A DNA stretch of 41,511 nucleotides from an uncultured Clostridia bacterium (GTDB taxonomy: Bacteria > Bacillota > Clostridia > Oscillospirales > Ruminococcaceae), in the NCBI GenBank assembly GCA_947629785.1, contig CANRFB010000021.1, positions 1 through 41,511 on the forward strand. The letters are read 5' to 3'. Positions within the stretch are counted from its first letter, which is position 1, and each line of letters begins with the position of its first letter. This document shows, one piece after another, positions 1-41,511 of the stretch. Under the pieces are notes generated by a model. It searched no databases, was not told the DNA's origin, and worked only from the letters and a program-made list of their open reading frames with translations. Position numbers and translations under genes: made by a program.

Positions 1-849
1 GACATCGGAACAGGCGCAAGAGAGATCGGTTATATGTTCGGTCAGTATAAGAGACTCCGCAACGAGTTCACAGGCGTTCTCACAGGTAAGGGACTTTCCT
101 ACGGCGGATCTCTTGCAAGAACTGAAGCTACAGGCTACGGTCTTTGCTATTTCACAGAGGAAATGCTCAACTGCATGAAGAAAGAAAGCTTCAAGGGCAA
201 GACAGTTGTAATTTCCGGTTCGGGCAACGTTGCAATTTACGCTACACAGAAAGCTACACAGCTTGGCGCAAAGGTAGTGGCTCTCTCCGATTCAAACGGC
301 TATATCTACGATCCTAACGGCATTAACCTTGATGTTGTTAAGCAGATCAAGGAAGTTGAAAGAGGCAGAATTAAGGAATATGTCAACAGAGTTCAGGGCG
401 CAACTTATACAGAGGGCTGCAGCGGTATCTGGACCATCAAGTGCGATATTGCTCTTCCCTGCGCTACACAGAACGAAATTGACGGGGCTTCCGCAGACGC
501 TCTTATCAAGAACGGCGTAATGGCTGTTGCAGAGGGCGCAAATATGCCCTCCACACCCGAGGCTATTGAGAAGTTCCAAGCAGCGGGAATCCTCTTCGGA
601 CCTGCAAAGGCTGCAAACGCAGGCGGCGTTGCGACTTCCGGTCTGGAAATGTCCCAGAACAGCGAGAGACTCAGCTGGACATTCGATGAAGTTGACGCTA
701 AGCTGAAAACCATTATGGTAAATATCTTCCACAACGCATACAACGCTTCCAAGGAATACGGTCACGAGGGCAACCTTGTTATGGGTGCAAACATCGCAGG
801 CTTCCTGAAAGTTGCCGACGCTATGAAGTGGCAGGGCGTTGCGTATTAA
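1..849 (+). CDS. gdhA: NAD(P)-specific glutamate dehydrogenase, C-terminal part
   Basis: Catalyses the reversible reductive amination of 2-oxoglutarate to glutamate in the cytoplasm. The reading frame is open from base 1 and begins with DIGTGAREIGYMFGQYK, the conserved stretch joining the catalytic and nucleotide-binding domains, so the gene starts outside the window and about a third of the protein is missing. The visible part contains the Rossmann segment VVISGSGNVAIYATQKA and the conserved ANAGGVATSGLEMSQN motif near the C-terminus, typical of hexameric bacterial GDH. The internal ATG at position 34 is not a start. A strong terminator follows 23 bases after the stop. Together with the glutamate synthase operon at the other end of the window it covers both ammonium assimilation routes. 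Whether it uses NADPH or NADH cannot be told from this fragment. Confidence 0.95.
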   Translation, partial: DIGTGAREIGYMFGQYKRLRNEFTGVLTGKGLSYGGSLARTEATGYGLCYFTEEMLNCMKKESFKGKTVVISGSGNVAIYATQKATQLGAKVVALSDSNGYIYDPNGINLDVVKQIKEVERGRIKEYVNRVQGATYTEGCSGIWTIKCDIALPCATQNEIDGASADALIKNGVMAVAEGANMPSTPEAIEKFQAAGILFGPAKAANAGGVATSGLEMSQNSERLSWTFDEVDAKLKTIMVNIFHNAYNASKEYGHEGNLVMGANIAGFLKVADAMKWQGVAY

Positions 850-872
850 TTCTCCCATGTAAAATAGAGGCG

Positions 873-912
873 ACACCGCGCAGAGCCGTAAGACGTTTTG
901 CGCGGTGTTTTT
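873..912 (+). terminator. Rho-independent terminator of gdhA
   Basis: A perfect 10-bp stem (ACACCGCGCA at 873-882 with TGCGCGGTGT at 899-908), a 16-nt loop and a T-run follow the gdhA stop. Confidence 0.85.
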
Positions 913-971
913 ATGTCTGTCGGGTAATACGGCGGATATTTCATATTGTCGAAAAACATATTTTAAGTTTG

Positions 972-1230
972 TTTTGAAACAGTCCACAGGACTGTTTCAA
1001 AAGGCAAAAAGATAAATAACTTGTTTATTTCAAGGGGGCGCCCTCTACGTAGGGCAGCCCCCTCTTGCCGCCTGCGGCGGCAATTCACCCCTTGCGGAGC
1101 TTTTAACGTATAGTGGAGTTTCGCCGTCTGCGGACGGCGACAAGGGGCTTTGCCCCTTGACCCCACCAGCGCGGCTGCGCTGGACCAGCTTTTCGGACAA
1201 AGTTTTGTTTTTAATTATTTAGTTTGTCCG
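972..1230. repeat. Chain of seven consecutive inverted repeats between gdhA and spoIID
   Basis: This gap between convergent genes holds no convincing ORF but is filled with hairpins. Perfect stems: 972-985/989-1002 (14 bp, 3-nt loop), 1065-1072/1076-1083, 1121-1128/1133-1140, 1141-1148/1152-1159, 1166-1172/1177-1183 and 1194-1201/1223-1230. An imperfect one lies at about 1032-1063. The first could end transcription from both sides. The string of GC-rich hairpins with TGC-type loops looks like a dispersed intergenic element rather than a simple terminator; copies elsewhere in the genome cannot be checked here. Confidence 0.7.
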
Positions 1231-1246
1231 CGCCTATTTTTTTTAT

Positions 1247-2299
1247 TTATTTGTAATTTTCCGTTTCGGTGTTGGGATAGTAGTGCTCAAGAATTTCAAG
1301 GAAATCACTGCCCGACTCCGCCATGGCGTTTGCGCCGTACTGGCTCATTCCCACACCGTGTCCGTAACCTCTGGTCGTGACGGTGAACGTCCCGCTTTCA
1401 AAGGAAATGCTGAAATTCGCCGAACGCAGGGAAAGTATGCTGCGGAACTCCCCGCCGCTTATTTCCAAGCCGCCTGCGGACATTTTAGTGACCGCGCCGG
1501 AAGAGCTCCGCTCGGAAATGACTATCCAGTCTTCGGCGTTTCCCGAAAAGTCCGCGCCGCTCAGGGAATTTTCAAGAAGTCCTTTCAGTTCCTTTTCGGA
1601 AAAGGTCTTTTCCTCGATGTAGGAGGGCGCGTCCTTGTCGCCGCTGCTGTCAACGGGAATAAGGTATTCCACGGGGCTGCCCCAGACGGTTTCCGCGCTT
1701 TCCGTTCTGCCCGAGGACATGGAGTGGAACGCCGCAACAATTGGTTCGCCGCCGTAGACAAGAATTATCCCGTCGGTGGAATCCACCGCTTCACGGACTT
1801 TTTGGGAATAGAGGTCATAGCTTTCCCCGTAGAATTCCTTTGCACGGGCGGGTGTGAAGTATGCCTGATATTTTGAACTGTCGTTGGAAATATCCGCCCC
1901 CATAAGTCCGGCATCGGGGGAAAGCCGCTGCTTTTCCCGCTGGCGGTAGGCGTAGGTCCGAGCCGCGACCGCTTGGGCTTTCAGGGCTTCGGGGGCGTAT
2001 GTGGCGGGCATTTCCGCAAGGACTGCGCCCATAACGTATTCCTGCATATCAAGGGTCAGGACTTGTCCGTCCGTAAAATCAAGTATTTTTATGGTGTCGT
2101 CGGCTTTTTCGGTTTCGGGAACGGCGGTCGTTTCCGCGGTTTCAGTGACTTCCGTTTCGGGAATGTTCGTTCCGGCGGCAATAAGGGGAATTGCTGCGGG
2201 CGGGGAAATTTCCGCGTTTTCGGGCGTTACAAGGGCAAGGGCGGGTATCGCCGCAAGCAGAAATGCAAATATTCCTACGATTTTTAAAAGTTCTTTCAT
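1247..2299 (-). CDS. spoIID: SpoIID/LytB family peptidoglycan lytic transglycosylase
   Basis: SpoIID acts with SpoIIP and SpoIIM during forespore engulfment, cleaving glycan strands stripped of their stem peptides. The 350-residue protein starts with an N-terminal hydrophobic anchor (residues about 5-24), then a low-complexity Thr/Glu linker (about 45-68), then the SpoIID core. The core begins DMQEYVMGAVLAEMPATY, where the Glu of EMP (residue 96) matches the catalytic acid of the family, and continues APEALKAQAVAARTYA. It ends with the conserved HGVGMSQYGANAMA block near residue 314. The ATG is preceded by GAAAGGAAG. The gene is transcribed alone, divergent from citrate synthase and convergent with gdhA. 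It could instead be a vegetative SpoIID-like protein, since many Clostridia carry several; SpoIIP and SpoIIM are not in the window. Confidence 0.88.
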   Translation of the reverse strand: MKELLKIVGIFAFLLAAIPALALVTPENAEISPPAAIPLIAAGTNIPETEVTETAETTAVPETEKADDTIKILDFTDGQVLTLDMQEYVMGAVLAEMPATYAPEALKAQAVAARTYAYRQREKQRLSPDAGLMGADISNDSSKYQAYFTPARAKEFYGESYDLYSQKVREAVDSTDGIILVYGGEPIVAAFHSMSSGRTESAETVWGSPVEYLIPVDSSGDKDAPSYIEEKTFSEKELKGLLENSLSGADFSGNAEDWIVISERSSSGAVTKMSAGGLEISGGEFRSILSLRSANFSISFESGTFTVTTRGYGHGVGMSQYGANAMAESGSDFLEILEHYYPNTETENYK

Positions 2300-2346
2300 G
2301 GCTTTTTCTTCCTTTCGATTTGATTTTTGGTAAATTTATGTAAAAA

Positions 2347-2362
2347 TATTCCTTTTGGAATA
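2347..2362. promoter_or_regulatory. Small palindrome between spoIID and citrate synthase
   Basis: TATTCC-TTTT-GGAATA is a perfect 6-bp inverted repeat 16 bp upstream of the -35 box of the citrate synthase promoter, in the divergent intergenic region. It could be an operator; no regulator is recognised. Confidence 0.3.
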
Positions 2363-2377
2363 ATTCTTTAAAAATTC

Positions 2378-2406
2378 TTGACAATTGGGCTTGGGTGTTG
2401 TACAAT
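2378..2406 (+). promoter_or_regulatory. SigA-type promoter of citrate synthase
   Basis: TTGACA at 2378-2383, a 17-bp spacer and TACAAT at 2401-2406. Transcription should start near 2413, giving an mRNA leader of about 155 nt. Confidence 0.75.
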
Positions 2407-2412
2407 AAATAT

Positions 2413-2568
2413 ATATGTGTTTGTTTGTCAAATGAATATTGTTGGGCGATCTGTTACCGAATACCTCCGGAACGGTTTGCATTGATACAACGGCGTATTG
2501 GAGCATTGACAGGAGACTGTCGGTTCAATAGGTCGCAGCAGTATCGGAGTATCAAAGGAGGCTTTCTT
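2413..2568 (+). other. Long structured 5' leader of citrate synthase mRNA
   Basis: About 155 nt separate the predicted transcription start from the GTG start. The leader contains a GACAG-GAGA-CTGTC hairpin with a GNRA-type loop (about 2507-2520). It also holds CCTCC (2464-2468), which is complementary to the GGAGG of the ribosome binding site (2557-2561). An open frame runs through it from 2395, but it lacks a ribosome binding site and its first ATG overlaps the promoter region, so I treat it as untranslated. It matches no riboswitch class I recognise. Confidence 0.35.
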
Positions 2569-3927
2569 GTGAATACAGTCAATTATAATAAAGCTGCTTT
2601 TAAAAATCTATGCGGCGAGTTTGTAAAAAATAACACAATTCCGCAGCAGCTGTATGAAAAATATCAGGTAAAACGCGGGCTGCGCAACAGCGACGGCAGC
2701 GGCGTTGTGGCGGGGATCACAAATATCTGCAACGTTCACGGTTATATCGTTAACGAGGGCGAACGTGAACCCGTCGCGGGCGAACTTATCTACAGAGGCT
2801 ACAATATAAACGATATTATAGCAAATACCACCGGAAAAGACCGCTTCGGCTTCGAGGAAACGGTATATCTGCTCCTTTTCGGAAATCTTCCTACCGAGCA
2901 GAGCCTGAAAAATTTCAACGAGATGCTTTCCGGATTCAGGGAACTGCCCGCGGGATTTTCCGAGGATATGATATTTAAAGCCCCCTCAAGGAATATAATG
3001 AATAAAATGGCGCGTTCCGTGCTGGCACTGTATTCCTATGAGGAAGACCCCGAGGACCAGAGCCTTGAAAAGGAACTTCTCCGCGCAGTGGCGATAATCG
3101 CAAGACTTCCGTCCGCAATGGTGGATTCTTACCAGATAAAGCGCAGGGTATTCGACCACGAAACACTGTATCTTCACCCGCTGAACCCTGACGAATGTAC
3201 CGCGGAAAGTATACTTTCCACGTTGAGACACGACAGGGTCTACACAAGGGAAGAAGCCAAGCTCCTTGACCTTATGCTTATAATCCACGCGGAACACGGC
3301 GGCGGAAATAACTCCACTTTCACCTGCCGCACACTGACTTCTTCGGGAACGGACGCCTATTCCGCCTATGCGGGGGCTATCGGTTCGCTGAAAGGACACC
3401 GCCACGGCGGCGCGAATTTCAAGGTAATGCGTCAGCTGGACGAGTTCAAGGAAAATATTTCCGACTGGGGAAACGACAGCGAAGTCAAGGACTACCTTGC
3501 AAAGGTCATAAAAGGCGAAGCAGGCGACGGAACGGGACTTGTTTACGGCATGGGACACGCTATTTATACGCTTTCCGACCCGAGAGCGGTGATTTTAAAG
3601 GAAAATGCCATGAAGCTTGCCAAGGGTACGGAGTTTGAAAAGGAATTCATGCTTCTTGATGCGGTTGAACGCCTTACGCCTGAAGTTTTCGCGGAGGTAA
3701 AGGGAAGTTCAAAGGTCATGTGCGCAAACGTAGACCTGTATTCGGGGCTTGTTTACAAAATGCTGAAAATTCCCGTGGAGCTGAATACTCCCATGTTTGC
3801 GGTATCGCGTATAGCGGGCTGGTCAGCACACCGCATTGAGGAACTGCTTAACGGAAAGCGTATAATCAGACCCGCGTACAAGGCTATTTCACAAAGGCGT
3901 AAATATATCCCTCTTGAAGAGAGATAA
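2569..3927 (+). CDS. gltA: Citrate synthase
   Basis: Condenses acetyl-CoA and oxaloacetate to citrate, feeding 2-oxoglutarate for glutamate synthesis in an anaerobe with a partial TCA cycle. Family signatures are present in order: HAEHGGGNNSTF, KGHRHGGAN (catalytic His of the RHGG type), GMGHAIYTLSDPRA (second catalytic His) and NVDLYSG (catalytic Asp), ending in RPAYKAISQRRKYI. I chose the GTG at 2569 because AAAGGAGG lies 7 nt upstream and the protein then has 452 residues, a normal length. The in-frame ATG at 2395 would add 58 residues unlike any citrate synthase and would overlap the promoter. The next gene begins 34 bases after the stop and may be cotranscribed. Whether it is Si- or Re-type is not in doubt, because Re-citrate synthases belong to another family. 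Confidence 0.95.
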   Translation: MNTVNYNKAAFKNLCGEFVKNNTIPQQLYEKYQVKRGLRNSDGSGVVAGITNICNVHGYIVNEGEREPVAGELIYRGYNINDIIANTTGKDRFGFEETVYLLLFGNLPTEQSLKNFNEMLSGFRELPAGFSEDMIFKAPSRNIMNKMARSVLALYSYEEDPEDQSLEKELLRAVAIIARLPSAMVDSYQIKRRVFDHETLYLHPLNPDECTAESILSTLRHDRVYTREEAKLLDLMLIIHAEHGGGNNSTFTCRTLTSSGTDAYSAYAGAIGSLKGHRHGGANFKVMRQLDEFKENISDWGNDSEVKDYLAKVIKGEAGDGTGLVYGMGHAIYTLSDPRAVILKENAMKLAKGTEFEKEFMLLDAVERLTPEVFAEVKGSSKVMCANVDLYSGLVYKMLKIPVELNTPMFAVSRIAGWSAHRIEELLNGKRIIRPAYKAISQRRKYIPLEER

Positions 3928-3961
3928 TATTACATATATTTATTTAGAAGGGGATACGGAC

Positions 3962-5047
3962 ATGAGCAAAGCAAATGTTAAACCTTATGAGCAAAAAAGG
4001 GTATTGTTTGACAAGAAACTGTCGGTGCCTGCTTATCTGTTGGTGCTTGTCATTGCTGTTATCGCAAGAACGGTGCAGTTACAGACAAACATGGATTTCG
4101 GTTCGGGAAAATATATAGACAGTTCGCTTGCAAAGAATTACGGATTCTGGGCGTTGGCGATAGGATTTATCTTTATTTTTCTTGTTCTGTTCCTTGGGCA
4201 GTCAAGGGATAAGATAGTCAACAAGAAAACGGACGACCAAAAAGACATAGAAAGTTCATGTGTTCTGATGAATCCTATGCGTCTGGATGCGGAGCGGCTG
4301 AATAAGAAAATTTCCCCCAAAGCCGGAGCGTTTATGTTTATTATGGCGTTCCTGACGGTATTTGACATATTCCTTGAACTTTCATCTGTGGTAAGCAGAA
4401 ACGATGAACTTTCCACAGAGGCTGTTCCGGTGTCGGCATTTGCGGGAGTTTCGGTGCTTGACTGGATAATTTACGTCTGCGCCGTTATCACGGTAATAAC
4501 ATTCATTTCGCTGGGTGCAAACATTCTTAAAGGCGACGGCTTCACAAGAGGAAACTGCGTGTTCCTGTCAGTATTTGCGATATGGAAGCTTTTGCAGATA
4601 TTCTCAATGATAAATAAGGGCGAAATTATCGGCGCATATTCCGAAAAGATATACATTATGCTTACGGATATGGCTTCGGCGGCGTTCTTCATTTATGCGG
4701 CTAAGTTCTTCGGCGGATTTGAAAAGAAACATACGCGGTTCTGGCTTATCATGTTCGGATATATGGCTTCGATACTTGCGGCTGTATCAACACTTCCGAG
4801 GTACATTATATACTTTACAAAGAGCTATGAGGAAAGATACGGAATGTCAACGCCGTCTACTTCCGAAGTGGGTATAATATTTATAACCGTGGTCATAACG
4901 GCGGTATTCTGGAGCAGTTATGAATACAGAGTTATGCCTAAGCTTGAAATTGCCGGAAAGCGCCGTTGGAGAGGCATCACCTCCACTACCGATGAAATGG
5001 AATCCATAGACGAGGAAGCAGGTTCCACAGGCGGCGATAATAATTAA
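3962..5047 (+). CDS. Polytopic membrane protein of unknown function
   Basis: I do not recognise this family. The 361-residue protein shows about eight hydrophobic segments (near residues 22-38, 61-79, 121-140, 165-187, 198-216, 230-250, 259-284 and 302-318). It has a charged loop between segments 2 and 3 and an acidic, Ser/Thr/Gly-rich tail ending in DNN. No catalytic or transport motif stands out. The ATG at 3962 is preceded by GAAGGGGA at good spacing; an in-frame upstream ATG at 3914 overlaps the citrate synthase gene and lacks a binding site. It lies 34 bases downstream of citrate synthase on the same strand and is followed by a hairpin with a T-run, so it probably ends that transcript. 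Confidence 0.75.
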   Translation: MSKANVKPYEQKRVLFDKKLSVPAYLLVLVIAVIARTVQLQTNMDFGSGKYIDSSLAKNYGFWALAIGFIFIFLVLFLGQSRDKIVNKKTDDQKDIESSCVLMNPMRLDAERLNKKISPKAGAFMFIMAFLTVFDIFLELSSVVSRNDELSTEAVPVSAFAGVSVLDWIIYVCAVITVITFISLGANILKGDGFTRGNCVFLSVFAIWKLLQIFSMINKGEIIGAYSEKIYIMLTDMASAAFFIYAAKFFGGFEKKHTRFWLIMFGYMASILAAVSTLPRYIIYFTKSYEERYGMSTPSTSEVGIIFITVVITAVFWSSYEYRVMPKLEIAGKRRWRGITSTTDEMESIDEEAGSTGGDNN

Positions 5048-5051
5048 GATC

Positions 5052-5115
5052 AGGCGCACTGCGGACGTTTAACGGCGGGTATATTCCGCTGTGCGTTCTG
5101 CCGTGCGCCTTTTTT
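5052..5115 (+). terminator. Terminator or attenuator before the lipoprotein gene
   Basis: AGGCGCAC (5052-5059) pairs with GTGCGCCT (5103-5110), followed directly by TTTTT. The 43-nt loop has internal complementarity. The T-run ends immediately before the ribosome binding site of the next gene, so this could end the upstream transcript or attenuate the downstream operon. Confidence 0.65.
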
Positions 5116-5131
5116 GAAAGGAGCGGTAAAT

Positions 5132-6448
5132 CTGGGAAAAATCACAAAAAATATACTTCCCGTATTAATGACGCTCTGTTTTACTGCGTGTTCATTCGGA
5201 AGTCCGGTGGATACGCTTCTTTCGCCGCCCAAGCTTTCGGAGGAACAGCGGGACGTTTACAATGCGCTTGTGAGTTCGGCGGGGAACGACATAAAACTTC
5301 AATATCCGAGAGCGGGCGAATACCGTTCCGCTTTTGTATTTGCGGATATTGACGGCGAACCTGACAGCGAAGCCATAGTTTTTTACGAAAAATCAGGGGA
5401 AACGGCGGGAACGGGAAACGTCCGCATAAACATTATTGACCGCTTTCCCGACGGAACGTGGCACAGCGTTTACGACCATGCAGGCATGGGAACGGGCATT
5501 GAAAGGGTCATATTCTCGGATATAGGGAATTCGGGAACGGTCAGCATGATGATAGGCTATGAACTGCTTTCGGGAGAAAAGCAGGCGGCGGTCTACAGCT
5601 ATCGTGACGGAATACTCTACAGCGATTTCAACGACAGCTATAATACAATGTTCGTTACAGACATAAACAGGGACGATTCGGACGAACTTGTCCTTATCAG
5701 AACGGAAACACAGCTTCGGAACGCGTCACTCAGCCTTATTTCAAGGAATGCAGACAGCGGCGAGGTTTCGGAGTCGGGAAATGTGGCGCTTGACAAGAAT
5801 GCTTCTGAATTTGTCAATATTGCTTCGGGGTATATCGGTTCGGGAACGCCCGCTATTTTCATAGACGGTCTGAACGACAGACAGATTACTACCGAAATAA
5901 TCTATTACCTTAACGATTCTTTGAGGAATCCTCTGTATCTGGGCGAATCTTCCATGATAGAAAACACCCGCCGCCCCGCGGGTTATCTCTGCACCGACAT
6001 TGACCTTGACGGAATTATCGAAATTCCCACGCGGTCGCTTTTCCCGGGATATTCGGAGGAATCCTCGGAAAAAGTCTACTGCACGGATTGGAACGTTCTG
6101 GAAAATTATAGCGTTACAAAGAAATATTCAAGCTATTACAGCAGAAGCGACGGCTATTGCTTTATTATGCCAAGCAGATGGTCGGGAGTAGTCACTGCGA
6201 AAACGGACAACGCCACGGGAGAATTGGTTTTCTACAAATACAAGATAGATATTCTGAACAGCACTACGGAACTTATGCGTATAGCCGCGGTAAGCCCCGC
6301 GGAAACACAATCCCTGCTTGAAGAGGGATATATAACCATAAAAAGCGGGAATAACATGAATTATCTTGTAAAATGCCCCGATATCGAGGACGAACCGCTT
6401 ATTTTGACAGGAACGGAAATAAGCAATAATTTCTATATTATGATATAA
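5132..6448 (+). CDS. Lipoprotein with VCBS/FG-GAP-like acidic repeats
   Basis: A secreted, lipid-anchored protein of about 438 residues. The N-terminus has a short positive stretch, a hydrophobic core and the lipobox FTAC, after which the mature protein begins. At least three segments resemble calcium-binding FG-GAP/VCBS beta-propeller blades: VFADIDGEPDSEAIVF, FVTDINRDDSDELVLI and LCTDIDLDGIIEI. The start is uncertain. AAAGGAG at 5117-5123 fits best with a CTG at 5132, which gives a textbook lipoprotein signal. A TTG at 5114 lies inside the terminator T-run, and the ATG at 5168 would cut off the charged region. It lies 24 bases upstream of a response regulator gene and may be an extracytoplasmic input or target of that two-component system; this is inference from position. 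Confidence 0.75.
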   Translation: MGKITKNILPVLMTLCFTACSFGSPVDTLLSPPKLSEEQRDVYNALVSSAGNDIKLQYPRAGEYRSAFVFADIDGEPDSEAIVFYEKSGETAGTGNVRINIIDRFPDGTWHSVYDHAGMGTGIERVIFSDIGNSGTVSMMIGYELLSGEKQAAVYSYRDGILYSDFNDSYNTMFVTDINRDDSDELVLIRTETQLRNASLSLISRNADSGEVSESGNVALDKNASEFVNIASGYIGSGTPAIFIDGLNDRQITTEIIYYLNDSLRNPLYLGESSMIENTRRPAGYLCTDIDLDGIIEIPTRSLFPGYSEESSEKVYCTDWNVLENYSVTKKYSSYYSRSDGYCFIMPSRWSGVVTAKTDNATGELVFYKYKIDILNSTTELMRIAAVSPAETQSLLEEGYITIKSGNNMNYLVKCPDIEDEPLILTGTEISNNFYIMI

Positions 6449-6472
6449 ACGAAAAGGAAAGGCGGTAATTCT

Positions 6473-7216
6473 ATGAAACGCATACTTGTCTGCGAGGACG
6501 AGGACGTCATTCGCGACTTTGTTGTAATAAATCTTAAACGCGCGGGCTATGAAGTGACGGACGTGAACTGCGGCGAGGAGGCTTTGCGGGTATTTGACGA
6601 AACATTCGGCGCATTTGACGTTGCGCTTCTGGATATTATGATGCCCGGAATGGACGGATTTCAAGTGTGCAGGGAACTCCGCAGGAGAAGCAGTACCCTC
6701 GGAATTATCATGCTTTCCGCCAAAACACAGGAAATTGACAAGGTAAGCGGGCTTATGATAGGCGCGGACGACTATATAACCAAGCCTTTCACCACTTCCG
6801 AACTTACCGCAAGGATAGACGCGGTCTATCGTCGGGTAAGCATGAGTATTCCCAGAGATGATGAAATGAACCGCACTATTGAGTCGGGACCTTTCGTCCT
6901 CAATCTTAAAAGCCGCACTATTGCCAAGAACGGAATTCCCATCGACCTTACACAGGTTGAATATCAGATTCTGGAATATTTCCTTACCCACGCGGAAATT
7001 GCCCTTGACAGGAATTCAATTCTTATGCACATCTGGGGGGATAATTACTACGGCGATGACAAAATCGTTGATGTGAATATCCGCCGCATAAGAATGAAAA
7101 TTGAGGACGAACCCTCGCACCCCCATTACATATCCACTATATGGGGCTTCGGCTACAAATGGTCGGTAAAACCGCCCGAAGAAGATGAAGAAGAGGAAGA
7201 GAAAGAAGAGGAGTAA
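6473..7216 (+). CDS. OmpR/PhoB-family response regulator
   Basis: DNA-binding half of a two-component system. The receiver domain (residues about 1-118) has the acidic cluster EDED at 8-11, the phospho-acceptor Asp54 in LLDIMMPGMDG, and Lys104 in ADDYITKPF. The winged-helix domain (about 135-238) contains LTQVEYQILEYFLTH and VDVNIRRIRMKIED and ends at TIWGFGYKWSV, a typical OmpR tail. An extra, very acidic tail follows (EEDEEEEEKEEE). The ATG has GGAAAGGCGG upstream. The kinase gene follows 30 bases later. Its neighbourhood, with walJ 9 kb downstream in the same block, suggests a WalR/PhoP-like role, but the sequence alone does not distinguish subfamilies. Confidence 0.93.
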   Translation: MKRILVCEDEDVIRDFVVINLKRAGYEVTDVNCGEEALRVFDETFGAFDVALLDIMMPGMDGFQVCRELRRRSSTLGIIMLSAKTQEIDKVSGLMIGADDYITKPFTTSELTARIDAVYRRVSMSIPRDDEMNRTIESGPFVLNLKSRTIAKNGIPIDLTQVEYQILEYFLTHAEIALDRNSILMHIWGDNYYGDDKIVDVNIRRIRMKIEDEPSHPHYISTIWGFGYKWSVKPPEEDEEEEEKEEE

Positions 7217-7246
7217 TTTCAGCATCAAAAAACAGGGAGAAAGCGC

Positions 7247-8668
7247 ATGAGCAGATTTACCATAACCCGCCGCTGGCTGGTGAATAATCTGGGGGTAATT
7301 TCCATAATGCTGTTTGCTGTTGTAATAGGCGGGATACTTTTCGTAAGGAGTTACTATTACAGCGCGGCGAGGCAGTATCTTACTTCCAGAATGAATATGG
7401 TCTCAAGCATTTTGCAGCGTTCCTACAACGACCCGTCAACGAGTTTTTCCTCGGAGATACGTTCCGTTGCGGTGAACTGGGCGGAAAAGGACAAGACGGA
7501 AATAATGGTTGTGGGAAACCGTGAAAATATTGCGCTTACCTCGTCGGGGTTCATTCCGTCGGAAAGCCTTGACGAAATGGCTGACTATACGCAGGCGGTT
7601 TCCAACGGCGCAAACGGCTACTACGCGGGGCGAATTTCCACGGGAGAACATATCATGGCGGTATGCGTTCTGCTGCCGGACAATGATTCGGGGTATTCGG
7701 CGATACGGCTTGTTTCCTCCCTTGAAGCGGTGGACAGGCATATCGCGGCAATTGCCGTTATTCTTGCGGCGGTTTGCCTTGCAGTGCTGTTCATGATGGT
7801 ACTTTCGGGATCGTATTTCGTAAGATCCATAGTTATCCCCGTCCGCCAGATAGGTTCAACGGCAAGGCGGTACGCCATGGGGGATTTCTCGGTGCGTATC
7901 ACCAAGAAGAATGACGACGAAATCGGCGAACTCTGCGACATTGTAAACCACATGGCAAGCGAACTTGCAATTTCCGAATCCATGAAGAACGAGTTTATTT
8001 CCAGCGTTTCTCACGAACTCCGCACGCCGCTTACGGCAATAAAAGGCTGGGCGGAAACTATCGGAAGTATGCCCGAAGATGTGGAAACAGTTGCAAAAGG
8101 CATGAGAGTCATCAGCAGCGAAAGCGACAGGCTTTCGCAGATGGTAGAGGAACTGCTTGATTTCTCGCGTATGCAGAACGGGCGGTTCACCCTTGACAAG
8201 AAAACAATGGATATTCTTGCGGAACTTGGTGACGCGGTGCTTATTTACACCGAAAAAGCCCGCAGCGAGGGAATAAAGGTAATCTACAACGAGCCAGATA
8301 TGCTGCCCTTTGTGTACGGCGACAAGAACCGTATCAGGCAGGTGTTTATAAATGTTATCGACAACGCCATAAAATATACCGAAAAGGACGGAACGGTAGT
8401 AGTTCAGGCACTTATGGCGGACGCGGAGACCATTCAGGTGGATATTTCCGACACGGGCTGCGGAATAAGCCCGCAGGACCTGCCAAAAGTCAAGACGAAA
8501 TTCTACAAGGCAAATCATACCCGCCGCGGCAGCGGAATAGGACTTGCAGTGGCTGACGAAATAGTCGCCATGCACGGCGGAAGTCTGGATATTTACAGCG
8601 AACAGGGGAAAGGCACAACGGTCACGATAAAACTGCCGATACAAAGAAAAAATGACGGCAAGAACTGA
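7247..8668 (+). CDS. Membrane sensor histidine kinase
   Basis: Partner of the preceding response regulator, 473 residues. Order of parts: transmembrane helix about 13-34; an extracytoplasmic sensor domain of about 130 residues; a second helix about 166-190; HAMP about 191-243; then the dimerisation and phospho-acceptor helix with SSVSHELRTPLTAIKGW, where His256 is the phosphorylation site. The ATPase domain follows with the N box (FINVIDNAIKYTE), the G1 box (DISDTGCGIS) and the G2 box (GSGIGLAVADEIV). There is no PAS domain, unlike Bacillus WalK. All catalytic motifs look intact. The start ATG is preceded by CAGGGAGA. The YqhQ gene starts 12 bases after its stop, so all are likely in one transcript. 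Confidence 0.93.
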   Translation: MSRFTITRRWLVNNLGVISIMLFAVVIGGILFVRSYYYSAARQYLTSRMNMVSSILQRSYNDPSTSFSSEIRSVAVNWAEKDKTEIMVVGNRENIALTSSGFIPSESLDEMADYTQAVSNGANGYYAGRISTGEHIMAVCVLLPDNDSGYSAIRLVSSLEAVDRHIAAIAVILAAVCLAVLFMMVLSGSYFVRSIVIPVRQIGSTARRYAMGDFSVRITKKNDDEIGELCDIVNHMASELAISESMKNEFISSVSHELRTPLTAIKGWAETIGSMPEDVETVAKGMRVISSESDRLSQMVEELLDFSRMQNGRFTLDKKTMDILAELGDAVLIYTEKARSEGIKVIYNEPDMLPFVYGDKNRIRQVFINVIDNAIKYTEKDGTVVVQALMADAETIQVDISDTGCGISPQDLPKVKTKFYKANHTRRGSGIGLAVADEIVAMHGGSLDIYSEQGKGTTVTIKLPIQRKNDGKN

Positions 8669-8680
8669 AAGGATAATGAA

Positions 8681-9643
8681 ATGAGCGAAGAAAAGAATTG
8701 CAGCAAGGAATGTTTCAAGTCGAAGATAGGCGGACAGGCGCTTATAGAGGGCGTTTATATGCGCGGGATAACCACCGCGGCGATGGCTTGCAGACTTCCC
8801 AACGGCACTATTGATGTGGAACAGTGGGCTGTTAGGAACGGCAAGGACGCGCCTTGGTACAGGAAAACGCCGTTCGTGCGTGGCTGTATAAATTTTGTGG
8901 CAAGCCTTATTGAGGGGATCCGCTGCACCATGAAATCCGCCGAAAAGCAGATAGACGAGGACGAGGAAGAAGAGGAAGAACTCAGCAAATTCGAGCAGTG
9001 GCTCACCGATAAATTCGGGGACAAGCTGGTTTCGGTGATAATGATAATATCCGTTGTTATCGCTCTTGCGGTGTCGCTGGTGGTTTTCAAGGGCGGTCCT
9101 ATACTTGTTGCTGACCTTATTGAAAAGGCAGGCGCGCCCGAATCCGCCCGACCCATAATAGAGGGATTCGTCCGTCTTTTCCTGTTGGTGGGGTATATGT
9201 ATGCAATTTCGTTCATGGGCAGCATAAAGACACTTTTCAGGTATCACGGAGCGGAACACAAGACCATAGCCTGTTACGAGGCAAAGGAAGAACTTACCGT
9301 GGAAAACGTCCGCAGGCACACAAGATTTCACCCCCGCTGCGGAACGAGTTTCATTCTGATAGTGCTTATCATAAGCTTTGTGGTGGGAATTTTCCTGCCG
9401 CGGGAAAATATGTGGATACGCTTCGGGGTACAGATGCTCTGCCTTATTCCGGAAGCTTCCATAGCGTATGAAATAATCAAGATAGCGGGGCGGTACGATA
9501 ATATTTTTACCAAGATAGTTTCCGCGCCGGGATTGTGGCTCCAGAGAATTACCACGAAAGAGCCCAACGACAAGCAGATAGAAGTTGCCATAGCGGCGCT
9601 TACCCCGTGCCTTCCCAAAGAGGGCGAAGAGGATAAATGGTAA
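8681..9643 (+). CDS. yqhQ: DUF1385 (YqhQ-family) membrane protein
   Basis: Member of a widespread but poorly characterised family, sometimes listed as a predicted metal-dependent enzyme. The 320-residue protein has the diagnostic N-terminal block IGGQALIEGVYMRG (residues 16-29), a strongly acidic stretch at 92-100, a hydrophobic pair around 116-146 and 160-180, the conserved RYHGAEHKTIACYEA (187-201) and RFHPRCGTSFIL (215-226), and further membrane segments to about residue 280. The His/Glu/Cys residues in the last two blocks are the likely metal ligands. It sits 12 bases after the kinase gene and 27 before the vWA gene, so it links the two-component system to the Ter-like cassette. Its role there is unknown. 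Confidence 0.88.
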   Translation: MSEEKNCSKECFKSKIGGQALIEGVYMRGITTAAMACRLPNGTIDVEQWAVRNGKDAPWYRKTPFVRGCINFVASLIEGIRCTMKSAEKQIDEDEEEEEELSKFEQWLTDKFGDKLVSVIMIISVVIALAVSLVVFKGGPILVADLIEKAGAPESARPIIEGFVRLFLLVGYMYAISFMGSIKTLFRYHGAEHKTIACYEAKEELTVENVRRHTRFHPRCGTSFILIVLIISFVVGIFLPRENMWIRFGVQMLCLIPEASIAYEIIKIAGRYDNIFTKIVSAPGLWLQRITTKEPNDKQIEVAIAALTPCLPKEGEEDKW

Positions 9644-9670
9644 TTATGATTTGAAAGGCAGGTATATTTT

Positions 9671-10312
9671 ATGTCAGAATTTACAAGGCGGCTCCCTGTT
9701 TATCTGCTGCTGGATATTTCCGGCTCAATGGCAGGCGATCCTATAGAAGCTGTAAGAAACGGCGTCCGCGCGCTTATTTCGGAACTGAGAGGCGACCCGC
9801 AGGCGCTGGAAACGGCATATCTTTCGGTAATAACTTTCAATTCGGCGGCAAGACAGGTAGTTCCGCTGACAGAACTTATGATGTTCAGAGAACCGCCGCT
9901 GAACGCAGGCGGCGCGACGGCTTTCGGCGCGGCGTTAAGGCTGCTTACGGAATGTATCCGTGCCGAGGTGCGGAAGTCCACCGAAACGCAGAAAGGCGAC
10001 TGGAAACCGCTGGTTTTCATTCTGACCGACGGCGCGCCTACCGATGAATGGCGTGCTGCGGCTGCCGAACTCAGAAGCACTCACCCTGCAAATATTATCG
10101 CCTGTGCGGCAGGCGCAAATGCAGATACAACGATATTAAGGGAACTTACCGACTGCGTTCTGCTTATGAATAACCTTTCGGCAGGGGATCTGTCGCAGTT
10201 CTTTGCGTGGGTATCAAGTTCGGTAAAGATGTCCTCAAAGAGCCTTGACGCAAAGCCCGGGGCAAATATCGAACTTCCGCCGCCGCCGCAGGGATTTGTT
10301 ATCGTTCCCTGA
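9671..10312 (+). CDS. vWA domain protein, TerY/YegL-like
   Basis: A small soluble von Willebrand factor A protein of 213 residues, nearly all of it the domain. The metal-ion-dependent adhesion site is complete: DISGSM (residues 15-20), the Thr in GGATAFG (about 79) and the Asp in ILTDGAPTDEW (about 118). This single-domain form with a C-terminal Pro-rich tail (ELPPPPQGFVIVP) matches TerY and Escherichia coli YegL. It is followed by a PP2C phosphatase and a kinase with a zinc ribbon, the arrangement known as the TerY-P triad (YegL-YegK-YegI in E. coli), where vWA is thought to act as a metal-dependent scaffold or regulator of the kinase and phosphatase. Ribosome binding site GAAAGGCAGG. Spacing to the phosphatase gene is 17 bases. 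Confidence 0.9.
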   Translation: MSEFTRRLPVYLLLDISGSMAGDPIEAVRNGVRALISELRGDPQALETAYLSVITFNSAARQVVPLTELMMFREPPLNAGGATAFGAALRLLTECIRAEVRKSTETQKGDWKPLVFILTDGAPTDEWRAAAAELRSTHPANIIACAAGANADTTILRELTDCVLLMNNLSAGDLSQFFAWVSSSVKMSSKSLDAKPGANIELPPPPQGFVIVP

Positions 10313-10329
10313 CGTTTACGGAGGCTTTA

Positions 10330-11532
10330 ATGGAAAATAATAATATTCTCACCGACAGAGACGTTACCGAACACACCGCTTCAATGTGGAAATACAACCC
10401 TGTTCCCGATTCCCCCGAACCATACCCGGAGGATATGTGCAGCGAAGTTTCGCAGGGCTGTTTTAAGATAACCGCCGCTTCCGTAAGAGGGAAAAAGCAC
10501 AAGCATGACGGTTCAAACCGTGACGACAGCTTTGCTTTCGGCTTTGTTGACAACGGCGTTATTACCGCAGTTTCGGACGGGGCAGGCTCGAAGATGTTTT
10601 CGAGAATAGGCGCAAAATACGCCTGTGAAGCCGTAGTGAATTATGTAAAAGCGGAGTTCTTTGCGCTGAAAAACCGTTTCCCCGACTATGGGGCGGCTCT
10701 CGGGAAACCCCTTGACAGCAAGGAATTCGGGAAGATATGTTCCGAAATTGCCTTTATCCTGCGGGGAAGCTGCAGCGAGGCTTTCACGGCTGTGGAAGCA
10801 GCTTCTGAAAAGAGAAAGACCTATCACGAATTCATTGAAGCGGCAGGCAGAGAACCCGAGATAAAGGATTTCTCCTGCACGCTCCTTGCCGCGCTGACCA
10901 TTCCCGTGGAAACCGGAAACGGCAGGGAATTCTTCACCGCTGCAATTCAGATAGGCGACGGGATCATTGCCGCCGTTGACGAAAATGCGGCTTTCGGGAA
11001 CGCCCTTGCAGTTTTGGGAACGGCGGACGGCGGGAATTTTTCGGGAGAGACGGAGTTTATCATTTCGGAACATATCCGTTCCGAGGAAAGCCTGATGGCA
11101 AGGACGAAAGTCCGCCGCGGGAAGATGTCGCATTTAATGCTTATGACCGACGGCGTTGCGGACGACTATTACCCCAACGACCCGCAGCTTTTAAGCCTGT
11201 TTATTGACTTGAAACTGAACGGCATAATTCCCTTTGACGGGGAAATTCCCGAAAGCAAGGCGGAAAACATTCCCGAACCCGTGGCTTATCCGTGGGTAAA
11301 CGACAGCGATGTGAAATATGCGCTCCAGTACGCGGAAAATGTTATGGCAGCGGCGGGGATTTCCCTTGAACAGTTCTGGGAAAACAAGACCCTGCAAAAG
11401 CAGGCGTCCCTTGCGGCGTTTGGGATTTCCCATGAAAAGAACAATGCGGAAATGCTGAAAATTTGGCTTGACAACTATGTGAAACGTGGTTCTTTTGACG
11501 ACAGGACGTTATTTTTATTGGCTGTAAAATAA
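10330..11532 (+). CDS. PP2C-family serine/threonine phosphatase of a TerY-P triad
   Basis: Metal-dependent protein phosphatase of 400 residues. PP2C motifs are present: RDD at 64-66; VSDGAGSKMFSRIGAKYACE (81-100) with the metal-binding Asp-Gly; IQIGDGIIAAVD; LMLMTDGVADDYY; and a final DDRTLFLLAV. An insertion of about 70 residues follows the first metal motif, and another of about 70 residues follows the DGVADD motif. All metal ligands appear intact, so it should be active, in contrast to the degenerate membrane protein two genes on. Likely substrate: the kinase encoded next or that kinase's targets. Corresponds to YegK in the E. coli yegLKI arrangement. Start ATG follows TACGGAGG. The kinase gene begins 14 bases after the stop. 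Confidence 0.9.
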   Translation: MENNNILTDRDVTEHTASMWKYNPVPDSPEPYPEDMCSEVSQGCFKITAASVRGKKHKHDGSNRDDSFAFGFVDNGVITAVSDGAGSKMFSRIGAKYACEAVVNYVKAEFFALKNRFPDYGAALGKPLDSKEFGKICSEIAFILRGSCSEAFTAVEAASEKRKTYHEFIEAAGREPEIKDFSCTLLAALTIPVETGNGREFFTAAIQIGDGIIAAVDENAAFGNALAVLGTADGGNFSGETEFIISEHIRSEESLMARTKVRRGKMSHLMLMTDGVADDYYPNDPQLLSLFIDLKLNGIIPFDGEIPESKAENIPEPVAYPWVNDSDVKYALQYAENVMAAAGISLEQFWENKTLQKQASLAAFGISHEKNNAEMLKIWLDNYVKRGSFDDRTLFLLAVK

Positions 11533-11546
11533 TCCGGAGGAATTCT

Positions 11547-13016
11547 ATGAACAGGATAGCCGAGGCAACTCTTGCGGACGGCAGGAAAATACCTTATGTT
11601 ATAACCGATAACCCGCCCCGCGGCGGCATGAAATACACATATTTTGCTCCGGACAGGTCATATGTGGTGCAGTTCTACAACGACCCGTCAAAAGTGGACA
11701 GGAACATGACCGCCCGTCTTGAAGCGATAATCGGCAGGTACAACCCCACAATTCCCGAATCAAAGGGCGGAGCTGTGGGCGGTGACGAAAAACTTGCAAA
11801 ATATTTCGCGGAAAGGTTCTGCTGGCCTACCGACTTGGTGGTAGCTCCTGAGATAGGGATAGTTTCGCCCGCATACCCGAAAAGTTTCTTCTTTGACGAA
11901 CACGCATCAAAATTTCTGGAACTGAAAGGCAAGGACAAGAAAAGCAACTGGTTCACCTCGGGAAACAGGCGGTTTCTGAACAAGTCCGAACTGGGAGATT
12001 TCCGTTCAATGCTGCAAATGTCGCTGCTGCTTTCACGCTCAATAAGGCGTTTGCATCAGGCGGGGCTTGCACATTCCGACCTTTCAAACAACAATGTTCT
12101 CATCGACCCCAGAAGCGGGAACTGCGTTGTTATAGATATTGATTCGCTGGTAGTCCCGGGGCTTTTCCCGCCGGAAGTTGCGGGAACGCGGGGTTATATC
12201 GCGCCCGAAGTTCTTGCCACAATGGAACTTGACAGGAACGACCCGAGGCGGATAGTTCCCGGGTCGATGACCGACCTGCACGCATTGGCGGTGCTTATTT
12301 ACGAATATCTTTTCCTGCGCCACCCACTTATGGGACCGAAAATTTTCTCCGCGGAATCGGCTGAAAAGGACGATTTCCTCGGGCTTGGCGAAATGGCGCT
12401 TTTCATAGAGGACCCGAAAGACAGTTCAAACCGTCCTGTTTCTCTTAAAAATACCATTAAAGACGTTGGTCCCGTTCTGGAAAAGCTGTTCCTGCGGGCA
12501 TTTGCGGAAGGTCTGCACGACCCGCCCCTGCGCCCCTCGGCTATGGAATGGGAACAGGGACTGGTAAAGACTTGGGATATGCTTCATAAATGTTCAAATC
12601 CCGACTGCGAGAAAAAGTGGTTCGTGCTTTATGATTCGGCGAACCCCGTTTGCCCGTTCTGCGGACAGAGGATAGCGGAGAAGAATGTGGTGCGGTTCGA
12701 GCTTTATTCCGAAGTACGGGGACATTCGGGGGAGTGGAAGAAACATTCCGAAATGGATATTGTAAACAACACCCCACTTTTTAAATGGCACACCCATAGC
12801 AATATTTTTGCGGACGAAAAAGCGGACGGCACAATGCAGGCTTATGCTTGCTGCCACAACGGCGAATGGTTCGTGATAAACACCCATGCGGAGGGAATGT
12901 TTTCGCCGCAGGGGAATCCCGTTCCCGAAGGACAGGCTATACGCATTTCGGACGGAACGGTTTTCCGCGCGTCCTCCGACCCACGGGGAATGGTAATAAA
13001 AGTAAGGATAATTTAA
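11547..13016 (+). CDS. Protein kinase-like protein with zinc ribbon, TerY-P triad
   Basis: 489 residues. A kinase fold covers about 20-345: catalytic loop LAHSDLSNNNVLID (HSD at 176-178 in place of HRD, Asn183), the metal Asp in VVIDIDSL (Asp197, DID in place of DFG), and GTRGYIAPEV as the APE motif (219-221). The usual beta-3 lysine is not evident: the matching strand reads YVVQFYND with Gln42. A zinc ribbon follows (Cys349, Cys354, Cys369, Cys372). The last 110 residues are beta-rich with a NGEWFVIN...GQAIRISDGTVF pattern, reminiscent of an FHA domain, which would bind phosphothreonine. This is the YegI-type kinase of the triad. Start ATG follows CCGGAGGAATT. It is followed 21 bases later by the pseudo-P-type ATPase. 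Whether it phosphorylates proteins or is a pseudokinase is open. Confidence 0.85.
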   Translation: MNRIAEATLADGRKIPYVITDNPPRGGMKYTYFAPDRSYVVQFYNDPSKVDRNMTARLEAIIGRYNPTIPESKGGAVGGDEKLAKYFAERFCWPTDLVVAPEIGIVSPAYPKSFFFDEHASKFLELKGKDKKSNWFTSGNRRFLNKSELGDFRSMLQMSLLLSRSIRRLHQAGLAHSDLSNNNVLIDPRSGNCVVIDIDSLVVPGLFPPEVAGTRGYIAPEVLATMELDRNDPRRIVPGSMTDLHALAVLIYEYLFLRHPLMGPKIFSAESAEKDDFLGLGEMALFIEDPKDSSNRPVSLKNTIKDVGPVLEKLFLRAFAEGLHDPPLRPSAMEWEQGLVKTWDMLHKCSNPDCEKKWFVLYDSANPVCPFCGQRIAEKNVVRFELYSEVRGHSGEWKKHSEMDIVNNTPLFKWHTHSNIFADEKADGTMQAYACCHNGEWFVINTHAEGMFSPQGNPVPEGQAIRISDGTVFRASSDPRGMVIKVRII

Positions 13017-13037
13017 GGAATTGGCAGGTGAAATTAA

Positions 13038-15077
13038 ATGGCAGTATCGGAGCTGAACGGCTTGTCGGGGCTTTCCGACAAGGAAGCAGAGGCGGCGGAG
13101 CGGAAGTACGGTGCAAATGCCGTGGCTTTCAAGGGCTCGCTGAGAAGTTCATTTGCAGAGTCTTTTTCGTCGCTGTCGGTGCGGCTGCTGATAATTTCCG
13201 TGCTGTCCGATGTGGTTTCGATACTTCTGGGAATGCTGGGATTCGCCCCCGCTTTCGACGCGTATGAAAGAACGGTCACTGTTTTTGCGGTAATGCTTAT
13301 AATAGGAATTATCGGCGGCGTAATGCGTGAAAATTCCCGAAAAATACTGTGGGAAAGCTTTTCGGTGCTGCCGAAAGGCGAGTGCCGCGCGGTTCGTAAC
13401 AGAAAAATCGCGGTAATTCCCGCCTCGGAAGTTCGTATAGGCGATGTGGTAACCGTTTTTGACGGGGACGTTATCCCCGCGGACGGCGTTGTAATTGACG
13501 GTTTCATAACCGTGGAACAGTCCGCTCTCGGTTCGTCAGTGCCTGTGGAAAAAACTGCCGCTCCCGAGGGTTTCCGTCACGGCGGCATGAATATAAAGGA
13601 CCCCTACAGCGTGTACTGCGGTTCTTCGGCAGTAAAAGGCTTTGCGGCGGTGAAAATAACCGCTGTCGGCGAAAATACCCGACTTGCAAAGAAGTGCGAG
13701 GACGCAGTTCACGAAATTCCCGAAACTGCGTTTTCGGGCATAAAAAAGCTTGCCGCGGTAACGGGAATTATCCTTGCGGCGATAGTTATTACCGTTAATT
13801 CGGTAAACGGCGCAGCGGCGGGAAATTTAGCAGGCGGGCTTTTCGGGGGAATATCCTGCGGCGCGCTGATACTTTCGGCGGTGACCGTGGGCGGGAAAGC
13901 CATCGTCCTGAACGCTTTCGGAGCGGATTCGGTGAAACGCCTGAAAGACGGCGGAACATTCCTGCAAAGCGGCGAATGTCTCGCAGAGGCTTGCGGAACG
14001 GATATTATCATGACCGAAAGAGAGGGCATGATAACGGCAGGGAAATACGTTGTAAGCGGTTTCATTGACGGCAGCGGAAAGGAATACGGGAAGTTCTCCG
14101 AAATAGGCAAAGGACTTGCAAAATTCCTGAAAACAGCCGTGCTTGCGGCGGTGAACGTGGGTGTTTACGGCGGAGAAGCCGTCGGCGGGAATTCCGCCGA
14201 CAGGGCGATATTCGGATTTATCGGCGGCGGGAGCGAGAATATGAAATTGCAGACCGAAGCGGAGGGAAACGGCATTTACGGCGTTACAGTCACTCTCGGA
14301 AACGGTCTTGCAACTGTTATCCGTGGAAGTTCGGACGCCGTTCTGGAACGCTGCGGCGAGTATTTCGGCGCGGACGGCCAAAAATACAGGATAACCAACA
14401 AGGACGCTCTCCGCAAGCTTGCGGAAACCCTCCGCCTGAACGGAAAGGATATTGCCGCATTCGGCTTTTCCGACAAGGGGATAAAGGGCGGGAATGTTCC
14501 GGATTCCGGCTGCGTATTTGTGGGGTTCATGGCTTTGCAGGACGGCTATCCCGAAGATACCGCCGAGTCGGTGAAACGCCTTAAATCCCGCGGAATAAAG
14601 ACCATGGTAGTTACTTCGGGCAGCAGGGAAAATATCCTGTTCACCGTGAAATATGCAGGGATAAAGAAAAGCGGCGGCGTTGTGGTGGACGCGGAGCAGC
14701 TTGGGAAAATGAACGCGGCGCAGCTTTCCGAACAGGTAGAAAAGATAAACGCCGTTGTGGGAGTTTCCGCAAGGGAGAAGCTTCGGCTTGCAAATACCGC
14801 CCGTCACAAAGGGAAAAATCTGCTTTTCGCGGGGAATTTTGCGGAGGACGCGGCTGTTCTTCGGGAATCGGCTGTTTCCATGGCTTCCGCTTCCGCGCCC
14901 GCTTGTGTGAAACAGGTCGGCGGCGCGTTTGCGGAAAATGGCAGTTCGGGCATAGCCTGCGCCGAAAAGCTTATTTCCGAATCGGTCAGATTCAACAGAA
15001 GCTATAAAATATTCTTGATACTGCGGGCGGTGCTGGCGCTTATGCTTTCCGCCGCCGTGATGTTCTTTGGGTGGTGA
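13038..15077 (+). CDS. P-type ATPase-like membrane protein with degraded catalytic motifs (probable pseudoenzyme)
   Basis: 679 residues, colinear with P2-type cation ATPases but apparently unable to form the phosphoenzyme. Seen in order: N-terminal sequence GLSDKEAEAAERKYGANAV, two helices (about 47-68 and 78-96), an actuator domain with IPASEVRIGDVV and FDGDVIPADGV, helices 3 and 4 (about 236-256 and 268-292), a nucleotide/phosphorylation region and one final helix (657-678). Changes: the actuator TGES is LGSS (164-167); helix 4 PEGLP becomes TVGGK; DKTGTLT is EREGMIT (327-333), with Glu for the phosphorylated Asp; the MxTGD motif reads VTSGSR (525-530); TGDGVND reads AGNFAED (598-604). It stops after what would be helix 5, so the cation-binding helices are lost. 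It overlaps the TerD-fusion gene. Probably a membrane scaffold or sensor; frame and codon usage show it is not a decaying pseudogene. Confidence 0.85.
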   Translation: MAVSELNGLSGLSDKEAEAAERKYGANAVAFKGSLRSSFAESFSSLSVRLLIISVLSDVVSILLGMLGFAPAFDAYERTVTVFAVMLIIGIIGGVMRENSRKILWESFSVLPKGECRAVRNRKIAVIPASEVRIGDVVTVFDGDVIPADGVVIDGFITVEQSALGSSVPVEKTAAPEGFRHGGMNIKDPYSVYCGSSAVKGFAAVKITAVGENTRLAKKCEDAVHEIPETAFSGIKKLAAVTGIILAAIVITVNSVNGAAAGNLAGGLFGGISCGALILSAVTVGGKAIVLNAFGADSVKRLKDGGTFLQSGECLAEACGTDIIMTEREGMITAGKYVVSGFIDGSGKEYGKFSEIGKGLAKFLKTAVLAAVNVGVYGGEAVGGNSADRAIFGFIGGGSENMKLQTEAEGNGIYGVTVTLGNGLATVIRGSSDAVLERCGEYFGADGQKYRITNKDALRKLAETLRLNGKDIAAFGFSDKGIKGGNVPDSGCVFVGFMALQDGYPEDTAESVKRLKSRGIKTMVVTSGSRENILFTVKYAGIKKSGGVVVDAEQLGKMNAAQLSEQVEKINAVVGVSAREKLRLANTARHKGKNLLFAGNFAEDAAVLRESAVSMASASAPACVKQVGGAFAENGSSGIACAEKLISESVRFNRSYKIFLILRAVLALMLSAAVMFFGW

Positions 15078-16401
15078 GGATTTGCCGTCGGATATAGGGA
15101 AATTAATTGAAAAAGCCGCGGAGAATTCAGTAATAGAAATTCCCGCGGGGGAGTACGAGGGCGGTTTTGTCATTGACAAAAGCTGTACCATTCGCGGAAA
15201 CGGCTCGGTAATATGGAACGTTTCGGGACCTGCGCTTATAATAAACGCTGAAAATGTTCATATTGAAAATTTAAAGATACTGCTTACGGGGGATAAACTT
15301 CCCCACAGCAAGAATATATCCGTTTACTGTCATTACCCCGACGTGAAATTCTCGGGTGTGGAGGTAAACGGCGCGGTAATAGGTATTCCCGACGAGGAGC
15401 AATACTGGGGAATTCCCTCGGCGCTTTCGCTGGGGACTGTTCCCGCCGAAAAGGAAACGTCCTTTGCATTTGAAGTATATGTTCCCACTGACGCGGACAT
15501 AAACTGCGGAATGTACAGCCTGCGGCTTTCGCAGAATTATCTTTTCCGCGGCTATAACAGCGTTTCTTTTACGGTGGATAAACTGAAAAGCGGCGCGCTT
15601 ATCTACGGGGAAATATTTGTCGTTTCCTCCGTAACGGGAATTATCCGCAAGATAACGGTAAGCGGTTTCGCTGGTGAGGAAATTTCCCCGCCGGATTATA
15701 TGCTTTTCACGGCGGACAGGGAAGCCCCCGAAAAGCACAGCAAGATGATAGAAAATTTCGACCCCCTTGAAGCGGCTTCCACTCCCGAACCCGAACCCGA
15801 AAAGGTGGAAATTCCCCATGAAAACCACATAATTCTTGAAGAAATAAACGAGGCGGAGTTCGGCGGAGACATTCGTGAGGAAAACGTGTTCCTTGTTTCC
15901 GAACAGCGCATACCGCTTCTGCCGAGGAAATACTGCATTGAGATAGGTTATAAAAGCACTCGCGCGAATCTTGACATTGACGGGTATCTTTTCATGCTTG
16001 GGGCAAGCGGGCGCGTGGAAAGCAATTCGGGCATGATATTTTTCGGGAATAACCACTCAAAATGCGGAAGCGTTCAGTATGTAAATTCTCCCGACAGGCG
16101 GGCTATGGTAGTTGACTTGGGAACAATTCCCGAAAACATAAAACGAATGGTAATGTTATTTTCCATATACGGCGACAGTCCCATGCAGACATTTGACAAG
16201 CTTGTGGAGGGCGAGATAAAAATTCTCTGCGAAAACGGAGTCTGTCTGCACCTGACCCTTGAAAAGAATATTCACTGCCGAACAATACTTGCCCTCGGAT
16301 TTGACAGAAATGACGGCGTATGGGAACTTATCCCATCGGGGAAAGGCGTTTCAATGCCCCTTGAGGACATTTGCAGAAGTTACGGCGTTACCATACTGTA
16401 A
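15067..16401 (+). CDS. Beta-helix protein fused to a C-terminal TerD domain
   Basis: 444 residues in three parts. Residues about 10-110 resemble a right-handed parallel beta-helix of the pectate-lyase/CASH type (IEIPAGEYEGGFVIDK, CTIRGNGSVIWNVSG, LIINAENVHIENLKILL). A middle beta-rich region follows, then a Pro/Glu linker (about 238-250). Residues about 282-440 match TerD: IEIGYKSTRANLDIDGYLFML, IFFGNN, VVDLGTIPENIKRMVMLFSIY, FDKLVEGEIKIL and LGFDRNDGVWELIPSGKGV. Asp303 and Asp305 in NLDIDG are in the place of TerD calcium ligands. The start is uncertain: TTG at 15067 overlaps the previous gene by 11 bases, and a second TTG at 15082 has GGTGAGG close by. No signal peptide is seen, so it is likely cytoplasmic or bound to the pseudo-ATPase. 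Confidence 0.85.
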   Translation: MGGEDLPSDIGKLIEKAAENSVIEIPAGEYEGGFVIDKSCTIRGNGSVIWNVSGPALIINAENVHIENLKILLTGDKLPHSKNISVYCHYPDVKFSGVEVNGAVIGIPDEEQYWGIPSALSLGTVPAEKETSFAFEVYVPTDADINCGMYSLRLSQNYLFRGYNSVSFTVDKLKSGALIYGEIFVVSSVTGIIRKITVSGFAGEEISPPDYMLFTADREAPEKHSKMIENFDPLEAASTPEPEPEKVEIPHENHIILEEINEAEFGGDIREENVFLVSEQRIPLLPRKYCIEIGYKSTRANLDIDGYLFMLGASGRVESNSGMIFFGNNHSKCGSVQYVNSPDRRAMVVDLGTIPENIKRMVMLFSIYGDSPMQTFDKLVEGEIKILCENGVCLHLTLEKNIHCRTILALGFDRNDGVWELIPSGKGVSMPLEDICRSYGVTIL

Positions 16402-16413
16402 AGGAAGATAATA

Positions 16414-17190
16414 ATGGCAAGAATTTACCCGCTGTTCTCGTCAAGCAAGGGGAACAGCACATACATAGGAAACCGCGACTCGGGAATACTTATCGACGAC
16501 GGGGTATCATATTCGCGGCTGAAAAAGGCTCTGGAGCTGAACGGCATTTCCGTAAATGCCATAAAAGGCGTATTTGTTACTCACGAACACAGCGACCATA
16601 TAAAGGGTCTGGATATTTTCACGAAGAATATAAAAGTTCCCGTTTTCGCGCGGGCAAAGACCTGCGAGTATCTGACGGTAAAAGGACATATCCACGGTGA
16701 ATGTTTTGACATACGGGACGGTGTGGAGATATGCGGATTATGCGTTGAAAGCTTTTCCACTTCCCATGATGCCTGCGACCCCTGCGGTTACAGGATAACC
16801 TTTTCTGACGGGAAAACCGCGGCGGTCTGCACCGACCTTGGCTATGTCAGCGATGAGGTGGAAGCGGCGCTTTACGGAACGGACTGCGTGCTTTTAGAAT
16901 CGAATTACGATGTGGAAATGCTTCGCAACGGCATATATCCCTACTATCTGAAAACACGCATTTTCGGGAAAACGGGGCATCTTTCCAACCCCGACAGCGG
17001 GGAATTTGCGGCGAAACTTGTGAAAAACGGCACAACGCGGCTTATTTTAGGGCATCTTTCGCAGGAAAACAACACGCCCGAAATTGCAGAAAGCACGGTT
17101 TCCGCTTGTCTCAGCGGATTCAGCAGGAACGTTGACTATATGCTTTACGTTGCGCCCGTGGAAACAAGCGGCGGGTTCGTTTCGATATGA
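16414..17190 (+). CDS. walJ: WalJ/YycJ/VicX-like metallo-beta-lactamase fold hydrolase
   Basis: 258 residues with the metallo-beta-lactamase signature THEHSDHIKGL near residue 55 and later ligands in SFSTSHDACDP, AVCTDLGYVSD and LGHLSQENN. Family members YycJ/VicX/WalJ are encoded with the WalRK cell-wall two-component system in many Firmicutes and are thought to be nucleases. Here the gene follows the TerD fusion by 12 bases and precedes rlmH by 7. In Bacillus and relatives rlmH also lies near the wal locus, so this pair is an inherited neighbourhood. The presence of a two-component system at the head of the same block fits a wal-type locus into which the Ter-like cassette has been placed. 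Start ATG after AAAGGAAG. Confidence 0.85.
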   Translation: MARIYPLFSSSKGNSTYIGNRDSGILIDDGVSYSRLKKALELNGISVNAIKGVFVTHEHSDHIKGLDIFTKNIKVPVFARAKTCEYLTVKGHIHGECFDIRDGVEICGLCVESFSTSHDACDPCGYRITFSDGKTAAVCTDLGYVSDEVEAALYGTDCVLLESNYDVEMLRNGIYPYYLKTRIFGKTGHLSNPDSGEFAAKLVKNGTTRLILGHLSQENNTPEIAESTVSACLSGFSRNVDYMLYVAPVETSGGFVSI

Positions 17191-17197
17191 GGTTTTT

Positions 17198-17683
17198 ATG
17201 CTGAATGTGAACATTATTGCGGTGGGGAAATTAAAGGAAAGCTATCTGCGGGACGCCTGCGGGGAATATTCCAAGCGTTTGGGAGCGTTCTGCAAATTGA
17301 ATATTATCGAGCTTCCCGAAAGCAGACTTCCCGATTTCCCGTCGCCCAAAGAGATAGAAAACGCACTTGCCGCCGAGGGAAAGCTAATGCTTCCGCTTGT
17401 TTCCGCGAAGAACTGTTTCAGCATAGCAATGTGCATTGAGGGGAAGCAGTTCCCCTCGGAGAAGTTTGCGGAAAAGCTTGGGAAAATTTCCGTTGACGGG
17501 AAAAGCGTACTTAACGTAGTTATAGGCAGTTCCTGCGGCATTTCCGAGGAGATAAAAGCGGTGTGTGACCTGCGGCTTTCCATGTCGGAAATGACGTTCC
17601 CGCATCAGCTTGCTCGGGTAATGGTCCTTGAACAGCTTTACCGCGGTTTTATGATACTTAACGGATACAAATACCACAAATGA
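17198..17683 (+). CDS. rlmH: 23S rRNA (pseudouridine1915-N3)-methyltransferase RlmH
   Basis: SPOUT-class methyltransferase that methylates pseudouridine 1915 in helix 69 of 23S rRNA. The 161-residue protein starts MLNVNIIAVGKLKESYLRD and ends with the family hallmark: VIGSSCGISEEI (knot glycine loop, here GSSCG rather than GGSxG) and MTFPHQLARVMVLEQLYR...YKYHK. I chose the ATG at 17198, with GAGG seven bases upstream, because the upstream in-frame start at 17084 lies inside walJ. The TGA stop abuts a copy of the dispersed GAGTTAA repeat (from 17684), which seems to have inserted exactly at the gene end. Confidence 0.95.
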   Translation: MLNVNIIAVGKLKESYLRDACGEYSKRLGAFCKLNIIELPESRLPDFPSPKEIENALAAEGKLMLPLVSAKNCFSIAMCIEGKQFPSEKFAEKLGKISVDGKSVLNVVIGSSCGISEEIKAVCDLRLSMSEMTFPHQLARVMVLEQLYRGFMILNGYKYHK

Positions 17684-17868
17684 GAGTGGAGAGTTAAGAG
17701 TGGAGAGTTGAGATATTACAGTAACGTTTATATCTTCGGTTTCAATGCTTTTGTAGATTTAACTTTACTTTATCTCACGGCAGGTATTAATTTGAAAATA
17801 ACTAAATAAAGCCTGAAAGGGTGCAGGCTCAGCCTGCTCTCAACTCTCAACTCTTAACTCTTAACTCT
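17684..17868. repeat. Dispersed heptamer-bounded repeat, copy 1
   Basis: Begins with GAGAGTT/GAGTTAA-type heptamers right after the rlmH stop and ends with the complementary heptamers (CTCAACTCTTAACTC). The first 30 bases of the interior (ATATTACAGTAACG...) match copies 2 and 3; the rest differs. A palindrome GCAGGCTCAGCCTGC lies at 17823-17837 just before the right end. No ORF inside. Confidence 0.75.
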
Positions 17869-17887
17869 ATAAGAAAGGGTGATTGTG

Positions 17888-18487
17888 ATGATGACTATTC
17901 TTTATGAAGTGGGAAATAAGCTTTATATCAATCTTACAAACCGCTGTCCCTGCAACTGCACTTTCTGCATAAGGCAGAACGGCGACGGCGCATACGGTTC
18001 GGACAGCCTGTGGCTCGACCGCGAACCCGCCGCGGACGAAGTTATTTCCGCAATTGAAAATACCGATATGTCAAAGTATGCGGAAGTGGTTTTCTGCGGC
18101 TACGGCGAGCCTATGGAACGTCCCGACGATGTGGCGTATATAGGACGTTTCATAAAGGACAATTATAAAATTCCCGTAAGACTGAATACCAACGGTCTGG
18201 GGGATAAGATAAACGAACGCCCCACCGCGGAACTTCTTGACGGCGCGGTGGATACCGTCTCAATTTCGCTGAATCAGTGCAATTCCGAAAAATACAACGC
18301 AGTGACCCGCCCGAAATGGGAGGACGCTTTCGAGGCTATGATAGCATTTGCCGCGGACTGTAAGAAATATGTTCCGAAAGTAATGTTCACGGTGGTGGAC
18401 GTTATCCCGCAAGAGGATATAAGCCGCTGCAAAGCCGTGGCTATGTCGCTGGGTATAGAATTAAGGGTGAGGAAATATGACGGATAA
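17888..18487 (+). CDS. Radical SAM protein, TatD-linked family
   Basis: 199 residues. The iron-sulfur motif CPCNCTFC (Cys20, Cys24, Cys27, spacing CX3CX2C) is followed by the glycine-rich SAM-binding stretch EVVFCGYGEP and by RLNTNGLGD. This resembles the small radical SAM family often encoded with TatD nucleases; TatD itself is not here. The reaction is unknown. Of several close start codons (17879, 17885, 17888, 17891), the ATG at 17888 has the best distance to AAGAAAGGG. The 3' end overlaps the mntA-like gene by 11 bases, so translation is probably coupled. It stands immediately after the dispersed repeat, which must carry or lie downstream of its promoter; none was recognised. Confidence 0.82.
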   Translation: MMTILYEVGNKLYINLTNRCPCNCTFCIRQNGDGAYGSDSLWLDREPAADEVISAIENTDMSKYAEVVFCGYGEPMERPDDVAYIGRFIKDNYKIPVRLNTNGLGDKINERPTAELLDGAVDTVSISLNQCNSEKYNAVTRPKWEDAFEAMIAFAADCKKYVPKVMFTVVDVIPQEDISRCKAVAMSLGIELRVRKYDG

Positions 18488-18776
18488 AAAATATGATATT
18501 CCGCCGAAAGCCGCCGAGGATATTTCACTTTATGCGGAAAAATACGGCGTAAATAAAGTGATACTTTTCGGCTCGCGGGCAAGAGGTACTAACCGTGAAA
18601 GAAGCGATATTGATATTGCAGTCACGGGCGGGAATTTCAGAGAATTTTCCTATGCTATGGACGAATATGCAAGGACGCTCCTGAATTTTGATGTAGTAGA
18701 TCTGGACGGAGGAGTTTCGGAAGAACTTTTGTCCGAAATAAAAAAGGACGGTGTGGTGATATATGAAAAAGTATGA
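18477..18776 (+). CDS. mntA: MntA-like minimal nucleotidyltransferase (antitoxin of HEPN/MNT pair)
   Basis: 99 residues. The nucleotidyltransferase signature FGSRARGTNRERSDIDIAV has Gly32-Ser33, ten residues, then Asp44-x-Asp46, the exact GSX10DXD pattern. A third acidic residue is likely in NFDVVDLD. Characterised MntA antitoxins use ATP to add AMP units to a tyrosine in the HepT toxin, blocking its RNase activity. The gene overlaps the radical SAM gene upstream by 11 bases and the HEPN gene downstream by 14, the usual compact toxin-antitoxin layout. Start ATG follows GGTGAGGAAAT. Confidence 0.9.
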   Translation: MTDKKYDIPPKAAEDISLYAEKYGVNKVILFGSRARGTNRERSDIDIAVTGGNFREFSYAMDEYARTLLNFDVVDLDGGVSEELLSEIKKDGVVIYEKV

Positions 18777-19158
18777 TAATTTCTGCAAGTCCCTTGAAAA
18801 TCTTAAAGAATGCAAGGAAATACAAGAGCCTTATTCTAACGTTGAACTTATGGGCATAACAGGTCTGTTTTCTTTGTGTTTTGAAATGTCATGGAAACTT
18901 ATAAAGGAACTTCTTGAATATCACGGATATTTTACACAAAAGACAGGCTCTCCGAGAATGATATTAAAAACCGCTTTTGAATGGGGAATGATAAGCAGCG
19001 AGGAATTGTGGATGGAAATTCTCGATACAAGAAATTTGCTTTCTCACGTATATGACGAGGAAAAAGCCGAAAGTTCCATAGAAAGAATAAAAACGGACTT
19101 TATTCCCGCTTTTGAGGAATTGAAACGGGAAATAGACGATAAATGGCTGAACGGCTGA
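18763..19158 (+). CDS. hepT: HepT-like HEPN protein (HI0074 type), probable RNase toxin
   Basis: 131 residues, all-helical. The motif DTRNLLSHVYDEE contains Arg90, His95 and Tyr97, the RX4HXY arrangement in which Arg and His form the RNase site and Tyr is the residue modified by MntA. The sequence LFSLCFEMSWKLIKELLEYHG is typical of HI0074-type members, once annotated as substrate-binding subunits of nucleotidyltransferases. It overlaps mntA by 14 bases. Together they form a type VII toxin-antitoxin pair. Toxicity is inferred from the motif; some HI0074-like proteins may have other roles. Confidence 0.88.
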   Translation: MKKYDNFCKSLENLKECKEIQEPYSNVELMGITGLFSLCFEMSWKLIKELLEYHGYFTQKTGSPRMILKTAFEWGMISSEELWMEILDTRNLLSHVYDEEKAESSIERIKTDFIPAFEELKREIDDKWLNG

Positions 19159-19183
19159 AATATTTTGCAAAGGAGTAATCACA

Positions 19184-20191
19184 ATGGAATTTTACGCAAG
19201 AAAAGCTATGCATAAGGGCATCGAAGCGGTGGAACTCGCCGCCGGCGGCTATTACGCCGTTGTTGCGCCGCAGATAGGCACTAACGTCCTCAGACTGCGG
19301 GACAACGAAAAGGGCATAGAGGTTTTCCGCTATAAGGACGAGACTTCTATTGCCGAAATTATGAATTCCACGGAAGTGTGGGGACTTCCCACGCTGTACC
19401 TGCCTAACCGCTTTGACGGGGGCTTGCTGAAAACTTCCGACGGCGAATATCATCTTCCTGTCAATGAGGGGAAATTCGGCAACCATCTCCACGGCTTCCT
19501 GCAGAAAAGAGCGCACAAGATAACCGCTCTTGCCGCCGAGGACGGAAAAGCATATGTTACCACGGAATTCGTCTATGACGAGAACGACTTCTTCTTTACC
19601 TGTTTCCCCGTAAAATTTACCGCTCGGATAACAATTGAACTTTCCGGAAACGGCATGAAACATACCATTTCCCTGACAAACGATTCCGACAGAATGCTTC
19701 CCATATCAATTGCAACTCACACGACTATAAACGCGCCTTTCGTTGACGGCGGAAAGCTTGAAAATATCCGATTGCAGGTTCCTGCCGTTCAGAGGATAAT
19801 TTTCGACAAACGCCGCTGGCTTCCCACGGGCGAACAGCGCGCTCTTGACAAGAACGACAAGAAATATCTTGAGGGCACGAAATGCCCCGTTCTGCGGGAC
19901 ATCTGCAACGATATGTTCACTGCGGGAACGGTAAAGCTTGACGGCGAGGACTTCCACGGCTGCATTATGACCGACATAGAAAGCGGAAAACGTCTTTGCT
20001 ATGAATCGGACGAGAATTACAAATTCTGGATAATCTGGAATGACCGAGGCTTCAAGAATTATTTCTGCCCCGAACCCATGACCGCGCAGGTAAACGCTCC
20101 CAATCTTGATATGCCCCGTGAGGAAAGCGGCTACACGGAAATTTCCAAGGGCGAAACTTACACCGCTACGCAGAGATTCTTTACCAAGTGA
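19184..20191 (+). CDS. Aldose 1-epimerase (GalM)-like protein
   Basis: 335 residues with a galactose-mutarotase-like beta-sandwich pattern: YLPNRFDGG, NHLHGFLQ (His in the place of the first catalytic His), SIATHTTINAPF (second His) and CPEPMTAQVNAPNL, where a Glu acts as base in the family. It probably interconverts sugar anomers or binds a phosphorylated sugar in the cytoplasm; the substrate is unknown. No signal peptide. Start ATG after AAAGGAGTAATC, 25 bases behind hepT. The yfcE gene follows after 10 bases, so the two are likely cotranscribed. Confidence 0.85.
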   Translation: MEFYARKAMHKGIEAVELAAGGYYAVVAPQIGTNVLRLRDNEKGIEVFRYKDETSIAEIMNSTEVWGLPTLYLPNRFDGGLLKTSDGEYHLPVNEGKFGNHLHGFLQKRAHKITALAAEDGKAYVTTEFVYDENDFFFTCFPVKFTARITIELSGNGMKHTISLTNDSDRMLPISIATHTTINAPFVDGGKLENIRLQVPAVQRIIFDKRRWLPTGEQRALDKNDKKYLEGTKCPVLRDICNDMFTAGTVKLDGEDFHGCIMTDIESGKRLCYESDENYKFWIIWNDRGFKNYFCPEPMTAQVNAPNLDMPREESGYTEISKGETYTATQRFFTK

Positions 20192-20201
20192 GGAAATTCC
20201 C

Positions 20202-20750
20202 ATGAAATTGATGTTTGCGTCGGATATTCACGGCTGTGCGGAAAGCTGTAAGCTTATGCTGGAACGCTTTGACGAGGAAAAGGCGGATAAGCTTTTCCTG
20301 CTGGGGGATATTCTTTACCACGGACCGAGGAACGATCTTCCTGCCGCATATGCGCCGAAAGAAGTAATTTCCATGCTGAACGCTCGGAAAGACAAGCTTT
20401 TCTGCGTCCGCGGGAACTGCGATACGGAAGTTGACCAGATGGTTCTGGAATTCCCCATAATGGCGGAATATGCCCTGCTTTTCCTTGAGGGACGGACGGT
20501 TTTTCTCACTCACGGTCATAAATTCAATACTCAGAACCCGCCCGCGCTCCGGAAAGGCGACATACTTCTTCACGGGCATACGCACATTATGACGATAGAC
20601 GATTCACGGGAGTATGTTTATCTGAACCCCGGGTCGGTTTCCCTGCCAAAGGAAGAAAATCCCAGAAGCTATATGATTTATGACGGCGGGGAATTCGTTC
20701 TTAAATCGTTAAAAGCCGAAAGGTTACAAAACGGTTACAAAATCCGCTGA
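20202..20750 (+). CDS. yfcE: YfcE-family phosphodiesterase (metallophosphoesterase)
   Basis: 182 residues, the normal size of YfcE. Calcineurin-like metal-binding motifs are complete: ASDIHG, LGDILYHGP, VRGNCD, THGH and HGHTHI. Members hydrolyse phosphodiesters with manganese; the cellular substrate is unclear. Start ATG at 20202 after GTGAGGAAA; an in-frame upstream codon at 20106 lies in the epimerase gene. A WalR-box-like site on the opposite strand overlaps its last codons and belongs to the promoter region of the next gene. Confidence 0.92.
   Translation: MKLMFASDIHGCAESCKLMLERFDEEKADKLFLLGDILYHGPRNDLPAAYAPKEVISMLNARKDKLFCVRGNCDTEVDQMVLEFPIMAEYALLFLEGRTVFLTHGHKFNTQNPPALRKGDILLHGHTHIMTIDDSREYVYLNPGSVSLPKEENPRSYMIYDGGEFVLKSLKAERLQNGYKIR
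20723..20739 (-). promoter_or_regulatory. WalR-box-like site, reverse orientation
   Basis: Read on the minus strand: TGTAAC-N5-TGTAAC, a perfect match to the WalR/YycF consensus TGTWAH-N5-TGTWAH. It overlaps the last codons of yfcE, 61 bp upstream of the -35 box of the surface protein promoter. Confidence 0.6.
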
Positions 20751-20762
20751 AAATCCGATTTT

Positions 20763-20779
20763 TGTTACCGAATTGTTAC
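20763..20779 (+). promoter_or_regulatory. WalR-box-like site upstream of the surface protein promoter
   Basis: TGTTAC-N5-TGTTAC fits TGTWAH-N5-TGTWAH exactly and ends 20 bp before the -35 box. With the inverted site at 20723-20739 it forms a large imperfect inverted repeat. Confidence 0.65.
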
Positions 20780-20799
20780 CTTTTGAAGCCGTTTTTTTA

Positions 20800-20828
20800 T
20801 TGACAAACGGGTAATTTAGTGGTACAAT
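20800..20828 (+). promoter_or_regulatory. SigA-type promoter of the surface protein gene
   Basis: TTGACA (20800-20805), 17 bp, TACAAT (20823-20828). Confidence 0.8.
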
Positions 20829-20863
20829 GTATTTAAAGATTAAAAACAGAGGAGGAAATCTGT

Positions 20864-22630
20864 ATGGCAAAGATTTTCAAATCCCTGCTCAGCGCATTTC
20901 TGGCTGTATTTATGGTCGTGTCGCTGATGGCTGTACCGTCATCGGCAATATCCATAAGCAAAAGTTCAGTTACGCTGACAAAGGGTTATCAGACAACGCT
21001 TTCCGTATCGGGAACTTCCAAGACCGTTACATGGTCTACGGGAGATAAGTCCATCGCTACCGTAACTTCCAAAGGCAAGGTAGTGGGCAAAGCTCCGGGA
21101 AGTACATACATTTACGCGAAAGTCGGCGGAAACACCCTGAAATGCAAGGTCACGGTAGTTGCCGCAAAGATCAGCTCAAGCACATCAAGAATAGTATTTG
21201 ACAAAAAGGGTCAGACAAAAACCATCACCGTGACTATCAAAGGAAGTCACAGCGGCGTAACGGCAGGAACAACAAACAAGAAAGTTGCTTCCGCTTCATG
21301 GGTAAAGCCCGTTTCTTGGGACGGCAACGATGTAAAACTCAAAGTTACCGCTCAGGGCGAGGGAACTGCAAGAATAAAGGTTTACCTTAAAAATTATTCT
21401 TCTTCCTGCTACAAATACATTGACATTCAGGTCGGTGACGATGATGATGACGATTATAACAACAATAACAACAATAACAATAATAACAATTCGTCAAACA
21501 ATTCTATATCTATAGTTCCTATAAGCAGGACTTTAAGCGTTGCCGCAGGCGGAACACAGACGCTTCAGGTTTATTGCACAAATCAGGCAAATATGGCATA
21601 TTCGCTAAGTGACTCCACTGTTGCTTCCGTAACCCCTGCTACCAATTACAATGAAAACAGGAACTTTACGATAAAGGGACTTAAGGGCGGAAATACTACA
21701 CTCAGATTCTATGATAAGAATAATACAAAATACTATGTTGATGTTGTTATAACCGTAGTCAACAGTGAGTATTACACGGTTTATTCGACGACCCCGACAA
21801 AGCAGCTCCAGAGCGACCGCATAGTTCAGATACCCTATTCCAACATGACATATTATATGCTTGCACCGTATAATTACGATCCTGCACTGGTAAATACAGC
21901 GGCGGCTCAGTATTTCAATTATTATCCTTATTATCAGGTTTATACAAAGATACCGTCACGTCAGGCAGCTTCCGATACTTATAAAGAGTTTTTGAATTCA
22001 AATACCAGTTATACATACGGTTCAAGATATGTACTGCTTCCCGCAAATTATGACGAGGTTGAATACAATACCGTAAAGGCACAGTATAACAATTATTTTG
22101 AATACTGGACGGTTTATTCTAAAGAGCCTACAAAGCCTAATCAGTGGGATTATCTGATCCAGTGGCAGCTTACCGATCCAAAGACCGGAAAGTATTATGA
22201 CAGATACATGATAGTTCCGTACAATGACTATGATACCGACCGCATTGATGAAATAAAGAATAAGGACATCAGTAATAACAGTGCATATCAGCAATATGTA
22301 GTATATACAAATATGCCGAATGTCAACAGTTCCACCGATGTAGTTGTTAATTTCAGATACAACAATCAGGACAGATGGCTGGTAGTTCCGAGAAGCAACA
22401 CCCTTGCAGGTTACGCAAAGGCAAACGACACTATTTATAATTACACAAAATTATATGAGTATAATGTTGTTTACACTACAAGACCCACAGCCGGCGATGG
22501 CGAAGAAGTAAGAGATTTTGTAAACGGCAATACCACATACTATGTTCTTCTGAAGAAAGACGAGAACAATACTTCTGCGGGAAGCGTTTACAATTACCAG
22601 AACTATGCTAACGGCATAAAAGAAGGCTAA
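20864..22630 (+). CDS. Secreted Ig-like (Big_2) protein with five tyrosine-rich repeats
   Basis: 588 residues. A Sec signal peptide (cleavage after about residue 28, PSSA) precedes a bacterial Ig-like Big_2 domain (about 29-100; TWSTGDKSIATVTSKGKVVG), a second beta domain (about 101-190), an Asp tract then an Asn tract (about 192-209), and another Ig-like domain (about 214-298). The rest (302-588) consists of five tandem units of about 55-60 residues, each with a core such as YYTVYSTTPT, a conserved NTxYYxLxP-like strand and a Tyr/Asn-rich end (AQYFNYYPYYQ, AQYNNYFEYW). There is no sortase motif, membrane anchor or catalytic motif. AGAGGAGG precedes the ATG. WalR-type sites upstream suggest control with the cell envelope. 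Probably a wall- or carbohydrate-binding surface protein; function unknown. Confidence 0.85.
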   Translation: MAKIFKSLLSAFLAVFMVVSLMAVPSSAISISKSSVTLTKGYQTTLSVSGTSKTVTWSTGDKSIATVTSKGKVVGKAPGSTYIYAKVGGNTLKCKVTVVAAKISSSTSRIVFDKKGQTKTITVTIKGSHSGVTAGTTNKKVASASWVKPVSWDGNDVKLKVTAQGEGTARIKVYLKNYSSSCYKYIDIQVGDDDDDDYNNNNNNNNNNNSSNNSISIVPISRTLSVAAGGTQTLQVYCTNQANMAYSLSDSTVASVTPATNYNENRNFTIKGLKGGNTTLRFYDKNNTKYYVDVVITVVNSEYYTVYSTTPTKQLQSDRIVQIPYSNMTYYMLAPYNYDPALVNTAAAQYFNYYPYYQVYTKIPSRQAASDTYKEFLNSNTSYTYGSRYVLLPANYDEVEYNTVKAQYNNYFEYWTVYSKEPTKPNQWDYLIQWQLTDPKTGKYYDRYMIVPYNDYDTDRIDEIKNKDISNNSAYQQYVVYTNMPNVNSSTDVVVNFRYNNQDRWLVVPRSNTLAGYAKANDTIYNYTKLYEYNVVYTTRPTAGDGEEVRDFVNGNTTYYVLLKKDENNTSAGSVYNYQNYANGIKEG

Positions 22631-22635
22631 ATAAC

Positions 22636-22664
22636 AAAGGCGTCGGGAATTTCCGGCGCCTTTT
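22636..22664 (+). terminator. Terminator of the surface protein gene
   Basis: AAAGGCG and CGCCTTTT flank a nearly paired inner stem (CGGG/CCGG); the right arm runs into TTTT. Confidence 0.75.
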
Positions 22665-22670
22665 GTATGT

Positions 22671-22704
22671 AAAAACCGGTTTCCGAAGTGTGAAACCGGT
22701 TTTT
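22671..22704 (-). terminator. Terminator of metA (possibly bidirectional)
   Basis: A perfect 13-bp inverted repeat, AAAAACCGGTTTC (22671-22683) with its complement at 22692-22704 and an 8-nt loop, lies just past the metA stop; A- and T-runs allow termination in both directions. Confidence 0.8.
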
Positions 22705-22707
22705 GCT

Positions 22708-23634
22708 TTAATTGAGAGGTTCAAGGGTATCAAGGTCGTAGGGCGTTTTCTGATAAACGCAGTAGTTAAGCCAGTTGGAGAATATCAGATTTGCGTGGGC
22801 GCGCCAGATAAAATTCGGCGGCTGGGACGGGTCGTCATATGGGAAATAGTTCTTGGGAACGGCTATATCAAGCCCTTTGTCCTTGTCGCGGAAATATTCC
22901 CCCGCAAGGGTCATGCGGTCATATTCAAAATGCCCCATAAAGAAAAACTGTCTTTCGGCAGCGTCCGCGATTATGCTGACTCCCGCTTCTTTGGAAGATG
23001 CAAGGATCTGGAGTTTGTCCACCTTTTCCACGTCCTCGCGGTGTATTTCGGTGTGGCGGGAATGGGGAACATAGAATTTTTCGTCAAATCCGCGGAGAAG
23101 CGGGTAATTTGTAACTTCCGCCTTGTGGGGGAATATCCCGAACATCTTCCGCGGCAGGTCATATTTTGGTATTCCGTAATGGAAATACAGCCCCGCCTGC
23201 GCTCCCCAACAGATATGCAGAACGGAGTATACGTTGGAACGGGACCATTCCATAATTCCGCAGAGTTCGTTCCAGTAGTCCACTTCCTCGAAAGGCAGAT
23301 GTTCTATGGGCGCGCCCGTAATTATCATTCCGTCGAAGCGCTGGTCTTTCACATCGGCAAAGGTTTTGTAGAATTTAGTAAGATGTTCTTGGGAAGTGGT
23401 TTTCGTGACGTGGCTTGCCATCTGGATAAGTTCCACGTCCACCTGCAAAGGCGTATTTGAAAGCAGACGAAGTATCTGTGTTTCGGTCTCTATCTTCTTG
23501 GGCATAAGGTTTACAATTGCGATTTTCAGCGGACGAATATCCTGATGTGAGGCAACATTGTGGGTCATTACGAAGATATTTTCCTGATTGAGAACTGCAA
23601 AAGCAGGGAGATTATTTGGGATATTAATGGGCAT
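22708..23634 (-). CDS. metA: Homoserine O-acyltransferase MetA, probably acetyl-CoA specific
   Basis: Acylates homoserine in the first dedicated step of methionine synthesis. 308 residues beginning [12 protein letters not shown], with [14 protein letters not shown], the catalytic Cys142 in HICWGAQAG, and His235 and Glu237 in FMGHFEYDR. Residue 111 is Glu ([13 protein letters not shown]). In characterised homologues Glu111 goes with acetyl-CoA and Gly111 with succinyl-CoA, so this is predicted to be a homoserine O-acetyltransferase despite the MetA fold. The start overlaps the upstream lipoprotein gene by 11 bases, so the two are translationally linked. No SAM riboswitch is visible upstream of the pair. 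Confidence 0.94.
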
Positions 23635-24193
23635 TTTCTGTTCCTCCGTTGGAAGTATTTGTATCCGCTTCCGTTTCGCTGCTGAATACGGGGGCGGTGT
23701 CCGCGGAAATTTTTCCCGAAACGGCGGTATCTGCGGACGGAACGGTCAGTTTTATCCTCTCTGACGCGGAAGTTTCGGAAATCTTGGTGCTTTCCGCCGT
23801 TTCCGACTGTCCGGACGATTGCTGCGCGGAACTATCGGAAACAGCTGTTTCGGGAGCGGCTGTAGTTTCGGTGAACGGCACGGCGGTTTCGGGCAGGACA
23901 GTATCTGCGGCGACAGGCGCGGCGGAAAAGTTATCCTGCATAGGCGGAGCGGTGACGGCGGTGTCTGCGGAAACTCCGCCTACGGCAAATACGCCGCCGC
24001 TTTCGGAAGCTTTTGTGCGGGTGGCGGCATATTCGCTGTATGTATCGGGGGGAAGCGTTTCCCGCTTCATAGTACCGGTAGTAAGGTATGGTATCGGTTC
24101 GGTATATACCACCGTCCGCGAAGATGTTCTTTTACAGGCTGACAAAGTCAGCGCAGTTACTGCCGCAAGGGCAAAATAGCAATATCTTTTCAT
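23624..24193 (-). CDS. Low-complexity lipoprotein upstream of metA
   Basis: 189 residues. Signal peptide with lipobox LSAC (Cys20), then a mature region almost free of hydrophobic structure and rich in Ala, Thr, Ser, Glu and Val ([18 protein letters not shown] and similar), with no recognisable domain. A long opposite-strand frame exists because of codon bias, but this strand has the lipoprotein signal, a promoter and overlap with metA. The ATG stands only 8 bases after the -10 box and no ribosome binding site fits, so the mRNA may be leaderless. It may be a cell-surface spacer or stalk protein; function unknown. Confidence 0.7.
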
Positions 24194-24201
24194 AATACAC
24201 T

Positions 24202-24230
24202 ATTATAGCACAAAGCCGTTTGTTTTGCAA
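24202..24230 (-). promoter_or_regulatory. Promoter of the lipoprotein-metA pair
   Basis: On the minus strand: TTGCAA (24225-24230), 17 bp, TATAAT (24202-24207). The predicted transcription start falls within a base or two of the ATG at 24193. Confidence 0.65.
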
Positions 24231-24374
24231 GCATAAATTAAGGCGGAGCGGAATATAAAAGTTCACAAAATATTTACATATATAATTTGCGGAAAAATGT
24301 TTTAATTTGTGATTATTTGTTGTATAATGAATGTGTATGACGTTTTGAAGAATTCTGCGGAAAGGGGAAGAAGT

Positions 24375-26150
24375 ATGCGCCGTTCGCTTAAAGTGAAACT
24401 GATAATTTTTACAATTCTTATATTTACTGCGGCAGCAGCTGTTTTCTCCCTGCTTGCATACTCGGCGGCAGAACGTTCGGCGGAAGCGGCGGCAGTTTCG
24501 GTCATCGACCAGAGCGCCCTTTCGGCGGCGGAGGCGCTTTCGGGGAAAATTGACGGCATTTCCGCAGTCGCTGCGGACGTTTCGGCTGACCTTTCGCTGA
24601 GCCGCGCCCCCGATCCTCTGCGCATACGCCTGCTTGAACTGAAAAATCAAAGCTATTCGGGCAGCGGTATTACTTTCGACATTGCCTGCTCGGGAAAACT
24701 GCTTTCCCTTGACGGAACGAAAAGCTATTCGGGAAATCCCGCCGCGGAAAGCGCCGTGAAAGGCGTTCCCGCACTTTCAGACCCTTACGAACTGAACGGC
24801 AGGAGCGTGGTATGCTGTGCCGCGCCTATGGAATATCTGGACGAAGACCGCGCCTGCGTGCTTATCTGCATTTACGACAGCGGGTTCATAGACGAAATAG
24901 CCGACTCGGTCTCCCTTGGTAAAAACTGTTCGGTTTACATAAAAAGCGGTGACAGCATCATTGCGGGAAAACCTTCCTCCGCGGAAAATATATACACTTC
25001 CTCCGCGGCGGTGGAAAGCCGGGAGGGCTGGACGATCTGTGTGGACGCCGTTCCGAAAGAACTTATGCCAGACCTTACTTCGGAAATAGCCGCTATCGGC
25101 GGAATTTCCGCCGCGCTTGCGGTGCTGTTCTGCATAATAATCGCCGTGTTCACGGGGAAAGCCCTTGGTCCTGTTTCGCAGATAGCGGAAAGGATTTCCG
25201 CGCTTGCAGACGGGGATTTTACTTCGCCTGTTCCCACGGTAAAAACTTCCGACGAAATATCCGTTATTGCAAATGCCGTTGAACGCACCGCTTCGGCTTT
25301 AAAAGGCTGTGTGAACGAAATTGCAAGTTCCGTTTCCGAAACGGCGGAGGGGGATATTTCCGAAAGAAACGTTATGTATCACGGGGATTTTGCGGAAATT
25401 TACAAGGCTGTTTCCGAACTGAAACAGATACTCCGCAGCACTGTGGGCGAAATACGTTCCGCCTCGGAATCGGTAATTGACAGCGCGGAAAAATTAAGCG
25501 CCCAATCGGCGGAATTCACCGAAAAATATGAATTTTCCGTACCGACAGACAGCATGGTAAGCGAATATTCCCAAAAAGCCGCCGAAAAGCTGAATGAGGC
25601 GTTCGGCTATCTTGAAAAGGAACGGGAAAAGCTTTCAAAGCTGTCGGAAACCATAATTTCCGTAAATGTCAATGCGGACGATATACATTCCGTGACAGAA
25701 CAGATAGAGGATATAGCGTTCCAGACAAATATACTTGCCCTTAACGCCGCCGTTGAAGCCGCCGCCGCGGGCGAGTACGGAAAAGGCTTTGCGGTAGTTG
25801 CGGACGAAGTGCGTTCGCTGGCAAGAAGCAGTTCCGCGGAAGCCAAAAAGACGGCGGAAATAATCGGCACGGTCATTTCCTCGGTTAAAAACGGCGTGGA
25901 ACTTGCGGCGGACACGGCTTCCGCCCTTGAAAAGGCAGAAGCTTCAGCAAGGGAAGTTTCGGAATATCTGACAAAAATAGAAGCGGCTTCCGAGGAGATA
26001 ACGGAAACGCTGAAAAACGCGGAAGAAAAATTTTCCGTAATATCAGACGAAGAAAATCAGAACAATTGCAGCGTAAGCAGCGAAACCGACGGTATAATTG
26101 AGGACGCGAAACGTCTGAAAAATATTGCCGATTCGTTCAAAATAAAATAA
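24375..26150 (+). CDS. Methyl-accepting chemotaxis protein
   Basis: 591 residues. Transmembrane helix about 8-30, an extracytoplasmic sensor of about 200 residues (cache-like by length), a second helix about 241-261, then one or two HAMP-like regions ([20 protein letters not shown]), and a signalling coiled coil whose hairpin tip reads [35 protein letters not shown] in overlapping parts, close to the conserved tip. The cytoplasmic domain is short and ends soon after the second half of the coiled coil, with no pentapeptide tether for CheR. No che or flagellar genes lie in the window. The ATG at 24375 with AAAGGGGAAG was chosen over an in-frame upstream ATG at 24309 that lacks a site. Confidence 0.9.
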
Positions 26151-26197
26151 TGCTGTCCGTACATAATAAAATCATAAAAGGGACAGCATGATTTTTT
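26150..26197 (+). terminator. Terminator after the chemoreceptor gene
   Basis: ATGCTGTCC (26150-26158) pairs with GGACAGCAT (26181-26189); a T-run (ATTTTTT) follows. Confidence 0.75.
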
Positions 26198-26215
26198 GGA
26201 AGGAGAGCGGTTTTT

Positions 26216-27199
26216 ATGAAAAAATCCGTTGTTTTATCTGTTTTGGTTTGTTGCGGGGTCATTCTTTGCGGGTGTGACAATAAGGGGAATACCGATGTAA
26301 CGGACATTTCTGCTGAAACTTCTGCCGCGGAAAATTTCGCTGCGGAAACGTCCGTTGCAGAAGATTCCGTTGATACTGGCAGTAAGATAACCATGGAGGA
26401 CGCGGAACAGACGGCATTTGCGGACGCAGGGGTCTCCGAAGCTGATGTAACGCATCTGAAAGTCAATCATGACACAGAGGAAAATGTTTTCAAGGTGGAA
26501 TTTTTTGACGCTTCCAATGAATACAAATATGAAATAAGTTCCGAGACGGGGGATATTATTTCCAAGAGCATTGAACCGCGCTCTGAAAATGCGGTTCCCG
26601 AAACCACCGCAACGGTTTCCGAGCCGGAAACTCACCCGCTGGAAACTACTACCGTTCAGCCTGCCGTTACCGAAAGCACTACACAGCAGACGGCGGCGAC
26701 AACTTCCGCACAGGCTAAAGCCACAGCCGCAACCGTTGCGAATTCAAATATCAACGCCGACAAGGCAAAGGAGATAGCTTTCAAGGACGCGGGGGTTTCC
26801 GAGTCCGATGTGGAATATATCAATGCCAAACCCGACCGCGACGACGGCAGGGACGTTTTTGATGTGGAATTCTACGCAGACGGCGTTGAGTATGATTACG
26901 AAATTGACGCGGAAAGCGGAAAAATTCTCTCCTTTGACAAGGACGCGGACAATTTGAAAATTCCCGCCAAGACCGAGAAAGCGGCAAGCGGGAGAATTAC
27001 CGAAGCCGAAGCCGAGGAGATAGCGTTCAGGGACGCCGGTGTTTCCGAATCCGATGTAAAGCGTTTGAAAACCGAGTTTGACCGCGACGACGGCAGGGAA
27101 ATATACGAAGTCGAGTTCTATTACAATAACATGGAATACACTTACGAGATAAACGCCGCTGACGGAAGTATTCTCGAACGCGACGTAGACAGAGACTAA
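26216..27199 (+). CDS. Lipoprotein with three PepSY-like domains
   Basis: 327 residues. Lipobox LCGC at residues 17-20. Three copies of a PepSY-like unit follow (about 60-115, 180-240 and 255-325), each with the pattern ITxxxAxxIAFxDAGVSExDV...V.FYxxxxEYxYEIxAxxGxI. The second and third are much closer to each other (FDRDDGREIYEVEF versus PDRDDGRDVFDVEF) than to the first, which suggests a recent duplication. A Thr/Glu/Pro linker (about 122-175) separates copies 1 and 2. PepSY domains often bind or inhibit extracytoplasmic peptidases; a C39-like peptidase is encoded just downstream across a repeat, which may or may not be relevant. Start ATG after GGAAGGAGAG. Confidence 0.85.
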   Translation: MKKSVVLSVLVCCGVILCGCDNKGNTDVTDISAETSAAENFAAETSVAEDSVDTGSKITMEDAEQTAFADAGVSEADVTHLKVNHDTEENVFKVEFFDASNEYKYEISSETGDIISKSIEPRSENAVPETTATVSEPETHPLETTTVQPAVTESTTQQTAATTSAQAKATAATVANSNINADKAKEIAFKDAGVSESDVEYINAKPDRDDGRDVFDVEFYADGVEYDYEIDAESGKILSFDKDADNLKIPAKTEKAASGRITEAEAEEIAFRDAGVSESDVKRLKTEFDRDDGREIYEVEFYYNNMEYTYEINAADGSILERDVDRD

Positions 27200-27204
27200 T
27201 TTAT

Positions 27205-27369
27205 TAGAGTTGAGAGTTAAGAGTTAAGAGTTGAGATATTGCAGTAACGCTTATGTCTCTGTGTTCAATTTTTAATAGCTGTAAGATAATAAAGCAAAAT
27301 TAAGTTGTGAAAAAGAACAATAACAGTTTATGTCAACATCTTAACTCTCAACTCTAAACTCTCAACTCT
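27205..27369. repeat. Dispersed heptamer-bounded repeat, copy 2
   Basis: Left end GAGTTGAGAGTTAAGAG plus further heptamers, right end the complementary run. The interior (about 27230-27345) matches copy 3 (34729-34884) in reverse orientation over nearly its whole length. No ORF; fills the gap between the PepSY and C39 genes. Confidence 0.85.
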
Positions 27370-27394
27370 TTTTTTTGTGTAGGTGTTAGAAAAT

Positions 27395-28240
27395 ATGAAG
27401 AATAAACTTCTCGTTGCAATTGTGGGAATATGTACGGCTGTATGTACGATTGCAGCGGACTATGCTTATACCGAAAAGCTTTACGCCGACCGTATCGCCG
27501 AAAACGAACTTTACGAGTCGCTGGACGCCGACCCTCATGCCCTGTATGCGGGTTTTACCGTTGAGGAATTCGGCGAGGGCTACGCAAAACCCTCTTCCGT
27601 TTTCGGCAAGGTCGTTATGGATATTCCCATAATAAACCAGTACCCCGAACTTCCCATAGGCTGTGAAGTCACAAGTGCAACCGCCGTTCTGCAATATCTG
27701 GGTTTTGAAATAGACAAGCTGACTTTGACCGACAACTATCTGAAGTGGGACGACAATTTTACATATGACGAAAATATGGTTTCCCACGGTCCCGACCCGA
27801 AACGCGTATTTGCAGGGAATCCCTATGACTGGGGTTACGGCTGCTATGCCCCCGTTCTTGCGGAGACCATGAACCGCTTTTTCGCCGACCAGAAGGCGGA
27901 TTTCAAAGCCCTTGTCATGGACGAGATAAATTCCGCGGATATTGAAAAGCTTATAAACGAGGGCGTTCCGCTGATAGTCTGGGCAAGTATAGATATGAAG
28001 CCTTATAAGTATGATTCGCCCTCCGAATGGGTCATAAACGGCACGAACCGCACTTTTACATGGCTTGGAAATTCCCACACGCTGGTGCTTTGCGGTTATG
28101 ACAGCAACTGCTATTACTTCATGGACTGCAACGATAAGGACGAGATAACGCCTTACCCGAAAGAAAGCTTTCTGAAACGTTTCAAGGAAAACGGCTGCCA
28201 ATGTGTTGCAGTCAAAGATTACAGAAATTACTCCGAGTAG
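27395..28240 (+). CDS. C39-like cysteine peptidase, membrane-anchored
   Basis: 281 residues. An N-terminal hydrophobic segment (about 5-23) acts as signal or anchor. The peptidase core begins DIPIINQYPELPIGCEVTSA, with the likely nucleophile Cys90. The general base is likely His228 in LGNSHTLVLCGYD, and Asp244 in FMDCND completes a papain-like triad. This is the Peptidase_C39_2 type common as exported proteins in Clostridia, not linked to an ABC exporter here. The ATG at 27395 with AGGTG nine bases upstream was preferred to a GTG at 27383. The 3' end overlaps by 13 bases with the convergent membrane protein gene. Confidence 0.88.
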   Translation: MKNKLLVAIVGICTAVCTIAADYAYTEKLYADRIAENELYESLDADPHALYAGFTVEEFGEGYAKPSSVFGKVVMDIPIINQYPELPIGCEVTSATAVLQYLGFEIDKLTLTDNYLKWDDNFTYDENMVSHGPDPKRVFAGNPYDWGYGCYAPVLAETMNRFFADQKADFKALVMDEINSADIEKLINEGVPLIVWASIDMKPYKYDSPSEWVINGTNRTFTWLGNSHTLVLCGYDSNCYYFMDCNDKDEITPYPKESFLKRFKENGCQCVAVKDYRNYSE

Positions 28241-28737
28241 ATTTTTGCAATGATATACATAAGCCCGATACAAGCCGCGTCCGTAGCAAGGGTGAACGCC
28301 GCCGCCCACATTATCGGAATAAGCTTGTGAATTTTAACGCCCTTTCTGCGGCTTTCCGCACTTGAAAAAGTCCATATGTTAATTGCCGCGTGAATGATGT
28401 AAGCGATAACGCATAAGAAAAAATAGTCGCTGAACATGAATATTGAGAAAACATATTCCACCGCCGCTGTGAGGAAAATATTCATCAGGACGGTCTTGCT
28501 GAAACTAAGTTCCAAGGCGGTTATTTTTGAAAATACCCAAAACATTATGAACAGCACTACGGCGTTGAGAAGCGCAAGCTGGATATTGCTGCAGATAATC
28601 CCCGCAAAGAACAGCGAGTAGAACTGCATGGGAAAGGCGTTCCAAAGGAAAAGCCACAGCAGCGCAAATACCACCGCCCCTGCGGCAAAGATGAATTTCC
28701 TTTTATCGGTGAAGTAGTCGTTTAACTTTTTAAACAA
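28228..28737 (-). CDS. Small membrane protein of unknown function
   Basis: About 169 residues with four to five hydrophobic stretches (KFIFAAGAVVFALLWLFLW, IQLALLNAVVLFIMFWVF, TVLMNIFLTAAVEYVFSIF, YFFLCVIAYIIHAAINIW and a last one with MWAAAFTLATDAACIGLMYII) and charged ends. The family is not recognised. The most plausible start is the TTG at 28737, nine bases after AAAGGA; an in-frame TTG at 28755 is also possible. It is transcribed alone and overlaps the C39 gene tail to tail by 13 bases, leaving no space for a terminator between them. Confidence 0.7.
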   Translation of the reverse strand: MFKKLNDYFTDKRKFIFAAGAVVFALLWLFLWNAFPMQFYSLFFAGIICSNIQLALLNAVVLFIMFWVFSKITALELSFSKTVLMNIFLTAAVEYVFSIFMFSDYFFLCVIAYIIHAAINIWTFSSAESRRKGVKIHKLIPIMWAAAFTLATDAACIGLMYIIAKIYSE

Positions 28738-28772
28738 TGTTTTCAGTCCTTTCAAGTCGTGTCGGTAAAATT

Positions 28773-28801
28773 ATTATATCACATATTTTGGGAAAATGCA
28801 A
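28773..28801 (-). promoter_or_regulatory. Promoter of the small membrane protein gene
   Basis: Minus strand: TTGCAT (28796-28801), 17 bp, TATAAT (28773-28778), about 35 bases before the start. Confidence 0.6.
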
Positions 28802-28825
28802 ACCGAAATTTCATGGAGGTGCAGA

Positions 28826-29611
28826 ATGGCTTTAAAACAAGCGGAACTTCCCGCCGAAACTCCCGTGAAAACGGATAGTATAGGACGTAATAACCGAGTC
28901 GGTTTCCTTGACCTGCTGCGAGGGTTTGCCATAATATTTGTAATGATATATCATCTGCTGTATGACCTTATCTTCTTTTCTGGAAAGGATATACCGTTCT
29001 TCTTTTCCGATGCTATGGACATTATACATAACTTTTTCCTTGTGGTGCTGTTTGCCGTTTCGGGGATATGCGCGGGCTTTTCAAAAAACGTACTGAAACG
29101 CGGGGCAACGCTTTTTCTTCTGGGCGAACTTCTGACCATCGGAACGGCGGTGTTCTTCCCGCAGGAACTTATAGTTTTCGGGGTGCTGTCCTGCTTTGGT
29201 ATGTCAATGCTCATTTACGGGGTAATTTCCCCGCTGCTGAAAAAACTTCCGCAGCTTGCGGTGTTTGCGGTTTTCGCCGCGCTTTCTATAATATTTTTCA
29301 ACTTCCATAGAACGGACAGCCTGTTTTTCATCTTAGGCAGCGTGAAGCTGAATGTTCCCCATGATATTCCGTATTTATATCCTTTGGGTATAAAAAGCGA
29401 TGATTTTCACTCTGCGGATTATTTTCCCCTTGCGCCTTTCGGGTTTATTTTCCTTGCGGGAACGGGGCTTTCGGATATTTTTGCAAAAAAGCAGCTTCCT
29501 GAATTTTTCTATAAGGCGAAACTTCCCGCCGTTAACTTCTGCGGGCGGTATTCACTTTGGTTTTACATAATCCACCAGCCGATCTTTATGCTTATTACCT
29601 ATTTCTTGTGA
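28826..29611 (+). CDS. DUF1624 / HGSNAT-like membrane acyltransferase-type protein
   Basis: 261 residues, about seven membrane helices. The N-terminal signature GFLDLLRGFAIIFVMIYHLLYDL, with Asp-Arg and a His in the first helix, is that of the heparan-alpha-glucosaminide acetyltransferase-like catalytic family (DUF1624). The C-terminal GRYSLWFYIIHQPIF is also typical. Such proteins are thought to acetylate sugars across the membrane; the substrate here is unknown. The ATG at 28826 follows GGAGGTG; an upstream in-frame ATG at 28796 coincides with the divergent promoter. rsmA follows after 10 bases. Confidence 0.85.
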   Translation: MALKQAELPAETPVKTDSIGRNNRVGFLDLLRGFAIIFVMIYHLLYDLIFFSGKDIPFFFSDAMDIIHNFFLVVLFAVSGICAGFSKNVLKRGATLFLLGELLTIGTAVFFPQELIVFGVLSCFGMSMLIYGVISPLLKKLPQLAVFAVFAALSIIFFNFHRTDSLFFILGSVKLNVPHDIPYLYPLGIKSDDFHSADYFPLAPFGFIFLAGTGLSDIFAKKQLPEFFYKAKLPAVNFCGRYSLWFYIIHQPIFMLITYFL

Positions 29612-29621
29612 AAGGAACAGT

Positions 29622-30494
29622 ATGGAAAATCTTACTAATATTAATGTTATAAAGGAGATTCTGAACCGTCACGGGTTTACGTTCAGCAAGAGTCTGGGGC
29701 AGAATTTCCTGATAAATCCGTCTGTCTGCCCGAAAATCGCAGAGATGGGCAACGCCGCAAAGGGCTGGGGCGTTCTGGAAATAGGCGCGGGAATAGGCGT
29801 TCTCACTCACGAACTTGCAAAGCGAGCGGATAATGTCGCAGTGGTGGAAATTGACGGCAGGCTTATTCCCATTCTGAATGAAACGCTTTCCGAGCATGAC
29901 AATATAAATATTATCAACGAGGACGTAATGAAAGCCGATTTGAATAAAATCATTGCGGAAAATTTTTCGGGGCTGAAAGTCGCCGTTTGCGCGAATCTGC
30001 CATATTATATAACGTCTCCCGTAATAATGACGCTTTTAGAAAGCCGTCTGCCCATTGATTCAGTAACGGTAATGGTCCAGAAAGAAGCAGGGAAACGCAT
30101 CTGCGCCGAAATGGGGACCCGTGATTCGGGAGCGGTAACGGCGGCGGTTCGGTACTATTCCGAGCCGAAAATGCTCTTTGAAGTTTCAAGGGGAAGTTTC
30201 CTGCCGTCGCCCAATGTGGATTCCTGCGTGATACGCCTTGACATTCGCAAGGCTCCCGCTGTTTCGCCCGCGGACGAAAGGTTCTTTTTCAGAACGGTGC
30301 GGGGCGCGTTCTCACAGCGGAGGAAAAATCTGGCAAACAGTCTTTCCTCCGCCCTGAACATTCCCAAGGAACAGGTCGCGGCGGCGGTAAAAGCGGCGGG
30401 GCTTCCGGAAAATATCCGCCCCGAACAGCTTGGGCTTAAAGACTTTGCAGATGTTTCCGACTTACTGGTAAAATTTACTGTGCAAACTGCATAA
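29622..30494 (+). CDS. rsmA: 16S rRNA dimethyladenosine transferase RsmA/KsgA
   Basis: Dimethylates A1518 and A1519 in the 3' hairpin of 16S rRNA during small-subunit maturation. 290 residues. Motifs: KSLGQNFLINPSV at the N-terminus, the SAM site LEIGAGIGVLTHEL, the catalytic NLPYYITSPV (NLPY), and a C-terminal helical domain with FSQRRKNLANSL. Start ATG after GAAAGGAACAG. It ends the two-gene unit with the DUF1624 gene. Confidence 0.96.
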   Translation: MENLTNINVIKEILNRHGFTFSKSLGQNFLINPSVCPKIAEMGNAAKGWGVLEIGAGIGVLTHELAKRADNVAVVEIDGRLIPILNETLSEHDNINIINEDVMKADLNKIIAENFSGLKVAVCANLPYYITSPVIMTLLESRLPIDSVTVMVQKEAGKRICAEMGTRDSGAVTAAVRYYSEPKMLFEVSRGSFLPSPNVDSCVIRLDIRKAPAVSPADERFFFRTVRGAFSQRRKNLANSLSSALNIPKEQVAAAVKAAGLPENIRPEQLGLKDFADVSDLLVKFTVQTA

Positions 30495-30542
30495 TTTTTC
30501 AAAAGAAATTTTTCCCAAACGCAAAAAAATAGCAAAAACTAC

Positions 30543-30571
30543 TTGTTTTTATTCTGGAAATGGGTTATAAT
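30543..30571 (+). promoter_or_regulatory. Promoter of ireB
   Basis: TTGTTT (30543-30548), 17 bp, TATAAT (30566-30571); leader of about 65 nt. Confidence 0.65.
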
Positions 30572-30643
30572 ATTTACTGTAAGTACAGTATATTGTTAGT
30601 GGGGAGAATTCCCATACAAATTAAACGTAAAGGAGTGTTGTAA

Positions 30644-30892
30644 ATGAATAACGATCAGACCATGACATTTTCTGTCATAGAAGATAGAGAGGGCGAGATG
30701 AAAAAGAACCTTACGGCTATTTATGACGCTCTTAAAGAAAAGGGCTACAACCCCATAAATCAGATAGTAGGTTACATCTTATCGGAAGATCCGACCTACA
30801 TAACCACTTACAATAACGCCAGAAGCCTTATACGGCATATCGACCGTGACGAGCTTTTGCAGGCTCTGGTAAAATCTTATCTCGGCGAATAA
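30644..30892 (+). CDS. ireB: IreB-family regulatory phosphoprotein (UPF0297)
   Basis: 82 residues, full length for the family. Sequence [18 protein letters not shown] at the N-terminus and [21 protein letters not shown] in the middle are diagnostic. In Enterococcus faecalis IreB is phosphorylated on N-terminal threonines by the PASTA kinase IreK and dampens cephalosporin resistance; here Thr6 and Thr8 lie in the same region. Usually encoded with ruvX; here it is a single gene with its own promoter and terminator. Start ATG after AAAGGAGTG. Confidence 0.93.
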
Positions 30893-30898
30893 GATGTT

Positions 30899-30937
30899 AA
30901 GTGCGTTATGTGGGGAATTCACAAACGCACTTTTTAT
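30899..30937 (+). terminator. Terminator of ireB
   Basis: AAGTGCGTT (30899-30907) and AACGCACTT (30924-30932) form a 9-bp stem followed by TTTATTT. Confidence 0.85.
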
Positions 30938-30964
30938 TTAGAGCAGGCTGAGTGCGCCTGATTT

Positions 30965-30981
30965 TGTAACCAAATTGTAAC
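30965..30981 (+). promoter_or_regulatory. WalR-box-like site upstream of the deacetylase promoter
   Basis: TGTAAC-N5-TGTAAC, an exact match to TGTWAH-N5-TGTWAH, ending 10 bp before the -35 box. Confidence 0.65.
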
Positions 30982-30991
30982 CGCTTTTCAG

Positions 30992-31020
30992 TTGTATTTT
31001 TCCTGAAAATATGTTAAAAT
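30992..31020 (+). promoter_or_regulatory. Promoter of the polysaccharide deacetylase gene
   Basis: TTGTAT (30992-30997), 17 bp, TAAAAT (31015-31020). Confidence 0.6.
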
Positions 31021-31083
31021 ATAATTGTGATAGATCGTAAGAGCCCGTGAAATAATAATAACATTACGGAACCGGAGGTTTTT

Positions 31084-31836
31084 ATGATCAGAACTATTAT
31101 GACGGCTATGGCTTTGTGTATGGCGATGACGTTCACAGCAAATATTTCGGGGCTTGACACTACCTGCAAAGGTTACGGTCAGGGCAGACAGGTGGACGAA
31201 AATAACCGCCCCTACGGAGCCATTGCTTTTAACGACGAACTTGGCTGTTACGACTGCCGCGCAATTCTTGACGATGACAAAAAAATATGCCTTACTTTCG
31301 ATCAGGGCTATGAAAACGGCTATACCGCTTCAATACTTGATACTCTCAAAGATAAGGACGTAAAGGCGGTGTTCTTTCTCACAGGCGATTACGCCGAGAG
31401 GAACAAAGAACTTGTACAGCGAATGATCGACGAGGGGCATATTATAGGAAATCATGGAATGAAACATAAGTCGCTCCCCACGCTTTCTCCCGAAGAAGCA
31501 AAAAAGGAGATAATGGATCTCCATGAATTTGTAAAAGAAGAATACGGCTGCGAAATGCAGTATTTCAGACCCCCCTGCGGGGAGTATTCGGAACAGTCCA
31601 TGGCGATATGTCAGCAGCTTGGGTATAAAACCATGCTCTGGAGTTTCGCGTATCAGGACTGGGACGTCAATAACCAGCCCGACCCCGAAGAAGCCTTTGA
31701 GCGGGTATCTTCGGCGGCTCACGGCGGCGGGATATATCTTCTGCACAGCGTTTCCGCCACCAACGCGGAAATTCTCCCGCGGGTAATTGACAGTTTACGG
31801 GAACAGGGTTTTGAACTCGGACTTCCCGACTCCTAA
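31084..31836 (+). CDS. PdaA-like polysaccharide (peptidoglycan) deacetylase
   Basis: 250 residues. A short signal peptide (about 1-22) precedes a NodB-type deacetylase domain. Motifs: CLTFDQGYENGYT (motif 1, with Asp-Gln where many enzymes have Asp-Asp, as in the PdaA branch), IIGNHGMKHKSL (His pair binding metal), YFRPPCGEYSE (motif 3), and LLHSVS near the end. PdaA removes acetyl groups from N-acetylmuramic acid so that spore cortex delta-lactam can form. Presence of spoIID in the window is consistent with a spore former, but the WalR-type site in front would fit a vegetative wall role instead. Start ATG after CCGGAGG. Confidence 0.9.
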   Translation: MIRTIMTAMALCMAMTFTANISGLDTTCKGYGQGRQVDENNRPYGAIAFNDELGCYDCRAILDDDKKICLTFDQGYENGYTASILDTLKDKDVKAVFFLTGDYAERNKELVQRMIDEGHIIGNHGMKHKSLPTLSPEEAKKEIMDLHEFVKEEYGCEMQYFRPPCGEYSEQSMAICQQLGYKTMLWSFAYQDWDVNNQPDPEEAFERVSSAAHGGGIYLLHSVSATNAEILPRVIDSLREQGFELGLPDS

Positions 31837-31937
31837 CTAACGCTTTTCATTGTAAGGGGAATTCCCTTACCGATGAGTTCTCGGCTTGCCGATGCAGACG
31901 GCGGGCTTTCGGGCATCTTCCTTGTTTTATTTTGTAT

Positions 31938-31976
31938 AAAGGGCGGGACTGCGCTAACAGTTCCGCCCTCTTTCTT
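31938..31976. terminator. Terminator between the convergent deacetylase and dapL genes
   Basis: GGGCGG(G)ACTG and CAGTTCCGCCC form an 11-bp stem with one G-T pair and a 6-nt loop. A T-rich tail on the + side and an A/T-rich one on the other allow use in both directions. Confidence 0.7.
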
Positions 31977-33178
31977 TATCCTAAAAGCTTTTTAAGCCGT
32001 GACATTGCTTCTATGGTGTTTTCCCGTGAACCGAATGCCGTCAGTCTGAACCAGCCTTTTCCGTTTGGACCGAAGCCCTCGCCGGGAGTTCCCACCACCT
32101 GAATCTCTTTCAGCAGGTAGTCGAAAAATTCCCAACTGCCCATGCCTTTGGGGCATTTCAGCCAGATGTATGGGGAATTCTTTCCGCCTGTGTATTTTAT
32201 TCCCAGTTCGTCGCAGGTCTCGGACATGATACGGGCATTTTCCATGTAGTAGTCGATATTCTTCCTCGTCTGGGAAAGCCCCTCGGGGGTGAATACCGCC
32301 GCCGCCGCGCACTGCACGGGATAGGACACGCCGTTGAACTTGCTTCCCTGACGTCTGCACCATATCTTGAATACATTCACTTCCTTGCCGTCTGCGGTGT
32401 AGGCGTTCAGTTCTTTGGGAATGACCGTGTATCCGCATCTCATTCCCGTAAATCCCGCGGTTTTGGAAAGGGAACATATTTCAATTGCGCACTCTCTTGC
32501 GCCGTCAATGGTGAAAATGCTGCGGGGAAGTGTTTCGTCGCGGATAAATGCTTCATATGCCGAGTCGAAGATTATAATTGCTTTCTTGCTTTTTGCGTAT
32601 GTGACCCACTTTTCAAGCTGTTCTTTTGTGTATACCGAGCCTGTGGGGTTATTTGGCGAACAGAGATAGATAATATCGCAGTTAACAGAATCGTCGGGCA
32701 TTGCCGCGAAGCCGTTTTCCTCATTTGAAGAAGCGTATACTATCTTTTTGCCGCTCATGGTGTTTGAATCCACATACACGGGGTATGCGGGGTCGGTTAT
32801 GAGAACGGTGTTGTTTTCGCCGAAAATATCCACGATATTTCCGCAGTCGCTTTTCGCGCCGTCGCTTATAAGTATTTCTTCGGGGTCGACGTCCGCGCCG
32901 AAGCTTTTGTAATATCCCGCAGCGGCATTGCGGAGAAATTCATAGCCGCGTCCGCTGTCCTCATAGCCGCGGAACGTTTCCTTGCGGGTCATTTCCTCTG
33001 CGCCCTTTTTCATGGCTTCCGCGGTAACGGGGGCAATCGGAAGTGTAACATCGCCTATTCCCATGCGGATAAGGGGCTTATCGGGGTTTTCCGCCTGATA
33101 CGCCTTTATTTTTTTGGCAATATCAATAAAAAGGTAGTTTTCTTTCAGTTCAAGAAAGTTTTCGTTTATATAAGCCAT
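31976..33178 (-). CDS. dapL: LL-diaminopimelate aminotransferase
   Basis: Converts tetrahydrodipicolinate directly to LL-diaminopimelate with glutamate as amino donor, a one-step branch of lysine and peptidoglycan precursor synthesis. 400 residues, fold type I PLP enzyme. Starts INENFLELKENYLFIDIAKK, contains RMGIGDVTLPIAP and YLCSPNNPTGSVYT, and has the PLP lysine in CSLSKTAGFTGMRCGY. Start ATG about 25 bases after dapF, preceded by AAAGGACTG. The dapF-dapL pair gives meso-diaminopimelate. Confidence 0.95.
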   Translation of the reverse strand: MAYINENFLELKENYLFIDIAKKIKAYQAENPDKPLIRMGIGDVTLPIAPVTAEAMKKGAEEMTRKETFRGYEDSGRGYEFLRNAAAGYYKSFGADVDPEEILISDGAKSDCGNIVDIFGENNTVLITDPAYPVYVDSNTMSGKKIVYASSNEENGFAAMPDDSVNCDIIYLCSPNNPTGSVYTKEQLEKWVTYAKSKKAIIIFDSAYEAFIRDETLPRSIFTIDGARECAIEICSLSKTAGFTGMRCGYTVIPKELNAYTADGKEVNVFKIWCRRQGSKFNGVSYPVQCAAAAVFTPEGLSQTRKNIDYYMENARIMSETCDELGIKYTGGKNSPYIWLKCPKGMGSWEFFDYLLKEIQVVGTPGEGFGPNGKGWFRLTAFGSRENTIEAMSRLKKLLG

Positions 33179-33202
33179 TGGTATCAGTCCTTTCGGTTAA
33201 TT

Positions 33203-34066
33203 TTATGCAGGTGTGTTATCGGCGATATTTTCAATATCCGCCTCGCCGTTAAAAACTTCCGCCGCGGGTCCGCGCTTTATGACGTGACCGTCCGAACGGT
33301 ATGTAATGGCAAGCTTTCCGCCGCGAAGCAGCAGGGTAATTTCCTCGTCCTTTTTGCAGTGACCGCAAAGCACCGAAGCAACAGCGGAAGCGCAGGCGCC
33401 TGTTCCGCAAGCCCATGTTTCGCCGCTGCCCCGTTCCCAGACACGCATTTTCACGGTGTGCCCGTCAATAATTTCGCAGAATTCGGTGTTCACTCTTTCG
33501 GGAAAAAGCGGGTGGTTCTCAAAATGCGGACCAATATTTTCAAGGTCAAGGGAATCAATTCCCGATGTGAAAATAACGCAGTGGGGATTTCCCATGGAAA
33601 CGGCGGTAATATTGTATGTTTTTCCATTCACCTCGATGGGCTTGTTAATAAACGTTTCGCCGCCGGCTTTCATGGGAATAAGCTGCGGCTTGAGGATCGC
33701 CTCGCCCATGTCTATTTCAACGGTCTTTACCTTTCCGTTTTCGGGGAAAAGCCGCAGGAACTTTATTCCGCTTTTGGTCTCAAGGGTAATTTCCGTCTTT
33801 TTGGTAAGCCCGTGGTCGTAGACGAATTTTCCGATACAGCGGGAAGCGTTTCCGCACATCATTCCCTCCGAACCGTCGGCATTGAACATTCTCATGCGGA
33901 AGTCGGCTGTTTCCGACGGCATTATAAGCACAAGCCCGTCTGAACCTATGCCGAAATGCCTGTCGCTGACGACTTTTGAAACATATTCGGGGTCGTTCAC
34001 CGTTTCTTCAAAGCAGTTCACATAAACGTAGTCGTTGCCGATGCCGTGCATTTTTGTAAATTTCAT
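33203..34066 (-). CDS. dapF: Diaminopimelate epimerase
   Basis: Epimerises LL- to meso-diaminopimelate with a two-cysteine mechanism. 287 residues. Starts MKFTKMHGIGNDYVYVNC; catalytic cysteines in MCGNASRC and WACGTGACASA. The ATG at 34066 follows AAAGGGA and gives the usual N-terminus; an in-frame upstream start at 34087 would overlap the ANTAR gene stop. Located 17 bases after the ANTAR gene. Confidence 0.96.
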   Translation of the reverse strand: MKFTKMHGIGNDYVYVNCFEETVNDPEYVSKVVSDRHFGIGSDGLVLIMPSETADFRMRMFNADGSEGMMCGNASRCIGKFVYDHGLTKKTEITLETKSGIKFLRLFPENGKVKTVEIDMGEAILKPQLIPMKAGGETFINKPIEVNGKTYNITAVSMGNPHCVIFTSGIDSLDLENIGPHFENHPLFPERVNTEFCEIIDGHTVKMRVWERGSGETWACGTGACASAVASVLCGHCKKDEEITLLLRGGKLAITYRSDGHVIKRGPAAEVFNGEADIENIADNTPA

Positions 34067-34083
34067 AAAAATATCCCTTTCGG

Positions 34084-34656
34084 TCACATTTCGTAGGTTT
34101 TGAGAATATCACGGGCAACTTCCACCTGCGGGAGCCGCATATCCATAGCCCGCTTCTGTATCTGGCGGTGCGCGTCCGCTTCGGAAATGCGGAGATACTC
34201 CACAAGAACGCATTTTGCCCTGTCCACCAGACGAACGTCTTTCAGCTTGGCTTCAAGAGCGATATTCTGCGCTTTAAGGTCATTCTGCTTCTCGGCGGAA
34301 AGTGTCACGAACCGCAGAGTTTGCAGCAGAATGGCTTTATTCAGCGGACGGGGCAGAACGAAGATATTCCTGTCGCCTATTTTCTTTGCGATCTCGCCGC
34401 AGTTTTTTGAAGCTGCGGAAACTATTACTCCGCAGCTTAATTTTTCGGCAAAAACAGCAAGGTCAAGTCCGAATTCCTTTTCAAGAGGGGTATTGACAAG
34501 CACCGTATCGAACCACTTTCCGGAAAGCAGTTCCCGCGCGCCCTCCCCGTCCGAAACGGAAATTTCTCCGAATCCCGCTTCTCCTGCGGTAAGGGCGATA
34601 TTGTCAAGGGTCTCCCCCTCGTTTGAGAAAATTATAATGCTTTTCCTGTCCTGCAT
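34084..34656 (-). CDS. ANTAR-domain regulator with degenerate receiver
   Basis: 190 residues. The N-terminal half has a receiver-like pattern, but the phospho-acceptor position reads TVLVNTPLE with Asn55 in place of Asp, and the acidic pair near the N-terminus is missing (IIIFSNEGE). A coiled-coil link leads to a C-terminal ANTAR domain (about 128-186; RLVDRAKCVLVEYLRISEADAHRQIQKRAM in parts), which binds paired-hexaloop RNA hairpins and prevents termination. In Clostridia such regulators often sit with nitrogen genes; here it lies upstream of dapF-dapL and next to the glutamate synthase operon. Start ATG after GGAGGAAATT. Loss of the Asp suggests control by something other than a histidine kinase. 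Confidence 0.88.
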   Translation of the reverse strand: MQDRKSIIIFSNEGETLDNIALTAGEAGFGEISVSDGEGARELLSGKWFDTVLVNTPLEKEFGLDLAVFAEKLSCGVIVSAASKNCGEIAKKIGDRNIFVLPRPLNKAILLQTLRFVTLSAEKQNDLKAQNIALEAKLKDVRLVDRAKCVLVEYLRISEADAHRQIQKRAMDMRLPQVEVARDILKTYEM

Positions 34657-34689
34657 GGTAATTTCCTCCTGTCAATGGTATTTGCAATT

Positions 34690-34718
34690 AGTATATCATA
34701 GATCTCGTTAAATTACAA
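34690..34718 (-). promoter_or_regulatory. Promoter of the ANTAR-dapF-dapL operon
   Basis: Minus strand: TTGTAA (34713-34718), 17 bp, TATACT (34690-34695). The repeat copy 3 starts 11 bp upstream of the -35 box. Confidence 0.65.
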
Positions 34719-34728
34719 TAGCACTATA

Positions 34729-34884
34729 AGAGTTGAGAGTTAAGAGTTAAGAGTTTAGATGTTGACATAAACCGTTAGTGTTCTTTTCACAACTTAATTT
34801 TGCCGTATAATTTTACAGCTATAAAAAATTGAAAGCTATGATATAAGTGTTACTGCAATATCTTAACTCTCCACTCTTAACTCT
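34729..34884. repeat. Dispersed heptamer-bounded repeat, copy 3
   Basis: Reverse-orientation counterpart of the copy at 27205-27369: GAGTTGAGAGTTAAGAG at the left, the complement at the right, and a shared interior including GTTGACATAAAC and CACAACTTAATTTTG. Separates the ANTAR promoter from the end of the glutamate synthase operon. Confidence 0.85.
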
Positions 34885-34895
34885 AAATTAAAAGT

Positions 34896-35624
34896 TTAGT
34901 TATTTACATAAAGCTGTTTGTAGGGGCTGGCGGTGTTGGGGGTAAGCTTGAAGAAATGGTCTTTCATAAGATCCGCCGCGCTGTAGCCGAAGTTTTGGGC
35001 AAATTCCTCAATGTCGGGGCGGATATTTTCCATGTCCTCGGGAGTGGCGTCCGCGCACTTTACCTGAACGGGAAGTCCCGCAGGGGCGTGGTCGGTGCGG
35101 ATATAAATTGCGCCGCCGTGCATACCCGTTCCGCAGAAGCTTCCTACGGGGCAGCTTTCCTCGTGACCTATGCCGAGAACGATAACTCTGCCGCCCGCTT
35201 GGTATTCGCCGAGGAAATCGCCTACTTTTCCGCCGATAACAAGGAAAGGTATGTGCTTCTGATACTCTTTCATGTGTATTCCCGCGCGGTAGCCTGCATT
35301 GCCTTTAATGAGGATCTTTCCGTCACGCATACCGTAACCCGCCGCGTCACCGCAGTTGCCGTGAATGATGATCTCGCCCGAATTCATAGTATCGCCTGTG
35401 GCGTCCTGCGCGTTTGCGAAAACGGTTATGCGGGTCTTGTTGAGATATGCGCCGAGAGCGTTTCCCGGAATGCCGTGTATCTCGATATTCTTTTCCTGCG
35501 CTCCCGTGCCGATATAGCGGTGACCGAGGGCGTTTTCGATAACGATGTCCTTGTCGTTCGTGGTGCTGACAAGGTGGTTAAGGTCTTTGTAATGCAGACC
35601 TGCCGCGTTTATTTTAGTCGGCAT
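34896..35624 (-). CDS. Glutamate synthase GXGXG (alpha-subunit C-terminal) domain protein
   Basis: 242 residues forming the beta-helix domain normally found at the end of GltB, here a separate gene as in the archaeal-type enzyme. The GXGXG repeats are clear: GHRYIGTGAQ, IHGNCGDAAGYGMRDG, IKGNAGYRAG, GGKVGDFLGEYQAGG, GMHGGAIYI. It closes the channel for ammonia between the glutaminase and synthase sites. Start ATG at 35624 follows GGAGGTGTT; an upstream in-frame codon at 35663 lies in the flavoprotein gene. It overlaps that gene by 11 bases and is the last gene of the operon. Confidence 0.92.
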   Translation of the reverse strand: MPTKINAAGLHYKDLNHLVSTTNDKDIVIENALGHRYIGTGAQEKNIEIHGIPGNALGAYLNKTRITVFANAQDATGDTMNSGEIIIHGNCGDAAGYGMRDGKILIKGNAGYRAGIHMKEYQKHIPFLVIGGKVGDFLGEYQAGGRVIVLGIGHEESCPVGSFCGTGMHGGAIYIRTDHAPAGLPVQVKCADATPEDMENIRPDIEEFAQNFGYSAADLMKDHFFKLTPNTASPYKQLYVNN

Positions 35625-36861
35625 TTCCAACACCTCCTGCAAGCTTGTCGTTGCGGCGTTCACGGGTGAAAGCCATCATCTGCGGGGCTTTTTTCAGAAG
35701 TTCAAAATCACATTCGCTTACGGAAATATGCTGTTTTATAAGTGAAGTGTAGATTCCCGCGCGTTTTACATCGCCCATGAGAATGAAGCCTTTCAGTTCG
35801 CCGTCCTTGGTGACAAGTTTCTTGTAATTTCTTTCGCCGTCCGTTTCAACGAACGCTTCGCCGTCATAACTTCCCGCTGTGATGATATGCAGCCCGAAAA
35901 ATCCGATGGCGTTCATGGGAATGGCGTTCAGGTAGCGGAAGTCCGTTCCCGCCATGTTCTTTCCCGCAGCTTCGCCCTGCATGAACGCATTGGGGAGAAG
36001 CGCAAGAATTTTCTGCTGTCCTGTTGTAATATCAAGGGATTCGGTGCAGTCTCCCGCCGCGAAAACGTCTTTCAGGCCCTCCACCATCTGGCGGTTGTCG
36101 GTAACTATTCCGCGGTTAACCTTTCCGCCCGCTTCGGAAACAAGTTCCGTATTGGGACGAACGCCCACCGCAAGAATTACCATGTCGAAGTCCACTTTAT
36201 CGCCGTTTGCAAGAACTGCGGAATTTTCGCCGAACTCTTTGACGCTTGTTCCCAGAATGAACTTTACGCCTTTGCTTTCGATGTGTTTCTGCATTATGGC
36301 GGAAGCTTCACTATCAAGAATTGACGGAAGTATTCTGTCCGCAAGGTCTATAACGGTCATGTCCGCGCCGTAATGTTCCAGCGCCTCGGCGGCTTTCAGA
36401 CCGATAAGTCCTGCACCTACGATGAGGACTTTCATGCCCTCGGAAACCTTTTCCTTTATGGCTTTTACGCTGTCAAAGGTCATGAACGTGAACTTGTTTT
36501 TCACCTTGTCCATGCCCTCCATAGGCGGAACGAAAGGTTTTGAGCCCGTGGCAACCATTAGCTTGTCGTAATTTATCTCGTTGCCGTTCTCGATGGTAAC
36601 GGTTTTCTTGGCGGGATTTATCTTTGTGACTTTCGTGCCAAGAAGCGTGTCCACGTTGTTCTTTTCGTAAAAATCCTCATCGCGGTAACGCATATTTTCG
36701 TCTGTGACCGCGCCTTTCAGCCAATAGGAGATAAGGGGTCGGGAATATGTGTGGTAGGGTTCGTCCGAAATCACTACTATCTGTCCTTTGGTGTCCACCG
36801 AACGTATGCCTTGGATAGTTCCCACGGCGGCTGCCGAGTTGCCGATTATAACGTATTTCAT
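35614..36861 (-). CDS. FAD/NAD(P)-dependent oxidoreductase of the glutamate synthase operon
   Basis: 415 residues. FAD-binding start YVIIGNSAAAVGTIQGI, a second nucleotide-binding site LIVGAGLIGLKAAEAL, the ATGSKPF motif and the C-terminal FAD contact VFAAGDCTES. It resembles NirB/rubredoxin-reductase-like flavoproteins and replaces the classical GltD small subunit as the donor of electrons from NAD(P)H. It overlaps the ferredoxin gene upstream by one base (TAATG) and the GXGXG gene downstream by 11. Confidence 0.9.
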   Translation of the reverse strand: MKYVIIGNSAAAVGTIQGIRSVDTKGQIVVISDEPYHTYSRPLISYWLKGAVTDENMRYRDEDFYEKNNVDTLLGTKVTKINPAKKTVTIENGNEINYDKLMVATGSKPFVPPMEGMDKVKNKFTFMTFDSVKAIKEKVSEGMKVLIVGAGLIGLKAAEALEHYGADMTVIDLADRILPSILDSEASAIMQKHIESKGVKFILGTSVKEFGENSAVLANGDKVDFDMVILAVGVRPNTELVSEAGGKVNRGIVTDNRQMVEGLKDVFAAGDCTESLDITTGQQKILALLPNAFMQGEAAGKNMAGTDFRYLNAIPMNAIGFFGLHIITAGSYDGEAFVETDGERNYKKLVTKDGELKGFILMGDVKRAGIYTSLIKQHISVSECDFELLKKAPQMMAFTRERRNDKLAGGVGNAD

Positions 36862-37310
36862 TAATCTTCACCCCTATCTTCAAATACTATTGCCCTGTTG
36901 GGACAATTTGCCACGCAGGCGGGTTCGCCCGAATTGTTTTTTATGCAGAGGTCGCACTTGGCAATAGTTTTGCCGCCGTTCTTTTCGTCGATAACGATAC
37001 AGCCGTAAGGACAGGAAAGAACGCAGGTATAGCAGCCGACACAGCGGTCGGTATTTACCGAAATGACCCCGTTTTCCACCGAAAGCGCGCCTGTTATGCA
37101 GCCTTTTACGCAGGGGTGTTCCGCGCAGTGGCGGCACTGGACGGCAAAATTTATGCCGTCGCCCTCTTCCACGGTAATGCGCGGAACGGGCGCTCTGTCC
37201 AGCTTGAAAGCCTTTGCCATATCGGTCTCGCCGCTGTTGGCAAAAGCGCAGTAATATTCGCAAAGATGGCAGCCTAAGCACCAGTCTTCGTTTACATACA
37301 CTCTTTTCAT
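36861..37310 (-). CDS. Polyferredoxin-like 4Fe-4S protein
   Basis: 149 residues with Cys-rich clusters typical of the DMSO-reductase/HycB-type electron-transfer subunit: CLGCHLCEYYC, CRHCAEHPCVKGC, CVGCYTCVLSCPYGC and CDLCIKN...CVANCPN. These suggest four [4Fe-4S] clusters. It likely passes electrons between the flavoprotein and the FMN subunit of glutamate synthase. Preceded by AAAGGAATG. Separated from the FMN-subunit gene by about 230 bases of repeat sequence. Confidence 0.9.
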   Translation of the reverse strand: MKRVYVNEDWCLGCHLCEYYCAFANSGETDMAKAFKLDRAPVPRITVEEGDGINFAVQCRHCAEHPCVKGCITGALSVENGVISVNTDRCVGCYTCVLSCPYGCIVIDEKNGGKTIAKCDLCIKNNSGEPACVANCPNRAIVFEDRGED

Positions 37311-37332
37311 CTGTAAAACACATTCCTTTCAG

Positions 37333-37543
37333 CAAGGCTGAGCCTTGACTTTTTCAGGTTTTATTTTGTTGGTGTTTGTTATACTTTATATGGTTGGAAG
37401 TTTAAACTTTGGTCGTTTAAAGTTGATTAAAGAACACTAAAATTTAATGTCAATATCTCAACTCTCAACTCTTAACTCTCAACTCTGAGTAGCAGGCTCA
37501 GCCTGCTCTTAACTCTCTACTCTGAATAACAGGCTCAGCCTGC
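37333..37543. repeat. Repeat-filled gap within the glutamate synthase operon (copy 4 plus palindromes)
   Basis: Holds the right part of the heptamer-bounded repeat (about 37430-37487: GAACACTAAAATTTAATGTC, then AACTCTC/AACTCTT heptamers). It also has two palindromes of the GCAGGCTCAGCCTGC type (37492-37506 and 37530-37542) and a related hairpin at 37333-37347. The stop codon of the FMN-subunit gene lies in a heptamer variant at the right edge. No ORF seen. Confidence 0.75.
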
Positions 37544-39049
37544 CTACTCTCCGGCGTGCTGTATTCCCAGAATGTCAAGTTCTTTCTGGTTCAGTCCCAC
37601 GCCGCGAAGCATAAGCCTGTTGCCGCGGAGAGCTTCAATGGAGTTGATGCCCATGCCGCCCATGATCTCCTTGATCTCGTGATCCCAAGCGTGAACAAGA
37701 TTTACAAGACGTTTGTAACCTACTTCCGGATTGAGACGTTTTACAAGGTCGGGACGCTGTGTGGCAATACCCCAGTTGCATCTGCCCTCGTGACAGCTTC
37801 TGCAAAGGTGACAGCCAAGAGCAAGCAGCGCGGGAGTTCCTATGTAAATAGCGTCCGCGCCAAGAGCGATGGCCTTTACCGCATCGGAAGAAGAACGTAT
37901 CGAACCGCCCACTACTATGGAAACTTCATTCCTGATACCCTCGTCACGGAGACGCTGGTCAACTGCCGCAAGTGCAAGCTCAATGGGAATTCCCACATTA
38001 TCGCGTATTCTTGTGGGAGCAGCGCCCGTTCCGCCCCGGAAACCGTCTATGGCGATGATGTCCGCGCCCGAACGGGCTATACCCGAAGCGATAGCCGCAA
38101 CATTGTGTACAGCGGCGATCTTTACGATAACGGGCTTTGTGTAGTCGGTGGCTTCTTTAAGTGAGAAGATAAGCTGACGAAGATCCTCGATGGAGTATAT
38201 ATCATGGTGAGGAGCAGGGGAAATGGCGTCGGTTCCCATGGGTATCATACGCGTTCTGGAAACGTCCTCGCCTATTTTTGCGCCGGGAAGATGTCCGCCG
38301 ATGCCCGGTTTTGCGCCCTGTCCCATTTTAATTTCTATTGCCGCGCCCGCGTCAAGGTAACCTTTGAAAACGCCGAAACGTCCCGAAGCTACCTGAACTA
38401 TGGTGTTCTTGCCGTATTTGTAGAAATCCTTGTGCAGTCCGCCCTCGCCGGTGTTGTAATATGTACCCAGTTCCTCGGCGGCTCTGGCAAGGCTTTCGTG
38501 GGCGTTCTTGGAAATAGAACCGTAGGACATCGCAGAGAACATTATGGGAACGTTCAGTTCCAGATAGGGCGGAAGATCGGTATTTACCGAACCGTCGGGG
38601 TTCTTTACAACGTGGCTGGGCTTCTTTCCGAGGAAAACCTTGGTTTCCATAGGTTCACGAAGCGGGTCGATGGACGGATTCGTTACCTGAGAAGCGTTTA
38701 TAAGCATTTTGTCCCAGTAAACGGGATAATCTTTCGGCGTTCCCATAGAGGAAAGCAGAACTCCGCCGCTTCCCGCCTGACGATAGTTTTCTATCATTAT
38801 CTGCTGGGTGTAGTTGGCGCTTTCGCGGAAAGCATTCTCGTTGGGACGGATTTTCAGTGCGCCTGTGGGGCAGATACATACGCAGCGCTGACAGTCAACG
38901 CATTTTGACTCGTTGGCAAGCATTTTATCATAATCCGCGTCGTAGTGGTGTACTTCGTTGGAACACTGACGTTCGCAGGCACGGCATTTTATACATTTGT
39001 CCGTATTACGGAGCACCTCAAACTGGGCAGGAAAAAAGTTTACAGGCAT
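37544..39049 (-). CDS. Glutamate synthase FMN-binding (GltB central domain) subunit with ferredoxin domain
   Basis: 501 residues. Two [4Fe-4S] motifs at the N-terminus (CIKCRACERQC and CVDCQRCVCICPTG) precede the FMN-binding TIM-barrel synthase domain: MFSAMSYGSISKNAHESLARA, GQGAKPGIGGHLPG, DGFRGGTGAAP, and a Cys cluster CHLCRSCHEGRCNWG for the 3Fe-4S centre. It converts 2-oxoglutarate plus ammonia from the glutaminase to glutamate. Start ATG after GAGGAGGG, overlapping the glutaminase gene by 10 bases. The TAG stop falls at the edge of the repeat region. Confidence 0.95.
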   Translation of the reverse strand: MPVNFFPAQFEVLRNTDKCIKCRACERQCSNEVHHYDADYDKMLANESKCVDCQRCVCICPTGALKIRPNENAFRESANYTQQIMIENYRQAGSGGVLLSSMGTPKDYPVYWDKMLINASQVTNPSIDPLREPMETKVFLGKKPSHVVKNPDGSVNTDLPPYLELNVPIMFSAMSYGSISKNAHESLARAAEELGTYYNTGEGGLHKDFYKYGKNTIVQVASGRFGVFKGYLDAGAAIEIKMGQGAKPGIGGHLPGAKIGEDVSRTRMIPMGTDAISPAPHHDIYSIEDLRQLIFSLKEATDYTKPVIVKIAAVHNVAAIASGIARSGADIIAIDGFRGGTGAAPTRIRDNVGIPIELALAAVDQRLRDEGIRNEVSIVVGGSIRSSSDAVKAIALGADAIYIGTPALLALGCHLCRSCHEGRCNWGIATQRPDLVKRLNPEVGYKRLVNLVHAWDHEIKEIMGGMGINSIEALRGNRLMLRGVGLNQKELDILGIQHAGE

Positions 39050-40155
39050 TTTCTTTTACCCTCCTCGCTAAGATTTACAATTACAGGTTCGCCGCCGCGG
39101 GGACTCCATACGTTTTCAGCGTCGGGGCAGATCGCGCGGATAGCGCATTCCTCACTGGCGATATAGACCATGTCTTTCTTTTCGGCGACGACCATGGAGC
39201 GGAGTTTCAGACGGTCGTTGAGAGCCATAAGTCCGCCCGTGTAGCCGAGGATTATGGAGAAAGGTCCGGTTATCAGCAGGCTGGAAAAAGCGTTCCTGAA
39301 ATATTTCAGCTTGGCGGCTTTTTCGGGGTCGGTCTTTTCAAGGGCTTCTATCTCGCTCCAGAACGGCGCGGCGATTATTCCGGCAATATCTTCAAGGCTG
39401 AGCTGCTGCTTTCTGTTCAGGTAGTCGAAAATGTAGGTGATAACTTCCGTATCGGTGAGAAGCGTGCATTTATAGCCGAACATTTCGATAAAGCGGCGGT
39501 TTGCGTCGTAAGAGGAAATTTCGCCGTTATGTACTATTGTATAGTCAAGCAGGGAAAACGGGTGCGCGCCGCCCCACCAGCCGGGGGTATTTGTAGGATA
39601 ACGTCCGTGGGCGGTCCAAGCGTAGCCGCTGTATTCGTCAAGACGGTAGAATTCTCCAACGTCCTCCGGAAAACCTACAGCTTTGAAAACGCCCATGTTC
39701 TTTCCGCTGGAAAATACATACGCGCCGTCAATGTCGTTGTTTATGCGGATAACGCATTTGGCAACGAATTCCTTTTCGTCAAGCTGAGACGAAGCTATCT
39801 TGGTGGGCAGAGGATTTACAAAATATCTCCAGATAAGGGGTTCATTCTTGATGGCAGGAACTTTCTTTGTGGGGATACGGCTGAGGTTCACAACGTCAAA
39901 ATGGCGGTCGAGAAAACGCTCGGTCTGTTCCCGCGCGGTGTTGGAATTGTAGAAAACGTGGAACGCGTACAGGTCTTTGTATTCGGGATAGATACCGTAG
40001 CCGGCAAATCCGCCGCCCAGACCGTTGGAGCGGTCGTGCATATAGGAAATGGACTTTACTACGTCGCTGCCGTTCAGCCGTCTGCCGTCTCGACTGATAA
40101 AGCCTGAGATGGCGCAGCCCGAAGGTATTCTTATCTCGCCTTCTTTTAAAAGCAT
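39040..40155 (-). CDS. Glutamate synthase glutaminase (class II amidotransferase) subunit
   Basis: 371 residues. Releases ammonia from glutamine. The N-terminal nucleophile is Cys14 in IPSGCAISGFIS, so a 13-residue propeptide must be removed. Other class II features: AWTAHGRYPTNTPGWWGGAHPF and VHNGEISSYDANRRFIE. The ATG at 40155, with AGGAG nine bases upstream, was preferred to an upstream frame from 40209 that overlaps the promoter leader. First gene of the operon: glutaminase, FMN subunit, ferredoxin, flavoprotein, GXGXG protein. Confidence 0.93.
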   Translation of the reverse strand: MLLKEGEIRIPSGCAISGFISRDGRRLNGSDVVKSISYMHDRSNGLGGGFAGYGIYPEYKDLYAFHVFYNSNTAREQTERFLDRHFDVVNLSRIPTKKVPAIKNEPLIWRYFVNPLPTKIASSQLDEKEFVAKCVIRINNDIDGAYVFSSGKNMGVFKAVGFPEDVGEFYRLDEYSGYAWTAHGRYPTNTPGWWGGAHPFSLLDYTIVHNGEISSYDANRRFIEMFGYKCTLLTDTEVITYIFDYLNRKQQLSLEDIAGIIAAPFWSEIEALEKTDPEKAAKLKYFRNAFSSLLITGPFSIILGYTGGLMALNDRLKLRSMVVAEKKDMVYIASEECAIRAICPDAENVWSPRGGEPVIVNLSEEGKRKCL

Positions 40156-40231
40156 ATACTCACTCTCCTGAAAAAAGTTTTCGGATAACGATTTCCAAGC
40201 TGTTCTCATAACAGACTTGAATTCAATATAT

Positions 40232-40260
40232 ATGATAACACATTATAAAATGCTTGTCAA
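40232..40260 (-). promoter_or_regulatory. Promoter of the glutamate synthase operon
   Basis: Minus strand: TTGACA (40255-40260), 17 bp, TATCAT (40232-40237). Leader of about 70 nt, containing a CTGTT-ATGAG-AACAG hairpin. Confidence 0.7.
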
Positions 40261-40401
40261 GGGATTTTTGCAAGATTTTTCGATAAAACTTGCAAAATTG
40301 CGTAAATATTTTGTGAATACAACTATTTTTTATAAAAAACTGGAATAAAATGATTTTTAAATTGCATTTTGAAGAATAAATACAGCAATTTGCACTAAAT
40401 G

Positions 40402-40430
40402 TTGACAAATTTCGCGCAAAGTGTTATATT
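40402..40430 (+). promoter_or_regulatory. Promoter of the zinc-ribbon protein gene
   Basis: TTGACA (40402-40407), 17 bp, TATATT (40425-40430). The 140 bp between this and the divergent glutamate synthase promoter is AT-rich with no other clear signal. Confidence 0.75.
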
Positions 40431-40490
40431 ATATGTATAGGACTTTTGAAATTAGCGATACTATTTACATAGACGAAGGGAGAAACGGTT

Positions 40491-41327
40491 ATGAGATGTA
40501 CGGAATGTGGTTCTGAAATTGCGGAAAATGACGTTATTTGCCGCAGCTGCGGAGCGGAAATCATTACCGCTGTCGGCAGCACGGACAGGGACGCTTTTGA
40601 CGATGTGGAAAGCGTTGACACAGGCAAAACAAAGGTAAAGAAGAAAAAATCGGAAAAGGCAAAGCGGGGACTTGTTCTGAAAATTGCCGCCGCCGTTGTT
40701 GTTATTGCGGTCATTGTTGTTATAATAGTAAATATTGTCATTTCGGTAAAGGCCGCGGAGGGGCGGAGGCTTTTCGATAAAGTTCCCCTTGGCAGGGACG
40801 TGGAGAAAATTTCCGCGGACACGGGTGTGACGTTTCTTGACGGAGAAAATTCAATTTACGGCGCATTGAATTATATTGCGGATTACGATTATATATGCGA
40901 GTCGGAAAAATCCGCCGAGATAAGCGGTATTCAGGTGCCGGAGTGGGCTGTTCTGCTGAATGAAGACGGTTCCGGAAGCGTTAACGAGGCTGTTCTGTAT
41001 AATTTCAGCGTCCTGAAACATAACTGGATGGGTGTTAAAAATGAGGGGAAAATAGACACTTCTGTGGTGGAGTTCGGAATGAAGATAAGGGATGCAGAGC
41101 GGGCTGTGGGGTTAAAGCCGTATACTATTTTAAAGGAAAGCAGTGAAAATACTACCACCTATACTTATAGGTACCATTATACAGATGAGACGGACGGAAA
41201 TAACTGCGTTATGAATCTTTACATCGAAGTCAGCGATGTGGACGGGCAGGTCAAGAACGTTTATGAGGAAAAATTAGACTATCTTAACCTTATTCTTAGA
41301 GGAACATCTTCCGGCAGCACCGCATAA
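40491..41327 (+). CDS. Zinc-ribbon membrane protein of unknown function
   Basis: 278 residues. N-terminal zinc ribbon CTECGSEIAENDVICRSCG (Cys pairs at 3/6 and about 18/21), a Lys-rich stretch, one strong transmembrane helix (about 65-86; VLKIAAAVVVIAVIVVIIV) and an extracytoplasmic domain of about 190 residues without a known motif. The topology (cytoplasmic zinc ribbon, outside domain) is common in Clostridia and may link a cytoplasmic signal to the surface. Start ATG after GAAGGGAGA. Transcribed alone. Confidence 0.82.
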   Translation: MRCTECGSEIAENDVICRSCGAEIITAVGSTDRDAFDDVESVDTGKTKVKKKKSEKAKRGLVLKIAAAVVVIAVIVVIIVNIVISVKAAEGRRLFDKVPLGRDVEKISADTGVTFLDGENSIYGALNYIADYDYICESEKSAEISGIQVPEWAVLLNEDGSGSVNEAVLYNFSVLKHNWMGVKNEGKIDTSVVEFGMKIRDAERAVGLKPYTILKESSENTTTYTYRYHYTDETDGNNCVMNLYIEVSDVDGQVKNVYEEKLDYLNLILRGTSSGSTA

Positions 41328-41435
41328 TATAAAGCATATAGTTCAAAAATATGGTGTTTTATGTACAAATTGCATAATTTGGAATATATAATTAATTGGT
41401 TTTATAGTTAAAAAGTAGATTTGATAAAAAAGTTC

Positions 41436-41464
41436 TTGACAACTAAGATTGAATGTAGTATACT
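41436..41464 (+). promoter_or_regulatory. Promoter of a gene beyond the window
   Basis: TTGACA (41436-41441), 17 bp, TATACT (41459-41464). The transcript starts near 41471. Confidence 0.7.
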
Positions 41465-41470
41465 AAAAAA

Positions 41471-41511
41471 GCTGACTCACGAGGGAGTCGAAAAGAGCCG
41501 AAGAAAAAAGT
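41471..41511 (+). other. Start of a structured leader RNA, cut by the window end
   Basis: A GACTC-ACGAGG-GAGTC hairpin at the very 5' end of the predicted transcript is followed by the purine-rich GAAAAGAGCCGAAGAAAAAAG. Too little is visible to assign a class. Confidence 0.35.

Follow-up and report, generated by a model that had tools for sequence, protein, structure and literature searches.

On balance we favour the reading that five adjacent genes of an uncultured Clostridia bacterium form one unit encoding a reduced Ter-type stress-signalling complex, in which a P-type pump that lacks its catalytic residues would be kept as a non-transporting membrane partner. The genes lie in a contig stretch of 41,511 nucleotides, the whole of which is here called the window; the source genome comprises 3.05 Mb in 162 contigs. 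A preliminary description of this DNA had claimed a five-gene cassette, and all five genes were found where it had placed them and in the order it had given (Table 1). The successive intergenic gaps, from the vWA gene to the gene of the TerD protein, are 17, 14, 21 and -11 bases, and the last reading frame starts with TTG.

Table 1. Genes of the unit in the window and their main Pfam matches with E-values, all of which exceed Pfam's cut-off.
Feature	Coordinates	Strand	Pfam match
vWA protein (TerY/YegL-like), intact MIDAS	9671..10312	+	PF00092, 3e-13
PP2C-type protein phosphatase, motifs kept	10330..11532	+	PF13672 (PP2C_2), 1e-32
Ser/Thr kinase; zinc ribbon and a further domain without Pfam family at the C-terminus	11547..13016	+	PF00069 (Pkinase), 1.5e-9
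Pseudo P-type pump (P2, Ca2+-ATPase-like); M1-M5 and the domains A, P and N present, catalytic and ion-site motifs absent	13038..15077	+	PF00122 (E1-E2_ATPase), 9e-18
Three-domain protein: short beta-helix, PapD/ASH-like domain, TerD without acidic calcium loop	15067..16401	+	PF02342 (TerD), 1e-18

The available text of PMC11090510 describes the TerY-P triad as a vWA protein, a PP2C phosphatase and a Ser/Thr kinase with a zinc ribbon, and judged by sequence the first three genes of the window fit this definition. The vWA protein has the MIDAS, the PP2C protein has the metal-site motifs, and the Ser/Thr kinase is fused to a C-terminal zinc ribbon (C.NP.C...CPFC) and carries the motifs HSDLSNNN and DID. 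The earlier identification of these genes as a TerY-P triad is thus borne out by Pfam domains, by active-site motifs and by homology to E. coli YegL, PphC and YegI, whose genes sit together in E. coli K-12. The vWA protein is homologous to YegL (38% identity over 128 aa) and the phosphatase is related to PphC, also called YegK (28% over 171 aa). The kinase matched YegI over 258 aa at 24% identity in BLAST (E 1.6e-5) and with a family profile (E 1.2e-9), both E-values referring to a set of three sequences; a phmmer search with the window kinase alone gave no YegI match. The E. coli yegL-pphC-yegI set and the window unit share the three genes, their order, the motifs and the zinc ribbon, but the E. 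coli stretch that we fetched holds no pump or TerD gene, and the window unit adds these two. The kinase tail (12650-13016), about 100 residues after the zinc ribbon, has no Pfam family and is kept in loci with intact pumps too. An FHA-like identity for the kinase C-terminus was considered and dropped, as the likeness was by eye only and Pfam gave weak matches of zinc-ribbon type.

The fourth protein is confidently predicted to fold like a P2-type Ca2+-ATPase, with the full P-type fold. The A, P and N domains and helices M1-M4 are all recognizable in the predicted model and through PF00122. The protein has no helices M6-M10, and the motifs of the phospho-aspartate, the hinge, the nucleotide site and the ion site have gone too; the position of DKTGT reads EREG. 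Of what marks a functional P-type ATPase, the protein has neither the DKTGT aspartate nor GDGxND, KGAPE, TGD or [TN]GE, nor the M4-M6 ion site, nor the full helix set. Compared with the P2-type Ca2+-ATPases LMCA1, SPCA1a and SERCA, it lacks the catalytic aspartate, the hinge, KGAPE and PEGLP, and it has five helices instead of ten. The catalytic residues are missing in alignment to intact relatives, in agreement with the preliminary description, which had called the protein a catalytically dead pump.

Relatives of the unit were collected with a kinase-profile scan of species genomes, which gave 120 loci, and the best 80 of these were analysed. Pumps longer than 600 aa were measured in 63 loci, the window included, the count omitting 18 of the best 80 loci in which the pump was cut or missing; 40 pumps had both DKTGT and GDGxND and 23 had neither. 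The dead pumps were 675-715 aa long (n = 23) and the intact ones 717-940 aa (n = 40), the 717-aa frame being truncated by the end of its contig. PEGLP was present in 40/40 intact pumps and in 0/23 dead ones. Among the dead pumps, the complete DKTGT motif was found in 0/23, with the aspartate alone at its site and the rest of the motif gone in two (G002, G124); GDGxND and the M6 NxxxD site occurred in 0/23 each, a KGAPE-type and a TGD-type motif in 1/23 each, and [TN]GE in 2/23. In the actuator TGE motif, the intact Ter-linked pumps of L100, L104, L110, L119 and L144 have N for T. Hydropathy placed one helix after the head in a group of 17 dead pumps, which includes that of the window, and two in a group of 6, so that two truncation states exist, of 5 and 6 helices. 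It is conceivable that the pump still works in an unorthodox manner, its catalytic residues having shifted elsewhere or the protein forming a channel, and the kept predicted fold and the relatively conserved N and A domains would agree with this. We consider this very improbable, because DKTGT, GDGxND, PEGLP and the M6 NxxxD site are missing in all 23 and only one helix follows the head in the group of the window.

Nearly all of the 40 intact pumps occupy the same gene position as the dead ones. The dead pump thus derives from an intact Ca-type pump, which relatives have at this position. A TerD fusion gene directly follows the dead pump in 23/23 loci. The triad of these loci is well preserved: the vWA genes keep the MIDAS motif DxSxS in 21/21 (window included), and the kinases keep HSDLS.NN in 23/23, DID in 20/23 and the zinc ribbon in 21/23. 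In the loci with intact pumps, the vWA genes have DxSxS in 37/38 and the D pattern in 27/38; the T pattern was unmatched in 17/38, so that the MIDAS of the intact set was checked in part.

All five gene types occurred in the same order in 56 of the best 80 (of 120) relatives. Among these 80, a vWA gene lay upstream of the kinase in 71 and a PP2C gene in 77, a P-type ATPase lay downstream in 68 (some cut by contig ends), and 64 had a TerD gene, one of them a cut frame on the other strand. Where at least 3.5 kb beyond the kinase could be seen, 61/70 loci had the pump, so the kinase-pump association is more than chance. The pump of L139 is placed about 3.6 kb farther away, behind TerD genes. The triad also occurs without a pump and is thus not strictly dependent on it: L101, L109 and L113 have the triad without pump or TerD gene in the fetched stretch, and L157 has triad and fusion and no pump. 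L135, L137, L140 and L141 have PP2C and kinase only, with no vWA gene detected.

The closest named relative among the best 80 of 120 is the uncultured Clostridia bacterium MAG isolate Lapin-023, whose kinase is 98% identical; we read the isolate name as pointing to rabbit gut. In a class-level search of 391 genomes, the kinase was found solely in the genome of the window at E 1e-60, and an order-level search found it in 7/394 genomes at 1e-20, two of these being partial matches. Two oddities were seen among the relatives. In L123, a very diverged dead-pump locus, PP2C is spread over two ORFs and the TerD ORF has 323 aa, which may reflect genuine decay or a fault in the MAG. The Ruminococcus UBA946 cluster carries, between PP2C and kinase, a gene of glycoside hydrolase family 44 (L100:2050-3798).

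Of the 85 gaps within the unit that could be measured in 22 dead-pump loci, 69 were 30 bases or less, overlaps counted. The flanking genes of the window recurred rarely in these loci, several of which lie on contigs too short to show flanks: the downstream MBL gene in 5/22, RlmH in 2/22, and the upstream DUF1385 gene in 0/22. That the unit is kept together while its flanks differ argues for five genes as one unit, as had been proposed from the window alone. A consensus scan gave 14 promoter-like sites (mean of 7.4 in shuffles) and 12 terminator-like sites (13.7 in shuffles); one promoter-like site spans the vWA-PP2C gap (10315-10344), and the kinase-pump gap has none.

We then consider whether the pump and TerD genes merely adjoin the triad and work separately. 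To follow the two genes independently of the kinase, 148 genomes of the family of the window were searched with the pump, and frames shorter than 800 aa among the matches listed were inspected. Four dead homologues were present among these matches (G000, G092, G002, G124), all within the five-gene unit; of the other short frames, seven had intact motifs and were cut, split or shorter, and the one in G103 was a fragment. Alongside these, two full-length pumps were fetched, both of them intact. TerD was matched in 20/148 genomes, and on our reading 17 of these 20 had a whole or partial P-type ATPase gene no more than about 6 kb from a TerD gene of the same contig; in the remaining three the genes were on separate contigs or were not fetched. 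Homologues of the long fusion also stand alone, away from the triad, in G136 (after pheT), G096 and G118; others lie within TerD clusters, in G111 and in G094, the latter with vWA and PP2C genes and no kinase seen. The preliminary description had named as its refutation that the last two genes be found mostly away from the triad; the dead pump stays with the triad among the matches listed, and the fusion is found elsewhere too. These solitary fusions and the loci without a pump speak for a separate function. Against it stand the order kept in so many of the best 80 loci amid differing flanks, the short gaps and overlaps, and the kinase-pump adjacency that intact clusters also have, and we regard separate function as improbable. 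The solitary fusion gene of G136 (L067, contig C13) lies immediately 3' of pheS/pheT.

The dead pumps appear to be under selection. In pairs that were hand-picked from trees and are overlapping and non-independent, the dN/dS of the pump was 0.09-0.22 in dead pairs (12 pairs) versus 0.02-0.08 in intact pairs (9 pairs), the kinase giving 0.02-0.08 in both sets, and the ratio of pump dN to kinase dN was 1.3-20 in dead pairs and 0.5-1.9 in intact pairs. In the dead pairs L083/L084 and L093/L095 the pump dS was also about twice the kinase dS, and recombination may therefore contribute to the contrast. A neutral simulation put about 10 stops into the pump gene at 0.25 substitutions per site and about 24 at 1.0, and all 23 dead pumps are open, in a comparison for which frames longer than 600 aa had been selected and the omitted dead-clade loci L086, L106 and L111 end at contig ends. 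Because of its dN/dS, the dead pump does not look like a decaying pseudogene and would seem to be kept by selection; the open frames, set against the simulated stops, likewise disfavour a pseudogene.

A slower loss has to be weighed as well: the lineage would be losing its Ter cluster, the dead pump would be a decaying leftover, and both pump and fusion would disappear in time. Constraint is indeed relaxed relative to the intact pumps, the two truncation states exist, related loci lack pump and TerD, and other Ter genes are already gone. Nonetheless, a dN/dS not near 1, frames open over their whole 675-715 aa where about 24 stops would be expected at 1 substitution per site, and a full fold predicted with confidence make slow decay unlikely.

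The conserved parts of the pump differ between the two states, again in hand-picked, overlapping and non-independent pairs. Among 10 intact pairs, identity was 95-100% in the segment of the phosphorylation site, 89-100% in M5-M6 and 54-94% in the N domain; among 9 dead pairs it was 35-100% in M5 and 43-91% in M3-M4, both of which were lowest or close to lowest in most pairs, and 60-97% in the N domain. The N domain equalled or exceeded M5 in 7/9 dead pairs, and M5-M6 equalled or exceeded the N domain in 10/10 intact pairs; N was above the P1 segment in 5/9 dead pairs only. As to the origin of the dead state, a quick kinase tree put both dead groups on a branch shared with L100, which has an intact pump, and with pump-less loci. 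A careful kinase tree of 33 rows did not resolve how the dead groups branch relative to the intact rows, an AU test did not reject one clade of all dead rows (p-AU 0.162), and the pump tree joins long branches.

The fifth protein had been described as a fusion of a beta-helix and TerD. The TerD fold is present, and so is a NosD-type beta-helix stretch at residues 12-107 (E 9e-9; 34 bits, the family cut-off being 300 bits), but the protein has three domains, and a PapD/ASH-like domain at about residues 106-206, between the other two, had been overlooked. The structure model of the protein has a pLDDT of 88.7 and a pTM of 0.56. The acidic loop of TerD, GDN[LR]TGxGDGDDE, has a calcium role. This loop, whose GDNxTG is seen in the TerD structures 3ibz and 2kxt, is absent from the window protein, and we therefore rejected the calcium-binding TerD that had been proposed for it. 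The loop was found in 0/56 TerD genes longer than 300 aa versus 72/82 shorter ones, most single-domain TerDs of related clusters thus having it. The fifth protein provides the sole TerD of the genome, where the lyase PF15617 had no match, so that the TerD paralogues of a full Ter system and the lyase of its lyase/PRTase module are lacking; TelA is present on another contig. In four dead-pump genomes there is one TerD each and no lyase.

Larger Ter clusters accompany the intact pumps. Beside the pumps of L104, L110 and L148 we found AIM24, several TerD genes, a C-C bond lyase, PRTase/TRSP, YceG and TelA, not all in each, which we take to be the known Ter-cluster set. The order vWA-PP2C-kinase-pump with an intact pump is seen, for example, in L100, L104 and L110. 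In L110, from Anaerobacterium chartisolvens, the order is that of the window, with TerD genes ending in a long TerD fusion, but this cluster has a full-length catalytic pump, several short TerDs, AIM24 and lyase/PRTase genes, all of which the window unit lacks. The loci can be put in a putative series by gene content, which is not a dated order: full cluster with live pump, live pump with a single fusion (L100), dead pump with fusion, and triad or PP2C and kinase alone. Given the Ter genes beside intact pumps, the window unit looks like the reduced end of this series and reads as a stripped derivative of the larger clostridial Ter cluster, with the live pump, the calcium TerDs and the lyase module gone and the triad retained beside a pseudo-pump in the membrane.

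The favoured reading would then run as follows. Under stress, the kinase/phosphatase pair of the ancestral cluster, with its vWA partner, may have adjusted a Ca2+ pump and TerDs that bind calcium. The lineage of the window would have lost ion transport and calcium binding, and the pseudo-pump would have been retained as a membrane anchor and a likely phosphorylation substrate. It might keep the kinase, the phosphatase and the TerD scaffold membrane-bound, and its N and A heads would be the conserved contact surface. The loss of residues is read from the sequence itself and the partner role is our inference; the dead membrane platform that the preliminary description had seen in the pump is a plausible hypothesis. 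The rapid change of the dead pump relative to the kinase and the loci that have the triad and no pump count against this reading. Tentatively, we also entertain that a Ca2+ pump has turned into a signalling pseudoenzyme, which would neither bind ATP nor move ions and would serve as the membrane receptor or scaffold of the kinase-phosphatase-vWA switch, live and dead pumps standing at one gene position in related species.

The unit could instead serve in phage defence or conflict by way of the TerY-P switch, the fast-changing membrane protein being the sensor or the point at which phage counter-measures aim. The available text of PMC11090510 reports CoCoNuT and defence systems that contain TerY-P and TerY-P-like modules; in addition, the pump changes quickly and the neighbourhoods of the unit differ. 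However, PADLOC gave no match for four of the five proteins and weak matches for the kinase (best E 5e-6), the unit contains no nuclease or toxin gene, and two pattern scans, within the reach of their patterns, found no relative in viral contigs. We give this alternative a small chance.

To our knowledge, no link is known between the TerY-P triad and KdpB, a bacterial P-type ATPase subunit. KdpB is inhibited by serine phosphorylation according to the accessible part of PMC9651954, which makes it a precedent for a P-type ATPase as a serine phosphorylation target, but KdpB is a subunit of an active pump, unlike the pseudo-pump. Going by the portions available, PMC12363816 reports a Ca2+ P-type ATPase and TerD genes in Jug phages, each by itself and not as one cluster, and PMC6262375 reports that TerD synthesis rises in C. 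difficile under metronidazole.

The TerY-P triad is known (PMC11090510, available text), and what appears to be new here is the dead-pump five-gene unit in some gut bacteria. We found no description of the triad with P-type ATPase and TerD, or of the dead-pump unit, among the open-licence papers listed, and none of a P-type ATPase pseudoenzyme among the literature matches listed (top 15 of 170 and 12 of 39). The live-pump cluster may already be in print in the 2012 Ter survey of Anantharaman et al. The literature available to us does not settle the target of the TerY-P switch. A single gene position occupied by a live pump in certain species and by a dead pump still under selection in others would offer a natural comparison that separates a transport role from a signalling role, and the dead pump would also be a P-type ATPase pseudoenzyme.

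Two other regions of the window were noted. Between a citrate synthase and a response regulator (3914-6448) lie genes for proteins of 377 and 444 aa that have no Pfam match at E 0.001. At 18477-19158, a Pol-beta type nucleotidyltransferase gene is followed by an ORF of 131 aa, a layout that we take to be that of an MNT/HEPN-type toxin-antitoxin pair.
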